This document shows, one piece after another, positions 1 to 64,000 of a stretch of DNA of 64,000 nucleotides; the first letter of the stretch is position 1, and every line of letters starts with the position of its first letter. Where the stretch lies: contig CALSUG010000005.1 of NCBI GenBank assembly GCA_943789475.1, positions 331,470 to 395,469 of the forward strand, written 5' to 3'. A model generated the notes under the pieces. That model saw only the letters and a program-made list of their open reading frames with translations, was not told the DNA's origin and did no database searches. Position numbers and translations under genes: made by a program. The DNA comes from an uncultured Alphaproteobacteria bacterium (GTDB lineage Bacteria; Pseudomonadota; Alphaproteobacteria; Micavibrionales; UBA1664).

Positions 1-647
1 ACGATATTATGAATGATGCAATGAGCGCGGGCGTACACCGCATTTGGAAGGATAAGTTGGTTAAGCAAATAAATCCGCAACCGCATCACAAAATTTTGGA
101 TGTTGCCGGTGGTACAGGCGATATTGCTTTTCGCATGAATAAAGCCACAGGTGGCCAGGCTCATATCACGGTCAGCGATATTAACGAATCAATGTTGGCC
201 GTTGGACGTGACCGCGCATTTGACCATGGTATTGTTAAAAATATGGATTGGGTCCCTGCAAACGCCGAAAAATTACCATTTGAAGATAATGTCTTTGATA
301 TTTATACGATTGCATTTGGTCTGCGTAATGTCACACATATTGATAATGCTTTGGCCGAGGCTGCACGTGTTTTGAAATCTGGTGGTAAGTTCTATTGTAT
401 GGAATTTTCACATGTGGATAACCCGATTGTGAAACAAGCCTATGATTTGTATTCGGATCACCTAATCCCTCAAATGGGCAGTATGATTGCGGGCGATCGT
501 GAAAGTTATGAGTATCTTGTTGAATCTATTCGTAAATTTCCAAGACGTAAATTGTTGAAAGATCGCTTGATAGAGGCAGGATTTAAAACCGCGTCATATA
601 AAACAATGACATTTGGTGTTGTTGCCATTCACGAAGCTATAAATTAA
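1..647 (+). CDS. ubiE: UbiE/COQ5 quinone-biosynthesis C-methyltransferase, 5' truncated
   Basis: SAM-dependent methyltransferase that C-methylates the ring of the ubiquinone (or menaquinone) precursor. The frame is open to the window edge: the two codons before the first ATG (position 9) read D-I, giving 'DIMNDAMSAGVHRIWK', which is the family signature. The real start is therefore upstream and roughly 35 residues are missing. The SAM loop 'DVAGGTGD' and the second signature around 'GLRNV' are present, and the C terminus 'GVVAIHEA' is typical. In many Alphaproteobacteria ubiB follows ubiE and precedes coaBC; here an unrelated secreted protein takes that place. The assignment is firm; the choice between ubiquinone and menaquinone rests on the alphaproteobacterial context. 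Confidence 0.95.
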   Translation, partial: DIMNDAMSAGVHRIWKDKLVKQINPQPHHKILDVAGGTGDIAFRMNKATGGQAHITVSDINESMLAVGRDRAFDHGIVKNMDWVPANAEKLPFEDNVFDIYTIAFGLRNVTHIDNALAEAARVLKSGGKFYCMEFSHVDNPIVKQAYDLYSDHLIPQMGSMIAGDRESYEYLVESIRKFPRRKLLKDRLIEAGFKTASYKTMTFGVVAIHEAIN

Positions 648-670
648 TTCACATAAAATAAATATTTAGG

Positions 671-700
671 TTGCTTTTTTACCAAGTAATTTGATACAAC
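671..700 (+). promoter_or_regulatory. possible sigma70-type promoter of the Met/Glu-rich protein gene
   Basis: TTGCTT at 671-676 and TACAAC at 695-700 are separated by 18 bases. A good ribosome-binding site, GAAGGAG (723-729), lies 8 bases before the ATG at 738. The hexamers are imperfect, so this is a proposal only. Confidence 0.35.
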
Positions 701-722
701 ATTGCGGTAAAAAGAATTTTTT
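676..722 (+). terminator. possible intrinsic terminator after ubiE
   Basis: An 8-bp inverted repeat (TTTTTACC at 676-683, GGTAAAAA at 706-713) encloses a 22-base loop and is followed by six T residues (717-722). The loop is long, so the structure may be weak. It overlaps the putative promoter of the next gene. Confidence 0.4.
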
Positions 723-737
723 GAAGGAGAAAGAAAA

Positions 738-1547
738 ATGAAAAAACTAACACTACTAGCTACAACAGCGATCATGCTGTCCATTACGCCGGCAATGGCG
801 AACGAAAATCAGTCATGGATTGATACAATGACAACATCAGTTCAAAACTGGTGGGGTGGTAATGATCAAACAGCAGAAGTTGAAGCGTATTTGGACGAAG
901 TTACAATTGCGGTTCCCCCAATGACAGGCGAAGAAGCAGCACAAATTCAACCGGCTGCGGGTGATTACGTAGAAACGCTAGAAGATGAAATGTTAAATAA
1001 TGATGCACCTATTATGAATGCTCCTGGTTCAATTATGAATGATGAGCAATCATTTAACACGGATTTCACAAATGAAACTGTCACAGCATTCGAAGACACA
1101 ATGAGTGCAGAATCAATGGCTAACATTATGCCAGCCGCAGGCGATGCAGAAGAAGTAACGGATGAAGCAATTATTGTTGCAGAAGAAGAAGCGATGGATA
1201 CTGCATCTGAAACAATGGATGCAATGCAAGAAACTGCTGAGAATATGATGGATGAAATGGTTGAACCAGCGGTTGAAACTCAAGTTGAAGAAGTTATGGA
1301 AGCTCCAGTTGTTGCTGAAACTATGGAGAAAGCAATGGATGCACCACAAGAAATGACAATGGAAAAAGTTGAGGAAGTTATGACTGATGCTGTTGAACCA
1401 GCAGCAGGCGTTGAGACAATGACAGAGACTATGGCTGATGATGCAACAAACATGGTTGAGGAAACAATGGAAGAAGTTGCACCAATGGCTAATGATGCGA
1501 TGGATGCAGCACATGAAATGATGGATGACCACGGTCACGATCACTAA
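738..1547 (+). CDS. secreted acidic Met/Glu-rich low-complexity protein, function unknown
   Basis: I do not recognise a family. The 269-residue product begins with a clear Sec signal peptide (charged MKK, hydrophobic core, cleavage after 'TPAMA' near residue 21), so it should be periplasmic or exported. The mature part is strongly acidic, contains about 31 methionines in total, and from about residue 130 is built of loose helical repeats of the type 'ETMxxAM' and 'EEVME'. It ends in a His-rich tail, 'DDHGHDH'. The Met, Glu and His content would suit metal binding or an amphipathic surface helix, but that is inference. It stands alone as a single gene: own ribosome-binding site upstream, strong terminator downstream. 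It occupies the position where ubiB often sits. Confidence 0.8.
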   Translation: MKKLTLLATTAIMLSITPAMANENQSWIDTMTTSVQNWWGGNDQTAEVEAYLDEVTIAVPPMTGEEAAQIQPAAGDYVETLEDEMLNNDAPIMNAPGSIMNDEQSFNTDFTNETVTAFEDTMSAESMANIMPAAGDAEEVTDEAIIVAEEEAMDTASETMDAMQETAENMMDEMVEPAVETQVEEVMEAPVVAETMEKAMDAPQEMTMEKVEEVMTDAVEPAAGVETMTETMADDATNMVEETMEEVAPMANDAMDAAHEMMDDHGHDH

Positions 1548-1572
1548 AATTAATTTTATAAAATAATATTAC

Positions 1573-1608
1573 AAACCCCGTGCTTGCATAGTTCGGGGTT
1601 TTGTTTTT
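1573..1608 (+). terminator. intrinsic terminator after the Met/Glu-rich protein gene
   Basis: Perfect 8-bp stem AAACCCCG (1573-1580) / CGGGGTTT (1594-1601) with a 13-base loop, then TTGTTTTT. It overlaps the upstream TTG at 1601, which argues that coaBC starts at the ATG at 1622. Confidence 0.85.
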
Positions 1609-1621
1609 AAGTAGGATTCAT

Positions 1622-2839
1622 ATGAATTTAACACATAAAAAAATATTATTGATTATTAGTGGCGGTATCGCGGCGTACAAGTCACTGGATCTTATTCGTC
1701 AAATTAAAAAGGCAGGTGGCGATGTGCAATGCGTCTTAACGAAGGCGGGAGCTGAATTTGTTACACCTCTGTCCGTATCGGCATTGTCCGAGAATAAATG
1801 CTATATGGATTTGTGGGATTTAACCGATGAATCCGAAATGGGGCATATTCGTCTTTCACGCGAGGCTGATCTTGTTGTTGTTGCACCAGCAACCGCCAAT
1901 ATCATTGCAAAAATAACACATGGGATGGCCGATGATTTGGCAACGACAACATTACTTGCGACCAATAAGCCTGTCATGATTGCCCCCGCTATGAACCCAT
2001 GCATGTGGGGTAATCAAGCGACACAAGATAATATAAAAACATTACGCAAGCGTGGATTTACAATTCTTGATCCACAAATTGGTGAAATGGCATGTGGCGA
2101 AACAGGGCAAGGCCGTATGGTTGAACCTGATGATATTATGAATGCCATCAACGATTTCTTTTTTAAAGATAAACCGTTGGCCGGCAAACATGTACTTGTA
2201 ACCTCTGGCCCAACATTCGAACCAATTGATCCAGTACGTTTTATTGGAAACAGATCCAGCGGTAAACAGGGCCACGCAATTGCGTGTGCACTGCGTGATC
2301 AAGGGGCAAATGTGACATTGGTCAGTGGTCCAACCGCCCTACCCGATCCTAATGGTCTTAAAACCATTCACGTTGAAACCGCCGTTGAAATGATGAATGC
2401 ATGTCAGGGAAATTATGATATCGCGGTATGTGCGGCAGCAGTGGCCGATTATGGTGTTAAACATCATGATCAAAAACAGAAAAAATCAAATGGTGCGTTG
2501 GATATTGAACTCACCGAAAATCCAGATATTCTTCAAACCATTTCAACATCCAAAAACCGCCCATCTATCGTTATTGGTTTTGCCGCGGAAACGGAAAATT
2601 TGGTTCAACATGCAAAAGAAAAATTATTAAAAAAATCATGTGATGCGATTGTTGCCAACCAAGTCGGCAATAAAGACAACCCCGTGTTTGGCAGTGACAC
2701 GACATCGATATATTGGATTACAAAAACTGTGAATGAGGTGCATGAAAACCTTTCTAAATCGACTATGGCCGCTATATTAACGGATAAGATTATAGAAATG
2801 ATGAGCGATAAGGCTCAGGAAAAGGATAAAGTCGCATGA
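1622..2839 (+). CDS. coaBC: bifunctional phosphopantothenoylcysteine decarboxylase / phosphopantothenate-cysteine ligase
   Basis: Catalyses two steps of coenzyme A synthesis: ligation of cysteine to 4'-phosphopantothenate (CoaB, C-terminal) and decarboxylation to phosphopantetheine (CoaC, N-terminal flavoprotein). The 405 residues are the usual length. The N-terminal flavin fold opens with '[14 protein letters not shown]', 'APAMNPCMW' is the substrate-binding PXMNXXMW motif, and 'GETGQGRM' covers the conserved Cys clamp. The CoaB half starts near '[18 protein letters not shown]' and has 'NRSSGKQG'. ATG 1622 is chosen over the in-frame TTG at 1601 because the latter lies in the preceding terminator and a GTAGGA ribosome site precedes 1622. 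The stop overlaps the dut start (ATGA), so the two are translationally coupled. Confidence 0.96.
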
Positions 2840-3288
2840 GTGATGTAAACGTAGCTCTCAAAGTATTAGACCACGCGGTTGGATTACAATTGCCAACATA
2901 CGCAACCGAACAATCTGCAGGCATGGATTTAACCGCGGCATTGGAAGAAGCATTCGATTTAGAACCCGGAATGCGTACACTTGTCCCCACGGGGCTGTCC
3001 ATGGCGTTGCCAATTGGGTTTGAGGCGCAAGTTCGTCCACGTTCTGGCCTTGCGCTTAAACACGGTGTAACTGTTTTAAACACACCTGGCACAATTGATG
3101 CCGATTATCGTGGTGAAATCAAAGTGATCCTTGCCAATTTAGGGACAGAGGTCGTGACAATAGAGCGTGGAATGCGTATCGCACAAATGGTCATCGCAAA
3201 ACATGAACATGTCGCATGGTCTGTTGTTGAAGATTTGGATGATACAGAACGTGGCGCAGGTGGTTTTGGTTCAACAGGAACGAATTAA
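2836..3288 (+). CDS. dut: dUTP diphosphatase (dUTPase)
   Basis: Trimeric dUTPase that hydrolyses dUTP to dUMP and pyrophosphate, keeping uracil out of DNA and supplying dUMP for dTMP synthesis. All five motifs are present in 150 residues: 'AGMDLTA' (I), 'RPRSGLA' (II), '[11 protein letters not shown]' (III, catalytic Asp), 'RIAQMVI' (IV) and the glycine-rich C-terminal '[10 protein letters not shown]' (V) that closes over the active site. The ATG overlaps the coaBC stop by 4 bases; mutS begins 3 bases after the stop. The coaBC-dut pair is a common bacterial arrangement and mutS is probably cotranscribed. Confidence 0.97.
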
Positions 3289-3291
3289 ATC

Positions 3292-6003
3292 GTGACAAAA
3301 GCCGCCGAAAAACAACCTCCAAAACTTACCCCTATGATGACGCAATATATGGCGATTAAGGATGCGCATCCTGACGCCTTATTATTTTATCGTATGGGTG
3401 ATTTTTACGAGATGTTTTTTGATGATGCCGTTACCGCGTCAAAGGTGTTGGACATTGCCCTAACCAAACGTGGAAAAAGTGATGATACCGACATCCCCAT
3501 GTGTGGTGTGCCATGGCATAGCCACGAAAGTTATCTTGCACGCCTAATCAAGGCCGGACATCGCGTTGCAATTTGTGATCAAACCGAAACACCGGACGAG
3601 GCCAAGGCGCGTGTTAAAAGCCAAGGGTTGCCTGCATCAAAGGCATTGGTTAACCGTGATGTTGTACGCATCGTCACCGCGGGTACAATTACCGAAGACC
3701 ATTTGTTAGAGGCCAATAGTGCAAATTATCTTGCTTGCTTAACACAAAAAGGATCAAAATTTGGGATCAGCTGGCTTGATTTATCAACAGGTGAATTTTA
3801 TGCGCAATCAACTGATGAAAAATCATTGGGTGGTGTGTTGGAACGTATTCGCCCTAATGAAATATTGGTGTCCGATGCCGTTATCCAAAATCCAAACCTG
3901 TTTGAAATATTTATGCCGTGGGACAAGGCAATCACGTGTCAGGGGAACAGTTTGTTCGAGGCGCAAAACGCACAAAGTCACCTACGCACATTATTTAATA
4001 TCGAAGATTTAGATGTCTTTGGATCGTTTGAAACGCACGCGTTAACCGCCGCGGGTGCATTGATTGATTATGCAACGCGTACGCAAAAAGGTGAATTACC
4101 ACATATTCGCCCTCTTCAATCCGTTATGAACGGCGATGTCATGGAAATTGACGCGGCAACGCGTCGTAATCTTGAAATCACATCCACCTTAACGGGAGAG
4201 AAAAAAGGATCTCTATTGTCCGTCATTGACCGTACGGTTACAGCCGCGGGTGGGCGCGCATTATCATCACGCCTGTCATCACCATCGACAAATATTGATG
4301 AAATCAATGGTCGCCTTGGCATGATTGATTGTTTGTATAATCATCAAGATATTCAGGAAGATTTATCCAATACTTTAAAACAAGTTCCCGATATGGAACG
4401 TGCCTTGTCTCGCCTGACCGTTGGGCGCGGTGGCCCACGTGATTTGAACGCCGTTAAAATTGGATTACAACAAGCCGAAGCCATTCGTGGCACGTTATTG
4501 GCGCATAAAAACACGTTAGAACCGTTGAGTGATGTTTCCCAGAATTTAGTGTTTAATCATGATGAAACGAACCTGTTGGACCGATTAAACCGTGCGCTTA
4601 ATGATGAATTGCCGTTCCTTGCGCGTGATGGTGGTTTTATCGCCACGGGGTACGCCCCTCATTTGGATGAACAACGTGCGCTTCGCACAGATAGCAAACA
4701 AATCATGGCGACGATGCAGGCCGATTATGCGAACAAGACAGGTGTTTCAACCCTGAAAATCACGCATAATAACGTACTTGGCTATTTCATTGAGGTTACG
4801 GCCAAACATGCGGATAAATTGATGGTACACGGCAATGATAATGATGCCTTGGCATCGGATAATCCATTTGTGCATCGTCAGACATTGGCCAATGTTGTTC
4901 GTTTTACAACACCTGAATTATCGACATTAGAAAGTAAAATTGCAAAGGCATCTGACACCGCGCAAGCCATCGAAATGGAAATTTTCAATCAATTGGTCGC
5001 CGACGTGTCGGGTCTTGTTGATGGTATTGTCACAAAGGCATTGGCATTGGCCAATTTAGACGTCGCGTGTTCAATGACCGTGTTGGCGGTTGAAAACCAT
5101 TATACGCGTCCAACTCTGACTGCCGATTACGAATTTGACATCGTTGATGGTCGTCACCCCGTTGTTGAACATGCATTAACTAAGGAACATAAATCATTTG
5201 CACCCAATAATTGTGCATTGGAAAATGTGGATCAATTATGGCTTCTCACGGGTCCAAACATGGCTGGTAAATCAACATTCCTACGTCAAAATGCGTTGAT
5301 TACGATCATGGCACAATGTGGGTCATATGTACCGGCCAAACGCGCAACCATTGGTGTTGTTGATAAAGTGTTCAGCCGTGTTGGCGCATCCGATGATTTG
5401 GCACGTGGGCGATCAACCTTTATGGTGGAAATGGTCGAAACCGCCGCAATCCTTAATCAATCGACCCAGCGTTCATTGGTGATTTTGGATGAAATTGGCC
5501 GTGGAACGGCAACATTTGATGGATTATCCATTGCGTGGGCAACATTAGAATTTTTACATGATAAAATTAAATGCCGTGGGTTGTTTGCCACCCATTATCA
5601 TGAATTAACACGCTTGACGACAACATTGGATCGATTGTCCCCTCACGCCATGGCGGTGAAGGAATGGAAAGGCGAAATCGTCTTTTTACACGAGGTGATA
5701 AAGGGCGCGGCCGATCAATCATATGGTGTGCATGTGGCAAAATTGGCGGGTATTCCTGCTCCCGTTATCAAACGTTCACGTCAGGTTTTAGATTTATTAC
5801 AAGCATCCGAAACATCGGGCGCATTGGCAAAATTAGCTGATGACTTACCATTATTTTCATCCGTTGTTGAAAGTGCGGATAACGAGGTCGCGGTTGAGGC
5901 GGATAATCAATTACGTGATGCGGTTGATGCTATCGATCCCGATGCCCTTACCCCGCGCGAGGCACTGGATTTGATTTATCAATTGAAGAGCGTTCTAAAA
6001 TAG
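3292..6003 (+). CDS. mutS: DNA mismatch repair protein MutS
   Basis: Recognises mismatches and small loops and starts methyl- or nick-directed repair through MutL. The 903 residues begin at GTG, 3 bases after the dut stop. The mismatch-reading Phe-X-Glu motif is F38-Y39-E40 in 'MGDFYEMFFDDA'. Connector, lever and clamp domains fill the middle. The ABC-type ATPase at the C terminus has Walker A 'GPNMAGKST' near residue 654, Walker B 'LVILDEIGRGTATFDG' and the 'ATHYHEL' His switch. The tail after about residue 840 is acidic and ends in the conserved 'PREALDLIYQLK'. The last 56 bases overlap the 3' end of a convergent gene on the other strand. Confidence 0.98.
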   Translation: MTKAAEKQPPKLTPMMTQYMAIKDAHPDALLFYRMGDFYEMFFDDAVTASKVLDIALTKRGKSDDTDIPMCGVPWHSHESYLARLIKAGHRVAICDQTETPDEAKARVKSQGLPASKALVNRDVVRIVTAGTITEDHLLEANSANYLACLTQKGSKFGISWLDLSTGEFYAQSTDEKSLGGVLERIRPNEILVSDAVIQNPNLFEIFMPWDKAITCQGNSLFEAQNAQSHLRTLFNIEDLDVFGSFETHALTAAGALIDYATRTQKGELPHIRPLQSVMNGDVMEIDAATRRNLEITSTLTGEKKGSLLSVIDRTVTAAGGRALSSRLSSPSTNIDEINGRLGMIDCLYNHQDIQEDLSNTLKQVPDMERALSRLTVGRGGPRDLNAVKIGLQQAEAIRGTLLAHKNTLEPLSDVSQNLVFNHDETNLLDRLNRALNDELPFLARDGGFIATGYAPHLDEQRALRTDSKQIMATMQADYANKTGVSTLKITHNNVLGYFIEVTAKHADKLMVHGNDNDALASDNPFVHRQTLANVVRFTTPELSTLESKIAKASDTAQAIEMEIFNQLVADVSGLVDGIVTKALALANLDVACSMTVLAVENHYTRPTLTADYEFDIVDGRHPVVEHALTKEHKSFAPNNCALENVDQLWLLTGPNMAGKSTFLRQNALITIMAQCGSYVPAKRATIGVVDKVFSRVGASDDLARGRSTFMVEMVETAAILNQSTQRSLVILDEIGRGTATFDGLSIAWATLEFLHDKIKCRGLFATHYHELTRLTTTLDRLSPHAMAVKEWKGEIVFLHEVIKGAADQSYGVHVAKLAGIPAPVIKRSRQVLDLLQASETSGALAKLADDLPLFSSVVESADNEVAVEADNQLRDAVDAIDPDALTPREALDLIYQLKSVLK

Positions 6004-6733
6004 GTCTAGCGGCATTAGTCATATAATAATCGGCCATACCGTGACTTGCCCCAAACCCTAATCTATTACCTTCTAAGAACTGCGCTATTTGTTTTTTTGT
6101 GTCGTGTACTTCAAATCCAAATGCATTTGGGCACTTGTCTTGTATAGGCAATCTCAACCCATTTTCGTTATGGTGGAAAAGTGCCGCGCCCATATATTGA
6201 GTAAAAATTTCAAATAATAAATCACCGTGTAGTGTACTTTCAAAACCGTCTATTGTTTTTTGAGATTCAGCATGAGGTCTGATTAAATCATCTCCCAATA
6301 AGTGATCTCTGAGTACTCTGTAATCATAGCACAAGGTGTTTAAATAGGTGTGCGCGTCCAAATCGGATATGCCTTTTGTCTTCATCCAATCTTTTTTTGC
6401 GTGTTTTAGAAAATTTGCCTTTGGGTGTATATCTGCTATCAAAGGATCCCGTTCGCCATCCGGACGGCGGTGTGTAATTAATCCTGTTCTTTTTCGCGGA
6501 TATGCCGCGTGATAGTTATTAAAAATATCATGTAATATTTGACTTGCGGCGTGAACGTTATTCAACACTGCCAAATGATGTGCGCCATGAAAAAAAGAAA
6601 CGATTGCCTCGCTACTTAATATACTGGCTATTTGAAATTTATCATATTGATCAACATCGTATCTCATTGCATGATTTTGTAACATTGATGCGTTAGAATA
6701 TGCAAATATAAAATATGTGCGTGTTTCGAGCAT
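5948..6733 (-). CDS. hypothetical His-rich cytoplasmic protein
   Basis: No family recognised. The 261 residues show no signal peptide or membrane helix and are unusually rich in His, Asp and Tyr, with clusters such as 'FFHGAHHLAVL', 'HRRPDGERDP' and 'GASHGMADYYMTN'. Those could hold metal or be catalytic, but no known signature fits. The start is uncertain: no convincing ribosome-binding site precedes the ATG at 6733, and further in-frame ATGs occur at residues 17 and 23. The last 19 codons or so run antisense to the end of mutS. It is a lone gene between mutS and rimO, with a copy of the 84-bp inverted-repeat element just upstream, which suggests an accessory gene. Confidence 0.7.
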   Translation of the reverse strand: MLETRTYFIFAYSNASMLQNHAMRYDVDQYDKFQIASILSSEAIVSFFHGAHHLAVLNNVHAASQILHDIFNNYHAAYPRKRTGLITHRRPDGERDPLIADIHPKANFLKHAKKDWMKTKGISDLDAHTYLNTLCYDYRVLRDHLLGDDLIRPHAESQKTIDGFESTLHGDLLFEIFTQYMGAALFHHNENGLRLPIQDKCPNAFGFEVHDTKKQIAQFLEGNRLGFGASHGMADYYMTNAARPILERSSIDKSNPVPRAG

Positions 6734-6783
6734 TTTAAGTTATAATCATTCTATCAACGCTACAAATAGGTTGATTGCTAAAA

Positions 6784-6867
6784 ACAAAAAAGCTAAGTCG
6801 TTTAAGTCTGAATGAGTAATATCAATAAGTTAGATGTCTCTATTTAAACTTAACCGACTTAAATAAG
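6784..6867. repeat. 84-bp inverted-repeat element, copy 1
   Basis: The 26 bases starting AACAAAAAAGCTAAGTCG and the 25 bases ending CCGACTTAAATAA are identical to the reverse complement of 38604-38687. Between them lie one mismatch, GAAT in both copies, and a 28-base core of the same length but mostly different sequence. The arms are imperfect inverted repeats (TAAGTCG-N-TTAAGT on each side), so a single strand can fold into a hairpin of about 20 bp. It lies in the 186-base gap between the divergent genes at 6733 and 6920. See copy 2. Confidence 0.85.
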
Positions 6868-6919
6868 TTTAAATTAAAAAAATCGTGAAATTTATAACCA
6901 CCCGTGGTAGAACACGCGC

Positions 6920-8251
6920 ATGAACACACAAAAACAACCAAAAGTCGGAATCGTTTCACTTGGATGCCCAAAGGCATTGGTGGATTCAGAACGCATTATC
7001 ACTAAACTTCGCGCCGATGGGTACGCCATGTCGCCCGATTATGCCGATGCGGATGTTGTTGTTGTCAACACGTGCGGATTTTTGGATAGTGCTCGTGATG
7101 AAAGTTTGGACGCGATTGGCGAGGCCATGAACGAAAATGGTAAAGTCCTTGTCACAGGATGCATGGGGGCAACACCTGAACTCATCCGTGATAAATTCCC
7201 TGATGTTTTGGGAATTACAGGGCCACAACAATATGAAGCGGTGGTAAGCGCCGTGCACGAACACGCCCCGATTGAAAAGAATAAATTTGTGGATTTGGTG
7301 CCCGAAGCTGGTATCAAATTAACCCCTCGCCATTATGCGTATTTAAAAATATCCGAAGGGTGTAACAACCGCTGTTCATTTTGTATTATTCCACAATTGC
7401 GTGGTGATTTGGTTTCACGACCACTGGGCGATGTCATGGGTGAGGCAGAGCGCCTTGTGAATTCTGGTGTTAAAGAACTACTTGTGATTTCACAAGACAC
7501 ATCTGCCTATGGACAGGATATTAAATATGCGGAAAGCCGTTGGAGAGATAAAGAATACCGCACAAAATTTTATGATTTATGCGATGCCATGGGTGATTTG
7601 GACGCGTGGGTGCGGATGCATTATGTGTACCCCTACCCTCATGTAGATGACGTTATTCCAATGATGGAACAAGGTAAAATTTTACCTTACCTTGATATTC
7701 CTTTCCAACATGCATCCCCCGCTGTTCTTCGCAATATGAAACGCCCTGGGAAAATTGAAAAAACGGCTGCGCGTATTCATAAATGGCGTGAAATGTGTCC
7801 TGACATCACACTGCGTTCCACATTCATTGTTGGTTTTCCTGGGGAAACAGAAGATGATTTCAAAATGTTGATGGATTGGTTGGACGAGGTCCAACTGGAT
7901 CGTGTCGGATGTTTCCAATATGAACCTGTGACTGGTGCGCCAAGTAATGATATTGAAAATCACATTCCCGATGATGTTAAAGAAGAACGCTGGCACGCTT
8001 TCATGGCAAAACAACAAGAAATTTCCGAAGCAAAAATGCAAAAGAAAATTGGATCAACGCAAGATTGTATTATTGATGGTGTCACCGATGATGGTGAAAC
8101 GATTATTGCACGGTCAAAGGCCGATGCGCCGGAAATCGATGGTAATGTTTTTATTCACCACTGTACGCGTCCTGTGACTGCAGGTGATATTGTTCCTGTT
8201 AAAATCACTGATGCAGATGAATATGACCTTTATGGTGAAGTGAATACATAG
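6920..8251 (+). CDS. rimO: ribosomal protein uS12 methylthiotransferase RimO
   Basis: Radical-SAM enzyme that adds a methylthio group to the beta carbon of an aspartate in ribosomal protein uS12. The 443 residues show the N-terminal UPF0004 domain with three cluster-ligand cysteines ('[12 protein letters not shown]', 'VNTCGF', 'TGCMGA'), the radical-SAM motif '[11 protein letters not shown]' (CX3CX2C) near residue 150, and a C-terminal TRAM domain from about residue 375. '[10 protein letters not shown]' is RimO-specific and separates it from MiaB. No strong ribosome-binding site is visible. The gene is monocistronic, with a hairpin after it. Confidence 0.96.
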
Positions 8252-8264
8252 TTGTTCTGACTAG

Positions 8265-8294
8265 ATCATACTTTTGTATTAAGGTATGATTTTT
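8265..8294 (+). terminator. possible terminator after rimO
   Basis: 7-bp perfect stem ATCATAC (8265-8271) / GTATGAT (8284-8290) with a 12-base loop and TTTT after it. It ends only 6 bases before the next start codon at 8300, so it may also shield that gene's ribosome site. Confidence 0.5.
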
Positions 8295-8299
8295 AGGCT

Positions 8300-10211
8300 A
8301 TGTTACTTCGTTACTTACCTCAAAAAAAATCGATACGGGCAAAATTTCTAACCATTATCATTGGGGTAACAGCGTTTGCCCTTGTTTCAGCCAATATTAT
8401 TGAGTTAGCTTCTGAATATACTTTATCAAAAAACAATACAAAAACACACTTGAACGAGATTACGAAGGTATTACAAAAAAAAAATCACAGGATTTGAACA
8501 AGAAAATGAGACGTCATATATTTCTCATTTTATGAAATTACTAGAATTCGATCCTTATATTGATAAGGCATGCTATTATAAAAATGGAAAATTATTTTCT
8601 TCGTATGTATCTTTTGGATCTATTAAAGAATATGGACAGTATTCCTTATGTCCTGCGGAAGAAGTAGGAACAAGATCGTATAGAAGTGATTTTAAACATA
8701 TCTATGATAGCATTCCTATTGTAAACAATCAGCGAACAGTTGTTGGAAAAATGTTCATAAAATATGATTTAGAGCGTGATTTTGAATATTTATTCAATAA
8801 AGAAAAAATTAGTTTAATTACATTTTTTATTGCGCTTATATTTTCTTATTTTGTATCATTAAGGGTACAAAATTTTATCACAAAACCTATCTATCACTTA
8901 TCAGGATTGGCTGCGACATTAGCGGAAAAACAAGATTACTCTTTGCGTGCTAAAAAATTTAGTGACGATGAAATTGGCCTTTTAACGGATTCATTCAATG
9001 AAATGATTGAAAAAATGGGAGAAAATCACAGGTCAACGCAAAAAGCTCGTGAAGAGGCGGATCGCGCAAATAAACAAAAATCATCCTTCCTTGCCATGAT
9101 GAGCCATGAGATTAGAACACCGATTAATGGGGTGATGGGAACAGCTGAACTACTTTCGGAAACACGCCTAACAGGTCGACAGCGTGAGTATGTTGAGGTT
9201 ATTGGAAAATCGGCAGCAACTTTATTTGATTTGATTAACGATATTTTGGATTTTTCAAAAATTGAAGCTGAAAAATTGACAATGGAAAAAATTCCATTCG
9301 ATTTAACTGAGCATATACAAGATGTTATTGATATCTCTCAAATACAAGTTTCACAAAAAGGGTTGAAACTTTATTTTACAAATAATTTGCAGGGACAGTA
9401 TTACGTTGTGAGTGATCCTGTCCGAATAAAACAGATCGTGATTAATTTAGTGAGTAACGCAGTAAAATTTACAAACAAAGGATCCGTTACAATCACATTA
9501 GATGAAGATAATAGTGGTCTTGCTGATGAAAACATAAAACAAATTTGGATTAGTGTTACAGATACTGGTGTGGGCATTCCTGCGGATCGTCAAGCACAAA
9601 TTTTTGAAAGTTTTACTCAAGCTGATGATGCAACAACCCGTCAATATGGTGGATCTGGACTTGGCCTAACGATTTGTAAAAGAATCGTGAATATGATGGA
9701 TGGGACAATTGGTGTGCAAAGCACTGAAAAAATAGGTTCTACATTTTGGTTTTCTATACCAATGGAGATAACAGAAAAAGAAATTGATAAACTTTCTACA
9801 AAAGTAACACCTCAAATGATTGCTAATGAAAGTGACAGTCGAATTTTACTAGTTGAAGATAATGAGACTAATATTATGATTACATCAGAAATTCTAACAC
9901 AATCTGGTTATGATGTTACCTTGGCACGTGATGGAGCAGAGGCAGTGTCTTGTTATTGTCAGTCACCTTTTTCTATCATTTTGATGGATTGTCAAATGCC
10001 TATTATGGATGGATGGGAAGCTACACAACGTATTCGCGCTTATGAAAAAGATGGAAACATAGAGCCATCAACAATTGTTGCTTTAACAGCAAATGCCATG
10101 GATGGAGATCGTGAAAAATGCATTGAGGCTGGCATGGATGAATATCTTTCAAAACCATTTAAGAAAAAAGAATTATTAGAGAAATTGCAAGAAGTATCAA
10201 CCAATGCTTGA
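8300..10211 (+). pseudogene. hybrid sensor histidine kinase, frameshifted at an A10 tract
   Basis: Membrane sensor kinase with a fused receiver domain. An N-terminal membrane segment (residues about 15-38), a periplasmic sensing loop, and a second membrane segment ('LITFFIALIFSYFVSL') are followed by a HAMP linker. Then come a HisKA domain with phospho-acceptor His in 'MMSHEIRTPINGVM' (codon 9105-9107), a HATPase with 'NLVSNAVKFT' and 'GGSGLGL', and a REC domain 'ILLVEDNETN' with phospho-Asp in 'LMDCQMP' (codon 9987-9989). The frame from 8300 stops at 8497 just after ten A residues (8475-8484). With nine A's it reads straight into the second frame and gives one 636-residue protein. Everything else is intact, so this is a slippage site, phase variation, recent mutation or sequence error. 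Input signal and target are unknown. Confidence 0.9.
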
Positions 10212-10242
10212 CCTCGACTGCCCTGCCCTTCATCATCATTGA

Positions 10243-11130
10243 ATGAATAAGAACATTCGTATTATTGGGTTATCCAGCCATATAGATCACAAAATGATCG
10301 AAGGTGGTGTTAATTGGTTAACTGGACAAGGTTTCAACGTTTCAATAGATGATCAAGTTTATTCAAAGCATTTTCAAAGTGCAGGAACTGTTAATGAGAG
10401 AATTGGAGCGTTGCATGAGGCTTATTCTGATCCCAATGTTGATGTTATTTTAATTTCATGTGGTGGTAATGGTGCAATTCACTTACTAGATCACATAGAT
10501 TTTGATCTCATAAAAAACAATCCAAAACCAATCGTTGGTTTCAGTGACATGACAATTATTTTGAACGCAATTCATGCGAAAGGCGGAAATAATGTTTTTC
10601 ATGGTCCTACGGCAACACAATTGGCACGACCCATTTCCGATGATCAAATGAATCAATTTTTGAATGTGATTACTGGAAATAATCCATCTATACGTTGGAA
10701 TGATTGTTCTGTCACAAATAAAAAAAACACGTCAGGGATATCAATTGGTGGAAATTTAAGCGTTTTTCAAACTGTTTTAGGAACTCCCTATTTACCTCAA
10801 GATGATAATATTATTTTATTTTTGGAAGATGTTGGTGATGAGATAAGCCGTTATGATCGTATGTTGGCTCATATAAGGCAATCTGGCTTGCTTGATCGTT
10901 GTTCTGCTATTTTATTTGGTGATTTTCATGCTGCTAACAACCCTGCCCGTGTTCCATTTGGAAAAACGATGGATGAAATTATTGCAGATATAACATCCGA
11001 CTTAAAAATCCCTATTATAACTGGTGCACCATTTGGACATCGTGGGCAATTACCGACATTCCCCATTGGACAGACATGTCATTTGAATTTTGAGGATAAT
11101 TGTGTCACTTTGTCATTTGATAATGACTGA
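10243..11130 (+). CDS. L,D-carboxypeptidase (peptidase family S66, LdcA-like)
   Basis: Serine peptidase that trims the terminal D-Ala from murein tetrapeptides during peptidoglycan recycling. The 295 residues start 'IRIIGLSSHID', show the nucleophile elbow 'VGFSDMT' (catalytic Ser near residue 101), a C-terminal Glu in 'LFLEDVGDE' and a His in 'GAPFGHRG', the three residues of the S66 triad. There is no signal peptide, as expected for a cytoplasmic enzyme. The gene overlaps the next one by 8 bases. Some S66 members act on microcin C instead, so the symbol is left open. Confidence 0.85.
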   Translation: MNKNIRIIGLSSHIDHKMIEGGVNWLTGQGFNVSIDDQVYSKHFQSAGTVNERIGALHEAYSDPNVDVILISCGGNGAIHLLDHIDFDLIKNNPKPIVGFSDMTIILNAIHAKGGNNVFHGPTATQLARPISDDQMNQFLNVITGNNPSIRWNDCSVTNKKNTSGISIGGNLSVFQTVLGTPYLPQDDNIILFLEDVGDEISRYDRMLAHIRQSGLLDRCSAILFGDFHAANNPARVPFGKTMDEIIADITSDLKIPIITGAPFGHRGQLPTFPIGQTCHLNFEDNCVTLSFDND

Positions 11131-11662
11131 TAAGCAAAAAAACAAAAAAGAAATTAATTTGAAAAAGAGAGGATTTAAAACAGCCCCTCTTTCTAATATT
11201 TTACCATCCTTAGTTAAAAAAATTGGCGGAGCCGTGGAAACCAAGAATACGGCATCTCTGGTTCGTGTCCTCAATCATTGGACAGAAATTATGGGCGCGG
11301 ACATGGCGTCAAAATCAATGCCAGTCAAAATATATTCTAAGCGTCAAAAGGATCGCCATACAGGCGAACAAATTCAATTTTCTTGCCTGCGCATCAAAAC
11401 AGAAGGAAGTCTTTCTACGACGATCGCGATGCGTGAAGTCATTATACTTGATCGCCTTAATCGATTGTTTGGTGTTGATCATTTTAAAAAAATTGACATT
11501 GAACATGGTTTCATCGGCGCACGAAAACCAACGGTTAAAAAGAAAGAAATAACTAATTTTGATATTGATGTGTCTGATATTTCAGATCCAGTATTAAAAA
11601 GTAGACTTGAATCTTTAGGTCAAGCTGTTATGAATAGCGCACAAAACAAAGAAAGATCATAA
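11123..11662 (+). CDS. DUF721 (DciA-like) domain protein
   Basis: 179 residues with the DUF721 fold near the N terminus: 'LVRVLNHWTEIMGADMASKSMPVKIY', followed by the strand pattern around 'CLRIKTEGS' and 'LDRLNRLFG'. DUF721 covers DciA, the helicase-loading factor that replaces DnaC in most bacteria, and shorter paralogues. In Alphaproteobacteria a DUF721 gene often lies near a DsbA-like gene and smc, as here. The ATG at 11123 is chosen because an upstream in-frame TTG lies deep inside the preceding gene. The C-terminal 70 residues are charged and not recognised. A DNA-related role is likely; true DciA function is not shown. Confidence 0.75.
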   Translation: MTDKQKNKKEINLKKRGFKTAPLSNILPSLVKKIGGAVETKNTASLVRVLNHWTEIMGADMASKSMPVKIYSKRQKDRHTGEQIQFSCLRIKTEGSLSTTIAMREVIILDRLNRLFGVDHFKKIDIEHGFIGARKPTVKKKEITNFDIDVSDISDPVLKSRLESLGQAVMNSAQNKERS

Positions 11663-11666
11663 AATT

Positions 11667-12233
11667 ATGAAAGTGAATGCAAGTGCCCTACGCGTGGGTA
11701 ATATTATTGAGCATGACCATCGTTTGTTACAGGTGATGGGAACGGAAATTTCAAAGCCTGGTAAAGGTGGAGCATATGCGACACATACACTTCGCGATGT
11801 CCGTACGGGAAGCAAGGATGTTATTCGTTTTCGTTCACAAGAAGGTGTCGCAAAGGTTCGTCTGGATGATTATGAAAGTCAATTCTTGTTCTCAGATGGT
11901 GAAATGTATACGTTCATGGACACAACGTCGTATGAACAAATTGAATTGCATGCGGATGCTGTTGGATACCCAAAAGTGTTTTTGCAAGATGGTATGACCG
12001 TACAATTACAAAAATATGATGAAGAAGTTCTAGCTGTAACATTACCAGATACAGTAATCATGGAAGTTGTTGAGTGCGAACCTGTTGTCAAAGGACAAAC
12101 AGCGTCATCATCGTATAAACCAGGACATCTTGAAAATGGTGAACGGATTATGATACCACCACATATCGATGCGGGTACTCGTGTTGTATTAAAAACAGAA
12201 GACGGTTCATACGTCGAACGTGCAAAGGATTAA
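11667..12233 (+). CDS. efp: translation elongation factor P
   Basis: Binds between the P and E sites and relieves ribosome stalling at consecutive prolines. 188 residues, standard length, three beta-barrel domains: the KOW-like N-terminal domain with the tip loop 'SKPGKGGAYAT', whose Lys (near residue 33) is the site modified with beta-lysine in many species; the central OB fold; and the C-terminal OB fold ending 'GSYVERAKD'. No epmA or epmB homologue is in the window, so the modification state is open. It sits 4 bases after the DUF721 gene and 6 before the inositol-phosphatase-family gene, probably one operon. Confidence 0.97.
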   Translation: MKVNASALRVGNIIEHDHRLLQVMGTEISKPGKGGAYATHTLRDVRTGSKDVIRFRSQEGVAKVRLDDYESQFLFSDGEMYTFMDTTSYEQIELHADAVGYPKVFLQDGMTVQLQKYDEEVLAVTLPDTVIMEVVECEPVVKGQTASSSYKPGHLENGERIMIPPHIDAGTRVVLKTEDGSYVERAKD

Positions 12234-12239
12234 ATAGAC

Positions 12240-13019
12240 ATGGCAACTCCCGCAATTATCAATGTAATGTCAAAAGCCGCAGGCAAGGCTTCACGTTCAC
12301 TTCTTCGTGATTATAACGAAGTTGAAAACCTTCAGGTGTCTGTAAAAGGTCCTGGTGATTTTGTATCTGCGGCCGATCGTCGCGCTGAAGAAATTATTCA
12401 AGAAGAATTAGCCATCGCAAAACCTGATTTTGGTTTTTTGATGGAAGAGCGTGGCGAAATAAAAGGTAAAACTGATAGTCGTTTTATTATTGATCCACTG
12501 GATGGCACGACAAATTTCCTTCATGGAATTCCGCATTGGTGTATTTCCATTGCATTAGAAGAACGTGGAAAGATTACAGCTGGATTAGTATTTGACCCTA
12601 TGCAAGATGAATTGTTTTATGCCGTAAAAGGTCAAGGTGCATGGATGCGTGGGAATAAACGTTTGCGTGTATCTGGACGCAAAAATTTGTACACAAGTGT
12701 TATTGCATCGAATGATACAAAAGACCTTAAAGATCGTCTTGTTACAGTGGAAAAACAAGTTGCAGCGGTTCGTCATTTTGGTGCAACGGCTCTTGATTTG
12801 GCCTATGTCGCTGCGGGACGTTTGGACGCTTATTTCGGTGGTACGCCAAAGGCAGGACCAAAGCCGTGGGATTTGGCAGCAGGACAATTAATTGTTCGGG
12901 AAGCCGGCGGTTATGTGTCTGAAATTAATGGTCAATCAAACCATGTTTACAACCAAAACATCTTGGCTGGTAATGAACATATTTATGGACAGCTAAAAGA
13001 TATTTTAAACGCAAAATAG
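12240..13019 (+). CDS. suhB: inositol-1-monophosphatase family protein (SuhB-like)
   Basis: Mg-dependent phosphatase of the FIG superfamily. 259 residues with the metal-binding signature 'DPLDGTTNFLHGIPHWCIS', the preceding Glu in 'FLMEERGE' and the C-terminal motif 'WDLAAGQLIVREAGG'. Members dephosphorylate myo-inositol 1-phosphate; E. coli SuhB also acts with the NusA/ribosomal antitermination complex. The physiological substrate here is unknown, so the symbol is by family resemblance. Spacing of 6 bases from efp argues for cotranscription. Confidence 0.88.
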   Translation: MATPAIINVMSKAAGKASRSLLRDYNEVENLQVSVKGPGDFVSAADRRAEEIIQEELAIAKPDFGFLMEERGEIKGKTDSRFIIDPLDGTTNFLHGIPHWCISIALEERGKITAGLVFDPMQDELFYAVKGQGAWMRGNKRLRVSGRKNLYTSVIASNDTKDLKDRLVTVEKQVAAVRHFGATALDLAYVAAGRLDAYFGGTPKAGPKPWDLAAGQLIVREAGGYVSEINGQSNHVYNQNILAGNEHIYGQLKDILNAK

Positions 13020-13054
13020 TTGCGAGTATTAAACGATACTGTTGTAATGAGGCC

Positions 13055-13861
13055 ATGAAATTTATTGTGGCCTTATTTTTTATGGTGTTATCCACTCCAT
13101 GTTTTGCGGATGTTCCTGTTCCGTTTAAAAAACCTATTTCTGCCGAAAAAGAAACATTCCAAAACATTATTGATAATGCCGTTGCGGATGCAAATGTAAC
13201 ACCATCGGAAAAATTGAATGAAGGTAAAAAAATATCAATAATTTTACCACCACCTCTTCCTCAAGAAAAAAAGATTACTGAGGTTATCGAAAAAAATATC
13301 GTAACACCACTGCGTAAACCACTTCATATTCGCACTGTCATTAATGAAAGAGTTAAAGATCAACCTAAAGCCCCTCAGGACAAGGTTGTGATGAAATATA
13401 GAGGTGATAGCGGTGACGATGATCGCATGGCAGGACGAGGAAAAACACAACGAACTTATGCTGAGAGGCGTACTGCTAAATTAAAAGAAACATCAGCTAA
13501 GTCACCTTTTAAGAAAAAGACATTGCCACGTGCAGGTAAGGTGAATATGAGAGATCCTATCATCTTATTTTTTAAAGAGCATTCATCTGATATAGAAGTC
13601 GGGCAACTATCTGTTTTAAAAAATGATATATTGCAATCAATGAAGAGATATAAAAACAAAAAAGCGATCATTTATGGTTATGCTGAAAAAAATAAAAAAG
13701 ATAAAGAAAAAACACGTCAGCTCGCTCTTGCTCGTGCATTGATTATTAGTGATTATTTGGTTGATAATCGAATTTCAGAAACACGCCTTGAAATACGCCC
13801 TATGGCAGATGATACGCCAATTTCGCCTAAAAATCGTGTTGATATTGTCATTTACAATTAA
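13055..13861 (+). CDS. secreted protein with a C-terminal OmpA-like domain
   Basis: 268 residues with a signal peptide (MKFIVALFFMVLSTPCFA), a Pro/Lys-rich low-complexity stretch to about residue 165, and a C-terminal domain that looks like a divergent OmpA/MotB peptidoglycan-binding fold: 'AIIYGYAEKN', 'ARALIISDYLVDNRI', and the closing 'RLEIRPMADDTP...NRVDIVI'. In standard members the last part reads 'NRRVEI'. It is therefore probably a periplasmic cell-wall-associated protein. There is no outer-membrane barrel or lipobox. The neighbours (SuhB-like, DsbA-like) give no specific role. Confidence 0.75.
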   Translation: MKFIVALFFMVLSTPCFADVPVPFKKPISAEKETFQNIIDNAVADANVTPSEKLNEGKKISIILPPPLPQEKKITEVIEKNIVTPLRKPLHIRTVINERVKDQPKAPQDKVVMKYRGDSGDDDRMAGRGKTQRTYAERRTAKLKETSAKSPFKKKTLPRAGKVNMRDPIILFFKEHSSDIEVGQLSVLKNDILQSMKRYKNKKAIIYGYAEKNKKDKEKTRQLALARALIISDYLVDNRISETRLEIRPMADDTPISPKNRVDIVIYN

Positions 13862-13914
13862 AAATGTGAATAAAAGCCACCTAAATCATTTTTAAATTTG
13901 ACAAAAAGTCTCTA

Positions 13915-13937
13915 AATCCCTTTTATAGCAAGGGATT
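13915..13937. other. perfect 8-bp inverted repeat between the OmpA-like and DsbA-like genes
   Basis: AATCCCTT (13915-13922) and AAGGGATT (13930-13937) flank a 7-base loop. No uninterrupted T tract follows, only GAAAGGTTTTT, and the GAAAGG that follows is the likely ribosome site of the next gene. It could be a weak terminator or a translational control hairpin. Confidence 0.4.
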
Positions 13938-13952
13938 GAAAGGTTTTTAGTG

Positions 13953-14693
13953 ATGATGAAAAAAGTTATTTTACCCGTTATTATTTGTTTAGTTGTTTTG
14001 GGGGTATCAATTAGTATTCTTCAATGGCGATCACAAGACGCAGATAAGCGTATGATTGCAAAAGTTGAGGCAGGCAATGAGGAGGCAGCAATGGCATTTG
14101 AAAATGCAGTCGCCTCACCAGAAGAAAAAACAGCGAATAAAATCGATATAAACCCTCGTGTTGAAAATGGATCTTTTGTCATTGGAGATAAAAATGCACC
14201 CGTGACTATTTCTGAATTCAGCTCTCTATCATGCCCACATTGTGCGACTTTTCACGCGAACAGTTTGAGTAACCTTAAGAAAGATTATGTTGAAAGTGGT
14301 AAAGTTAAATTTGTATTTAATGATTTTCCTTTAAATAAGCCCGCTGTTGATGGCTCCCTCCTTCTTAAATGTATTGATGTGAAAGACCGTTATGATTTTA
14401 TGGAGATCTTGTTTTCGCAACAATCACAATGGGCATTTGACGGTGATCACCGTGATAAGTTGAAACAATATGCGGCTCTTCTTGGTGTTTCGAGTGATAA
14501 GGCGGAAACATGCATGAATGATACGGATGCAGAACGTGCGATGTTTGAAAATATGCGCACGAATAATCAGAAATACCAGGTTAAATCAACGCCTACTTTT
14601 GTTGTTCTACCATCGGAAAAAGTTATCACGGGTGCACAAAATTATGGTGTGTTTTCAACAGAAATCGAACGTTTGTTGAAAGATACAAATTAA
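13953..14693 (+). CDS. DsbA-family periplasmic thiol:disulfide oxidoreductase
   Basis: 246 residues: an N-terminal membrane anchor or uncleaved signal ('VILPVIICLVVLGVSISIL'), a linker, then a thioredoxin fold with the active site 'SCPHC' near residue 91 and the cis-Pro loop 'STPTFVV'. The insertion and overall form match the DsbA/BdbD-like proteins (DSBA-like thioredoxin domain) found next to smc in many Alphaproteobacteria. It should oxidise or isomerise disulfides in the periplasm. GTG 13950, ATG 13953 and ATG 13956 are all possible starts; 13953 is 9 bases from GAAAGG. The stop is 8 bases before smc. Confidence 0.9.
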   Translation: MMKKVILPVIICLVVLGVSISILQWRSQDADKRMIAKVEAGNEEAAMAFENAVASPEEKTANKIDINPRVENGSFVIGDKNAPVTISEFSSLSCPHCATFHANSLSNLKKDYVESGKVKFVFNDFPLNKPAVDGSLLLKCIDVKDRYDFMEILFSQQSQWAFDGDHRDKLKQYAALLGVSSDKAETCMNDTDAERAMFENMRTNNQKYQVKSTPTFVVLPSEKVITGAQNYGVFSTEIERLLKDTN

Positions 14694-14701
14694 GTATTTG
14701 A

Positions 14702-17700
14702 ATGGTCACGTTTACTAAACTCAAACTCTATGGCTTCAAAAGCTTTGTTGACAAGACAGAGCTGGAAATTGGTGCGGGTTTAAACGGTATCGTTGGGCCA
14801 AATGGATGTGGTAAGTCCAATCTGGTTGAAGCTCTTCGTTGGGTTATGGGTGAAAAATCGGCCAAAAACATGCGCGGAAGCGGCATGGAAGATGTTATTT
14901 TTGCAGGAACATCCAAACGCCCTGCACGTAATATGGCTGAGGTCACGGTCATCATGGATAATAATGACCAAAGCGCCCCTGCTCCGTTTAATACAGCCAC
15001 AGAAATCGAAATTAACCGTCGTATTGAAAAGGATAAAGGGTCGCAATACCGTGTAAATGGTAAGGCCGTACGTGCGCGTGATGTTAACCTCCTTTTCGCG
15101 GATACAATGACGGGGGCTAACTCTCCTGCGTTGGTTTCTCAGGGGCGTATTACCGAAATCATTATGACGAAACCCGCCGACCGTCGTAAAATTTTAGAAG
15201 ATTCTGCAGGAATTAGTGGCCTTCATTCACGCCGTCATGAAGCGGAGTTGCGTTTACGCGCGGCTGAACAAAATTTAACACGGCTAGATGATGTTTTAGC
15301 CGAAATGAGAACACGATTAAATTCTTTAAAACGTCAAGCGCGTCAGGCAGAGCGTTATAAAGAATTAAGTGATAATATTCGTCGTTTGGATATGGCTGAA
15401 ACATGGCAATCATGGCGTGAAATTCATACGAAAATAAAATTGGAACGCGACAGTTTTTCTATTTTTAATGATAAAGTTCAAGAAACACTTGGCACAATAA
15501 AATCAATAACATCCCAGATTGATGATTTGGAAAAATCATTACCCAATGATCGTAAGAAAAATATGGAATCATCTGCAATTATGCAAAATTTCAAAGTGTC
15601 TTTGGAACGATTGGAACAAGATATACAATCCAAAACAAAGGGGTTACAAGATGCAGAGCAAGCAAAAGTGGAGTTGGATGCCGATTGTAATTTTACCCGC
15701 GGTCAATACAACCAAGTTTTAAATGATATTGATGAAACAGAAAAAAAATTGAAAACGGCCAAGGGTAATTTAGCATCCCTGCCCCATGATATTGATACGG
15801 CGCAAAATCTATATACGACGATCAAGACCACACATGATGATTTGGTCAAACAATCACAATCCCTTGAAACTGAAATCGCCGTGGCTAACCAATCACAAGA
15901 TGCGCTGCAGAAACAAAAAAATGATACGGATACAGCATTAGAACGTATTCAATCAAATATTACGATGTTGAACGAAGGCATTAGTGAGAGTGAAGCACGC
16001 CTTAATGACATTCAAAATGATGATATTTTCACACTTGATATAGATAATTATGAAGATACGATCGAAAAATTAAAAATCACGATCCAAAATGGTGATGATA
16101 ATTTATCTAAAGATCGTGAGAGTGAGAAACAACTTTACCAAGATATGCAAGACAAGACAGCGTCTTTAAAAGGTATTGAAAGTGAGATAACTGCGCTTAA
16201 TTCTATGATTGAAATGGCATCTTCTGATGATGACCTATCCCCGGAAGATTCATTATTAACGCAACTTAATGTTCAAGATGGTTATGAGAAGGCCGTATCC
16301 AGTGTTTTAGGTCATTGGGTATCAATGGCGAGCATTCATGATAATTCTTCTGTTTATTGGACGAAATCAGCCTGTACGAGAACAGTATTAGATAACTCTC
16401 TTATTCAATACGTAGACGTTCCTGATGTTTTAAAACCATTGATGAATTCTGTATCCATTGTTGACGATATTATGAACGTTGGTTTTGATTTATCCATGGG
16501 GCAAACGGCTGTAGCTCTTGATGGATCTTTCCGCCGCTGGGATGGTTTGATAGTAAAATCAGAGGCCGCGAATAAAAACAACCAAGCTGGCCTTATTTTA
16601 GAGCAAAAAAATCGTGTTCAAATTTTAGAAGCACAACAACAAGAGTTAAAAGCGGCTATTGATGAACTCACCGTAAAACACACCGAAGTTCAATCAAAGA
16701 TCGAAGTGTTAGAAGATCAACAACACGAAAGCCAATCGCAATTAAGCCAAAAAAATAATTTTGTGACCGAACATCGTTATAAAATGGAACGATTGAATGA
16801 TCAGCTGCAAGCCATTACAGAAAAATTAGAAGATCAAAATCAACGTTTGTCGTCTAATGAATCTGAAAAACAAAACCTTGAACAATCACGTAATGACATC
16901 ATTGATAAATTATCGAATAGCGATTCATCCTCTTTACAGGATAAGGCAGAGAAATTAAATGTTTTGCGTGATGATATAAAATTAAAACGAGATGATCTTG
17001 ACGATGCACAACATAAACTTGTTGTTTTGCGTCAATCAGAACAAACAGAACAATTACAGGTTCAAACATTCACAAATACACTCAATAAATTATGTGTAGA
17101 TCGTGATAATTTGTCAAAAAGACAAGATGATTTAATCGCACGTTTGGATGCTATCGATACGAAAATAAAGGCTTACAAGGCTTCACAATCTTTTGAAGAA
17201 ACAGATGTCTTACGTGAAGATTTACTGACAAAAATATCAAACCAAGAAAGTGAAATGCAAAATATTTCAACATCCTTGGAAATCAAAGAAAAATCATACC
17301 GTGATTTGCAGATGGAATTACGTAATGCCGAAGGTTACGCCGCAACAAATCGTGAAAAACGTGCCTTGGCACAGGCCAATGTCGCCAACGCACAAGAAGA
17401 TTTGTCTCGTGTTGAAGGAGACATAGAAGAACGATTTGAATTAACACCTCAATCATTAGAAGAAAGAGTTTACAGCCTATTTGATAGTGGTATCCCTGAA
17501 TTAGACAAGATACATGATGAAAAAGAAATCATTGTAAGGCAACGCGATGGTATCGGTCCTGTCAATTTGCGGGCCGCTATTGAAAGCCAGGAAACAGAAA
17601 CACAATTGGCCGAAATGGAAACCGAACATAACGACCTGACTAAAGCGATTGAACAATTAAGATCCGGAATTGCAAAGTTGAATCGTGAAGCAAAAGAACG

Positions 17701-18184
17701 ATTGGCGATTGCTTTCACACGCGTTGATGGTCACTTTCAAAAACTATTCGCGACATTATTCGAAGGTGGACGCGCATACCTTGAAATGCTTGAATCTGAT
17801 GATCCGCTTGAGGCTGGTTTGGAAATTTACGCGCAACCGCCAGGAAAATCATTACAAAAACTGTCTCTTCTATCTGGAGGGGAACAGACATTAACAGCAA
17901 CCGCACTAATTTTTGCGATGTTTATGACGAATCCTTCCCCTATTTGTGTGTTGGACGAAATTGATGCACCACTGGATGATGCCAATGTTGATCGTGTATG
18001 TTCATTGATGGAAAAAATTGTTTCAGAAACAGAAACCCGTTTTATTGTTATTACTCACCATCGTATGACGATGGCACGTATGGATCGTTTGTACGGTGTC
18101 ACAATGGGCGAACGCGGTGTTTCACAACTTGTATCTGTTGATATGGCGTTACAAGAGGAAATGGCATTAAATGAAAGCGCATAA
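14702..18184 (+). CDS. smc: chromosome segregation ATPase SMC
   Basis: 1160-residue condensin subunit that compacts and separates replicated chromosomes by loop extrusion, normally with ScpA and ScpB. The N-terminal head has Walker A 'GPNGCGKS' (residues 32-39). Two long coiled coils (about residues 170-490 and 650-980) flank a hinge near 500-640. The C-terminal head has the ABC signature 'LSGGEQTL' and Walker B 'CVLDEIDAPLDDAN'. Length and layout are standard. scpA and scpB are not in the window. It lies directly upstream of the Fo ATP synthase genes (2 bases from atpI), an order seen in Rhodospirillales-like genomes. Confidence 0.97.
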   Translation: MVTFTKLKLYGFKSFVDKTELEIGAGLNGIVGPNGCGKSNLVEALRWVMGEKSAKNMRGSGMEDVIFAGTSKRPARNMAEVTVIMDNNDQSAPAPFNTATEIEINRRIEKDKGSQYRVNGKAVRARDVNLLFADTMTGANSPALVSQGRITEIIMTKPADRRKILEDSAGISGLHSRRHEAELRLRAAEQNLTRLDDVLAEMRTRLNSLKRQARQAERYKELSDNIRRLDMAETWQSWREIHTKIKLERDSFSIFNDKVQETLGTIKSITSQIDDLEKSLPNDRKKNMESSAIMQNFKVSLERLEQDIQSKTKGLQDAEQAKVELDADCNFTRGQYNQVLNDIDETEKKLKTAKGNLASLPHDIDTAQNLYTTIKTTHDDLVKQSQSLETEIAVANQSQDALQKQKNDTDTALERIQSNITMLNEGISESEARLNDIQNDDIFTLDIDNYEDTIEKLKITIQNGDDNLSKDRESEKQLYQDMQDKTASLKGIESEITALNSMIEMASSDDDLSPEDSLLTQLNVQDGYEKAVSSVLGHWVSMASIHDNSSVYWTKSACTRTVLDNSLIQYVDVPDVLKPLMNSVSIVDDIMNVGFDLSMGQTAVALDGSFRRWDGLIVKSEAANKNNQAGLILEQKNRVQILEAQQQELKAAIDELTVKHTEVQSKIEVLEDQQHESQSQLSQKNNFVTEHRYKMERLNDQLQAITEKLEDQNQRLSSNESEKQNLEQSRNDIIDKLSNSDSSSLQDKAEKLNVLRDDIKLKRDDLDDAQHKLVVLRQSEQTEQLQVQTFTNTLNKLCVDRDNLSKRQDDLIARLDAIDTKIKAYKASQSFEETDVLREDLLTKISNQESEMQNISTSLEIKEKSYRDLQMELRNAEGYAATNREKRALAQANVANAQEDLSRVEGDIEERFELTPQSLEERVYSLFDSGIPELDKIHDEKEIIVRQRDGIGPVNLRAAIESQETETQLAEMETEHNDLTKAIEQLRSGIAKLNREAKERLAIAFTRVDGHFQKLFATLFEGGRAYLEMLESDDPLEAGLEIYAQPPGKSLQKLSLLSGGEQTLTATALIFAMFMTNPSPICVLDEIDAPLDDANVDRVCSLMEKIVSETETRFIVITHHRMTMARMDRLYGVTMGERGVSQLVSVDMALQEEMALNESA

Positions 18185-18186
18185 TA

Positions 18187-18519
18187 ATGGCACCTGAAAA
18201 TGATCCACGTCTTGATGAAATAAAATCAAAATTAGCGTCTTTAAAAGAGCAAAACACCGCTATTGAAAAAAAACATACCAATAAGATACAGGATAGCGAA
18301 TCAATGCAGGTTGGATTGCGTGCGGGGGCTGAATTAATTACATCAATTCTTGCCGGTGGTGCAATCGGATATGCCCTTGATAACTGGCTTGAAACAAAGC
18401 CTCTTTTTTTGATTGCAATGCTCATTTTAGGTGTTATAACAGGGTTCGTAAATGTCTGGCGGACGACTCAAAATGTTGGGTATCAAGTTGGATATAAAGA
18501 TTTAAATAAAGACGAATAA
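18187..18519 (+). CDS. atpI: ATP synthase assembly protein I
   Basis: 110-residue AtpI/Gct2-like protein encoded first in the Fo operon. An N-terminal coiled-coil (residues 8-35) precedes the conserved core 'ELITSILAGGAIGYALDNWL' and a second helix 'LFLIAMLILGVITGFVNVWR', giving two membrane helices. AtpI assists c-ring assembly and may bind Mg or Na; it is not part of the finished enzyme. It begins 2 bases after the smc stop and ends 4 bases before atpB. Confidence 0.92.
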   Translation: MAPENDPRLDEIKSKLASLKEQNTAIEKKHTNKIQDSESMQVGLRAGAELITSILAGGAIGYALDNWLETKPLFLIAMLILGVITGFVNVWRTTQNVGYQVGYKDLNKDE

Positions 18520-18523
18520 AAAC

Positions 18524-19249
18524 ATGGCTGATCCACTACATCAATTTGAAATCACTCCTATTATTCCTTTGGAAATTGCGGGAATTGACGTTTCTTTCAC
18601 GAACTCATCTTTATGGATGATTATTTCTATGGTTGTTTCTATCGTATTGATGATGGTTTCAATACGTAAGCCAGCAATGATACCAGGACGTATGCAGGTT
18701 ATGGCCGAGGGCATGTATGAATTTATTGCATCAATGGTTCGTGACAATATTGGATCAAAGGGACGTGAATATTTCCCAATGATTTTTACAATTTTCATGA
18801 TTGTATTAATGGGTAACATGTTGGGTATGATCCCCTACTCATTTACGTACACATCACATATCGCGGTGACAATGGGTTTGGCGCTTAGTATTTTTATATT
18901 TGTAACAATTTTAGGGTTTGTTAAGCACGGCCTGCATTTTTTCAGTCTATTTTGTCCTGAAGGTGTGCCTTTGGCTTTGAAACCTCTTATTATTCCAATC
19001 GAGGTTCTTTCGTATCTCATTCGCCCTGTAACTTTATCTGTTCGTTTGTTCGCCAATATGATGGCTGGACACTTGATGTTAAAGGTTTTTGCAGGATTCA
19101 GTGTTGGAATGGGCGTTGCACTAGGTGTATTGCCAATGTTTTTTAATGTCGCATTAATTGGGTTTGAATTCTTAATTGCATTCTTACAGGCCTATGTTTT
19201 TACGATTTTAAGCTGTATTTATCTGAAAGACGCTATTGAACTTCACTAA
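18524..19249 (+). CDS. atpB: ATP synthase Fo subunit a
   Basis: 241-residue integral membrane stator that forms the two proton half-channels against the c ring. Several membrane helices are visible. The essential Arg is in 'PVTLSVRLFANMMAGHLML' (the 'RLFANM' signature, helix 4), and the last helix carries 'FLIAFLQAYVFTILSCIYL' with the conserved Gln and Tyr. The length is typical of Alphaproteobacteria. Order atpI-B-E-F'-F is the alphaproteobacterial Fo operon, separate from the F1 genes, which are not in this window. Confidence 0.97.
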   Translation: MADPLHQFEITPIIPLEIAGIDVSFTNSSLWMIISMVVSIVLMMVSIRKPAMIPGRMQVMAEGMYEFIASMVRDNIGSKGREYFPMIFTIFMIVLMGNMLGMIPYSFTYTSHIAVTMGLALSIFIFVTILGFVKHGLHFFSLFCPEGVPLALKPLIIPIEVLSYLIRPVTLSVRLFANMMAGHLMLKVFAGFSVGMGVALGVLPMFFNVALIGFEFLIAFLQAYVFTILSCIYLKDAIELH

Positions 19250-19314
19250 GTTTTATGGTGTATTCGGGTTGATTTTTATTGAACTAACAAAACAAAAAGA
19301 AAAGGATTATTAAA

Positions 19315-19539
19315 ATGGAATTAGAAGCAGCAAAATTGATCGCCGCAGCTATCGCCCTATTGCCAATGTTTGGTGTGGGTATTGGACTGGGAATGATCTT
19401 CTCATCATATAACGAAGCGGTTGGACGTAACCCATCATCAGCAGACGTTTTGGATAAAAAATTCTTCCTAACATTTGCTTTGACAGAAGCATTGGCGATT
19501 TTCGCTCTTGTTGTGTCTTTGATTATCCTATTCGGTTAA
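19315..19539 (+). CDS. atpE: ATP synthase Fo subunit c
   Basis: 74-residue hairpin of two membrane helices that multimerises into the rotating c ring. Helix 1 carries the glycine motif 'GVGIGLGMIF'; the polar loop has 'RNPSS'; helix 2 carries the proton-binding Glu in 'FALTEALAIFALV'. A strong AAAAGGA ribosome site precedes it, in keeping with the high stoichiometry of this subunit, and the 65-base gap from atpB leaves room for separate translational control. Confidence 0.97.
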   Translation: MELEAAKLIAAAIALLPMFGVGIGLGMIFSSYNEAVGRNPSSADVLDKKFFLTFALTEALAIFALVVSLIILFG

Positions 19540-19571
19540 TCCATATTATTTTGATAAGAGGTTCGCGTATA

Positions 19572-20294
19572 ATGTTAAAATTCATGTTTATTGCATTGTT
19601 TTTATTTGTGTCTATGCCAGTTATGGCAGAGAGCGAACCTCTATCTCCTACTGCTATAGAGCAGTTACCGTTTGATCATTCACGTGCAAACACACCAAAC
19701 ACCGATGCCATCATGAGTGATGATGCTGTGAATGAAGCAGCAAAACATTCACAAGAACATGGTGAAAAAAAAGCAGGCCTTCCACAATTTGATGTAACAA
19801 CATTTGCATCACAATTGTTCTGGTTACTTATTATGTCGGTTATTTTGTATGTGTTTTTTGCAAAGAAAGCCTTACCAACAATTTCTAAAGTTATGGATGA
19901 ACGTAAGAATACAATTCAATCCGATTTAGAAACCGCAGATCGTCTAAGTGTCGATATTGATAGAACACGTACATCATATGAAGACGCGATGCAGGAAGCT
20001 CAAAATAATTCTCGTAACGAAATACTAGATGCAGAATCAAGTATGCGTGCAGAAGCAGAAAAACAAGCAAACGAATTTAAAGAATATAGCGCCACAAAAA
20101 TCACAGATCTTGAAAAACGTGCTGAAAAGGCCAAACAAGATATTATGGTGGATTTAGAAAAAACAATTAATGATCTTACAGGTCAAATTGTAAAACAGTT
20201 AGGCAATCTCGACTTAAAAGAAGGCGATATTCAAAAGGCAGTTGATACACATCTATCAACACCGTCGAAACAAGATCAAAAGAAAGCAGCATAG
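19572..20294 (+). CDS. atpF': ATP synthase Fo subunit b' with an N-terminal extension
   Basis: Peripheral-stalk subunit b'. The core has one membrane helix ('SQLFWLLIMSVILYVFFAKKALP', about residues 85-107) followed by a long charged coiled coil that contacts F1 through subunit delta. The first 22 residues (MLKFMFIALFLFVSMPVMAES) look like a signal peptide, and about 60 residues precede the usual start, so this subunit is longer (240) than the common 160. The ATG at 19572 is chosen over a TTG at 19551 because AAGAGG lies 10 bases before it. The duplicated b genes (b' and b) are typical of Alphaproteobacteria and cyanobacteria. Confidence 0.9.
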   Translation: MLKFMFIALFLFVSMPVMAESEPLSPTAIEQLPFDHSRANTPNTDAIMSDDAVNEAAKHSQEHGEKKAGLPQFDVTTFASQLFWLLIMSVILYVFFAKKALPTISKVMDERKNTIQSDLETADRLSVDIDRTRTSYEDAMQEAQNNSRNEILDAESSMRAEAEKQANEFKEYSATKITDLEKRAEKAKQDIMVDLEKTINDLTGQIVKQLGNLDLKEGDIQKAVDTHLSTPSKQDQKKAA

Positions 20295-20296
20295 AA

Positions 20297-20788
20297 ATGA
20301 CTGAATTATTACATGATACCAATTTTTGGGTTTTAATTTCGTTCGTTATATTTTCTGGTGTTGCGTACAAGTATGGAAAAATTACTGTTCTATCAAAACT
20401 TGATGGAAAAATTGACGCCATTCGTACAGAATTATCACAAGCAGAAAAATTACGTGTTGATGCACAAGAATTGTTGGCGGAATATCAACGCAAGCACAAG
20501 GATGCTATTTCTGAAGCCGCTACAATTATTGCCGATGCAAAAAAACATGCTAATGATATCAAGAATACAGCAGAAGAAGATTTGAAAAATATTCTTGCTC
20601 GTCGTGAAGAACAATTACAAGAAAAATTGATACGCATAGAGCAAAATGCCTCACAAGAAATACAGGCATATGTTTCTAAAATCGCGGTTAATTCTGCTCG
20701 TGATTTATTAAATGAAAAAATGGATGCAAAAGCTGACAAAGCCATTATTTCTAATATGATGGATAATGTTTCTAAAACATTGAATTAA
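20297..20788 (+). CDS. atpF: ATP synthase Fo subunit b
   Basis: 163-residue peripheral-stalk subunit b: N-terminal membrane helix ('FWVLISFVIFSGVAYKYG') then a continuous coiled coil rich in Glu, Lys and Ala to the C terminus. With the upstream b' it should form the heterodimeric stator. Only two bases separate it from atpF', and nadD follows 2 bases later, so the Fo genes and the nadD group may share a transcript. Confidence 0.95.
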   Translation: MTELLHDTNFWVLISFVIFSGVAYKYGKITVLSKLDGKIDAIRTELSQAEKLRVDAQELLAEYQRKHKDAISEAATIIADAKKHANDIKNTAEEDLKNILARREEQLQEKLIRIEQNASQEIQAYVSKIAVNSARDLLNEKMDAKADKAIISNMMDNVSKTLN

Positions 20789-20790
20789 CC

Positions 20791-21408
20791 GTGTTTAGAT
20801 CAAAATATAAGATCTGCTGTAAACATATACCTTCTCCTCGTATGCGTGGTTCACGTCGTTGGAATAATTTAAATATAGGTCTACTTGGTGGTTCATTTAA
20901 CCCTCCTCATGCAGGGCATATGCACATCGCGATGAGTGCGTTGAGGCGTTATAATTTTCACGCGATTTGGTGGTTGGTTAGTCCCCAAAATCCGCTTAAA
21001 TCGAAAAAAGATAACTTTAAAAACCGTCTCCATATGACTAAAAGATTTATTTCTAAACAGCCTAAAATGGTTGCCAGCGATATAGAGACACAATTAAATG
21101 TGCAATATAGTTATCAAACCGTAGAGAGGTTACAAAAACGTTATCCGAAAACACAATTCACATGGATTGCAGGAATGGATAACGCAACGATATTTCATCG
21201 TTGGGACAAATGGCGTGACCTGTTAAAACGTATTCCATTTATTTTTTTCAATCGCCCACCAAATAACATGGCACTTAATAATAATGCCATTCGCATGGTT
21301 AAGGGACAAAAAAACGTAAAATGGAATTTGACTGGAAAAACACGAAATATTTCGTCAACATTATTACGCCAGAAGAGAATTGCACATTTCCTAAAATCTA
21401 GGATATAA
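20791..21408 (+). CDS. nadD: nicotinate-nucleotide adenylyltransferase
   Basis: Adenylates nicotinate mononucleotide to deamido-NAD. The 205-residue reading from GTG 20791 includes a 31-residue leader before the Rossmann nucleotidyltransferase core 'IGLLGGSFNPPHAGH', which holds the (T/H)XGH site. 'ISSTLLRQ' near the C terminus is the ISSTXXR motif. An in-frame ATG at 20842 would remove part of the leader; neither start has a clear ribosome site. nadD-rsfS-rlmH is a conserved order. Confidence 0.93.
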   Translation: MFRSKYKICCKHIPSPRMRGSRRWNNLNIGLLGGSFNPPHAGHMHIAMSALRRYNFHAIWWLVSPQNPLKSKKDNFKNRLHMTKRFISKQPKMVASDIETQLNVQYSYQTVERLQKRYPKTQFTWIAGMDNATIFHRWDKWRDLLKRIPFIFFNRPPNNMALNNNAIRMVKGQKNVKWNLTGKTRNISSTLLRQKRIAHFLKSRI

Positions 21409-21438
21409 TTAGAAAAGATAAGAAAGTTTTTTGAATTC

Positions 21439-21828
21439 ATGAACACTGAGAACGCACCTGAAAAAATACGAAATATTATTTTAGAAACATTAGATGAGAA
21501 CAAAGCAGAAGATGTTGTCACAATTGATCTAGCTGGAAAATCAAGCATCGCTGACTACATGATAATTGCCACAGGGCGTTCGTCACGCCATGTTGTTGGA
21601 TTGTCCAATCATATTACTGACTCACTTGCCAAAGGTGGATTCAACAAAGCCAAGTTTGATGGAAAAGAAAACGGTGATTGGGTGTTGGGTGATGCAGGCG
21701 ATGTTATTGTTCACCTATTCCGTGATGAGGTTCGTGATTTCTATAACATCGAAAAAATTTGGTGTGATCCTGAATTTTTAGCCAAATATGAATCTCAACG
21801 TGAAAAAAATACAATTGATGCCAGTTAG
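21439..21828 (+). CDS. rsfS: ribosomal silencing factor RsfS
   Basis: 129 residues of the RsfS/Iojap family. The protein binds uL14 on the 50S subunit and blocks subunit joining when nutrients are scarce. The core reads 'DVVTIDLAGKSSIADYMIIATGRSSRHV', followed by 'DWVLGDAGDVIVHLF' and 'FYNIEKIW', the family signatures. The length is standard. It lies between nadD and rlmH as in most bacteria. Confidence 0.96.
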   Translation: MNTENAPEKIRNIILETLDENKAEDVVTIDLAGKSSIADYMIIATGRSSRHVVGLSNHITDSLAKGGFNKAKFDGKENGDWVLGDAGDVIVHLFRDEVRDFYNIEKIWCDPEFLAKYESQREKNTIDAS

Positions 21829-21840
21829 GCTCCCTGCCCT

Positions 21841-22317
21841 ATGACCATTACTATTCTCTGCCCTTCACCTCTGGTCAAAGACAGTGATATCAAATCCATT
21901 GCTGATGATTATATCAAACGGCTTCAAGATAAAGTCGTTATCAAAGAACTGTCTGTAAAGACCAAGCCACGTGATACACCAGAGAGTGTTAAACAAAAGC
22001 AAGGTGAGGCTATTATCGCCGCAACGGCGAAATTAACACAAAATACAGCCATTATAGTTTTAGATGAGCGAGGAAAGCCATATGATAGTCGTCAATTAGC
22101 TACACAGTTCTCAAATTACAAAAATAATGGATTGTCCGATGTTTGTATTATTATTGGAGGTGCGTTCGGATTACCACAAGAAGTGTTAGAAAAATCGGAT
22201 CTGCGACTATCGTTAGGAAACATGGTGTGGCCGCACCGTCTTGTTTTTGCTATGATACTAGAACAGTTATACCGTGCTCAACAGATTAATATGGGACATC
22301 CCTATCATAAGGATTAA
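21841..22317 (+). CDS. rlmH: 23S rRNA pseudouridine-1915 N3-methyltransferase RlmH
   Basis: SPOUT-class methyltransferase of 158 residues that methylates pseudouridine 1915 in helix 69 of 23S rRNA. 'IIVLDERGKPYDSRQLA' and the trefoil-knot SAM site 'IIGGAFGLP' are visible; the C terminus 'LVFAMILEQLYRAQQINMGHPYHK' is the family ending. It starts 12 bases after rsfS. Confidence 0.97.
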   Translation: MTITILCPSPLVKDSDIKSIADDYIKRLQDKVVIKELSVKTKPRDTPESVKQKQGEAIIAATAKLTQNTAIIVLDERGKPYDSRQLATQFSNYKNNGLSDVCIIIGGAFGLPQEVLEKSDLRLSLGNMVWPHRLVFAMILEQLYRAQQINMGHPYHKD

Positions 22318-22351
22318 TATTCTTACGTTGCTATGATACAAATATGAGGCC

Positions 22352-23311
22352 ATGCATTTATTTTTTTGTATTTTTTTTACTCTCATTTTCCCTACATATG
22401 CACAAGATTATAAGGCTGATCTTTTAAAGTTAGGACAATCAATTCGTCAAACAGAAAAACAAAAAATAGAAATTGAAAATCAACTGATCGCACTACAGCT
22501 TGATTACAAAAAAGTATCTAAAGATGCAGGCGAGCGACAATATGATGCGGTGCGAAGCTTACATCAATACAAATCTTTGAATAATACGCCGTACAAGAAT
22601 GCTTATTTGTTGAAAGATCAAGAGTTCTTCCAGCTGTTTTTTCATTTGAGGAATGAAAAAACTAAAAGCGATATATTAAAACACCAATTTAGTGAGAACG
22701 TTAAAACTTTAGAAGATATTCATGCGAAGTCAGAAAAAATTCAGTATTTTTTGCATAGACGAAAAACCTTAGAATTAACGTTGAATGCAGCTCTAAAACA
22801 AATTGAAGAGATACAAACATCACGGATGAATGACAGTGCTTTATCTGGATTCAAAACACTTGTTGAAGATTTAAAGGAGCAAGAACAGTCTTTGAGTGAT
22901 TTTTTAAAAACAATTTTGAAGGCAGACGAAATTGATTTCATTAATGAAACACCTCTCATTTTTTCAATGCCTGTGTCTGGAGTTATCAACGAAGGCAATA
23001 AGCGCTTGTTGATTAAAGCGGCCCCCTCATCACTCGTGATTACCCCTGCTCGCGGAAAAGTGATCTATGCCAGTGAATTTGGTAATTTGGGTTTGGTGAT
23101 AATAATACATCATGGAGAGGGGTATATCTCTGTCCTCCGTGGCTTGGAAACATCATACGTGAATGTTGGTTTTGATGTGATTGCGGGAGAACCCATTGGG
23201 GTTTTACACGGGGACAAAAATAACAAAGATTTAAATCACGCTATGTTTATTTACGAGCTTCGCTATAATAATGTATTAACGAATCCCTTATTAAAAATGA
23301 CAGGTTTATAA
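22352..23311 (+). CDS. EnvC-like murein hydrolase activator (degenerate M23/LytM domain)
   Basis: 319 residues with a short signal peptide (cleavage after 'PTYA' near residue 17), two long coiled coils (about 25-75 and 110-190) and a C-terminal LytM domain ('PARGKVIYASEFGNLGLVIIIHHGEGYISVLRG'). The second zinc ligand of active M23 peptidases (the HXH of 'YAHL') is missing: the sequence reads 'SVLRGLE'. Like EnvC of E. coli it should therefore activate amidases that split septal peptidoglycan rather than cut murein itself. It stands 4 bases before a ctpA-type protease gene, the usual alphaproteobacterial pairing. Confidence 0.9.
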   Translation: MHLFFCIFFTLIFPTYAQDYKADLLKLGQSIRQTEKQKIEIENQLIALQLDYKKVSKDAGERQYDAVRSLHQYKSLNNTPYKNAYLLKDQEFFQLFFHLRNEKTKSDILKHQFSENVKTLEDIHAKSEKIQYFLHRRKTLELTLNAALKQIEEIQTSRMNDSALSGFKTLVEDLKEQEQSLSDFLKTILKADEIDFINETPLIFSMPVSGVINEGNKRLLIKAAPSSLVITPARGKVIYASEFGNLGLVIIIHHGEGYISVLRGLETSYVNVGFDVIAGEPIGVLHGDKNNKDLNHAMFIYELRYNNVLTNPLLKMTGL

Positions 23312-23315
23312 ATTT

Positions 23316-24671
23316 ATGCGTTTTTTACTTTTACTTCTTAGTTTTATTACAATGATTTTTGCGTCGGCATGGGCACAAGATGAACGCACAGCAGGTAACA
23401 AAACCAATGAAGATCCTTACAAGTATCTAAAATTATTTGGTGATGTTTACGAACGTGTAAAGGGATTATACGTTGACGAAGTCACAGATAAAGAATTAAT
23501 AGAACACGCTATTAACGGTATGCTAACTGGACTTGACCCGCATTCGGCATATCTTAATAACGATGGCTATGATGATATGAAGGTTCAAACTCGTGGATCA
23601 TTTGGTGGATTAGGTATCGAAGTTACAATGGAAAATGGCCTTGTAAAAGTTGTATCTCCTATTGATGATACGCCAGCGTTTGAAGCTGGTGTTGAGGCAG
23701 GTGATCTTGTTACTCATTTAGATGGGAAACCTGTTGTGGGTCTATCCTTATCCGAAGCTGTTGATAAAATGCGTGGTAAAGTTGGCACAACGATTGAATT
23801 AACGGTTCGTCGTGAAAAGGTATCGGAACCATTAAAAATTAAAATTAAACGTGCGATCATTAAGATTAAATCTGTTCGCCACCGTGTTGAAGGTGATATT
23901 GGATATGTCCGCATTACAACATTTAATCAACAAACCAGCCCTGGCGTTAAAAAAGCTATCAAAGCTATTAAAAAAGAATTAGGTGATGATTTGTTAGGAT
24001 ATGTTATCGACCTGCGTAATAATCCGGGTGGATTGTTAACTGAGGCCATCAATGTATCTGATGCCTTTTTGAATCAGGGCGAAATTGTTTCAACACGTGG
24101 TCGTCAAGACGATGATACAAAACGCGATCTTGCTATTGACGGTGATCTTGCTGACGGATTACCACTAGTTGTTCTTGTTAATGGTGGTTCTGCATCGGCA
24201 TCTGAAATTGTAGCGGGTGCTTTGCAAGATCATCGCCGTGCTGTTGTTATGGGAACACCTTCATTTGGTAAGGGATCTGTGCAAACAATCATTCCATTGC
24301 CAGAAGATGCGGCAATGCGCTTAACCACTGCCCGTTACTACACTCCATCCGGTCGTTCAATTCAGGCCAAAGGAATTGTACCAGATATTATCGTGGAACT
24401 TGCAAAAGTTGAAAGTCTTGAAAATGGTCAAGGAATCAAGGAGTCTGATTTAAACGGTGCATTAAAAAATGCGACACCAGAGCATTTTAAAGACGAAGAT
24501 AAAAAAGAGGATGATGTACATGCAAGATTGTCAGACAAAGCAAAGGAAGATTATCAATTGCTTCGCGCAATCGATCTTTTACGTGGTGTTGCACTATATA
24601 ACAGTCAACACCCTGTTATAATGAACAATATAGAGGAAGATGAGAAAAATGATTCATCCGATGGTGAGTAA
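23316..24671 (+). CDS. ctpA: C-terminal processing serine protease (S41 family)
   Basis: 451 residues: signal peptide (cleavage after 'ASAWA'), N-terminal helical part, PDZ domain ('GSFGGLGIEVTMENGLVKVVSP', about residues 90-175) and S41 protease domain. The catalytic Ser is in 'NGGSASASEIVAGAL' and the Lys in 'PSFGKGSVQT', the Ser-Lys dyad of CtpA/Prc. The acidic tail after about residue 380 is not conserved. Periplasmic CtpA enzymes trim C-terminal tails and control cell-wall hydrolases, which fits the EnvC-like neighbour upstream. Confidence 0.95.
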   Translation: MRFLLLLLSFITMIFASAWAQDERTAGNKTNEDPYKYLKLFGDVYERVKGLYVDEVTDKELIEHAINGMLTGLDPHSAYLNNDGYDDMKVQTRGSFGGLGIEVTMENGLVKVVSPIDDTPAFEAGVEAGDLVTHLDGKPVVGLSLSEAVDKMRGKVGTTIELTVRREKVSEPLKIKIKRAIIKIKSVRHRVEGDIGYVRITTFNQQTSPGVKKAIKAIKKELGDDLLGYVIDLRNNPGGLLTEAINVSDAFLNQGEIVSTRGRQDDDTKRDLAIDGDLADGLPLVVLVNGGSASASEIVAGALQDHRRAVVMGTPSFGKGSVQTIIPLPEDAAMRLTTARYYTPSGRSIQAKGIVPDIIVELAKVESLENGQGIKESDLNGALKNATPEHFKDEDKKEDDVHARLSDKAKEDYQLLRAIDLLRGVALYNSQHPVIMNNIEEDEKNDSSDGE

Positions 24672-25638
24672 ACTCTCAATCATTGATATTCATGGGGTTC
24701 GCCGATTTTGTATCGGTGTGCTCATAGCTCTTCCATTTACTGTTGTTCTTTCTTTTTTCCTCAGTAACCCTGTACCAGTTAAGTTAGTTGAATTTGATTC
24801 TGAAAAAATTGAGATTGTTTCAGCACAAGATCCCTCTCAAATAGAAGGTAAAAAGAATGATCTAATCTCAGGAAACAATGAATTTAATCAACGAGCATCG
24901 TCATTTCCACATTTCGCACGGTTTATGTCTCCCTTAACAAAAATACAAGCCGACGCTATTAAAAATAATTCACCCCGCTTAACCATTATTATAAATGGCT
25001 TAGGTCAAAGTCGAAAAATTGTTGCAAAGGTTATGGAATTGATGCCCTCTTCCGTAACTCTATCCCTATCCCCGTACATAAAAGATCATAATCAAACCTC
25101 TAAACAATTAAATGGTTATGAATTTGAAACGTGGATGGATATAGCTTCACTAACATTAGATAAAACATCTGATCCTGGTGAAGTAGCTCTGAATCCTACA
25201 CATAACTTTGAACGTAATATTAACGCCATTACAAAACAAATGAACCAAAAAACAAACATCACAGGCATTTTACTTCCTCCTCAATCATTGGTTGTTGAAA
25301 CTCCTAAGCTATGGAAAAGCTTGAGTTCTGATCTATTTGATCAAGGTTATGGTATCTTAGATAATGCAAATGCTATTGTTTCTCCAAAATTATTTTTTCA
25401 CGATGATAAACGTGCACCATATATAAAAGGTGACATAACAATTAATACAAATACAAAAAAAGAAGATATTCTAAAATCCCTATATAGTATTGAAAAAAAA
25501 ATATCTGATCAAAAAAATATTATTCTGACATATCCAGCAAAAACACCTGCTGCTCTTGACATTTTATCCGATTGGATCAATTCTCTTGAGAAAAAAAAGA
25601 TCACTATCTTGCCACTCTCGGCACAAGCAAAATTATAA
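24649..25638 (+). CDS. divergent polysaccharide deacetylase family protein (YibQ/DUF610)
   Basis: About 329 residues: one N-terminal membrane helix ('FCIGVLIALPFTVVLSFFLS'), a variable linker, then a divergent polysaccharide deacetylase barrel beginning 'PRLTIIINGLGQSRKIV' (standard members read 'AIVIDDLG') and ending near 'LTYPAKTPAALDILSDWI'. Catalytic metal residues of true deacetylases are not evident, as in this subfamily. Envelope role, mechanism unknown. Three in-frame ATGs (24640, 24649, 24661) overlap the end of ctpA; AGAGGA at 24632-24637 best serves 24649. It commonly follows ctpA and precedes rppH in Alphaproteobacteria. Confidence 0.85.
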   Translation: MIHPMVSKLSIIDIHGVRRFCIGVLIALPFTVVLSFFLSNPVPVKLVEFDSEKIEIVSAQDPSQIEGKKNDLISGNNEFNQRASSFPHFARFMSPLTKIQADAIKNNSPRLTIIINGLGQSRKIVAKVMELMPSSVTLSLSPYIKDHNQTSKQLNGYEFETWMDIASLTLDKTSDPGEVALNPTHNFERNINAITKQMNQKTNITGILLPPQSLVVETPKLWKSLSSDLFDQGYGILDNANAIVSPKLFFHDDKRAPYIKGDITINTNTKKEDILKSLYSIEKKISDQKNIILTYPAKTPAALDILSDWINSLEKKKITILPLSAQAKL

Positions 25639-25655
25639 GAGGACAAACAAATAAA

Positions 25656-26135
25656 ATGAACAAGCCCGATCATTCAAACCTTCCCTATCGATCATGTGTT
25701 GGAATTTTTCTTTTTAAAGATGATGGTACTATTTTTGTTGGAGAACGTTTGGACAACCCTGGTTCCTGGCAAATGCCTCAAGGTGGAGTTAATGAAGGTG
25801 AAAGTTTTAAAGACGCCGGTTTTCGTGAAATGAGAGAAGAGGTTGGTACAGATAATGCTGAGTTTATCCGTATGTCAGACACGGTATATACTTACGATCT
25901 TCCTGATCATTTGCTCGGAAAACTGTGGCAAGGGAAATACAAAGGCCAAGAACAAAAATGGTGCGCATTCCGTTTTACGGGTGAAGAACGTCATATAACA
26001 TTATATGATGGCGTTCATCCTGAATTCATGAACTATCGTTGGTCACACATTGATAATGTTTGTGATTCAATTGTTCTGTTTAAAAAGGAAACGTACGAAA
26101 GCGTTCTCGCCGAATTTAGAGACTTAGTTGAATAA
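25656..26135 (+). CDS. rppH: RNA pyrophosphohydrolase
   Basis: 159-residue Nudix hydrolase that converts the 5' triphosphate of mRNA to monophosphate, opening it to 5'-dependent decay; related enzymes split diadenosine polyphosphates. The Nudix box starts 'GGVNEGESF' and ends 'REMREEVG' (GX5EX7REXXEEXG), about residues 39-61. 'WQMPQGG', 'GQEQKWCAFRF' and the C-terminal 'YESVLAEF' are RppH-specific. An AGAGGA ribosome site precedes the ATG. A strong terminator follows the stop directly. Confidence 0.95.
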   Translation: MNKPDHSNLPYRSCVGIFLFKDDGTIFVGERLDNPGSWQMPQGGVNEGESFKDAGFREMREEVGTDNAEFIRMSDTVYTYDLPDHLLGKLWQGKYKGQEQKWCAFRFTGEERHITLYDGVHPEFMNYRWSHIDNVCDSIVLFKKETYESVLAEFRDLVE

Positions 26136-26136
26136 T

Positions 26137-26163
26137 AAAAAAGCGCTATTTTGGCGCTTTTTT
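26137..26163. terminator. bidirectional intrinsic terminator between rppH and tolB
   Basis: Perfect 10-bp stem AAAAAAGCGC (26137-26146) / GCGCTTTTTT (26154-26163) with a 7-base loop. T-rich sequence follows on both strands, so it can end transcription of the two convergent genes. Confidence 0.9.
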
Positions 26164-26175
26164 TTATGAATTAAT

Positions 26176-27465
26176 TTAATTCATCCCACTCCAGCTTGGA
26201 TCCGATGCATCTCCTGGTGTTGGGATTATACGTTCGTTAAATCCAGTAACATCAATGACATGTGATTTTACATCACGACGATTACCGCGAGCCACTTCTT
26301 TAAAATAGACAAGATAACGCCCATTTGGTGCCCATGAAGGCCCTTCAACGTGACGTGCGGTTGAAATCAGACGTTCGCCTGAACCATCGGGTTTAATGAG
26401 ACCGATATAAAATTTACGGTCGCGCATTTTTGTAAAGGCAATATAATCACCACGTGGTGACCATACCGGTGATGCATAACGTCCTTTTTCAAAGGTAATG
26501 CGTTGTGCACCGCTACCATCAACATTCATTGTATAGAGTTGCTGTGTACCGCTGCGGTCACTTTCAAAAACAATCTTTTTCCCATCAGGTGAAAAACTTG
26601 GTGCTGTATCAATATCACGGCTATTTGTTAGTTGACGTACGGCCTTGCTGCGTAAGTTTAGAGTATAAATATTTGTTGCACCATTTTTAGATAATGACAT
26701 GACGACACTGTTTCCATCGGGTGAGAAGCGCGGTGAAAATGTCATACCCGAAAAATCACCCAAAACCTGTTGTCGGCCAGTATCAATGTTATACAAATAT
26801 ACACGAGGTTTATTATGTGCGTATGACATATAAACAATTTCTTGTGCATTTGGTGAAAAACGTGGTGTCAAAACCATATAGGATCCATCGGTTAAAAAAC
26901 GATGGTTTGCACCATCTTGATCCATAATGGCCAAACGTTTCATTCGTGTTTTCATACCTCCACTTTCAGCAATGTAAACAATACGTGTGTCGAAATACCC
27001 CTTTTCACCTGTCAAACGTTCGAAAATTTTGTCCGATATAATATGTGCGATACGGCGCCAATTACTTGGCTCTGTGGTGTAGGCCATACCGTCAATTTGT
27101 GTTCCTAATGAAACATCAAATAAACGATATTCCACACGGTATTGGCCATTTGGATCTTTTTTAATTGTACCGCTGACTAAAGCTTGTGCATTTAATGGTT
27201 TCCATTCGGTAAAACGCGGACCTTCATTGGCAATAGATACTGGAGGTTGGATAAATGCCTTTTCAGCCAATGGCTTAAATAAACCTGAATGCTTCAAATT
27301 ATCCCGAATAACACCAGCCATTTTACTGCCTATATCATCGGTCGCATAAAAATTGGTAATGGCAATTGGCATGGCCTGTACACGGCCTTGCGTGATATCC
27401 ACCTGTAATGCCGCCTGAGTCGTTAGTGGGAATAAAATAAAAAGAGCCAGTAATAATCGTACCAT
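26176..27465 (-). CDS. tolB: Tol-Pal system protein TolB
   Basis: Periplasmic six-bladed beta-propeller that links Pal to the TolQRA motor in outer-membrane constriction and lipid balance. 429 residues: signal peptide ([20 protein letters not shown]), N-terminal alpha/beta domain ('[30 protein letters not shown]'), then repeated WD40-like PD40 units such as '[15 protein letters not shown]'. The gene lies 9 bases downstream of tolA. pal, which usually follows tolB, is absent here: the next gene is convergent rppH. Confidence 0.97.
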
Positions 27466-27474
27466 TTTGTGTCC

Positions 27475-28293
27475 TTAAAACATTGTTTGCGGGTCAAAGT
27501 TTAATGTAATTGTATTCCACATGCTATATTTATCCGCGGGCAAATCAAGCGGTGTACAATCGGGATGTTTTATCGCCCTTATCGCATTATCGGCGGCCGC
27601 GCGGAAAAATGTATCCGATTGATATCGCATACGATCGGTAATTTGTACATCACGCACCGTACGGTCTTTATTGACATTAATCGTTAAATTTACGGCCAAT
27701 GTTTCTGCCTTTGCCGCACCGGGAAGAATATTCCAACATTGTGATAATTGCATACGAAATGCATCTAATTCCCCCGTTGTCATGCGATCAACGGTTGGAC
27801 TTTGTGTTAATTTAGGGCCATCACGTTTTGTATCAACAGGATCGCTATCTTGTAAATTTTTGAGCACAGACATGAAATCCGTTTTTGTATCTTTTTTATC
27901 CTCAACCTCTTTCTTTGGTTTAGGCTTTTTGGGTGTCGGTTTTTGTTTCGGTGGACTTTTAGGTTTTTTCACCACTGTTTTTGGTTTTGTTCGTTCGACT
28001 TTTTTTTCTTCGACTTTGTTCGCGACCTCTGCCTTTTTTGGTGGTTCGGGTTTTTCTAAAGCCTTTGGCGCAGGTTTTGGTTTATCTTTTTTAAGTGGCG
28101 GTGGCGTTTCCTTGACTGGCTTGGGTTTCTTTTTCGCCTCTTCTTTTGGTTTTTCTTCGGCCACAAACGAAATTTCAATTGGTGTTTCTTTGACCTTTAC
28201 AACCTCATCTTTGAACAGGAATGTGCCACTAACAATCGCAATAACAATTCCATGGAAAATGAATGATTTTGCAAGGGATGAAAATTGGCTCAT
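27475..28293 (-). CDS. tolA: Tol system protein TolA
   Basis: 272 residues: one N-terminal membrane helix ('KSFIFHGIVIAIVSGTFLF', about 9-27), a long Lys/Pro/Glu-rich rod (about 40-135) and a C-terminal domain with paired strands ('AVNLTINVNKDRTVRDVQI', 'FFRAAADNAIRAIKHPDC') typical of TonB/TolA C domains. It transmits proton-motive energy from TolQR across the periplasm to TolB and Pal. The gene is adjacent to tolR with no gap. Confidence 0.95.
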   Translation of the reverse strand: MSQFSSLAKSFIFHGIVIAIVSGTFLFKDEVVKVKETPIEISFVAEEKPKEEAKKKPKPVKETPPPLKKDKPKPAPKALEKPEPPKKAEVANKVEEKKVERTKPKTVVKKPKSPPKQKPTPKKPKPKKEVEDKKDTKTDFMSVLKNLQDSDPVDTKRDGPKLTQSPTVDRMTTGELDAFRMQLSQCWNILPGAAKAETLAVNLTINVNKDRTVRDVQITDRMRYQSDTFFRAAADNAIRAIKHPDCTPLDLPADKYSMWNTITLNFDPQTMF

Positions 28294-28713
28294 TTATTGC
28301 CCCACAGAAATAAGTGCAACCTTGTTAAATCCACCTGAATTGATAGCCCCCAAAACACGCATGACGTCACCATAATTAAGTGTTTTATCCGCGCGCAGAT
28401 AAATTCGACGATCATCTTTACCATTGGTCATAGCATTGAGCAATGGAAGCAAGCGATCTTCGGTTACTTTTGATTCGCCAATAAACAAACCTTTATCATT
28501 TAACGTCACTTCAACAGGAGCGTCATCATCTTCGTGTAATGACTGTGCCTTTGATTGTGGCAAATCAACAGGAACACCCGCCGTTAATAACGGAGCCGTC
28601 ACCATAAATACGATCAACAAAATCAACATTACATCCACAAATGGTGTAACATTAATTTCGGCAATCGCATTGTGGCGCTTGCGCCCTGCTCCTGAATTTA
28701 GTTTCATTCCCAT
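28294..28713 (-). CDS. tolR: Tol system proton-channel subunit TolR (ExbD family)
   Basis: 139 residues with one membrane helix containing the essential Asp: 'INVTPFVDVMLILLIVFMV' (about residues 20-38). A periplasmic ExbD/TolR domain follows, ending 'NYGDVMRVLGAINSGGFNKVALIS'. It works with TolQ as the stator that energises TolA. Six bases separate it from tolQ, which lies upstream on this strand. Confidence 0.96.
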   Translation of the reverse strand: MGMKLNSGAGRKRHNAIAEINVTPFVDVMLILLIVFMVTAPLLTAGVPVDLPQSKAQSLHEDDDAPVEVTLNDKGLFIGESKVTEDRLLPLLNAMTNGKDDRRIYLRADKTLNYGDVMRVLGAINSGGFNKVALISVGQ

Positions 28714-28719
28714 GACGTT

Positions 28720-29508
28720 TTAAGCCACTTCTTTTTTATCAAATTGCGGTTTGTTTGCCGAACGTGCCAAATGACGTCCTAAAATGGCCGAAAATTCAGT
28801 CGCAAATGTTTCCAATCGATCTCCATAACGATTAAGATCACTTGAAAATTTATTATAAGCAATAACCGCAGGAATCGCGGCAACAAGACCAAGTGCCGTT
28901 GCAAATAAAGCTTCTGCGATACCCGGTGCAACAACGGCCAATGATGTGTTATTCGCCCCTGCAATCGCTGTAAAACTGTTCATTACACCCCACACTGTCC
29001 CGAATAATCCAATAAAGGGCGCGGATGATCCAACATTGGCCAAAAACGTCATGTTTTTTTCCAACCCATCCATAGATTTGGTAATTTCAACGGCCATGGC
29101 ACGTTCAATACGTTGTTGTAGGCCGGCACCAAGTGCACTATTTCCTGATTTTTGATCCGTGGCCGCGACTTTCCATTCATCCATTCCCGCCATAAATGTT
29201 GATAACATGGGATCGGGTTTCGATTGTTTTACACGATCGTATAATTTATCCAACGCTTCACCACTCCAAAATACATCTTCGAATTTTTTTGCACGACGAT
29301 TGGTCAATTTCATTGTTTTTAATTTTTCAAAAATGATCGCCCAACACCAAACGGATGCAAATACCAACATCAACATCACGATTTTTACAACAATGTCGGC
29401 CTGCCAGAACAATGCCATTGGTGATAAATCATGTGCCATTTGTGATCCTTCAATAACGACACCTTCAACGGCACGATCAATCGGATTGGGCATAAAGTTA
29501 TTGCTCAT
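28720..29508 (-). CDS. tolQ: Tol system proton-channel subunit TolQ (MotA/TolQ/ExbB family)
   Basis: 262 residues with three membrane helices: 'IVVKIVMLMLVFASVWCWAII' near residue 37, and the conserved pair around 'FLANVGSSAPFIGLFGTVWGVMNSF' and 'IAEALFATALGLVAAIPAVIAYN' between about 145 and 220, which line the proton path with TolR. Complete and of standard length. The start overlaps the end of ybgC by 11 bases. Confidence 0.96.
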   Translation of the reverse strand: MSNNFMPNPIDRAVEGVVIEGSQMAHDLSPMALFWQADIVVKIVMLMLVFASVWCWAIIFEKLKTMKLTNRRAKKFEDVFWSGEALDKLYDRVKQSKPDPMLSTFMAGMDEWKVAATDQKSGNSALGAGLQQRIERAMAVEITKSMDGLEKNMTFLANVGSSAPFIGLFGTVWGVMNSFTAIAGANNTSLAVVAPGIAEALFATALGLVAAIPAVIAYNKFSSDLNRYGDRLETFATEFSAILGRHLARSANKPQFDKKEVA

Positions 29509-29893
29509 TTATTTTTTCCTTTAAAAATTGGGGCATACGAACCGCGCGCCCAGAATCACTATCAATACAGACAAGTTTAACAATTAATGTGGCACATGTA
29601 AGGCCTTCGCGATTAATTTTTTGCACCATTGTGAATGAAGTTTTACCCATTTCACTGACCGTACTTTCAACCGTGATCATATCTTCTAATTTAACCGGCA
29701 CATTATAATTAATATCAATGTGGCGCACCACAATCAGGATGTTATGATAATCTTTTAATTCACTATTACTTACCCCAAAATCGCGGATCATTTCGGTGCG
29801 CCCTCGTTCCGCAAATTTTAAATAATTTGCATGATAGACAATGCCGCCTGCATCGGTGTCTTCGTAATAAATACGGTAATTACAAGAGTGCAT
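29498..29893 (-). CDS. ybgC: Tol-Pal-associated acyl-CoA thioesterase YbgC
   Basis: 131-residue hot-dog-fold thioesterase. The catalytic Asp is in '[19 protein letters not shown]', and '[10 protein letters not shown]' is also family-typical. It hydrolyses short or medium acyl-CoA; it always accompanies tol genes and may act in phospholipid metabolism at the septum. A longer reading from 29920 exists, but AGGAG lies 6-7 bases before the ATG at 29893, and that start also gives the family's N terminus. It overlaps the end of ruvB by 14 bases. Confidence 0.94.
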
Positions 29894-30908
29894 CTGTATC
29901 TCCTGTTTGTACAGGTGCATTTAATCCCAAATGTTTATAAGATTTTTCAGTCACCATACGACCACGTGGTGTTCTTTGAATTAATCCTTGCTGTAATAAG
30001 TAAGGTTCTATCACATCTTCCAATACATCGCGTTGTTCGGACAAGGCCGCGGATAATGTATCAAGCCCAACGGGGCCACCTTTATAATTTTCAATGATGA
30101 TTGATAAATAACGACGATCCATATTGTCGAGTCCATGATTGTCGATATCCAATTGTCCCAAAGCCTTATCCGCTATTTTATCCGTAATAACGTCAACATT
30201 TGCGACTTGCGCAAAGTCACGAACACGGCGAATAAGTCGTCCTGCAATTCGTGGGGTACCACGACAACGTCCTGCTATTTCTGCCGCGCCACTATCGTCT
30301 AAAATCACATTAAGCAATGATGCCGAACGCATAATGATTTGTTGCAATTCATCTGGTGTATAAAATTCTAATCGTAGAGGAATACCGAAACGATCACGCA
30401 GTGGATTACTGACCATTCCACTTCGCGTTGTTGCACCAATGAGTGTAAATGGTGGTAAATCAATTTGAACGGATCGCGCCGCGGGCCCTTCACCAATAAC
30501 AAGATCCAATTTTCCATCTTCCATCGCTGGATAGAGAATCTCTTCGACGGCTGGGTTTAAACGATGAATTTCATCAATAAATAAAACGTCGTGGTCTTGT
30601 ACATTTGTTAAGATCGCCGCCAAATCCCCTGCTCGTGCGATAACTGGCCCTGATGTTGATTTAAACCCTACACCCAATTCCCGTGCAACGATTTGCGCCA
30701 ATGTTGTCTTACCCAAACCTGGTGGGCCAAAAAACAAAGTGTGATCCAACGCATCACCACGTGTTTTCGCCGCCTGAATAAAAACAGATAAATTAGCCTT
30801 TAACTTTTCTTGGCCTGTGAATTCAGCCAACCCCTGTGGACGCAAGGCCGGGTCTTCACGTTCACCATCAATCAATGTTGTTTCTAATTCTGCTTCACGT
30901 TCAATCAT
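29880..30908 (-). CDS. ruvB: Holliday junction branch migration DNA helicase RuvB
   Basis: 342-residue AAA+ motor that drives branch migration of Holliday junctions held by RuvA. Walker A '[13 protein letters not shown]' (near residue 60), Walker B '[10 protein letters not shown]', sensor 1 'LIGATTRSG', and the C-terminal winged helix ending '[17 protein letters not shown]' are all present. The start overlaps the ruvA stop by 4 bases. Confidence 0.98.
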
Positions 30909-31522
30909 GCTGATAATTCTTTCAATCCTTGTTTGATGAGCATGCCAAGGTCTGCGTCATCTGCCAAGTTTTGTTTTGCGCGGTTGATGGCGATCATTGC
31001 TTCACTGCGTCCATATCCCAAATTAACAAGTGCGGATAATGCTTCCGCAATACCGCTATTATCACTGGCAGAAGGTGATGTTGCCATTTCACTTTGCGCC
31101 ATGGTCGGTGATAAATCCATGTTTCCTGTTTTGTCTTTTAATTCGGTCACAATACGTGTGCCTAGTTTTGGCCCAACACCATCGGCCTGCGTAAATACGG
31201 CCTTATCCTGCGCGGCGATGGCCAACGCCAAATCATTGGGCGATGCCACTGACAAAATAGCCAACCCGACCTTTGCCCCAACGCCCTGCACCTTTGTCAA
31301 AAGTAAAAACCATTCCTGTTCAACCGCATCGGCAAAACCGAATAAATGAATGTGATCTTCACGAACATGCGTTTCGATGAGTACAGAACATGTGTCCCCT
31401 TTATTACCAATACGAGAAAGCGTACGTCCGCTGGCAAATACAATATATCCAACACCATTCACATCTAAAATAAGTTGATTGCCTTTTACCGTATCAATAA
31501 CGCCAGTTAATTTTCCAATCAT
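30905..31522 (-). CDS. ruvA: Holliday junction branch migration complex subunit RuvA
   Basis: 205-residue junction-binding protein that forms tetramers on four-way DNA and recruits RuvB. The N-terminal OB fold begins '[19 protein letters not shown]'. Two helix-hairpin-helix motifs follow ('[16 protein letters not shown]', '[16 protein letters not shown]'), and a C-terminal UBA-like domain ('[16 protein letters not shown]') contacts RuvB. The ATG at 31522 is used rather than the upstream one at 31564 because it overlaps the ruvC stop as ATGA and gives the canonical N terminus. Confidence 0.97.
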
Positions 31523-32007
31523 ATTGCGACCCTTCCACGTTCTGTTGAATGATGTGCATGGCAAATGGCAATAGCCAACGCATCCGCAGCATCCGCTGAT
31601 TTGAAATCAGCCTTTGGTAATAGTATTTTAACCATCATTTGAATTTGTTTTTTATCCGCATGCCCTGCCCCAACCACAGATTTTTTAACCTTGTTGGCAC
31701 CATATTCTGCGACTTCTAAGCCTGCACGTGCAGGCGCCAAGAAGGCTACTCCGCGTGCCATGCCTAATTTTAGAGATGAGGACCCTGACTTGTTAATAAA
31801 AGTTTCTTCAATCGCAGACGAAATTGGCTTGTACAAATCAATGACTTTATCAAGTTCGCTATCAATTAGATATAATCTTTCCGACAACGGAGCCTTTGCA
31901 TTTGATTTAATAACGCCACTTGCGATATAGGACAGGGCATTTTGATTTTGTTCAATAATGCCCCACCCTGTATTATTTAATCCAGGATCGATACCAATAA
32001 TTCTCAT
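31519..32007 (-). CDS. ruvC: crossover junction endodeoxyribonuclease RuvC
   Basis: 162-residue resolvase that nicks Holliday junctions symmetrically. RNase H-like fold with the first acidic residue in '[14 protein letters not shown]' (Asp7), the Glu in '[11 protein letters not shown]', and the C-terminal acidic pair in '[15 protein letters not shown]'. yebC-ruvC-ruvA-ruvB-ybgC-tolQRAB is a conserved alphaproteobacterial run. Confidence 0.97.
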
Positions 32008-32029
32008 GAGAATCAGTGTAGCGTGTTCT

Positions 32030-32788
32030 CTATTCGTTCGCCATCAATTTTTCTGCGACCTCATCGCTCATATCCATATTTGTGAATACAGCCTGAACAT
32101 CATCGTTATCTTCCAAGATATCAATAAAGCGCATATTTTTCTCTGCCGTTGAGAGGTCAGCATCAATCATTGTTTTTGGTTTCCAGATAAGGCCTGAACG
32201 CTCGATCGTTTCATATTTTTCCTCTAATGCCTTTTGCACGTCACCGAAACTGTCCAATCCAGTATAAATGTTATAAAATTCGTCGCTATCTTCAATATCT
32301 TCTGCACCACATTCCAATGCAAATTCAAAAATAGAATCAAAATCGCCTACGGTTTTTGGAAGGACCACTTCACCCATACGGTCGAAACCAAATAAAACAC
32401 TATTGGCCTCCCCCAGATTCGCACCAGATTTTGAAAAAGTTGTTCGCATTTCGGCAATTGTACGATTACGGTTATCCGTCATCGTTTCCAAAATGATTGC
32501 GACACCACCGTGCGCATATCCTTCATAGCGGATCTCTTCATAATCTTTTGCGTCAGTTGAATTTGGATCACCCGAAGAAATCGCCTTCGCAATACGATCA
32601 TTAGGCATGTTTCCTGACTTTGCCGCGGATATAGCTAAACGCAAACGGGGATTCATATCAGGGTCTGGACCACCCATCTTAGTTGCAACAGTGATCTCTT
32701 TTCCTAAACGATTAAAAATCTTTGCACGTTTTTTATCTTGCGCACCTTTGCGATGCTTAATATTTGCGAATTTTGAGTGACCTGCCAT
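32030..32788 (-). CDS. yebC: YebC/PmpR family protein (TACO1-like)
   Basis: 252 residues of the YebC/TACO1 family: start '[25 protein letters not shown]', then '[28 protein letters not shown]', the usual first domain. Members were described as transcriptional regulators; recent work ties the family to translation of proline-rich or difficult stretches. Complete, 22 bases upstream of ruvC on the same strand. Confidence 0.95.
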
Positions 32789-32814
32789 TTTGATTTTACC
32801 TTCTTGATAAGTAA

Positions 32815-32842
32815 TTGCCTGTTAATAATATAATGTTATACT
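32815..32842 (+). promoter_or_regulatory. likely sigma70-type promoter of the response-regulator pair
   Basis: TTGCCT (32815-32820) and TATACT (32837-32842) are 16 bases apart. AAGGA (32852-32856) lies 6 bases before the ATG at 32863. Both hexamers are close to consensus. Confidence 0.55.
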
Positions 32843-32862
32843 TATTCTTATAAGGATTTTCA

Positions 32863-33357
32863 ATGGCATATGACTTTTCAAATATAAGCGTTTTAATTGT
32901 AGAAGACAATCAACCAATGGTGCAGGTCACACGCGCCATTTTAGAAACGTTCGGTATACAAAAAATTCATTCTGCATCTAATGGTGAAGCTGGATTTAAA
33001 AAATTTAATGACGACAGTTATGATCTTGTTCTTATCGATTGGATGATGAAACCTATGAATGGAATCGAACTTACTGAAAAAATTCGTACGGATACATACA
33101 GTAAAAATCCATATGTTCCTATTATTTTGATGACAGGTTTTAGTGAGAAAAAACGTGTGTTTAAGGCGCGTGACAAAGGGGTCACTGAATTTTTAGTAAA
33201 ACCATTTACCGCAAATGATCTTTATAAACGCCTAGTTCAAATCATTGAACGACCAAGACCGTTTGTTAAATCACCAGAATTCACAGGCCCAGATCGCAGG
33301 CGTAAAGCTATTGAAGGTGACCTTATCCCGAAACGTAGAGAAGAAGATAAAAAATAG
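32863..33357 (+). CDS. single-domain response regulator with a basic C-terminal tail
   Basis: 164 residues, one CheY-like receiver: acidic pocket 'VEDNQPM', phospho-acceptor Asp in 'LVLIDWMMKPMNG', Thr in 'ILMTGFS', Lys in 'FLVKPF'. The last 35 residues are basic and contain 'GPDRRRK' and end 'PKRREEDKK'; the tail is too short for a DNA-binding domain. It probably acts by protein-protein contact. It stands 9 bases before an unknown gene on the same strand. No kinase is adjacent; the orphan frameshifted kinase at 8.3 kb is 22 kb away. Confidence 0.88.
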   Translation: MAYDFSNISVLIVEDNQPMVQVTRAILETFGIQKIHSASNGEAGFKKFNDDSYDLVLIDWMMKPMNGIELTEKIRTDTYSKNPYVPIILMTGFSEKKRVFKARDKGVTEFLVKPFTANDLYKRLVQIIERPRPFVKSPEFTGPDRRRKAIEGDLIPKRREEDKK

Positions 33358-33366
33358 GATACAAAC

Positions 33367-33891
33367 GTGAGCGCGGCCTTTACCCAAGAAAAACAAAGAA
33401 ATATTCAGCTTATTCAGCCAGACTCTGGTTTAAAGAGTAAGGTCGGCCATGGCGGTTTAAATCAAAATATTTTAGAAAAAGCACAAAAGGTTATTGATGA
33501 AAACACAATCGATTTTATGCCTATTGCCATGCGTGACCTGTCTACATTACAAGAGGCATTGAAAATTGTTAAATCTCAAAAGGATAAACACGAAACAGAT
33601 AGTCTTATTGCCGTATTAGGAATACCTGTCATGCAATTAAAGGCCAACGGATCCATGTTTGGATATCCTTTGATTACAAAAATATCATCACTTATGATTC
33701 GTTTTTTGGAAACTGTAAATACGCTTGATAACGATACCTTTGATGTGATTTCAGGATTTTTAACATCTTTTAATGCTGTCCTGATCGGAAATATTCGTTT
33801 AGATGATGTGACTGGTGCTGGAGATGATCTCTATAATGCTTTAGAAGATGCATGCCAACGACATCTTAATAAAGTTAAAAACTTTGACTAA
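33367..33891 (+). CDS. hypothetical protein paired with the response regulator
   Basis: No family recognised with certainty. 174 residues from a GTG start, no signal peptide or membrane helix, predicted mostly helical: 'ILEKAQKVIDENTIDFMPIA', 'DLSTLQEALKIVKSQK', then a segment 'MFGYPLITKISSLMIRFLETVN' and a C-terminal helix ending 'DACQRHLNKVKNFD'. The layout (a helical bundle beside a CheY-like protein) would suit a phosphotransfer or output partner, but no clear HPt histidine motif is seen. The 3' end overlaps the convergent ymdB gene by 17 bases. Confidence 0.75.
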   Translation: MSAAFTQEKQRNIQLIQPDSGLKSKVGHGGLNQNILEKAQKVIDENTIDFMPIAMRDLSTLQEALKIVKSQKDKHETDSLIAVLGIPVMQLKANGSMFGYPLITKISSLMIRFLETVNTLDNDTFDVISGFLTSFNAVLIGNIRLDDVTGAGDDLYNALEDACQRHLNKVKNFD

Positions 33892-34693
33892 GCCCGTGAT
33901 CACCGCATCGTATCGGTGTAATGTTCTCTGCAAGTCCTGTAACCTCACTAATTTCTACTAATGCACCACATAACATAGCTGGCCCTTTTAAAGGTTCCAT
34001 TTTATCTAATCGACGGCCAATCAAGTAAGCTTGCATTGGAGCCTTAAAGTCCATCCCAATTGAGCTATTATAATTTCCAGTCATACCAACATCACTTTGG
34101 TATGCTGTTCCGTTTTCCAGAATACGGTGATCTGCGGTTGGTATATGTGTATGTGTTCCCAAAACGGCACTCACACGTCCATCAATATGATGCCCCATAC
34201 AAACAATTTCACTTGTAGCCTCACAATGAAAATCAACAATAATCGCATCACTATTTGTTTTTAGCTTAATGTTCGCAAGAGTCTTATCTAACGCTTTAAA
34301 CGGACAATCAATCAAAGCGTTCATAAATACACGTCCCATGGCGTTAATTACGGTTACAAATTTACCCTTGTGATCACGGTAGCTATAAATACCATTCCCA
34401 GGAATATCATCATGTTGAGGAAAGTTGATGGGGCGAATAAGGCGTGGGTCTTCATTCATAAATGGAATGATCTCTTTTTTATCAAAACTGTGATCACCAC
34501 CTGTAATACAATTTACGCCAAGATCAAAAAATTCTTCTGCGATTTTTTGTGTAATACCAAGGCCATGCGCAGAGTTTTCACCATTCACAATAACACTATC
34601 AGGATTATGTTTTTTACGAATTTCAGGTAAATATTTTTTGATGGCCTCACGACCTGATTCACCAAAGACATCGCCAATAAATAATATTTTCAT
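33875..34693 (-). CDS. ymdB: YmdB-family metallophosphoesterase (TIGR00282)
   Basis: 272-residue dinuclear-metal phosphoesterase; Bacillus YmdB hydrolyses 2',3'-cyclic nucleotides and affects motility and biofilm decisions. Metal ligands appear in 'FIGDVFGESGREAI', 'VNGENSAHGLG', 'GGDHSFDKKE', 'DFHCEATSE' and 'LGTHTHIPTADHRIL', all family signatures. The start overlaps the stop of the cyclo-ligase gene by 4 bases, so the two are coupled. Confidence 0.93.
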   Translation of the reverse strand: MKILFIGDVFGESGREAIKKYLPEIRKKHNPDSVIVNGENSAHGLGITQKIAEEFFDLGVNCITGGDHSFDKKEIIPFMNEDPRLIRPINFPQHDDIPGNGIYSYRDHKGKFVTVINAMGRVFMNALIDCPFKALDKTLANIKLKTNSDAIIVDFHCEATSEIVCMGHHIDGRVSAVLGTHTHIPTADHRILENGTAYQSDVGMTGNYNSSIGMDFKAPMQAYLIGRRLDKMEPLKGPAMLCGALVEISEVTGLAENITPIRCGDHGLSQSF

Positions 34694-35232
34694 GAAACCT
34701 CTATAATTCGTTTTGGCGTAATAATCAAATCAAGTCTTTGATCATGATCTTCCGCAGGAATAATATCATTATAAATTTGTTCTTCAAAACACACCCCTAT
34801 CAGGAGAGGTTTTACCGCGCATGATGCAATATAACGGTCATAATGCCCTGCCCCATACCCAATACGATTACCAGACAAGTCACACAATAGTAAAGGAAGT
34901 AATATTATATCAGGTCGACAAGATTCTTTAAAAGCTGTTTTAGGAATTGGGATATTAAATCGTCCATCGTTTAATTTTTCTCCTTTTGTCCACTCGTAAA
35001 ACTCTAATGTCTCTTTGTTTCGAATAACTGGTAGAGCGATCTTACACCCATTGATATAGTGAGGTGGATGTATTTCACTTCCAATGGGATAATATGTTCC
35101 TACAACTTTCTGTTTATGAAATAAGATCTTTTCAAGATTTTTATGCAATAAACCTTTGGCTTGGGATAACTCTTCTTCGGAAATGTTATCGCGAATTAGT
35201 TTCGCTTGTTGGCGCAGGTCATTTTTATTCAT
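34690..35232 (-). CDS. 5-formyltetrahydrofolate cyclo-ligase
   Basis: 180 residues. ATP-dependent conversion of 5-formyl-THF to 5,10-methenyl-THF, returning stored folate to the one-carbon pool. The nucleotide and folate site motif 'GNRIGYGAGHYDRY' is present, and the start 'MNKNDLRQQAKLIRDNIS' fits the family. An upstream in-frame start at 35295 would run into the 6S RNA gene; AAGGTGAT lies 6 bases before the ATG at 35232, which decides it. As in E. coli (ssrS-ygfA), the gene directly follows 6S RNA, and readthrough from the 6S promoter is likely. Confidence 0.94.
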   Translation of the reverse strand: MNKNDLRQQAKLIRDNISEEELSQAKGLLHKNLEKILFHKQKVVGTYYPIGSEIHPPHYINGCKIALPVIRNKETLEFYEWTKGEKLNDGRFNIPIPKTAFKESCRPDIILLPLLLCDLSGNRIGYGAGHYDRYIASCAVKPLLIGVCFEEQIYNDIIPAEDHDQRLDLIITPKRIIEVS

Positions 35233-35257
35233 GAAGATCACCTTTAAAAAAGCAAGT

Positions 35258-35428
35258 AAGTTGGCTGCGAACGCCGTGGTATTCGTTATCGTCATCTGGC
35301 CCTATCAAGATAGGTGGGCGCCGTATGTTCAATATTCGCGGCAAAACACGTTCTTTGAACAGGGATAGCTCCCGAGATGTGATTATCGGCCCGAGAGATT
35401 AAAGTTACTCACGAACGCCGCAGCCGAC
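35258..35428 (-). ncRNA. ssrS: 6S RNA
   Basis: Regulatory RNA that mimics an open promoter and sequesters housekeeping RNA polymerase. On this strand the 5' end GTCGGCTGCGG (from about 35427) can pair with the 3' end CGCAGCCAAC (near 35260), closing a long rod. The middle contains the unpaired-bubble region around CTGTTCAAAGAACG, and the outer helices show repeated complementary blocks such as CCACCTATC / GATAGG. Context agrees: zapA upstream and 5-formyl-THF cyclo-ligase downstream is the classic alpha- and gammaproteobacterial position. Length about 170 bases; exact ends are estimated. Confidence 0.87.
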
Positions 35429-35432
35429 AATG

Positions 35433-35461
35433 GGTATAATCTTATTTGATAGATTCTGCAA
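35433..35461 (-). promoter_or_regulatory. promoter of 6S RNA
   Basis: On the minus strand TTGCAG (35461-35456) and TATACC (35438-35433) are exactly 17 bases apart, and the RNA would start about 6-7 bases later at the 5' end proposed for 6S RNA. The -35 box lies inside the last codons of zapA. Confidence 0.65.
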
Positions 35462-35789
35462 GCTTTTGCACAGTTGCGGTTAGCTTATCAACTTGTTTGG
35501 CGTATTCTGCTTCTTGCTTGTTCAACGCTTCAGTTAATTTTTCTGAGTAATCTTCGGCCACTTGAGGATTGTCATTGGAGATTGCGTTTTGGGCATCAAA
35601 CAATTCATCCGCTAAAACTATGGCCGTTAATGCCATCAAGTCGGATTCTTTACGCACCGCACCAGAATCCGCAATCATGCGCACACGTTCATCAACATAT
35701 GAGGCTAATTTTTGCAAACGCCCTTCATCACCATCGGCACATGCCAAATTAAAAGAACGGTCATTAACGGTTAATGTAACTTCGGCCAT
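35442..35789 (-). CDS. zapA: cell division protein ZapA
   Basis: 115 residues. ZapA bundles FtsZ filaments at midcell. N-terminal domain 'AEVTLTVNDRSFNLACADGDEGRLQKLASYVDERV' matches the family, followed by 'MALTAIVLADELFDAQNA' and a C-terminal coiled coil (about 70-115). It lies one base after a small coiled-coil gene and just before 6S RNA. Confidence 0.94.
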   Translation of the reverse strand: MAEVTLTVNDRSFNLACADGDEGRLQKLASYVDERVRMIADSGAVRKESDLMALTAIVLADELFDAQNAISNDNPQVAEDYSEKLTEALNKQEAEYAKQVDKLTATVQKLAESIK

Positions 35790-35790
35790 A

Positions 35791-36012
35791 TTATGCGCTT
35801 TCTTTTATTAATGTTTGAACTGAAGAAATAGCTTCATCCAACTGATTTTTCAAACCATCAATATCGATATCGTTTGAAGGCGTCGCCGCACCAAACATAT
35901 CAATTTGATTTGTCACACTTGCTTTGGCCTTTGATTTAGCGGCTTTTTTACTTGCCTTTTCAAGGTCTTTAATCGCTTTTTGCAATTCTTTTAAACTGGC
36001 ATCGAAACGCAT
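35791..36012 (-). CDS. small coiled-coil protein upstream of zapA (DUF4164-like)
   Basis: 73 residues, two helical segments ('SLKELQKAIKDLEKASKKAA' and 'LKNQLDEAISSVQTLIKES') around a short loop containing 'QIDMFGA'. No membrane segment. Position (between divergent tkt and zapA) and form match the DUF4164 proteins of Alphaproteobacteria. A role in division together with ZapA is plausible from context alone. GGAGA lies just before the start. Confidence 0.82.
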   Translation of the reverse strand: MRFDASLKELQKAIKDLEKASKKAAKSKAKASVTNQIDMFGAATPSNDIDIDGLKNQLDEAISSVQTLIKESA

Positions 36013-36172
36013 GTATATTCTCCTTATTTCATCTTAAAGTAAGAAATTAAGGATGCACTTGTCTATCTTTTGCAAAAACTTATCAACAAGCTTGGTTTTG
36101 AGGTGCGTATGTATTTACACTTGACCTAAATGGTAAAAAATAATTTGTTTAAGGTTTACGGAAGGATTAATT

Positions 36173-36454
36173 ATGACATTGAAAAATAAAATTACAGGTG
36201 CCACTGCTGCAACATTTATGGCGGCAGCAACATTGATAAACACACCTGAGCCTGCTGAAGCACACCATGGGGCCTATTGGGTGACAGCAGATGTTTGTAC
36301 TGATAACGGTGTAGATTTGTACAATTGTTTTCGACAATCTGTTTTAAGCTCTTATCACCCAACCCTAAACTGCGCAAGTCAAGGCGGATTACCTGTCCTT
36401 GCTCGTGGAAATGGGAATAATTTATTTTATAAATTTTGCAGTTTTAATTGGTAA
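36173..36454 (+). CDS. small secreted cysteine-containing protein, function unknown
   Basis: 93 residues with a signal peptide (MTLKNKITGATAATFMAAA, cleavage near 'AEA-HHG' at residue 30). The mature part of about 63 residues contains four cysteines (in 'DVCTDNG', 'YNCFRQS', 'LNCASQG' and 'FCSFNW') that could form two disulfides, plus His and aromatic residues. No family recognised. A GGAAGG ribosome site lies 8-9 bases before the ATG. It is monocistronic, with a terminator after it and a divergent gene before it. Confidence 0.75.
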   Translation: MTLKNKITGATAATFMAAATLINTPEPAEAHHGAYWVTADVCTDNGVDLYNCFRQSVLSSYHPTLNCASQGGLPVLARGNGNNLFYKFCSFNW

Positions 36455-36482
36455 AACAAGCATTAATAAAAAATTGTAACAG

Positions 36483-36514
36483 CGTATCTATTTAAACTAT
36501 AGGTACGTTTTTTT
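36483..36514 (+). terminator. intrinsic terminator after the small secreted protein gene
   Basis: Stem CGTATCTA (36483-36490) / TAGGTACG (36500-36507), 8 pairs with one mismatch or wobble, then seven T residues (36508-36514). Confidence 0.8.
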
Positions 36515-36590
36515 CTTTCCTTGATTTTGAGGAATCAATTTGCGAAGGTGTTCTTGTTAAATCAAACACAAAAAACCAAGGAATAATCTC

Positions 36591-38597
36591 ATGTCTGTCG
36601 AAGCCTTACAAACATCCGAAATGTCAAAAGAAGAAATCCAACGTTATAAGGACATGAGTAACGCCATTCGCGCCCTGTCGATGGATGGTGTACAGGCCGC
36701 AAATTCAGGTCACCCAGGCATGCCCATGGGTATGGCCGATGTTGCCACGGTTTTATTTGATAAATTTTTAAATGTTGACCCAACGGCACCGCAATGGCCA
36801 GACCGCGATCGTTTTATTTTATCCGCTGGTCACGGATCAATGCTTCATTATTCCCTTTCATACCTGCTGGGGTACGAGGCGATGACAATTGATGAAATCA
36901 AAAATTTCCGCCAACTCCATGCAAAAACACCAGGCCACCCTGAAATCGACCATTCCATCGGTGTTGAAATGACAACCGGCCCATTAGGACAAGGTATCGC
37001 AACCTCAACAGGTTTTGCATTGGCCGAGGCTATCCAGCGTGCGCGCTTTGGTAAGGATTTAGTTGATCATCACACATATGTGATTTGTGGTGATGGTGAT
37101 TTACAAGAAGGTGTGTCACACGAGTCATGCTCGTTCGCGGGTCACTTACAGCTAGACAAGCTTATCGTTCTTTACGATGATAATGGTATCTCGATTGATG
37201 GTAAGACTGACTTATCCTTCACTGACGATACACTCCTTCGTTTTCAAGCATATGGTTGGGCCGTTGATAAAATTGATGGTCATGATTACAAACAAATTGA
37301 AGGTGCAATCGCGATTGCGAAGGCCAATAACCGCCCTACCCTAATCGCATGTAAAACACATATTGGTTTTGGTTCACCCAGTAAACAAGACAGTGCATCT
37401 GCACATGGATCACCACTTGGAGAAGAAGAAATTGCGGCAACAAAACAAGCCTTGGGCATTGATTATCCAGCATTTGAAATTCCAGAAGAAATATTGAAAA
37501 ACTGGCGCGCAGTGACTGAAAAGGCAAAAACAAAACATGCCGCATGGCAAAAACGCCTTGATGCATCATCCGATCAAACACAATTTGTTGATTGGCTATC
37601 CGGCACTTACCTCGATGATGTCGCCGATGCGATTGATGATATTAAAAAGGCTGCGGCCGAAAATCCAGAAAAAGTGGCTACACGTAAGGCATCCGGTAAC
37701 GTTGTGGATAAACTTGTTGATATTATTCCAAACCTTATTGGTGGCTCGGCTGACCTTACGGGCTCCGTTAACACCTATAAAAAAGGAATGCCTATCATTT
37801 CACGTGCCAACTATCTTGGCCAATATATCCATTATGGTGTGCGTGAACACGCAATGGCGGCAACAATGAACGGTATGACATTACATGGCGGAATTGTGCC
37901 ATATGCAGGGACATTTTTATCCTTTGCCGATTATTCACGCCCATCCATTCGTTTGGGTGCGTTGATGAAACAACAAGTCATCCACGTTATGACACACGAT
38001 TCAATTGGTTTGGGCGAAGATGGGCCAACACACCAACCTGTTGAACATCTTGCATCCCTGCGTGCAATGCCAAACACATATGTGTTCCGCCCATGTGATC
38101 AGGTCGAAACAGCCGAATCATGGGAAATGGCGTTATCCATTGACGATGCACCATCTGTATTATCATTAACACGCCAAGGAATAGAGCCACAACGTAACGT
38201 GTTTATCGAAGACAACATGGTATCGCACGGCGCATATATATTATCCGATTGTGATGGAGAACCTGATGTCACATTATTCGCAAGTGGATCAGAAGTTGAA
38301 ATCGCGGCCGCGGCCAAGGTTGAATTGGATGCACAGGGTAAAAAGGTGCGTTTGGTATCTTGCCCATGTCTTGACCTGTTCTGGGAACAAGATGGCGAGT
38401 ATATTGAATCCATTTTGTGTAACGGTAGCAAGAAAATCGCGATCGAGGCCGCAACACGTCAATCATGGGATCGTATTATCGGCACACATGGCACATTCAT
38501 CGGTATGGATGGGTTTGGCGATAGTGCCCCTGCGCCAGAACTCTACGCTCATTTTAGGATTACAAAAGAAGCCGTTGTCGAAGCAGGATTGAAATAA
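36591..38597 (+). CDS. tkt: transketolase
   Basis: 668-residue thiamine-diphosphate enzyme of the non-oxidative pentose phosphate pathway; moves two-carbon units between ketoses and aldoses. 'ANSGHPGMPMGMADVATVL' is the first signature, 'ICGDGDLQEGVSHE' starts the ThDP motif, and 'GLGEDGPTHQPVEHLASLR' is the second signature with substrate-binding His. Complete length. AAGGA precedes the ATG by 9 bases. Diverges from the zapA group as in many Alphaproteobacteria. A copy of the inverted-repeat element begins just after its stop. Confidence 0.98.
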   Translation: MSVEALQTSEMSKEEIQRYKDMSNAIRALSMDGVQAANSGHPGMPMGMADVATVLFDKFLNVDPTAPQWPDRDRFILSAGHGSMLHYSLSYLLGYEAMTIDEIKNFRQLHAKTPGHPEIDHSIGVEMTTGPLGQGIATSTGFALAEAIQRARFGKDLVDHHTYVICGDGDLQEGVSHESCSFAGHLQLDKLIVLYDDNGISIDGKTDLSFTDDTLLRFQAYGWAVDKIDGHDYKQIEGAIAIAKANNRPTLIACKTHIGFGSPSKQDSASAHGSPLGEEEIAATKQALGIDYPAFEIPEEILKNWRAVTEKAKTKHAAWQKRLDASSDQTQFVDWLSGTYLDDVADAIDDIKKAAAENPEKVATRKASGNVVDKLVDIIPNLIGGSADLTGSVNTYKKGMPIISRANYLGQYIHYGVREHAMAATMNGMTLHGGIVPYAGTFLSFADYSRPSIRLGALMKQQVIHVMTHDSIGLGEDGPTHQPVEHLASLRAMPNTYVFRPCDQVETAESWEMALSIDDAPSVLSLTRQGIEPQRNVFIEDNMVSHGAYILSDCDGEPDVTLFASGSEVEIAAAAKVELDAQGKKVRLVSCPCLDLFWEQDGEYIESILCNGSKKIAIEAATRQSWDRIIGTHGTFIGMDGFGDSAPAPELYAHFRITKEAVVEAGLK

Positions 38598-38603
38598 TTA
38601 AGT

Positions 38604-38687
38604 TTATTTAAGTCGGTTAAGTTTAAATGATGGGTATTAACCCCTTGTTTTTATTGATTCCGACTTAAACGACTTAGCTTTTTTGTT
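38604..38687. repeat. 84-bp inverted-repeat element, copy 2
   Basis: Reverse-complement copy of 6784-6867: outer 25 and 26 bases are identical, the 28-base core has equal length but only about 13 matching bases. The arms pair at about 16 of 21 positions, and on the plus strand the hairpin is followed by TTTTTTG, so this copy could end tkt transcription. Copy 1 has no gene it could terminate in that direction, so terminator use may be secondary to a mobile-repeat or binding-site origin. Confidence 0.85.
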
Positions 38688-38770
38688 CTTTGAGCCTTAG
38701 GAATAATGAAGGCGCACCTATGGCATTGATAAAATCATTATATCTCAAAACTATCGGTTCATAGTGAAAA

Positions 38771-38908
38771 CTATTTAGGCTTTGGCTGGCTACTTGTATC
38801 GCGAATAGGAGCACCCGTAGCGATATATGATGGCCTCTCACTTTTAGGTAATCTTAGCCACGCATCCATAGCGGATGTTTCTGTATCCTTTGGTGTATTT
38901 TTACTCAT
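38771..38908 (-). CDS. 45-residue hypothetical protein
   Basis: Short frame from ATG (38908-38906) to TAG (38773-38771). The product begins MSKNTPKDTETSAMDAWLRL and ends 'DTSSQPKPK': hydrophilic, no signal peptide, with a central 'LPKSERPSYIATGAP'. GGGAAG lies about 9 bases upstream, a good ribosome site. It is the only coding candidate in the 391-base gap between tkt and gap. Its upstream region overlaps the putative gap promoter on the other strand. Function unknown; homology would be needed to confirm it. Confidence 0.5.
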   Translation of the reverse strand: MSKNTPKDTETSAMDAWLRLPKSERPSYIATGAPIRDTSSQPKPK

Positions 38909-38912
38909 TTGA

Positions 38913-38941
38913 TTGACTTCCCTGTGTAAAATTGGTGTGAT
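38913..38941 (+). promoter_or_regulatory. possible promoter of gap-fba
   Basis: TTGACT (38913-38918) and TGTGAT (38936-38941) with a 17-base spacer. The -35 box matches 5 of 6 and the -10 box 4 of 6. A CAAGGAAAA ribosome site precedes the gap ATG at 38989. Confidence 0.4.
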
Positions 38942-38988
38942 GGTTATGATTATTAAACAGGCATTGCCATAATTTCAAGGAAAATAAT

Positions 38989-39999
38989 ATGACATTAAAA
39001 ATTGCAATTAACGGATATGGTCGCATCGGACGTTTGGTTCACCGCGCATTGGTGGAATCAAGACGCACAGACATGGAAATTGTGGCAATTAATGATTTGG
39101 CCGACATCAAAACAAATACGCATTTGTTAAAATATGACAGCGTTCATGGCACCTTCCCCCATGATGTCAAAGGTGTTGATGAAGATACAATGACCGTTAA
39201 CGGTAAAAATATTCAGGTTTATTCAGAGCGTGACCCATCTGACCTACCTTGGAATACATTGGACATTGATATTGTTTTTGAATGTTCAGGCATATTTACA
39301 AAACGTGATATGGCGATGAAACATATTGAGGCAGGGGCAAAACGTGTGCTTATTTCTGCACCAGCCACCGATGAAGACATTATGGTTGTTTATGGTGTGA
39401 ATCATGACGATTTAAATGGCGATCATGGCATTGTGTCAAACGCATCATGTACAACAAATTGTCTGGCACCCGTTGCGAAAACATTAAATGACGCCATGGG
39501 TATTGAAAAAGGTTTCATGACAACAATCCATGCCTATACAGGTGATCAACGTGTGACGGATACCGCACACAAAGATTTGCACCGTGCACGTGCGGCGGGA
39601 TGTAATATGATTCCAACATCAACTGGTGCGGCCAAGGCCGTGGGTAAAGTTCTTCCTGAACTTAATGGTAAATTGGACGGTGTATCCATCCGTGTCCCAA
39701 CGCCAAATGTATCTGTTGTTGATTTAACATTCACGGCGAAAAAAGACACAACGGTTGAGGAAGTTAACCAAGCATTGATCGCTGCATCAAACGGCGCATT
39801 AAAAGGCGTATTACAATGTTATGACGAGCCGTTGGTCTCGACTGACTTTAACCATAATCCACACAGCTCGATCTTCTCTTTGGAAGGAACAAAGGTTATG
39901 GACGGTAATTTTGTCCGTATCATGAGCTGGTATGATAATGAGTGGGGTTTTTCTAACCGTATGTTGGACACAGCCGCAGTAATGGGAAAGTTTATTTAA
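38989..39999 (+). CDS. gap: glyceraldehyde-3-phosphate dehydrogenase, type I
   Basis: 336-residue NAD-dependent enzyme converting glyceraldehyde 3-phosphate to 1,3-bisphosphoglycerate (and back). Rossmann start 'KIAINGYGRIGRLVHR'; catalytic Cys in 'SNASCTTNCLAPVAK'; 'STGAAKAVGKVLPELNGKLDG' and 'WYDNEWGFSNRMLD' complete the family. fba begins 2 bases later; pgk, which often lies between gap and fba in Alphaproteobacteria, is missing here. Confidence 0.97.
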   Translation: MTLKIAINGYGRIGRLVHRALVESRRTDMEIVAINDLADIKTNTHLLKYDSVHGTFPHDVKGVDEDTMTVNGKNIQVYSERDPSDLPWNTLDIDIVFECSGIFTKRDMAMKHIEAGAKRVLISAPATDEDIMVVYGVNHDDLNGDHGIVSNASCTTNCLAPVAKTLNDAMGIEKGFMTTIHAYTGDQRVTDTAHKDLHRARAAGCNMIPTSTGAAKAVGKVLPELNGKLDGVSIRVPTPNVSVVDLTFTAKKDTTVEEVNQALIAASNGALKGVLQCYDEPLVSTDFNHNPHSSIFSLEGTKVMDGNFVRIMSWYDNEWGFSNRMLDTAAVMGKFI

Positions 40000-40001
40000 A
40001 A

Positions 40002-41078
40002 ATGACACAATTAGAACCAGGCGTCGTATATGGCGAAAATTATTTAACATTAATCCAGGCGTGTAAGGACGGTGGATACGCCCTACCCGCGGTGAATGTC
40101 ACGGGTACAAATTCGGCCAATGCCGTTATGGAGGCCGCGGCAAAAAACAAATCAGATGTGATTATTCAGGTATCGAATGGTGGCGCTCAGTTTTACGCAG
40201 GTAAAGGTCTAAAAGATGGATTCGACGCCAAAGTATTAGGTGCAATATCACTGGCACAACATATTCACATGCTGGCTGAACATTACGGCATTTGCGTCGT
40301 CCTGCACACAGATCACGCTGATAAGAAATTAATTCCATGGGTTGAGGAACTCCTCGCACAAGGGCAAAATTTTTACGAAATGACGGGGAAGCCGCTTTAT
40401 ACATCACATATGGTGGACTTATCGGCCGAACCTATTGATTTTAACTTATCCGAATCTGCAAGATTGTTAGAATTCGCCGCAGAAATGGAAATGAGCATTG
40501 AAATCGAACTAGGCGTTACAGGTGGTGAAGAAGACGGCGTTGGATCGGATGAAATCGATAATGACAAACTCTACACTCAACCCGAAGATTGCCTGCAAGC
40601 ATTTGAATTATTGGCCCCTATCGGTCATTTTTCACTCGCGGCATCATTTGGGAATGTACACGGCGTTTATAAGCCAGGTAATGTTAAATTGCGTCCTGAG
40701 ATATTGAAAAACTCACAAGAGCTTCTCGAAAAGAAACATGGGCTAGACAAAAACCCTTATGACCTTGTGTTCCACGGCGGTTCAGGATCTGAGAAATCAA
40801 AAATCGAAGAAGCATTGGAATATGGTGTGTTTAAGATGAATATCGATACGGACACTCAATTTGCCTTTGCCAATGGCGTGGGTGAATATGTGGAGGCAAA
40901 TATTAATGCCTTTCAGCATCAAATTGATCCTGACACAGGTGCGCCAACCAAAAAGCAATATGATCCTCGTGTATGGCTGCGTAAAGGTGAGGAAGCGATG
41001 ATAGAGCGTTTAGACGAAGCGTTTAAAGATTTGAAATCTGCTGGAAAAACACTTGCAATTCCTCGCGAAAGCGATTAA
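40002..41078 (+). CDS. fba: fructose-bisphosphate aldolase, class II
   Basis: 358-residue zinc aldolase of glycolysis and gluconeogenesis, class IIA by length. Zinc-ligand His in '[11 protein letters not shown]', the acidic '[13 protein letters not shown]' loop, '[13 protein letters not shown]' with a metal His, and the phosphate-binding '[17 protein letters not shown]' are visible. Its start follows the gap stop by 2 bases; rpmE comes 32 bases after it. Confidence 0.96.
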
Positions 41079-41110
41079 AAGCATCACTTATAAGAATTTG
41101 GAGCGAAAAA

Positions 41111-41353
41111 ATGCAAAACGAAATACACCCTGACTACCACAAAATCACTGTTAAAATGACAGATGGTTCAACATATGAAACTTTCTCTACTTGGGGTAAA
41201 GAAGGCGACACAATGACTTTGGATATTGATCCATTAAATCACCCTGCATGGCAAGGTGGACAACAAGGTGTTGTTGAACGTGGTCAATTGGACAAATTTG
41301 AAAGCAAGTTTGGTAACTTTATGGGCGGAGCCTCTAAAACAGACGCAGCTTAA
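41111..41353 (+). CDS. rpmE: 50S ribosomal protein bL31
   Basis: 80 residues: '[25 protein letters not shown]' and '[31 protein letters not shown]' identify the alphaproteobacterial form of bL31. It lacks the CXXC zinc pair of the zinc-bound type, as is usual in this class. A GGAGCG ribosome site precedes the ATG and a terminator follows. Confidence 0.95.
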
Positions 41354-41375
41354 TTGACAAAAAACTTTATATTTT

Positions 41376-41403
41376 AAAAGCCTCTTTTAAGGGGCTTTTT
41401 TTA
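41376..41403 (+). terminator. intrinsic terminator after rpmE
   Basis: Stem AAAAGCCTC / GGGGCTTTT (one G-T pair) around a short loop, ending in a run of T residues. Confidence 0.85.
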
Positions 41404-41487
41404 TACATTGAATTTCAAGGGTTGAACGAATGGAATAAGCCCCCTATTCTCTAAAATGAAGTTTTAATATAAAAAAAGGATCGACAA

Positions 41488-41751
41488 ATGACACTTAACT
41501 GGCAAAAAACTATTCTTATCAGCTCAATTATTTTGGCAATCGCCCTTGTAACCGCTTCATTTTCACCGGCTACATCACAAGGGCGCGGATCATCATTTAT
41601 GATCGCATCAAGTGGTGGACAATTTGTATGGCGCGTTAATGTTTCTACAGGTGCCGTTTCTTATTGTGTACGTCGCGATGATTCAACGGATCAAAAATTC
41701 ATCCAAAAACGTTCACCATTTTGTTCTGCACAATCTGCTGCGGTTCAATAG
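41488..41751 (+). CDS. small secreted or membrane-anchored protein, function unknown
   Basis: 87 residues. A hydrophobic N-terminal segment ('ISSIILAIALVTASFS', about residues 11-26) with 'ATSQG' after it looks like a signal peptide. The mature part is short and reads 'FVWRVNVSTGAVSYCVRRDD' and 'KRSPFCSAQ', with two cysteines that may pair. I do not recognise a named family. An AAAAAAGGA ribosome site precedes the ATG by 9 bases; a strong terminator lies about 135 bases after the stop. Confidence 0.75.
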   Translation: MTLNWQKTILISSIILAIALVTASFSPATSQGRGSSFMIASSGGQFVWRVNVSTGAVSYCVRRDDSTDQKFIQKRSPFCSAQSAAVQ

Positions 41752-41864
41752 TTTTTAAAACGGTGACACATTAATGTCATGTTTCGCCATATAAGGGACA
41801 AACAAAACCTGATAATAGGAAACATTGAAAGGCAACAAACATTGTTATCTTCCATTCCCTAACT

Positions 41865-41886
41865 TATCAGTTTTTAAATACTGATA
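41865..41886. other. inverted repeat in the leader of the second terminator
   Basis: Perfect 7-bp repeat TATCAGT (41865-41871) / ACTGATA (41880-41886), abutting the strong terminator hairpin. The 197 bases from 41752 to 41948 hold only these two hairpins; a short transcript ending at 41923 is possible but no promoter is clear. Confidence 0.4.
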
Positions 41887-41887
41887 T

Positions 41888-41923
41888 ATGCCCAAAGGTT
41901 TTCCCTGCCTTTGGGCATTTTTT
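41888..41923 (+). terminator. strong intrinsic terminator
   Basis: Perfect 11-bp stem ATGCCCAAAGG (41888-41898) / CCTTTGGGCAT (41908-41918), 9-base loop, then TTTTT. Confidence 0.92.
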
Positions 41924-41948
41924 ATTTAATAGTATTTTAAATAATTTT

Positions 41949-42623
41949 ATGCATAATAAAAAAATGAAATTCATAAAGAAACTATTCACAAGCTTATTAG
42001 GACCAAAAAACTCTTCCTATAACAATAAAGAGCCTACTAAAAAAACATTAAACCCACAAAGAGTTATACAAATTAATAGTGATGCGAAAGCACGTTTGAA
42101 ACGTATTCAGAAAGATAAGAAACAACAAGAAACGGAGAAAAAGGCGCGTAGAGAACAAATAGTGCGTGACGCTCAAGCTAAATTAAATAAAAAGCCCAAA
42201 AGCGCGCTTGTGGGCGGTTCATTTTCATTCCCTTCTCCTCCTCAAACAAAACCACTTAGTGACGGAGATAGTGACGAAACAAGTGGTAATTTTTCAGGAA
42301 TGGAGCTTGAAATAGACATCGGAACAAATTCCAATAAAAAAGAAAATGAAATAAAAGAACGCATCGCGCAAGAAATTCAAGATCGTATCCAAAGGACAAC
42401 ACACCATCAAGCGGTTCACGAAGCGTGGATTCGTCTTCAAAAACTATTTGAAAAAGATAAAGATAATGAATGTGTGCGTAGCGTTATGAAATCAGGAAGA
42501 TTAGATGATCACACATACATTATTGCGCACGCACCAGAGTGCCCTATATTACGTGAACAAAGGTTAGAGCGTTCAAGAAACCAATCAAGAGAGCGATCTA
42601 GAGGTTTTGATCTTGGTCGTTAA
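41949..42623 (+). CDS. hypothetical charged protein
   Basis: 224 residues, no family recognised. Very rich in Lys, Arg, Glu, Gln and Asn with no membrane segment; an N-terminal amphipathic stretch ('MKFIKKLFTSLLGPK') could touch the membrane. A predicted coiled coil spans about residues 45-80 ('RLKRIQKDKKQQETEKKARR'), a second helical region about 130-170, and the C terminus is Arg/Ser-rich ('RSRNQSRERSRG'). ATGs at 41949 and 41964 are both possible and neither has a ribosome site. It ends 4 bases into the convergent proS gene. It may be an effector-like or structural protein; no evidence beyond composition. Confidence 0.65.
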   Translation: MHNKKMKFIKKLFTSLLGPKNSSYNNKEPTKKTLNPQRVIQINSDAKARLKRIQKDKKQQETEKKARREQIVRDAQAKLNKKPKSALVGGSFSFPSPPQTKPLSDGDSDETSGNFSGMELEIDIGTNSNKKENEIKERIAQEIQDRIQRTTHHQAVHEAWIRLQKLFEKDKDNECVRSVMKSGRLDDHTYIIAHAPECPILREQRLERSRNQSRERSRGFDLGR

Positions 42624-44098
42624 TAACTCTTACCAATAATTAATTTATCCGGTGTTTCAAATGGAATGCACCTTGGTGTCACGGCGAAATCTGAACAAAT
42701 TTTATCAAATTCTTCTGTACCCCAAAATGTTTTATCCAAACGAACAAAACCTTGTTTTTCATCCGCGAAAAACGCACGTGCGTCGTCAAGATTATCAACA
42801 TCAACAATACGGCTTTCCATACGTTCTTTCGCAACATTAAACATGTTGTTCTGTACATCGTCCAAAATTGTTTGTGCCTGTGCAACAAATTCATCCATCG
42901 TCATTGTTGTTTTTGATGATTTTCCAAGGTCACGACGAGTAACGGTCACATTGCCCTCCTCCATTTCACGTCCACCGATTTCAACGCGTAATGGAACTCC
43001 TTTTTTGATCCATTCCCACCCCTTATCTCCGGCACGAAGGTCGCGATCATCAAACTTGACGCGTATGTCATTATCGTTCAAGCGTTGAGTTAAGGTTTTA
43101 CAATAAGATGTTAAAGCTTCTGCCGCATCATCCTTCATAAATGGAATAATGACAGCCTGATATTGTGCAATTTTTGGCGGCACCATCAATCCATCATCAT
43201 CAGAATGTGACATAATTAATCCGCCGATTGACCGTGTTGAAAATCCCCATGAGGTTGTCCAGGCATGTTGTACATCGCCATCACGTGATTGGAATTTAAT
43301 GTCCGCCGACTTTGAAAATGTTTGACCCAAATGATGTGATGTTGCCGATTGCAATGCTTTACCATCTTGCATCATTGCCTCAACCGTTAATGTATCAATA
43401 GCACCAGGGAAACGTTCGTCTTCCGTTTTCCAACCCTTAATAACAGGCATCGCCATCCAGTTTTCAAAAACATCAGCATAAACATCCAACATTAATTCAG
43501 CATCTTTTCTCGCTTCAATTTCTGTTTCAAAAACATTGTGACCTTCCTGCCATAAAAATTCAGCCGTACGAAGAAATAGACGTGTACGCATTTCCCAACG
43601 GAAAACGTTACACCACTGGTTTAGCTTCATTGGTAGATCACGATAAGATTGGATCCAGTTTTTAACGCTCTCACCAATGATTGTTTCAGATGTTGGACGG
43701 ATAATATAAGGTTCTGATAATTCTGATGACGGATCAGTTGTTAAAACGCCATCTTCATTTTTTGCCAAACGGTGATGCGTCACAACCGCACATTCGGTTG
43801 CAAAACCATCAATATGATCTGCCTCTTTTGTCAAAAATGACATTGGAATAAGCAATGGAAAATAACAATTTTGTACGCCCACTTTTTGAATCTTAGTATC
43901 TAACGCATTTTTGACATTATCCCACAGAGCAAAACCATATGGTTTAATCGTCATACACCCGCGCGTTGGCGAATTTTCGGCCATATCCGCGGCCTTAATA
44001 ACCGCCTGATACCATTCAGGGAAGTTTTCTTCCCGTGTCGGGCTTACCGCTGTCTTTATCTTCTTCGCCTGTTGCTTTTGTTGTGCTTGTGCGTTCAT
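42620..44098 (-). CDS. proS: prolyl-tRNA synthetase, archaeal/eukaryal-type (without the bacterial insertion domain)
   Basis: Charges tRNA-Pro. The 492 residues follow the archaeal/eukaryal ProRS layout rather than the usual bacterial one: 'TRGCMTIKPYGFALWDNV' near the start, class II motif 2 'WCNVFRWEMRTRLFLRTAEFLWQEGH', motif 3 region 'SWGFSTRSIGGLIMSHSDDDG', then an anticodon-binding domain and a C-terminal zinc-binding-like part ending 'IPFETPDKLIIGKSY'. The large editing insertion of the E. coli type is absent. Alphaproteobacteria normally carry a shorter bacterial-type enzyme, so this suggests replacement by transfer. Its start overlaps the upstream small gene by 83 bases; AAAGGA lies 11 bases before the ATG. 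Confidence 0.93.
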   Translation of the reverse strand: MNAQAQQKQQAKKIKTAVSPTREENFPEWYQAVIKAADMAENSPTRGCMTIKPYGFALWDNVKNALDTKIQKVGVQNCYFPLLIPMSFLTKEADHIDGFATECAVVTHHRLAKNEDGVLTTDPSSELSEPYIIRPTSETIIGESVKNWIQSYRDLPMKLNQWCNVFRWEMRTRLFLRTAEFLWQEGHNVFETEIEARKDAELMLDVYADVFENWMAMPVIKGWKTEDERFPGAIDTLTVEAMMQDGKALQSATSHHLGQTFSKSADIKFQSRDGDVQHAWTTSWGFSTRSIGGLIMSHSDDDGLMVPPKIAQYQAVIIPFMKDDAAEALTSYCKTLTQRLNDNDIRVKFDDRDLRAGDKGWEWIKKGVPLRVEIGGREMEEGNVTVTRRDLGKSSKTTMTMDEFVAQAQTILDDVQNNMFNVAKERMESRIVDVDNLDDARAFFADEKQGFVRLDKTFWGTEEFDKICSDFAVTPRCIPFETPDKLIIGKSY

Positions 44099-44411
44099 TT
44101 TCGCATACGTCCTTTATAGTGCCTGAAATATCCCTACCGTTATAAAAGACATCACCATTTTTGTAAATTGAGATTGTGCCGAAATTTGTATCAAAATCTG
44201 AACCCTCGGGAATATTGATATTATAACGCTCTGCCACATCAATCGTTATTGGGATTTCAATAGGGTCAGGAATAACAGGAGTGTTATCACCATAAATCAC
44301 ACCTGCACGCGATGTATGCGTCACAGTATCCTGACACGGGTTAAATTCATTCGCGGATAAAGGGTTATTCCACCCCAGTGCGAGTACCGTAAATACGAGC
44401 GTCCATTTCAC
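44016..44411 (-). CDS. small secreted protein overlapping proS, function unknown
   Basis: 131 residues from a GTG at 44411, chosen because AGGGAGG lies 6 bases before it; a longer reading from ATG 44432 lacks such a site. Signal peptide 'KWTLVFTVLALGWNNPLSA' with cleavage near residue 20. The mature part is mostly beta-prone ('PIEIPITIDVAERYNINIPE', 'FGTISIYKNGDVFYNG') with two Cys. No family recognised. The last 83 bases run inside proS in another frame, and the start lies inside the DUF1467 gene by 47 bases, so three genes are tightly overlapped and surely cotranscribed. Confidence 0.75.
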   Translation of the reverse strand: MKWTLVFTVLALGWNNPLSANEFNPCQDTVTHTSRAGVIYGDNTPVIPDPIEIPITIDVAERYNINIPEGSDFDTNFGTISIYKNGDVFYNGRDISGTIKDVCENERTSTTKATGEEDKDSGKPDTGRKLP

Positions 44412-44649
44412 GTGCAGCCTCCCTAAAATCAATAATATTCATTTCAACACATGCATAAATAATACCAACGACAACAAAAGATAATATGGTCGTCGCAATC
44501 ATCTTTTTCTTCATATTAGGGTTCGCAGGTGCGCCATGCATCATACCAGTTTCGGGTTCATCTGGTTGACGATTGCCCCACGGCAATGTGACAAACAAAA
44601 CAATCCACCATGTGACAAAATACGTGAAGATAAGTGTTAAAAGGCTCAT
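44365..44649 (-). CDS. DUF1467 family membrane protein
   Basis: 94 residues, two membrane helices ('LIFTYFVTWWIVLFVTLPWG' and 'MIATTILSFVVVGIIYACVEM') joined by a loop with 'HGAPANPNMKKK'. This pattern is DUF1467, an alphaproteobacterial family of unknown function normally found between the RNase J gene and proS, exactly as here. It starts 3 bases after the RNase J stop. Confidence 0.9.
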   Translation of the reverse strand: MSLLTLIFTYFVTWWIVLFVTLPWGNRQPDEPETGMMHGAPANPNMKKKMIATTILSFVVVGIIYACVEMNIIDFREAAREMDARIYGTRTGVE

Positions 44650-44652
44650 CTC

Positions 44653-46332
44653 CTACTCCAACAACGTAATGTGCACTTCGACCGCTGGACGAACGGAAAA
44701 CAATTCACGAAAATAACGTTTTGCGAATGATCTTATTTTTTCTTCTAACTTATCTTCTTTACGGCGATCCTTTGATGACATTTTAGAAATAGCGCGGTCG
44801 ATATAATCCTCTAAGTCTTCGAAATGTTTTTTATCTTTTTCGTGTTTCATATCAAACAACCCTAATGTTGTTGTTTGCATGTCCAAAATATCATCATCAA
44901 CAAGATCGTAAACAAGCGATACCATGACCGCGCCGTTAAAGCTCATCTTGCGACGTTGTGCCACGGCGGCGTGGTTCAAATCAACAATACGGTCAAAATC
45001 AACAACTTGTAATCCCGCATGTACGAAACCTTTTGTTTCCACAACACCTTGCGCGTCAATTGTCATGATTTGCCCGTTTTCAGGAACCGTTGAATTGTCA
45101 TGCAACGCGGCATGTGCCGATTGTTGCATGCGTTCACCATGAATGGCGATCATCGCCTTTGGTTTGACCCAAGACAACATTTTTTGGATTTCACCACTGC
45201 GCGGATGGCCAGATACATGAATTGTCTCACCCGCATTATCAGGGTCAATAACATTCACACCATTTTCCAATAGTGAATTTTTCATGTCCAAAATACCACG
45301 TTCGTTCCCCGGAATTGACCTTGCCGAAAAGAACACAGTGTCACCTTGTGCAAATTTAATGTGCGGATGTTGACGACGGGCGATTTTGGCCAGTGCCGCG
45401 CGCCCCTCACCTTGTGATCCTGTGACGATATAGACCAATTTATCGGCAGGAATTGATTTTGCCTCTTCCCAATCAACAAAATGTGTATCAGCGTCCAAAT
45501 AACCACATTCGCGTGCGTTTTCGACCATTTTGGCCAATGACCAACCCGCAAGACATACCTTGCGCTTATGCGCCTTTGCCGCACGGCAAATACCAATCAC
45601 ACGTGAAATATTGGATGAAAATAATGTGACCGCAATGCGCCCGCCACAATCACCAAATAATTTTTCAAATGCGGGGGATACTTCAGATTCAGATTTACTA
45701 AATCCATCAACAGGTGCATTTGTTGAATCACCAATATAGGCCAATACGCCTTTATCACTCAGTGCCTTAAATGCATCTTCCGATGTTGGTTTACCCACAA
45801 CTGGTTTTGGATCTAAATTCCAATCACCACTATGCAATACGGTTCCTGTTTCCGTCGTAATCGCCAAGGCATAGGCCTCAGGAATAGAATGTGCCACCGA
45901 TATCGCCTGCACATCAAAGCAACCGATTTTCAAATCACCTTCATTATATTCAATAATTTCTGGTGTACCGTTTTCAGGCGGATATTCCGCAAATTTACGT
46001 TTTAAAACACATGCCGCAAATGGTGATGCATAAATTGGGCATTGCAAACGAGGCCAAACACGTGCAACCGCACCAATATGATCCTCATGTGCGTGGGTAA
46101 TAATCAATCCTTGTAATCGATCTTTTTGTCCTTCGATAAACTGGGGGTCGGGTAACATGATATCAACACCAGGCAATGTATCATCAGCAAATGCAATACC
46201 ACAATCAATGGCCAACCATTGACCATCAAATCCATAAAGGTTGAAGTTCGCGCCAAATTGACCACATCCACCAAGGGGCAAAAATGTTATGGCTTTGTTA
46301 TCAGGGATATATTTATTAGATTTTTTGTTCAT
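44653..46332 (-). CDS. rnj: ribonuclease J
   Basis: 559-residue metallo-beta-lactamase/beta-CASP nuclease with 5'-3' exo- and endonuclease activity, used in rRNA maturation and mRNA decay. Metal motif 'ITHAHEDHIGA' (HXHXDH), further ligand 'LHSGDWNLDP', beta-CASP signatures 'VTGSQGEGRAAL' and 'VSGHPRSGEIQKML', and a C-terminal domain from about residue 460. The start overlaps the coaX stop by 4 bases. RNase J beside coaX is typical of Alphaproteobacteria. Confidence 0.96.
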   Translation of the reverse strand: MNKKSNKYIPDNKAITFLPLGGCGQFGANFNLYGFDGQWLAIDCGIAFADDTLPGVDIMLPDPQFIEGQKDRLQGLIITHAHEDHIGAVARVWPRLQCPIYASPFAACVLKRKFAEYPPENGTPEIIEYNEGDLKIGCFDVQAISVAHSIPEAYALAITTETGTVLHSGDWNLDPKPVVGKPTSEDAFKALSDKGVLAYIGDSTNAPVDGFSKSESEVSPAFEKLFGDCGGRIAVTLFSSNISRVIGICRAAKAHKRKVCLAGWSLAKMVENARECGYLDADTHFVDWEEAKSIPADKLVYIVTGSQGEGRAALAKIARRQHPHIKFAQGDTVFFSARSIPGNERGILDMKNSLLENGVNVIDPDNAGETIHVSGHPRSGEIQKMLSWVKPKAMIAIHGERMQQSAHAALHDNSTVPENGQIMTIDAQGVVETKGFVHAGLQVVDFDRIVDLNHAAVAQRRKMSFNGAVMVSLVYDLVDDDILDMQTTTLGLFDMKHEKDKKHFEDLEDYIDRAISKMSSKDRRKEDKLEEKIRSFAKRYFRELFSVRPAVEVHITLLE

Positions 46333-47123
46333 GCGACGGACTGTATATGCTTAGCGTTAAAATTCATAGCATGAATGTGGCGCAAACCTTCTAAAGTCAA
46401 ATCACCGTCCACATGGTCAATGATATCCGTTCCATGGGCAATGATGGATGCCAAACCACCCGTTGCAATCACGCTTGGTTTTACTCCCAATTCATCCGTA
46501 ATACGCGCCATCATGCCCTCTATCATTGATACATACCCCCAATAAAGACCTGATTGCATTGCGTTCATCGTTGTATTACCGATCACCTTATCCGTTTTTT
46601 CAACACTGATTTTGGGTAAGGCCGCCGCCGCGCGGAACAATGCATCCACTGACAAATTAACCCCTGGTGAAATTACACCGCCAATATACGCCCCCTGCCC
46701 GTCAATCACATCAAATGTTGTTGCCGTGCCAAAATCAATAATAACACACGGACATTGATATTTTATTTTGGCCGCAATGGCGTTTACAATACGGTCCGCG
46801 CCTAATGTTTCTGGATTGGGCAATTGAATATCAAGATTAATTTTAACATCTGCGTCCTTGATAAACTTTGGAAACACATCAAAATATTTTGAACATAGCT
46901 TCTTTAAATTAAAATTAGCATCCGGCACGACCGAACTTATCAGCGCATTATTAATATTCGAAAATTCAATATTTTCATTTTTCATCAATGGCATCAACCA
47001 TGATGCATATTCATCGGCCGTCCGCGTCGCATCGGATTTACACCGCCATGTTGTGTGCGTGCCATCATCATTAAATATCGCAAACACACTATTCGTATTC
47101 CCACAATCAATCGCTAAAAACAT
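46329..47123 (-). CDS. coaX: type III pantothenate kinase
   Basis: 264 residues (GTG at 47129 is an alternative two codons earlier). First step of CoA synthesis, ATP-dependent phosphorylation of pantothenate. ASKHA-fold motifs: 'AIDCGNTNSVFAIF' (phosphate 1), 'CVIIDFGTATTFDVID' (phosphate 2) and 'VIATGGLASI' (adenosine). 'PETLGADRIVNA' is the pantothenate-site signature. Completes the pathway with coaBC at 1.6 kb. It follows birA by 20 bases. Confidence 0.95.
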   Translation of the reverse strand: MFLAIDCGNTNSVFAIFNDDGTHTTWRCKSDATRTADEYASWLMPLMKNENIEFSNINNALISSVVPDANFNLKKLCSKYFDVFPKFIKDADVKINLDIQLPNPETLGADRIVNAIAAKIKYQCPCVIIDFGTATTFDVIDGQGAYIGGVISPGVNLSVDALFRAAAALPKISVEKTDKVIGNTTMNAMQSGLYWGYVSMIEGMMARITDELGVKPSVIATGGLASIIAHGTDIIDHVDGDLTLEGLRHIHAMNFNAKHIQSVA

Positions 47124-47143
47124 GATCACTATCTTTCTTTATA

Positions 47144-47821
47144 TCAAACGATGATTTCACCGCTGTTTATATGCCTTAAATAACCATCTTTTTCACGTAA
47201 AAGCAACGTTCCGCTTTCGTCTAAGCCTTCAAACACTCCATCATAGATCACATTGGGCAATCGTGCATGAATAGGTTCATTCAACTTATAGGCACGGGAC
47301 ATCCATTGGTCACGAATATTTTCAAAACCAATCTCTTCCCATTGGGTATAGTAATGTCTGATATATTTTAGAAATGCATCACGAAAATCATTCACTGATA
47401 TCTCATGAAAATCTGTTATTTTTGATCTATCATCGGGGCAGATTTCTATATTCACACCTGTTCCAATAATGACATGGTCGTCATATGCCTCGATCAATAT
47501 ACCGGCCAGTTTTTTTCCACTGATTAAAACGTCGTTAGGCCATTTAAGGTTGATATCATCGCCCCCTATTCCAACCTCACGACACGATCGTGCCAATGCC
47601 ACGGCAATAACAAATGACAATTGTCCCCATAACGGTTTTTCGCATGTTGGTTTTAAAATAATTGATTGGTATAAATTCCCTTTTGGAGATAACCATTGGT
47701 TTCCACGACGGCCACGTCCGCCGGTTTGCTCGCCCGCTTGTATAACGCGTCCATGCACTAAACCATCGCGTGCGATATCCATTGTGGAGCCAACGGATTC
47801 AAAATAATGAATATCAAACAT
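47144..47821 (-). CDS. birA: biotin--[acetyl-CoA-carboxylase] ligase, without repressor domain
   Basis: 225 residues. Attaches biotin to the carrier subunit of acetyl-CoA carboxylase. Biotinyl-AMP loop 'GGRGRRGNQWLSPKGNLYQS', the lysine and Asn motif 'NLKWPNDVLISGKKLAGILIE', and the small C-terminal domain are present. No N-terminal winged helix exists, so it cannot repress bio genes as E. coli BirA does; this is the usual alphaproteobacterial form. It sits 9 bases after nuoN. Confidence 0.95.
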   Translation of the reverse strand: MFDIHYFESVGSTMDIARDGLVHGRVIQAGEQTGGRGRRGNQWLSPKGNLYQSIILKPTCEKPLWGQLSFVIAVALARSCREVGIGGDDINLKWPNDVLISGKKLAGILIEAYDDHVIIGTGVNIEICPDDRSKITDFHEISVNDFRDAFLKYIRHYYTQWEEIGFENIRDQWMSRAYKLNEPIHARLPNVIYDGVFEGLDESGTLLLREKDGYLRHINSGEIIV

Positions 47822-47830
47822 GGTTAAATT

Positions 47831-49303
47831 TTAACGCAATGATAATGCCGCTTGTGTTGCCTCATAAACCAACCAATCAGGATAGAATATGAATGTCACA
47901 ACAAATAAAACACTTGGCACACCAACCCAACGCAATAAACGTGATGGTGCGACAACGTAATCATCATGCGCACTTGGTTGATCAAAGAACATAATCTTGA
48001 TCAATTTTAGATAATAATAGGATGCAACAACCGATGCACACACACCAAGAACAGCCAGCGTGTAATATCCGCCATCTAACACAGCCTTAAAGATATACAG
48101 CTTTCCAAAGAATCCTGCCAATGGTGGTATACCCGCCATCGAGAATAGCATAATGGCCAAACCATATGCCACAACAGGTGATTTTTTCGACAACCCTGCA
48201 AATTCATTTAGATTTGTCGCGGCAACATTATCTTTGTTACGAACGGACAATATCATCGCAAATGTCCCTGCCGTCATCACAAGGTAAATTGATAAATATA
48301 CAAGTGTTGCAGTCACACCAGTAAAACCGCCAACGAAATAACCCAACAACGCATACCCCATATGTCCGATTGATGAATACGCCAATAATCGATAAAGGTT
48401 TTTTTGCACCAAACCTGCAAACGCACCCAAAGCCATTGAGGCCAATGATATTGCGAAAATGATTTGTGCCCAATCAGAATGTAATTCACCAAATGCCGAA
48501 AATAAAACACGTGCCATTAATGCCATCGCCGCCATTTTGGGTGCCATGGCAAAAAATGCGGTCACCGATGATGGCGCACCTTGATACACATCGGGTGTCC
48601 ACATGTGGAACGGTACGGCCGAAATTTTAAACGCCAATCCAACCAAAATAAAGACAAGGCCAACCAACATGCCCATCGACACCATGTCCGTTTGTTCGAT
48701 TAATACGATATCGGCAATTAATGGGAATGATGTCGTGCCCGTATATCCGTATATCAATGAAATACCAAACAACAACATACCCGATGATAACGCACCAAGG
48801 ATGAAGTATTTCAATCCTGCCTCTGATGATGTCAGGCTATTTCGGTTAAATGCTGCCAAGATATAAAGTGCAAGTGATTGTAATTCTAATCCCATGTAAA
48901 GTGATAACATATTATTGGATGAAATCATGATATTCATCCCCAAGGTCGCAAGTAATATGAGGATCACATATTCAAATTTACCGATCACATGATCGCCAAG
49001 GTCACGCACACCCATAAATATCGCGGATATAGCACCAATAGATACCAAAACCTTCATAAACACGCCAAAACGGTCATAAACAAGCATATCGCCAAATAAA
49101 GTGATGCTATCCCCGCTATTATCCTGTTGTAATGTCATGATAAGTGTCAGGACAAGAGCCGTCACACCACCAATGGCAATACGGTGAAACGCACGCGTTT
49201 TTAAACAAACACCTACGGCCAAGAGAATGAGCGCGGCACAAGCCAAAAACACATCCGCGCGCGCCATGTAAAGATCAGTTATAATTGTCGTCATATCCAT
49301 CAT
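47831..49303 (-). CDS. nuoN: NADH-quinone oxidoreductase subunit N
   Basis: 490-residue antiporter-like proton-pumping subunit of complex I with about 14 membrane helices. Conserved features include 'MGLELQSLALYILAAFNR' (key Glu in helix 5), 'FILVGLAFKISAVPFHMWTPDVYQGAP' (key Lys in helix 7) and 'NLYRLLAYSSIGHMGYALLGY'. The ATG overlaps the nuoM stop as TAATG. Complete. Confidence 0.96.
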   Translation of the reverse strand: MMDMTTIITDLYMARADVFLACAALILLAVGVCLKTRAFHRIAIGGVTALVLTLIMTLQQDNSGDSITLFGDMLVYDRFGVFMKVLVSIGAISAIFMGVRDLGDHVIGKFEYVILILLATLGMNIMISSNNMLSLYMGLELQSLALYILAAFNRNSLTSSEAGLKYFILGALSSGMLLFGISLIYGYTGTTSFPLIADIVLIEQTDMVSMGMLVGLVFILVGLAFKISAVPFHMWTPDVYQGAPSSVTAFFAMAPKMAAMALMARVLFSAFGELHSDWAQIIFAISLASMALGAFAGLVQKNLYRLLAYSSIGHMGYALLGYFVGGFTGVTATLVYLSIYLVMTAGTFAMILSVRNKDNVAATNLNEFAGLSKKSPVVAYGLAIMLFSMAGIPPLAGFFGKLYIFKAVLDGGYYTLAVLGVCASVVASYYYLKLIKIMFFDQPSAHDDYVVAPSRLLRWVGVPSVLFVVTFIFYPDWLVYEATQAALSLR

Positions 49304-50829
49304 TATCGTCCCAATCTTGCCAATTCATTTGTCGGAAGCGATATCGCCTCATAATAATTTGCTAATAAATTTTCTACACTTGGTGCAATGCGATCTAAAA
49401 CAAAATTGGGTTGAACACCAATCCATAAAACCATCGCGGCCAATGGAATAAGTGCAAATTTTTCCATTCCATTCACATCGCTCATCTTTAACGCATCCTT
49501 GTTTTTACCAGGACCAAAAACAACCTGACGATATAACCACAACATATATGTTGCGCCCAACACCAATCCTGATGCTGCCAATGTTCCGATAACCGTATCA
49601 ATTTGGAATGCCCCCATGAGTGACAATATCTCACCAACAAATCCTGACGTTCCCGGCAATCCAACAGATCCCAACATGAATATCATGAATAATGTCGCGT
49701 ATTTAGGCATGTTTTTAACAATACCGCCATAACGTGATATTTCACGTGTATGTAATCGGTCGTAAATCACACCAACACAAAGGAATAACGCTGCGGAAAT
49801 AAGACCATGCGAAATCATTTGGAATATAGCACCCTCGACCCCTTGTGTCGTTGCCGTAAATATCCCTAATGTCACATACCCCATATGCGCCACAGAAGAA
49901 TACGCAATCATCTTCTTCATATCATCTTGTACTAATGCGATTAATGATGTGTAGATAATCGCGATGACCGATAACCAGAATATCATCGGTGCAAAATATT
50001 CAACCGCCTCGGGGAACATAGGAATGGAAAACCTTAGGAAACCATAACCACCCATTTTCAACAAAACACCCGCCAATATCACAGAACCACCCGTTGGTGC
50101 CTCAACGTGAGCATCAGGCAACCATGTATGCACAGGCCACATGGGCATCTTCACTGCAAATGATGCAAAAAACGCAACAAACAACCACATTTGCGCCATA
50201 TACGGGTATCCTTGCTCCATCAAGGTTGGGATATCGGTTGTTCCCGCCTCGTTAAACATATAGATCAACGCGATTAACATGAGGACAGAACCAAGAAGTG
50301 TAAAGAGGAAGAATTTAAACGCGGCATAAACCCTGCGCGGTCCACCCCAAACACCGATAAGCAAGAACATCGGCAATAGAACACCTTCAAAAAAGATGTA
50401 GAATAATATGCCGTCTAACGCACAAAATGTTCCGATCATAAATGTTTCAAGAACAAGCAACGCGCATACATATTCACGCACGCGTGATTTTACCGATTGT
50501 TTGCACAACAAAATACATAAAGGGGTGAGTAATGTTGAAAGCATGACAAAGAAAACGGATATACCATCAGCCCCCATACTATATGTCAGGTTCAATCCCT
50601 CGAACCAAATAACATTTTCAACAAATTGGAAATCGGCAGTTGTCTTATCAAATTGAAACAACATCACGCACGATAGTGCAAAAACAACAAATGATACAAA
50701 TGCACCAACATTCACCGCATTGTTTTTAACACGTTCATCATTCGCGCCCTTGATAATCATGACAAATAATGCACCAACAAGTGGCAAAAATGTCATGAAT
50801 GACAATAGTGGGAAGTTTTCTAAATTCAT
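49303..50829 (-). CDS. nuoM: NADH-quinone oxidoreductase subunit M
   Basis: 508-residue antiporter-like subunit. Helix 5 Glu in 'FYIFFEGVLLPMFLLIGVWGG', helix 7 Lys in 'FFASFAVKMPMWPVHTWLPDAHVEAPTGGSV' and helix 8 'DMKKMIAYSSVAHMGYVTLGIF' are standard for NuoM. The start lies 4 bases after nuoL. Complete. Confidence 0.96.
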   Translation of the reverse strand: MNLENFPLLSFMTFLPLVGALFVMIIKGANDERVKNNAVNVGAFVSFVVFALSCVMLFQFDKTTADFQFVENVIWFEGLNLTYSMGADGISVFFVMLSTLLTPLCILLCKQSVKSRVREYVCALLVLETFMIGTFCALDGILFYIFFEGVLLPMFLLIGVWGGPRRVYAAFKFFLFTLLGSVLMLIALIYMFNEAGTTDIPTLMEQGYPYMAQMWLFVAFFASFAVKMPMWPVHTWLPDAHVEAPTGGSVILAGVLLKMGGYGFLRFSIPMFPEAVEYFAPMIFWLSVIAIIYTSLIALVQDDMKKMIAYSSVAHMGYVTLGIFTATTQGVEGAIFQMISHGLISAALFLCVGVIYDRLHTREISRYGGIVKNMPKYATLFMIFMLGSVGLPGTSGFVGEILSLMGAFQIDTVIGTLAASGLVLGATYMLWLYRQVVFGPGKNKDALKMSDVNGMEKFALIPLAAMVLWIGVQPNFVLDRIAPSVENLLANYYEAISLPTNELARLGR

Positions 50830-50833
50830 ATTA

Positions 50834-52771
50834 TTACACCATCACCATTTGATAAAAAATCCAACTTATAATCGCAATCAAACCAACCATCATCATGAAC
50901 GCATAATGATATACAAAACCGGTCTGAATTTTTGATAAAATTTGCGAACCGCATTGTGATATTTTTGCAATGCCGTCTGGCCCTAATCCATTAATCATTT
51001 TTTGATCACCCCATTTTGTAAAGAGGCGTCCCAAGGCAATTAATGGTTTTTGAAACACTCCATGGTACAATTCATCGATATAATATTTATTAAAAAACAA
51101 TGCATGGATTGGTTTTAATAATCGAGACACAAATCCTGCAAATTTGCCACCTGTTCCATATATCAGTGTTGCAATCACAATACCTGACACAGCAACAACC
51201 AATGGTGTTTTCTTGACCCACATTGGGACATGGTGCGCGGCCTCAACTGTATCATTGCCTGTTAAGACAAATAATGCATCCGCCCAAAAAAGCGCGCGAT
51301 CATGGCCAACGAATAATTCATAAAACACATATCCTGCGCCACATGCACCAATCGCCAATACAAATAACGGCAGCGTCATCACAAAAGGACTTTCATGCAC
51401 ATGCGCCATTGTTTTTTCATCCGCGCGTGGTTTTCCATGGAACGTCATGATAATCAAACGCCAACTATAAAATGCCGTAATAAACGCCGCCGTGACACCT
51501 AACCAATAGGCCAAGTTACCGTGCGCACTTTGGTCCGCCCATGCGGCCTCTAAAACCATATCTTTTGAAAAATATCCTGCGAATAAAGGAATACCAGCCA
51601 AGGCCAATGATCCAATCCACATCATCGCGTAGGTAAATGGTATTTTTTTCCAAATCCCACCCATTTTACGCATATCTTGTTCGTTGCTCATCGCGTGAAT
51701 GACAGAACCTGCACCAAGGAATAATAACGCCTTGAAAAATGCGTGCGTCATTAAATGAAACATCGCCGCGCCATATGCGGATACCCCCAGTGCAAAAAAC
51801 ATATATCCCAATTGTGACATTGTTGAATAGGCAATAACACGCTTGATATCAAATTGCGTCATACCAATCGTTGCCGCCACAATCGCGGTCAGTGCCCCGA
51901 TATATGTAACGACCTCTAACGCGAATGGTGCGTATTCGTACACTGGTGAAAACCGCGCGACCAAAAATATACCTGCGGTAACCATTGTTGCCGCGTGAAT
52001 AAGTGCGGATACAGGTGTTGGCCCTTCCATTGCATCAGGCAACCAAGTGTGAAGCCCCAATTGTGCCGATTTACCACATGCCCCAATGAATAATAATAAA
52101 CATGCGAGTGTCAGTGCATGAATTTCATATCCCCAAAATTCAAATGTTTCATGTTTGAATTGAGCCACAGATGCAAATATCGTGTCAAATTGTACGGATC
52201 CGAAAATCATGAATAATGTAAATATCCCAAGCGCGAGTCCCAGATCTCCTACGCGGTTAACAATAAAAGCCTTCATTGCCGCGCGGTTGGCTGAATGTTT
52301 ATGATTCCAAAATCCGATAAGGAGATAAGACGCCAATCCAACGCCCTCCCAACCAAAAAACAGTTGGATCAAATTATCCGCCGTCACCAACATCAACATG
52401 GCAAAGGTAAATAGTGATAGGTAACTCATAAACCGTGCGCGTGCCTTATCATGGCTCATATACCCAACAGAATATAAATGCACACACGCCGATACAATCG
52501 TGATCACACACATCATCACAACGGATAATGTATCCAAACGCACAGCCCAATCGGCATTAAAATTACCAGATGTTATCCATATCATTACGGGTTCAACGGA
52601 TGTATTGCCGAGCAACGCTACATCATGAAATAACAAACATGATAATACGGCGGATGCGATTAATCCCGCACATGTAACAAATTGAACCATTCGATTACCA
52701 AGAAAACCACCAAACAAAAAAGTAATTGCGAAAGTAGCCAAAGGTAAAAAGACAGCATAAAGACCTAACAT
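50834..52771 (-). CDS. nuoL: NADH-quinone oxidoreductase subunit L
   Basis: 645-residue distal antiporter-like subunit with the long lateral helix at the C terminus. 'LFFGWEGVGLASYLLIGFW' holds the helix 5 acidic residue; 'FIGACGKSAQLGLHTWLPDAMEGPTPVSALIHAATMV' holds the channel Lys; 'DIKRVIAYSTMSQLGYMFFALG' follows. The length is normal. Begins 6 bases after nuoK. Confidence 0.96.
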   Translation of the reverse strand: MLGLYAVFLPLATFAITFLFGGFLGNRMVQFVTCAGLIASAVLSCLLFHDVALLGNTSVEPVMIWITSGNFNADWAVRLDTLSVVMMCVITIVSACVHLYSVGYMSHDKARARFMSYLSLFTFAMLMLVTADNLIQLFFGWEGVGLASYLLIGFWNHKHSANRAAMKAFIVNRVGDLGLALGIFTLFMIFGSVQFDTIFASVAQFKHETFEFWGYEIHALTLACLLLFIGACGKSAQLGLHTWLPDAMEGPTPVSALIHAATMVTAGIFLVARFSPVYEYAPFALEVVTYIGALTAIVAATIGMTQFDIKRVIAYSTMSQLGYMFFALGVSAYGAAMFHLMTHAFFKALLFLGAGSVIHAMSNEQDMRKMGGIWKKIPFTYAMMWIGSLALAGIPLFAGYFSKDMVLEAAWADQSAHGNLAYWLGVTAAFITAFYSWRLIIMTFHGKPRADEKTMAHVHESPFVMTLPLFVLAIGACGAGYVFYELFVGHDRALFWADALFVLTGNDTVEAAHHVPMWVKKTPLVVAVSGIVIATLIYGTGGKFAGFVSRLLKPIHALFFNKYYIDELYHGVFQKPLIALGRLFTKWGDQKMINGLGPDGIAKISQCGSQILSKIQTGFVYHYAFMMMVGLIAIISWIFYQMVMV

Positions 52772-52777
52772 AGTTTC

Positions 52778-53089
52778 TTACCCTTTCAATTCCGACAAAT
52801 CATCAACCAAGATTTGTCCTTTATTACGGAAGAACGTTACCAAAATGGCCAAACCAATTGCGGCTTCGGCGGCAGCAACGGTTAATATGAACATCGAAAA
52901 TACTTGTCCGTGCAAATCACCATGATGCGCCGAAAATGCCACAAAATTAATGTTCACGGCCAACAACATCAATTCAATCGACATCAAAATAACGATAATA
53001 TTTTTACGGTTCAAGAAAATGCCAAAAACGCCGATAACAAATAAAATTGCCGCTAATGTTAGATAGTGAAACAAGCCAACTTCAACCAT
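52778..53089 (-). CDS. nuoK: NADH-quinone oxidoreductase subunit K
   Basis: 103 residues, three membrane helices, with the conserved Glu in '[20 protein letters not shown]' and a second one in '[19 protein letters not shown]'. Two bases after nuoJ. Complete. Confidence 0.96.
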
Positions 53090-53091
53090 GA

Positions 53092-53700
53092 TTATACCCC
53101 TGCCCCCGTTTCAACCTTAACCAGTTCAACGGCATCTTGCGGTTGTGTTTTAATTTGTTTTGAAATGTTTTGACGACGTACACCGGGGCGATGACGCAAC
53201 GTCAATGTAATAGCACCAATCATGGCAACCAATAAGACAAGCCCCGACACCTGAAAGGGTAAAATATATTGCGTATATATCATTGAACCAAGTGCGTGTG
53301 TATTACTTTTTTCCAATCCTGTTGGTTCTGCCGCCAATGTCAATGATGCCCCTTCTGCGGGTGCCCATGCAAAGTAAAGAAAGCCAAGTTCCGCTAATAA
53401 TAATCCACCAACGACAAGTCCCAATGGAACATATTTCATTACACCTTTACGAAGCCCGACAAAATCAACATCCAACATCATGACAACGAATAGGAATAAG
53501 ACGGCAACCGCCCCAACATAAACAATAGCCAAAATCATACCAATGAATTCAGCACCGAGCAGAACAAATAAACCTGCGGCATTAAAGAAACATAAAATAA
53601 GAAATAAAACAGAATGGACGGGATTACGCGCCGTAATCACCAACAGGGATGAAAAAATTAAAATACAGGCAAAGATATAAAATACGGCTTCTGCTATCAC
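53092..53700 (-). CDS. nuoJ: NADH-quinone oxidoreductase subunit J
   Basis: 202 residues, five membrane helices. The family N terminus '[20 protein letters not shown]' begins at a GTG (53700), which is chosen over a TTG 36 codons upstream whose leader ('RYKYRRYNRINFRVG') has no counterpart in NuoJ. Helix 3 pi-bulge region '[30 protein letters not shown]' is intact. Preceded by a 313-base gap from nuoI that could hold its own promoter. Confidence 0.93.
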
Positions 53701-53739
53701 GTGATATTGAGATCCCACTCGAAAATTGATTCTGTTATA

Positions 53740-53768
53740 ACGTCTATATTTGTAACGGTTTTGCAAAA
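53740..53768 (-). promoter_or_regulatory. possible promoter of nuoJ-N
   Basis: On the minus strand TTGCCA and TACAAA are separated by 17 bases, about 40-70 bases upstream of the GTG of nuoJ. The -10 box matches only 4 of 6. The 313-base spacing between nuoI and nuoJ makes an internal promoter plausible. Confidence 0.3.
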
Positions 53769-53853
53769 ATGTGGCAAGAGAGTGACAATATTTATCCAAT
53801 ATAAACAAAGTTTTTTATTGTAAAACAACTCTCATCTGTTGTATGTAAACGAC

Positions 53854-54045
53854 ATGACACGAGATCAAATGATAAAAGCACTTTGTGACCACTATAATGC
53901 ACAAAATACTGGACAAGGTCCGATGGAAAACTCGGATAATTATGATGGCGTTTCTACAAGAAGTTTAGAGAATATGGTTAAATCCCTTCCCAACCAAAAA
54001 TCTAAAACAAGTACTAACGGTACTCGGCGTCAGCGGCTAGGTTAG
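53854..54045 (+). CDS. possible 63-residue protein opposite the nuoI-nuoJ gap
   Basis: Reading from the ATG at 53854 gives a hydrophilic protein beginning [20 protein letters not shown] and containing '[16 protein letters not shown]', which has a natural-looking amino-acid mix and two helical segments. It runs against the nuo genes and its last 32 bases are antisense to the end of nuoI. No ribosome-binding site is seen. It may be a real small gene inserted in the operon or a chance frame. Confidence 0.35.
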
Positions 54046-54499
54046 CGGCAATCTGCGCTTCCCATTTGTCACCATTATCTAATAACTTATCTTTGTTATA
54101 AAATAGTTCTTCACGTGTTTCGGTTGCGAATTCAAAATTTGGTCCCTCGACAATTGCATCAACTGGGCATGCCTCCTGACACAAACCACAATAAATACAT
54201 TTCGTCATATCGATATCGTATTTTGTTGTACGACGTGAACCGTCTTCGCGTTCCTCTGCTTCAATCGTAATGGCTAGTGCTGGGCAAATTGCCTCGCATA
54301 ATTTACACGCAATACAACGTTCCTCACCATTTGGATAACGGCGAAGCGCGTGTTCACCACGGAAACGAGGTGAAATAGGCGCCTTTTCATAAGGGTAATT
54401 AAGTGTAACCTTCTCACGAAACATATAAGAAAACGTCTTGGCAAAACCAATTACAATTTCATAAAGAAGAAAAGATTTAGCGTATTGAATCAAGTGCAT
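54014..54499 (-). CDS. nuoI: NADH-quinone oxidoreductase subunit I
   Basis: 161-residue ferredoxin-like subunit carrying clusters N6a and N6b. Two [4Fe-4S] motifs: '[12 protein letters not shown]' and '[12 protein letters not shown]', each CX2CX2CX3CP. N-terminal amphipathic helix '[18 protein letters not shown]' and '[19 protein letters not shown]' are typical. Complete. It lies 15 bases after nuoH. Confidence 0.97.
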
Positions 54500-54514
54500 G
54501 TCTATTAAAATATC

Positions 54515-55531
54515 CTATTTCGGGAAAGCGTCCAAATATAAAAGTGTTCCTGAGATCACAACAACCCAAATTAATGTAAATGGCAGGAATATTTTCCACC
54601 CCAAACGCATCAATTGGTCATAACGATAGCGCGGTAATGACGCACGCGTCCAAATAAAGAAGAATAAAATTGAAAATGTTTTTAGCCCAAACCAAATCAC
54701 ACCTGGTACGGCATTAATGATATCGCCTTCTAAACCAAACGGTACGTTCCACCCACCCATGAACAAGATCACGGCCATGGCGGACATTAAAATCATGTTG
54801 GCATATTCACCAAGGAAGAATAATGCGAATGCCATTCCTGAATATTCAACCATAAACCCACCTGATAATTCAGATTCACCCTCTGGCAAATCAAACGGTG
54901 CACGGTTTGTTTCTGCCAAAATGGAGATCAAAAACACAATGAACATAGGGAATAACAACGCATTCATCCACCATGTACGTTCTACCATTACAATCTCAGT
55001 CAAATTCAATGTCCCAACACAAAGAAGAACACAAACAATCACCAATCCCATGGACACTTCATAAGATACCATTTGCGCGGCAGATCGCATTCCACCAAGA
55101 AACGCATAACGTGAATTTGACGCCCACCCAGCCATCAAGACACCATAAACACCAACCGACGATACGGCGAATAAATACAAAATACCGACATTGATATTCG
55201 CAATCGCCCATCCTTCATTCACGGGAATAACCGCCCATGCAACCAATGATAAAAACAAAGTCAACATTGGCGCCAATATAAATACAGGACCATGCGCACG
55301 TGATGGAATAACGATTTCTTTTGAAAATAATTTTACCCCATCGGCAACTGCTTGTAACAACCCAAATGGTCCAACCGTTTGTGGACCTTGGCGTAATTGC
55401 ATCGCCCCCATCACCTTACGTTCCATATAAGTCAATAACGCAACACATGTTAATAATGGCACAATAATCGCGAGCGCTTGCAACACGATTAATAATAAAG
55501 TCCAACCATATTCATTCATTAATTCAGTCAT
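54515..55531 (-). CDS. nuoH: NADH-quinone oxidoreductase subunit H
   Basis: 338-residue membrane subunit that forms the quinone-chamber entrance and the start of the proton path. '[38 protein letters not shown]' and '[35 protein letters not shown]' are the NuoH signatures with the acidic loop. About eight membrane helices, full length. It starts 2 bases after the MazG-like gene. Confidence 0.97.
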
Positions 55532-55533
55532 GT

Positions 55534-55941
55534 TTATGCGGCCTTTTCACCTTTTTCTTGAAGAAATTGTGCCAAATTAGGTGCAGAATAGTTTGGCCCT
55601 TTCATCACCTTACCATCACTTTCACGGTAAATCGGTTTTCCATCTTCGCCAAGTTTGCTCATATTTGATCTTTGAACCTCGGCAAAGGCTGTTTCTTTTA
55701 AATGTTGCAAGCCAAATGATAAATACGCACCATCCAACACATATTGAATGTCGGTCAATGCGTCCAACACCTCAACCATATCGCCTGCTTCTAATGCATC
55801 TTTCAACTCTTGCACTTCTTCTTCCAATAATCCAACACGTAAATTGTTGGTTTTTGGATCGGAAATATCTGGCGTATCCTTCACAGGAAGACCATATGTT
55901 TCGTGAAAAATTTGTACGCGGTCTAATGTTGATTGTGTCAT
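55534..55941 (-). CDS. MazG-like all-alpha NTP pyrophosphohydrolase inside the nuo operon
   Basis: 135 residues. The helical core '[35 protein letters not shown]' has the EEXXE...EXXD metal motif of the MazG/HisE/dUTPase-like superfamily, which hydrolyses nucleoside triphosphates or phosphoribosyl-ATP to monophosphates plus pyrophosphate. The C terminus resembles the phage and eukaryotic-like branch ('[24 protein letters not shown]'). It overlaps the end of nuoG by 4 bases and nuoH starts 2 bases after it, so it is a true operon member. It is not a complex I subunit; its role there is unknown. Confidence 0.85.
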
Positions 55942-57968
55942 GCTGCTTTTCCTAATTTACGTGTTCCATCAACAAAAACGGCAACACAATTATCCATTGT
56001 ATCCGATGCCCGTGTAATAGGGCATGTTTGATAAAAATTCGATAGCGGTAACGATAATTTAGACGCACCCATCTTACCTTTGGCTGTTACAGGATCAAGT
56101 TCAACCTCAATACGTTCGCCTAATTCAGGCAGATTCGCCATATCATTACGCACATCAAATATAGTTTTATATCCCAAATCAATTTTCAGTGTTATTTGCA
56201 AGTAATGAAATAATTTTCCAATCTTCTTGCGCCTCACCTGGTGCACTCACGGCTTTACGTGCCAACTGCAAACGTCCTTCGGTGTTCATATACATCGCAT
56301 TTTTTTCAGTATAAGCGCACCCTGGTAAAATAACATCTGCGCGATGTGCGCCAATATCACCATGATGACCCTGATAAACAACAAATGCCTTCTTATCAAT
56401 TTGACCGTTATAATAGGACGTGTCCGCGCCCAATAAATATACAAATGTTTTTGATTTTTATGTTCAGTGGATTCTGCGTTTTGTTATGTACAAAACCAAG
56501 TGACAGCGCACCAACACGACCACCACGAAGGTGCATCATATTATAACTCGCGTTCCATTTTTTCGCAGTCTTCATAACAAGTTCTTGAATAGCAAGACCA
56601 TCAGATCGTTTCAACGCCCCCCTCACCCAATATAACTATTGGGTTTTTTTGCATCTTTCATTACTTTAGCAAAACCACCACGTGATTTAGATAATTTTTC
56701 AATGTCTGATGGTGTTGTGCCCAAATGATCGTAATCATAATTCAAATCACATGCCTGACCAATCAAACCAATTTTTGCACCATTATCACGAACCGCCTTT
56801 AATATACGCGCATTAATAATTGCCGCGTCATGGCGTGGATTTGTGCCGATCAATAAAATTGCATCTGCATGATCGATAGCTTCAATACCACCATTAAATA
56901 GATAACCCGATGCATTCGTTGCATCATAATGTGTACCATCAATGCGACATTCAAGATTTTCTGATCCCCAGTTTGCCCATTAATTTTTTAAGTGTTTGAA
57001 CCGATTCCATATCAACAAGATCACCTGCAAGCGCGGCCATGTCATATGGTTCTCGTTTTGATGCTTCATCTGCGATACGTGTGAATGCCTCTTCCCATGT
57101 GGCTTGTTCAAGTTTACGTGTTTTTTTGTTACGCACCCAAGGACGATCCAAACGGCGTTTTGCCAACCCGTCATAGGAAAAAACGAGCCTTATCCGAAAT
57201 CCATTCTTCGTTCACATCATCATTTTGACGTGGAACAATGCGCATAATTTCACGGCCACGCGCATCAATACGAATGTTTGATCCCACACCATCCAACACA
57301 TCAATAGTTTCCGTTTTTTGCAATTCCCACGGACGTGCCGTAAATGCATATGGTTTTGACGTCAGTGCACCAACCGGGCAAACATCGATCAAGTTTCCCG
57401 AAATTTCACTTTCAATCATTTTTTCAACATAAGTACCAATTTCAACATTTTCACCACGGTTCAAAAGACCAAGTGAATCGACACCGGCGATTTCTTCACC
57501 AAAACGAATACAGCGCGTACATTGAATACAACGTGTCATAACCGTTTTAACCAATGGACCAATCTCAGGGTCAACTTTCGCACGTTTATCTTCGGTATAA
57601 CGTGAACGGTCAAAACCATACCCAACAGCTTGATCTTGCAAATCACACTCACCACCTTGGTCACAAATTGGACAGTCCAATGGGTGGTTAATCAACATAA
57701 ACTCCATCACCGATTTACGTGCGCGATGCACCATGTCGGATTCGGTTTCAACCTCCATCCCCTCGGCACATGCCATTGCACATGATGCGACAGGTTTTGG
57801 TGGGCCGCCCTTTACCTCTACCAAACACATACGGCAATTGGCGGGTACTGATAATTTATCATGATAACAAAAACGTGGAATTTCAACACCGATTTGATCC
57901 GCGGCCTGAATAATACTTGTGCCGTTTTCGACTTCGACTTCTGTTCCGTTAATTTTTAATTTAGGCAT
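55938..57968 (-). pseudogene. nuoG: NADH-quinone oxidoreductase subunit G, broken by six +1 frameshifts
   Basis: Full-length complex I subunit carrying clusters N1b, N4 and N5. Residues 1-263 are intact: [2Fe-2S] ligands '[15 protein letters not shown]', '[15 protein letters not shown]', '[10 protein letters not shown]' and the molybdopterin-fold start. After 'SDKARF' the frame breaks. One extra base in each of six homopolymers explains every break: A6 (57178-57183), C4 (56966-56969), T7 (56644-56650), C6 (56617-56622), T5 (56455-56459) and T4 (56183-56186), plus-strand letters. Removing one base from each gives a continuous reading of about 674 residues, with the expected joins '[12 protein letters not shown]', 'LGSENLECRIDG', 'NPIVILGEGALK', 'NIKSKTFVYLLGAD' and 'NTEIDLGYKT'. 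No other stop occurs. Recent decay or local sequence error. Confidence 0.93.
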
Positions 57969-57973
57969 TTTAT

Positions 57974-59263
57974 CTACGCTGCCCTTTCTTTCAAATTCTC
58001 ACGATATTCAATGATACGTTTTTCCATCTCGGGACGGAAATGTCGGATCAAACCTTGGATAGGCCACGCCGACGCGTCCCCATGGGCACAAATTGTGTGT
58101 CCCTCGATTTGTGTCGTCACATCCAATAATTGATCAATTTCTTCTAACGTCGCATTACCCGTAACCATGCGTTGCATCATACGCCAAATCCACCCCGTGC
58201 CCTCGCGACATGGTGTACATTGACCACATGATTCATGGTAATAAAAATAGGATAAGCGCGCGATTGCATAAACGATATCTGTTGATTTATCCATCACGAT
58301 TAAACCTGCGGTTCCTAATCCCGATTGAACCTCACGCAAGGAATCAAAATCCATTTTTACCGTTGCACATGTTTCCGCAGGTAAGACAGGACATGATGAT
58401 CCACCGGGGATAACGGCCAATAAATTATCCCATCCACCGCGTACACCACCAGCATGTTTTTCAATCAATGTCCGCATTGGTATGCCGATTTCTTCCTCGA
58501 CCGTGCATGGATTATTCACATGACCAGAAATACAAAATAATTTTGTACCTGTATTTTTTTCATCCGAACCAAGTCCTGCAAACCATTCACCACCACGTTT
58601 CAAGATTGTTGGCACAACCGCAATTGTTTCAACATTATTCACCGTTGTAGGGCATGAATACAATCCCGCCATCGCAGGAAATGGCGGTTTATTCCTCGGT
58701 TGCCCTTTTTCACCTTCAAGTGAATTCAAAAGTGCAGTTTCTTCACCACAAATATATGCGCCTGCACCACGATGCACGTACAAATCAAAATCCCATCCTG
58801 ATTTCGCGGCATTTTTACCAAGCAATCCATCCCCGTAGGCTTCTTCAATCGCTTTGGACAAATTAGATGCTTCGTTATAAAACTCACCACGAACATATAT
58901 GTATGCCGCGTGTGCACCCATGGCGAATCCTGCCAATAATGCACCCTCAATTAATTTATGAGGTTCGTGACGTAAAATCTCACGATCTTTACATGTACCA
59001 GGTTCTGACTCATCGGCATTAATAACCAAATATTGTGGTTTACCTGAATTTTTGGGCATAAATGACCACTTTAATCCAGTTGGAAAACCTGCACCACCAC
59101 GGCCACGCAGGCTTGACGCCTTCATTTCATCAATAATCCAATCACGGCCTTTTTTAAGAAGTGCACGAGTTCCCTTCCAATCACCACGCTTTTTAGCCGC
59201 AGCGAGATTATAATCTTGCCACCCATAAAGGTTAGTAAAAATTCTATCTTTATCAGCTAGCAT
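57974..59263 (-). CDS. nuoF: NADH-quinone oxidoreductase subunit F
   Basis: 429-residue subunit that binds NADH, FMN and cluster N3. '[21 protein letters not shown]' is the NADH/FMN glycine-rich loop, '[14 protein letters not shown]' and '[19 protein letters not shown]' line the flavin site, and '[15 protein letters not shown]' with a later 'HTICAHG' supplies the four cysteines of N3. Complete. Its start lies 11 bases inside the end of the upstream unknown membrane protein gene. Confidence 0.97.
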
Positions 59264-59777
59264 CGGCGACCTCGGTTATTACGGTATCTGTTGGTGAATT
59301 AAAATCTAAAATTGATGTGACATAGTATCCGTTATTATTCATCAACATTAATGCCAAGGTGAATAAAGGAATAAGAATCATATTGCTAAACGCACGAGAT
59401 TTTGAAAAATCAACCTGACGTTCATCATCCGTTTTTGATTTTAAGTGAGAGAATAACAACAAACCCAACAATAAAAACACAAAACGTACGTTCAAAAACA
59501 CAGCCAAAAATGGTGAAAGAACAAGAAGAAGACTTAAAATACGATTTAGCAATGGGTAATTATGACTTAATCCAAAACGATCTTGACGTGCAAAAGCACC
59601 ATAGGTCGCGGATGCGCAAATATAAAATGTTGCCGCCCAAAACACAACTTCACTAACTAAACGATGTAATTTCTGTAACGTTTCAACACTCCATCCACCT
59701 ATGGGATAGATAACAGGCGTTGTTAAAACAACAAACAAAATTGAATACAACAACGTTGCAATTAAAACATCTCTCAT
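59253..59777 (-). CDS. unknown four-helix membrane protein inside the nuo operon, paralogue 1
   Basis: No family recognised. 174 residues with four predicted membrane helices (about 4-26, 42-62, 78-108 and 128-147) and a short C-terminal tail. Conserved with its neighbour are '[11 protein letters not shown]', 'SPFLAVF' and a cytoplasmic-looking loop '[21 protein letters not shown]'. The gene overlaps paralogue 2 by 4 bases (ATGA) upstream and nuoF by 11 bases downstream, so it is translated with the complex I subunits. It is not a standard Nuo subunit; an assembly factor, quinone-related protein or accessory subunit are all open. Confidence 0.8.
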
Positions 59778-60262
59778 GACATACCCTCCATCAAATATTC
59801 AGGGTATGGATAAAATGCAAACATCAATATAGCCATCGCCAAGAAACCACATTGCACACATTTTTTAAATGCATTGCTTTTAAAAAAAACAATCTTGTTT
59901 TCTACATCTACTTTTGAACGCAATTGAGAATATATTAATAAGGCCATACCTAAAAAAGTATACCCCATTGAATAAAACACACCTAAAAAGGGGGAAATAA
60001 TCATAACCCCTGTTAAAAAGTAACTTAATAAAATATATTTATGTGACATTGAAAACTTATTAAATCGCATAAATGCAACATAAACACACTCAACACAAAG
60101 GTGAAAGTTCATTAAAGAAAGGAATGTAATGGTTCCCAATAGCATAACCTGATGTGGTATAGTTTCATCTGATATTATTTGACTGTGGTATTGGCTTCCA
60201 ATTGCAACTAAGGACAGCAAGAACAGACAAAATAGAAAACAAGTAAAAAGTAGGCTTTTCAA
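59774..60262 (-). CDS. unknown four-helix membrane protein inside the nuo operon, paralogue 2
   Basis: No family recognised. 162 residues, four predicted membrane helices (about 3-22, 38-60, 76-108 and 134-150). It lines up along most of its length with paralogue 1: 'AFMRFNKFSMSHKYILL' with '[17 protein letters not shown]', 'SPFLGVF' with 'SPFLAVF', and 'SQLRSKVDVENKIVFFKSNAF' with '[21 protein letters not shown]'. This points to an old tandem duplication. Cysteines near residue 57-60 ('HLCVEC') and 136-139 ('KCVQC') occur only in this copy. It starts one base after the nuoE stop. Confidence 0.8.
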   Translation of the reverse strand: MKSLLFTCFLFCLFLLSLVAIGSQYHSQIISDETIPHQVMLLGTITFLSLMNFHLCVECVYVAFMRFNKFSMSHKYILLSYFLTGVMIISPFLGVFYSMGYTFLGMALLIYSQLRSKVDVENKIVFFKSNAFKKCVQCGFLAMAILMFAFYPYPEYLMEGMS

Positions 60263-60263
60263 A

Positions 60264-60908
60264 TTAAACCACCTTTGCTTTTTTTGCTTCGGCCTCTAAT
60301 GATGTTGGTCCTTCAATATTCATCGAATTACAACGGCCATTTTGCGGTCCTTTTTCAGGTAATTTATTTTTCTTCATATTCGAGATCAATGATTGCATCA
60401 CCTCTGGCGTTAAATCTTCAAAATAATCATCATTGATTTGGATCATTGGTGCATTCACACACGCCCCCATACATTCAACCTCGGTCAATGTGAATTGCAT
60501 ATCATCTGATGTTTGCCCCATCTTGATACCCAATTCCTTTTCCGCGGCCTTTACAATATCCGCAGAACCACGCAACCAACACGGCGTTGTCGTACAACAT
60601 TGTATGTTATATTTTCCAACAGGGCGTAAATTATACATCGTATAAAATGTTGCAACTTCGTAAACCTTCATTGGGGACACATCGAGTCGGTTAGCAATTT
60701 CATCCATTGCCGCACGCGGTATCCACCCCCCGCCCTTTTTCGTTGTTTCACTCATTTGACGTTGAACAAGGTCTAGCAAAGGCATAATCGCTGACTTTTG
60801 CTTGCCCTCAGGATAGCGTGCAATGATTTCTTTAATCAATTTTTTATGCTTTTTAGAGAATGAAAATGATTTGGGTTGGTCTTTTTCAGGGGCAATAATT
60901 GGCTTCAT
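60264..60908 (-). CDS. nuoE: NADH-quinone oxidoreductase subunit E
   Basis: 214 residues, thioredoxin-like fold with [2Fe-2S] cluster N1a. Cysteine ligands in 'CTTTPCWLRG' and 'ECMGACVNAPMIQIND' (CX4C...CX3C). Helical N domain 'KSAIMPLLDLVQRQM', 'WIPRAAMDEIANRLDVSP'. The ATG at 60908 gives the family N terminus; a reading from 60980 would start inside the acyltransferase gene. It is the first nuo gene in the window: nuoA-D, which normally precede it, are replaced by an acyltransferase gene. Confidence 0.95.
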   Translation of the reverse strand: MKPIIAPEKDQPKSFSFSKKHKKLIKEIIARYPEGKQKSAIMPLLDLVQRQMSETTKKGGGWIPRAAMDEIANRLDVSPMKVYEVATFYTMYNLRPVGKYNIQCCTTTPCWLRGSADIVKAAEKELGIKMGQTSDDMQFTLTEVECMGACVNAPMIQINDDYFEDLTPEVMQSLISNMKKNKLPEKGPQNGRCNSMNIEGPTSLEAEAKKAKVV

Positions 60909-60927
60909 GGCAAAATCATAATATGAT

Positions 60928-62004
60928 TCAAGGGTTAGAACAATGCTTCCCTTTAAAATATCCAATAATGTTTTTCTCAATCACTAAATATGCAATATAT
61001 GATCCGACAATACAACTTGAGAACGATAAAATGACATGCATCCCTTGCCCCAAATTGAATTGAGCAACAAGCAAGGCAACCACACCTATACCAAATGGAT
61101 GCGCAAGATAGAGCGTATATGAGCTATCCCCTAATGCCTTTAACCATTTTGGCGATTTCCATTGATCAACACCTTTGCACAAGGTCAAACCACCAATTAA
61201 CAAAATTGCCATCGATATGTTGGGCAATCGATAAATATTCAAATCCAGTATTGTTATTGAATATGGCATAAAAAAAAATGTAAAAGCAGCCGTAGTGATT
61301 AACGGAAACACCATAACCTTTGAAAAATGCAGATTCGACAAATACAAGTTCGCAATAATCATCCCCATTACAAATTCCAATATAATCGGACGTGTCCAAA
61401 AATAAGGAATACTCATCATTTCGGGTAAAAAATAATGCACAACGGCCATGCCTGCAAATATCACCGTCATAATCGCGGTTAACGAATGTCGTGATAAAAA
61501 TAGCAATCCTGCGAACACGGCATAAAAAAACATCTCATAATTTAATGTCCACCCCAATGACAAAACGGGCTTTATACCGCCCGCGGGGCGTTCGTGCGGA
61601 ATGAATAAATATGATTGTATGAAATCATTTATGCTTGCCTGTGCCGTATCAAATGCACGAGGCAATAATAACATCACAATAATCATCAACGTCGTATAAA
61701 ACCAATATAATGGAACAATCCGTTGAAACCTTTTTTTCAAGAATGTAATCCAAGCGCCCTTTTGCCCATACAAATTTTGCGATGTATAAACCATCAAAAA
61801 TCCACTCAAAACAAAAAAGATATCAACACCTGCGTTATAGGGTAATTTTAATGATGTCCACACAGGCACATCTTGCCCCAATTTGGCACTTACCATTACA
61901 ACTTCATGTTTAATATGACCGATCATCACAATGATCGCCGCAAAGGCGCGCAACCCCTGCAACGGTTCAAAGTATATTTTTGACGATTGTAATTCCGTAC
62001 TCAT
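60928..62004 (-). CDS. acyltransferase family 3 membrane protein (OafA/YrhL type)
   Basis: 358 residues with about ten membrane helices. 'YFEPLQGLRAFAAIIVMIGH' with the catalytic His, 'YNAGVDIFFVLSGFLMVYTS' and 'FLKKRFQRIVPLYWFYT' are the family signatures. It transfers acyl (often acetyl) groups to cell-surface sugars such as O-antigen, capsule or exopolysaccharide; substrate unknown. It ends 20 bases before nuoE on the same strand with no visible terminator, so it may share the nuo transcript. Confidence 0.93.
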   Translation of the reverse strand: MSTELQSSKIYFEPLQGLRAFAAIIVMIGHIKHEVVMVSAKLGQDVPVWTSLKLPYNAGVDIFFVLSGFLMVYTSQNLYGQKGAWITFLKKRFQRIVPLYWFYTTLMIIVMLLLPRAFDTAQASINDFIQSYLFIPHERPAGGIKPVLSLGWTLNYEMFFYAVFAGLLFLSRHSLTAIMTVIFAGMAVVHYFLPEMMSIPYFWTRPIILEFVMGMIIANLYLSNLHFSKVMVFPLITTAAFTFFFMPYSITILDLNIYRLPNISMAILLIGGLTLCKGVDQWKSPKWLKALGDSSYTLYLAHPFGIGVVALLVAQFNLGQGMHVILSFSSCIVGSYIAYLVIEKNIIGYFKGKHCSNP

Positions 62005-62016
62005 AAGACAATAATA

Positions 62017-62037
62017 CCCCTTTCGTTATGAAAGGGG
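62017..62037 (-). terminator. hairpin terminator after the FTR1 permease gene
   Basis: Perfect 8-bp stem CCCCTTTC / GAAAGGGG with a 5-base loop, followed on the minus strand by a T-rich but interrupted stretch (TATTATTGT). Confidence 0.6.
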
Positions 62038-62068
62038 CAATCCATCAAATTATAATTTTAGAAAACGA

Positions 62069-62848
62069 CTATGTGTTTTTTTGAAAAGATATTTTTTTTG
62101 ACAATAACGAGAACGATAACCATCCCAATGGCACAACGATAAGAGAATATGTCACTACCTGTGAATACAAGCTTCCGTGTCCAAACATTTCTGTGTTTTC
62201 ATGTAACCATTCGTTCGCACTGTACCCAACAAAAGGAAGTGCGTACATTTCTGACAATTCATGGACACCATAGATAAACAGATCAATAGCGAATAAAATT
62301 AAAAATATCCCTGTCACTTGCATAAACAACTTTAAATTTATACGATTACTCTGCGTCATCCATAACCATCCGATGAGGACGACAGATAAAATTCCAAGCC
62401 CCGCACCAACCCACATATTCATGGCATTTTCTTGAACCGAAATCGCACCCAACATTAATGCCGTTTCCATACCCTCACGTGCAATCATTAAGACCGTAAA
62501 GGTAAACACCCCCACAACCGCCCAAACACCCGTTTTATCAGCTTGTTTTGACATTATTTCTGTAATGTTTCGTTTAATATTTTTAGCACTCTTCATCACA
62601 AAAAATGTAAATGACGCAACCATTACACCAGCAATCATGGCAAGTGTTCCCTCCCATATTGGGTCTTCGGCCAATTCTGCCACATGCCATCCTGTTGTTG
62701 CACTAACAACCAACGCAACGGCAATTCCTATGTAGAGCACAAGCATAAGGTGTCTGCGATCGGTTTTTATAAGATAAGCCGCCATAATAGCCACAATCAA
62801 AAATGCCTCTAACCCTTCACGAAAAGTAACGATAAGTGTTTCAAACAT
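62069..62848 (-). CDS. FTR1-family iron permease
   Basis: 259-residue permease with seven membrane helices of the oxidase-dependent iron transporter family (FTR1/EfeU). The two iron-binding motifs are 'FREGLEAFLIVAI' near residue 10 and 'IAREGMETALMLGAI' near residue 140 (REXXE each). The ATG at 62848 is used because AAAGGAT lies 7 bases before it; an upstream start at 62881 has no such site. Partners EfeO/EfeB or a P19-type protein are not seen nearby. It probably takes up iron, useful for the many Fe-S clusters of complex I next door, but that link is only positional. Confidence 0.92.
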   Translation of the reverse strand: MFETLIVTFREGLEAFLIVAIMAAYLIKTDRRHLMLVLYIGIAVALVVSATTGWHVAELAEDPIWEGTLAMIAGVMVASFTFFVMKSAKNIKRNITEIMSKQADKTGVWAVVGVFTFTVLMIAREGMETALMLGAISVQENAMNMWVGAGLGILSVVLIGWLWMTQSNRINLKLFMQVTGIFLILFAIDLFIYGVHELSEMYALPFVGYSANEWLHENTEMFGHGSLYSQVVTYSLIVVPLGWLSFSLLSKKISFQKNT

Positions 62849-62917
62849 TGTTTTATCCTTTGATAATTTACAATTACACAACCAACCTTAGGCCAAGGAA
62901 AAATTAAAACAAGAATT

Positions 62918-62931
62918 AAATAGTACTATTT
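62918..62931. promoter_or_regulatory. palindrome upstream of the FTR1 permease gene, possible metal-regulator site
   Basis: AAATAGTACTATTT is a perfect 14-base palindrome about 70 bases before the ATG, followed by an overlapping ACTATTTTAGT inverted repeat. Position and symmetry suit a repressor of iron uptake (Fur, Irr, RirA or IscR type), but it matches none of their consensus sites well. The 416 bases from 62849 to 63264 hold this site, the tRNA remnant and the short repeats described below; no gene is seen. Confidence 0.35.
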
Positions 62932-63064
62932 TAGTTCTTTTTAAGAATTTGAAAGTAATAGTTCGTTAGAAAACACATAATCAGAATATATTTTCACTTT
63001 GATCAAATTTCATTTTTTCTATTTTAAGGGGATGTCACTAAATATAGACCTAAAAGGTTATAAA

Positions 63065-63103
63065 TGGCGCGAGTGACGGGACTTGAACCCGCGGCCTCCG
63101 GCG
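63065..63103 (-). other. 3' fragment of a tRNA-Asp gene (putative integration site remnant)
   Basis: On the minus strand the sequence from the anticodon loop onward is tRNA-like: CTGTCAC loop with anticodon GTC, a variable region, T stem-loop GCGGGTTCAAGTCCCGT, then CACTCGC, G and CCA (63067-63065). The 5' half does not fit: no GCGAGTG acceptor strand, no D stem, and only 3 of 5 anticodon-stem pairs. A tRNA 3' half of this sort is the usual attachment-site remnant left by integrases. A degenerate tRNA is the alternative. Confidence 0.7.
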
Positions 63104-63226
63104 TGACAGGCTGTTTAAACCAAATCACCACAACAACTTACAATTAACAATAACAAGTAAACACAGGCTTTTGCAAGGTTTTTTATATTATACAATAAAC
63201 TACAATATTGCCCTTTTATTGATCTA

Positions 63227-63256
63227 AGTGTGCCATGAGTGTGCCATGGCACACTC
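63227..63256. repeat. AGTGTGCCATG direct repeats and 20-bp palindrome
   Basis: AGTGTGCCATG occurs twice in tandem (63227-63237, 63238-63248), and the second copy forms the perfect palindrome GAGTGTGCCATGGCACACTC (63237-63256) with the following bases. It lies 9 bases after the end of the RTX gene (minus strand) and about 125 bases from the tRNA fragment. It may be an RTX gene terminator without a T tract, or an integrase arm-type binding site. Confidence 0.6.
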
Positions 63257-63264
63257 AACATCGA

Positions 63265-64000
63265 TTAAACAATCACAGTCCCATTGGTGATCAATGTCGC
63301 CATATCATTATTATCCCAAAACACACCTTCCATACGGATTGAATATTCCATAGATGCATTTGTGCCCGTGCCGTCATTATCGATATAAATATATGAGCGT
63401 GCTGTGTTGTGAGAGACAGACACGTAATCTGTTATATTTTCCGTTAACGGATCATAAGCAGAGACTAGATCAGAAATATCCAATATATCACCATCCGCGA
63501 CGTTAAAATCATGGACACGATCATAGATACTCGTGTACTGAGAATAATCTGTAAACATGAATGTATCTGCACCTGCGTTACCGTATAAACGATCGTAACC
63601 TAATCCACCATTCAATGTATCGTCACCTGTACCAGCAAGGATGAAGTCTTGACCATCTCCACCGTCAATAACATCATTCCCATCTTCACCATAGAAAACA
63701 TCATCACCATCTCCACCGTAAAGTATATCGTCACCATCACGACCATAGAGAGTATCGTTTCCTGCATCTCAATAGAGAGTATCGTTACCGTTACCACCAT
63801 CGAGTTTAGCATCGTCACCGTCGCCGCCATAGAGTGTGTCATTACCCTCACCACCCCAGAAGATATCAGCGCCTATACCACCGTAAAGTATATCGTCACC
63901 ATCACGACCATAGAGAGTATCGTTCCCTGCATCACCGTAAATAGTGTCATTACCAGCTTCACCATCGAGTTTAGCGTCATCACCGTCGCCACCATAGAGT
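63265..64000 (-). pseudogene. RTX-repeat secreted protein, 3' part, interrupted by an in-frame TGA
   Basis: The gene enters from beyond the window end. It encodes glycine-rich calcium-binding nonapeptide repeats of the type GGDGDD-X-L-Y (for example '[16 protein letters not shown]'), then a C-terminal module 'NAGADTFMFTDYS...DRVHDFNVADGDILDISDL' resembling the type I secretion target domain, ending 'TNGTVIV'. A TGA at 63769-63771 falls where a repeat Gly (GGA/GGT) is expected, between 'NDTLY' and 'DAGNDTLYG'. A single base change would restore it. The stop cuts off the last 167 codons including the secretion signal, so export should fail. A 165-bp unit is tandemly repeated in it. Confidence 0.88.
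63672..64000. repeat. 165-bp tandem repeat inside the RTX gene
   Basis: The plus-strand segment around 63717-63768 recurs at 63882-63933, and the segment at about 63797-63835 recurs at about 63962-64000, both offset by exactly 165 bases (55 codons) and nearly identical. The broken Gly codon at 63769-63771 is GGT in the other copy. The repeat units probably continue beyond the window. The left boundary given is approximate. Confidence 0.7.

Follow-up and report, generated by a model that had tools for sequence, protein, structure and literature searches.

A dispersed inverted-repeat family with a putative IHF site in a genus of Micavibrionales, probably related to a toxinless antitoxin-like unit

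Introduction

The RIB/RIP sequences of Escherichia coli, which are BIMEs with an IHF site, consist of inverted repeats placed round that site and occur at the 3′ ends of transcription units. The Correia repeat enclosed elements (CREE, also NEMIS) of Neisseria are inverted-repeat elements of ~150 bp that contain an IHF site, act as promoters and give a foldable transcript; their terminal repeats measure 26 bp, the target is duplicated, and promoters are created at the element ends (PMC2649163). A third precedent is QMITE1 of Coxiella burnetii, a MITE of ~400 bp with 21-bp terminal repeats and direct repeats, a conserved IHF consensus (quoted as WATCAANNNNTTR) and transcribed copies that constitute sRNA loci (PMC5896051). 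RIB/RIP were the subject of a paper by Boccard and Prentki (1993), cited by title in PMC3733652. For Micavibrio aeruginosavorus ARL-13, a genome almost free of repeats and with no mobile elements has been described (PMC3189940).

The family analysed here has two copies in a window of 64,000 nucleotides (the whole stretch of DNA under study), and resembles CREE in being a dispersed, presumed mobile inverted-repeat element of ~150 bp with an IHF-consensus site, a promoter-like region and a foldable strand. It differs from CREE in having no duplication, in having tandem-unit arms confined to the 3′ half, in an internal palindromic promoter reading into the hairpin, and in longer versions that carry a Phd-like gene; nor was any relationship to CREE seen in the sequence. 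With RIB/RIP it shares inverted repeats flanking an IHF-consensus site and placement at gene ends. It departs from them in that REP palindromes do not make up its arms, the genus yielded no RAYT/Y1 transposase, and it includes a promoter and gene-bearing forms. Like QMITE1 it is a MITE-type repeat with a conserved IHF consensus, but it is unrelated in sequence to that longer element with its terminal and direct repeats.

Results

Two copies in the window

The first-pass annotation had recorded an 84-nt element present twice in opposite orientations, and this was confirmed, with copy A at 6783–6866 (+) and copy B at 38604–38687 (−); the latter coordinates had been given correctly, whereas copy A had been placed at 6784–6867, one base out of register. 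Arm identity between the copies over 26 and 25 nt was likewise as described, as was the relationship of the arms as imperfect inverted repeats of each other (15/17 and 14/17 positions pair in the two window copies), but the intervening centre, previously taken to be 28 nt long, proved to be 33 nt (26 + 33 + 25 = 84). RNA-fold z-scores of the single strands were −6.1 and −4.2. The 84-nt finding covers only the 3′ half of the element, which reaches ~70 bp further upstream into a promoter-like region: in 13 own-genome copies, conservation begins ~33 bp 5′ of a TATAAT hexamer and ends ~3 bp past ACTTAA.

On the same alignment (n = 13 copies), the whole of copy A, comprising promoter-like region, linker and IHF-cored inverted repeat, occupies 6709–6864 (+), its BLAST match in the own genome (G000) being C5:338255–338344. 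The −10-like TATAAT at 6741–6746 (+) lies at a fixed distance (~50–55 bp) 5′ of the hairpin, and congeners carry TTGAC-17-TATAAT at the equivalent position. There follows a linker (6747–6791, +), nearly fixed in length, variable in sequence and A-rich at its 3′ end, and then the left arm (6794–6810, +), in which the tandem units TAAGTCG and TAAGTCT recur with a 9-bp period and which forms its 15/17 pairs with the inverted tandem units of the right arm (6845–6861, +). Between the arms lie the IHF consensus site TATCAATAAGTTA (6820–6832, +), an exact match to WATCAANNNNTTR lying in invariant alignment columns, and a hypervariable 8-nt spacer of constant length (6834–6841, +).

Copy B (38606–38775, −; BLAST match G000:C5:370067–370153, minus strand) lies between the transketolase stop (38597) and the GAPDH gene, and its end falls 8 bp past that stop. 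Its −10-like TATAAT is at 38737–38742 (−), its left arm TAAGTCGTTTAAGTCGG at 38660–38676 (−), its IHF-like site AAACAAGGGGTTA, with one mismatch to the consensus, at 38638–38650 (−), its hypervariable 8-nt spacer TACCCATC at 38629–38636 (−), and its right arm at 38609–38625 (−), starting on the + strand 12 bases past the transketolase stop. On the + strand of the window, a T tract comes directly after the hairpin, at 38680–38684. The centre of copy B is an outlier among the 34 copies compared. An Rfam search of the window matched no family to the repeat; the sole match at gathering level was 6S RNA (SsrS) at 35258–35429 (−).

Family size and distribution

The possibility that these were the only two copies, arisen by chance duplication, was dispelled by a whole-genome search. 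BLAST with copy A recovered 15 gapless copies (E 1e-41 to 5e-7) from the own genome (1.97 Mb, nine contigs), spread over eight of the nine contigs, and a covariance model (R1) built from 19 sequences of three species returned the identical 15 (E 2e-15 to 2e-5). Two more divergent relatives were found in this genome, a full unit at C5:72094 and a relic at C2:71992. Decayed or rearranged forms are represented by L015 (G000 C1:131941–132005) and L034 (G000 C2:71992), one of which has a perfect ACGACTTAATTAAGTCGT palindrome and the other direct rather than inverted units.

Among congeners, ~14 copies were present in an Alphaproteobacteria MAG (G001, JAUHXB01) and eight in an uncultured Micavibrio sp. 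(G002, CAJXOI01); G003 retained a single relic copy, and none was detected in G004 (66% complete). Nothing outside the genus matched convincingly when the order (142 genomes) and the class (385 genomes) were searched, and IMG/VR contained neither a DNA nor a protein match to the family. Two candidate matches in genomes of another taxonomic family of the order, L108 (G022) and L110 (G053), were set aside; they gave E values of 0.04–0.1 per genome over 142 genomes, which is chance level, although L108 does have tandem GGGCCC arms; L053, L054 and L057 were discarded, the match in each being confined to the AT-rich core region. Judged by sequence matches, the family is restricted to the genus.

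Arms, covariation and the central site

The 75-nt core aligns without gaps across all 19 model sequences, and each arm consists of two tandem units with a 9-bp period. The units differ between genomes, being TAAGTCG-N2-TAAGTCG in G000, (T/A)(T/A)AGTC(T/G) in G001 and GT(G/A)GT(C/T) in G002. Among the same 19 sequences, 13 of the 20 stem pairs show changes on both sides, the covariation score is reached by none of 500 shuffles, and slid-pairing controls are far lower; one stem position was unpaired in 17/19. The pattern originally reported, of arms kept while the centre drifts at constant length, holds for the window pair but is reversed across species, where the consensus arms of G000 and G002 are 35% identical, close to unrelated sequence, and their IHF cores 86% identical. 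Between species the units have changed jointly in both arms, which suggests that a partner protein has altered as well or, as the simpler explanation, that every genome has amplified an arm variant of its own. The pairing of tandem units, inverted around a presumed bend, suggests a protein that would read the arms in pairs.

The best conserved motif across the 34 copies is the IHF-consensus site in the centre, WATCAANNNNTTR being exact in 31 and having one mismatch in three, copy B among them; invariant and degenerate core columns together reproduce the published consensus. The own genome encodes IHF-alpha and IHF-beta, both above curated cut-offs, and HU. IHF probably binds at the repeat centre, and the placement of its consensus between two inverted repeats is that of an IHF-site BIME (RIB/RIP-like). 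The dispersed copies and the IHF-consensus match between arms agree with the earlier proposal of a spaced protein-binding site in an interspersed family of REP or MITE-like kind.

Promoter and linker

A typical copy of ~140–160 bp consists of a promoter, a linker of ~45–55 nt and the 75-nt inverted repeat, with TATAAT ~50–55 bp before the hairpin in most copies. Unit length hardly varies within a genome. With the start placed ~33 bp 5′ of TATAAT, its mode in G000 is 159 bp; measured from TTGAC, it is 151 bp in G001 and 139–141 bp in G002. All 20 promoters from G001, G002 and the own full units have a TTGAC-like box 17 bp from a TATAAT-like box, and in these a dyad, ATAGGA-N5-TCCTAT, overlaps the −10 (mean score 5.75, against 5.45 for the largest of 300 shuffles). 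Solo copies of G000, i.e. those with no gene, keep TATAAT and have neither palindrome nor TTGACA box; the missing TTGACA box is why the −10 of copy A is absent from a generic promoter scan, in which neither window copy was listed. As read from these boxes, the promoter would be expected to direct transcription from the element.

Among the few independent events represented by the solo copies of G000, G001 and G002, distances from TATAAT to the hairpin are mainly ~44, 51–55 and 64 bp. These steps of roughly a helical turn would fit a promoter-bound protein touching bent arms. A covarying hairpin in the linker was seen in several copies and missing in others, and was rejected as a general feature.

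Full units and the mini protein

Copies with no promoter immediately before the hairpin mostly show the order promoter, mini ORF, hairpin, the promoter lying farther upstream. These longer copies, of ~270 bp, carry a mini ORF of 53–79 aa which begins a few bases past the −10 and is leaderless or nearly so. It is intact once in G000 (C5:72094), three times in G001 and once in G002, and its start is damaged at G000 C8:342300 and in the C278 copy of G001. To the extent that this can be judged with dS saturated, a 36-residue block of the intact mini proteins (dN ~0.2–0.4; dS >1 or saturated) seems to be constrained by purifying selection.

The AlphaFold model of the mini protein (pLDDT 89) has a beta-alpha-alpha-beta-beta topology, and its top 12 Foldseek hits are Phd/YefM/VapB46-type antitoxin chains, including Phd on its operator (probability ~1, with E only ~0.1; VIA Z only 5–6); Pfam matches were below threshold. 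The mini protein is therefore predicted, on the strength of the model, to carry the Phd/YefM N-terminal DNA-binding fold, and it resembles these antitoxins also in the palindrome in its own promoter. Apparently unlike them, it ends directly after the fold, with no recognised toxin-binding C-terminal tail or neighbouring toxin (the neighbours of five units were inspected by eye), and is tied to a repeat family. In GTDB genomes it was found only in two congener MAGs; the order genomes gave two weak matches (G048 and G041), and IMG/VR and PLSDB none. The sole sequence match in the PDB, a stretch of homoserine O-succinyltransferase, was rejected as spurious.

Since the promoter-palindrome and hairpin are common to both forms, a solo copy resembles a unit from which the gene is missing. 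Support for a linker derived from the mini gene is weak: alignment of linker to mini gene was equalled by 0/200 shuffles for L093 and 10/200 for the G000 consensus, and other copies were at chance. At G000 C5:72094–72234 (L141) and G001 C53:2449–2571 (L143), the 3′ repeat arms occur in another order, GACTTAAACGACTTAA...TTAAGTCGTTTTAAG, around a common ACAATGNGTTR centre; these two mini-Phd units may form another subfamily, one whose IHF-like site is degenerate.

Genomic placement and mobility

Copies lie directly 3′ of stop codons and are usually oriented like the preceding gene. On an uncurated ORF-based map, the preceding gene is codirectional in 28/33 copies, and the following gene is convergent in 17/33, with 12 of these 17 genes ending no more than 8 bp from the right end of the element. 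In G003 the syntenic tkt-gap interval has no element where copy B lies, although a deletion could also account for this empty site. Synteny was anchored on a small antisense ORF between tkt and gap (window about 38770–38910, −; L156), which is apparently conserved in G003.

Strings common to the two flanks of a copy averaged 3.9, compared with 4.2 for mismatched flanks, giving no sign of target-site duplication with ends known to a few bases. The REP-associated transposase that the annotation had suggested looking for was not found, Y1 (PF01797/RAYT) being present in 0/5 genus genomes, three of them only 66–85% complete, in a scan whose positive controls rang. Membership of a REP/RAYT family is therefore unsupported, and the tandem direct units of the arms, with no homology between G000 and G002, are not REP palindromes. 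The MITE-like half of the original suggestion fares better: the element is short and non-coding, with inverted repeats and many dispersed intergenic copies, albeit with the inverted repeat internal to the 3′ half rather than terminal to the whole unit. Across the nine contigs of the own genome, arm sites with 0–1 mismatch all fall within elements or relics, the enzymes scanned for being Y1/RAYT only. The family is presumed to be mobile.

Discussion

A MITE/BIME-like family that has a parental unit of its own best accounts for the features taken together: an IHF site between inverted arms, copies dispersed in intergenic positions, presence/absence differences and long forms that bear a gene. 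We consider it probable that this is a new lineage of IHF-site MITE/BIME-like elements, kin to a toxinless antitoxin unit and doubling as gene-end hairpins.

Several features would also be expected of a multicopy small-RNA gene family, in which the promoter would produce a ~120-nt RNA with a functional hairpin, and the linker and 8-nt spacer would be target-specific: promoters of canonical spacing at a fixed distance, strong single-strand folding (z −3.7 to −6.1), compensatory stem changes and a unit length nearly constant per genome. However, the motif conserved in the loop coincides exactly with the IHF consensus on DNA, degenerate positions included, the stem position unpaired in nearly all sequences is unneeded by a pure hairpin, the hairpin has no following T tract in G000 and G002, and there is no Rfam family; we regard this account as unlikely. 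Somewhat less probable again is a gene-end module, a terminator or insulator like E. coli RIB/RIP, maintained by selection behind genes and multiplied through ordinary duplications. In its favour are the arrangement of copies behind codirectional genes, the close approach of convergent neighbours and the T tract after the stem on the strand opposite the element, as in copy B. Against it, a terminator requires no IHF site, tandem units or inward-reading promoter, and the tkt site of a congener is without the element. A terminator scan listed neither window copy, because the loop is too long for the scan pattern.

That the repeats might be sites for a nucleoid or segregation factor, spaced round the chromosome, accords with IHF being a nucleoid protein and with copies on almost every contig, but seems very improbable given that congeners differ in copy number and presence (G003 has just a relic and G004 no detected copy), that arms are almost wholly different between species, and that full units bear a gene. 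Chance duplication of a terminator has a negligible probability, for it found no support and is refuted by the copy count, which comprises 15 in the own genome and parallel families in two congeners. Two further readings were rejected: a guide-RNA or CRISPR-like arrangement of variable segment and constant scaffold, there being no associated protein and the loop being the IHF site, and an attC/integron site, the arms varying freely and R/L boxes not being conserved.

Were the family indeed composed of IHF-site MITE/BIME-like elements, the mini protein would repress its own promoter via the embedded palindrome, and the ~150-bp solo copies, including both in the window, would be non-autonomous derivatives without the gene. 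IHF would bend the centre and bring the two arms together, and the paired arms might then be acted on by some recombinase, transposase or hairpin-processing enzyme. Where a copy settled behind a stop codon, the hairpin and flanking A/T tract could also be used as an mRNA 3′ end, plausibly as an incidental result of the sites at which copies are tolerated; the repeat may have a secondary function as a terminator or small RNA. A more elaborate and speculative version, to which we attach only a low probability, is a self-contained mobile class comprising a toxinless Phd-like autorepressor, an operator-promoter and a pair of IHF-folded tandem-unit arms. The repressor-bound promoter and the bent arms would touch at fixed helical spacing to control copying, and the arm sequence would adapt, species by species, to a partner enzyme that changes rapidly.

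Each part has a precedent among RIB/RIP, Correia elements, QMITE1 and Phd; the lineage, arm design, palindromic promoter and link to a toxinless Phd-like gene appear to be undescribed in the open-licence literature searched. The linkage of the repeats to an orphan Phd-like gene suggests a possible origin of a MITE family. The family represents repeat dispersal in relatives of the predator Micavibrio aeruginosavorus. It would also add an independent example from the Alphaproteobacteria to the E. coli RIB and Neisseria Correia elements, in which an IHF site is likewise combined with inverted repeats; here the arms, unlike the IHF site, were replaced from one species to the next.
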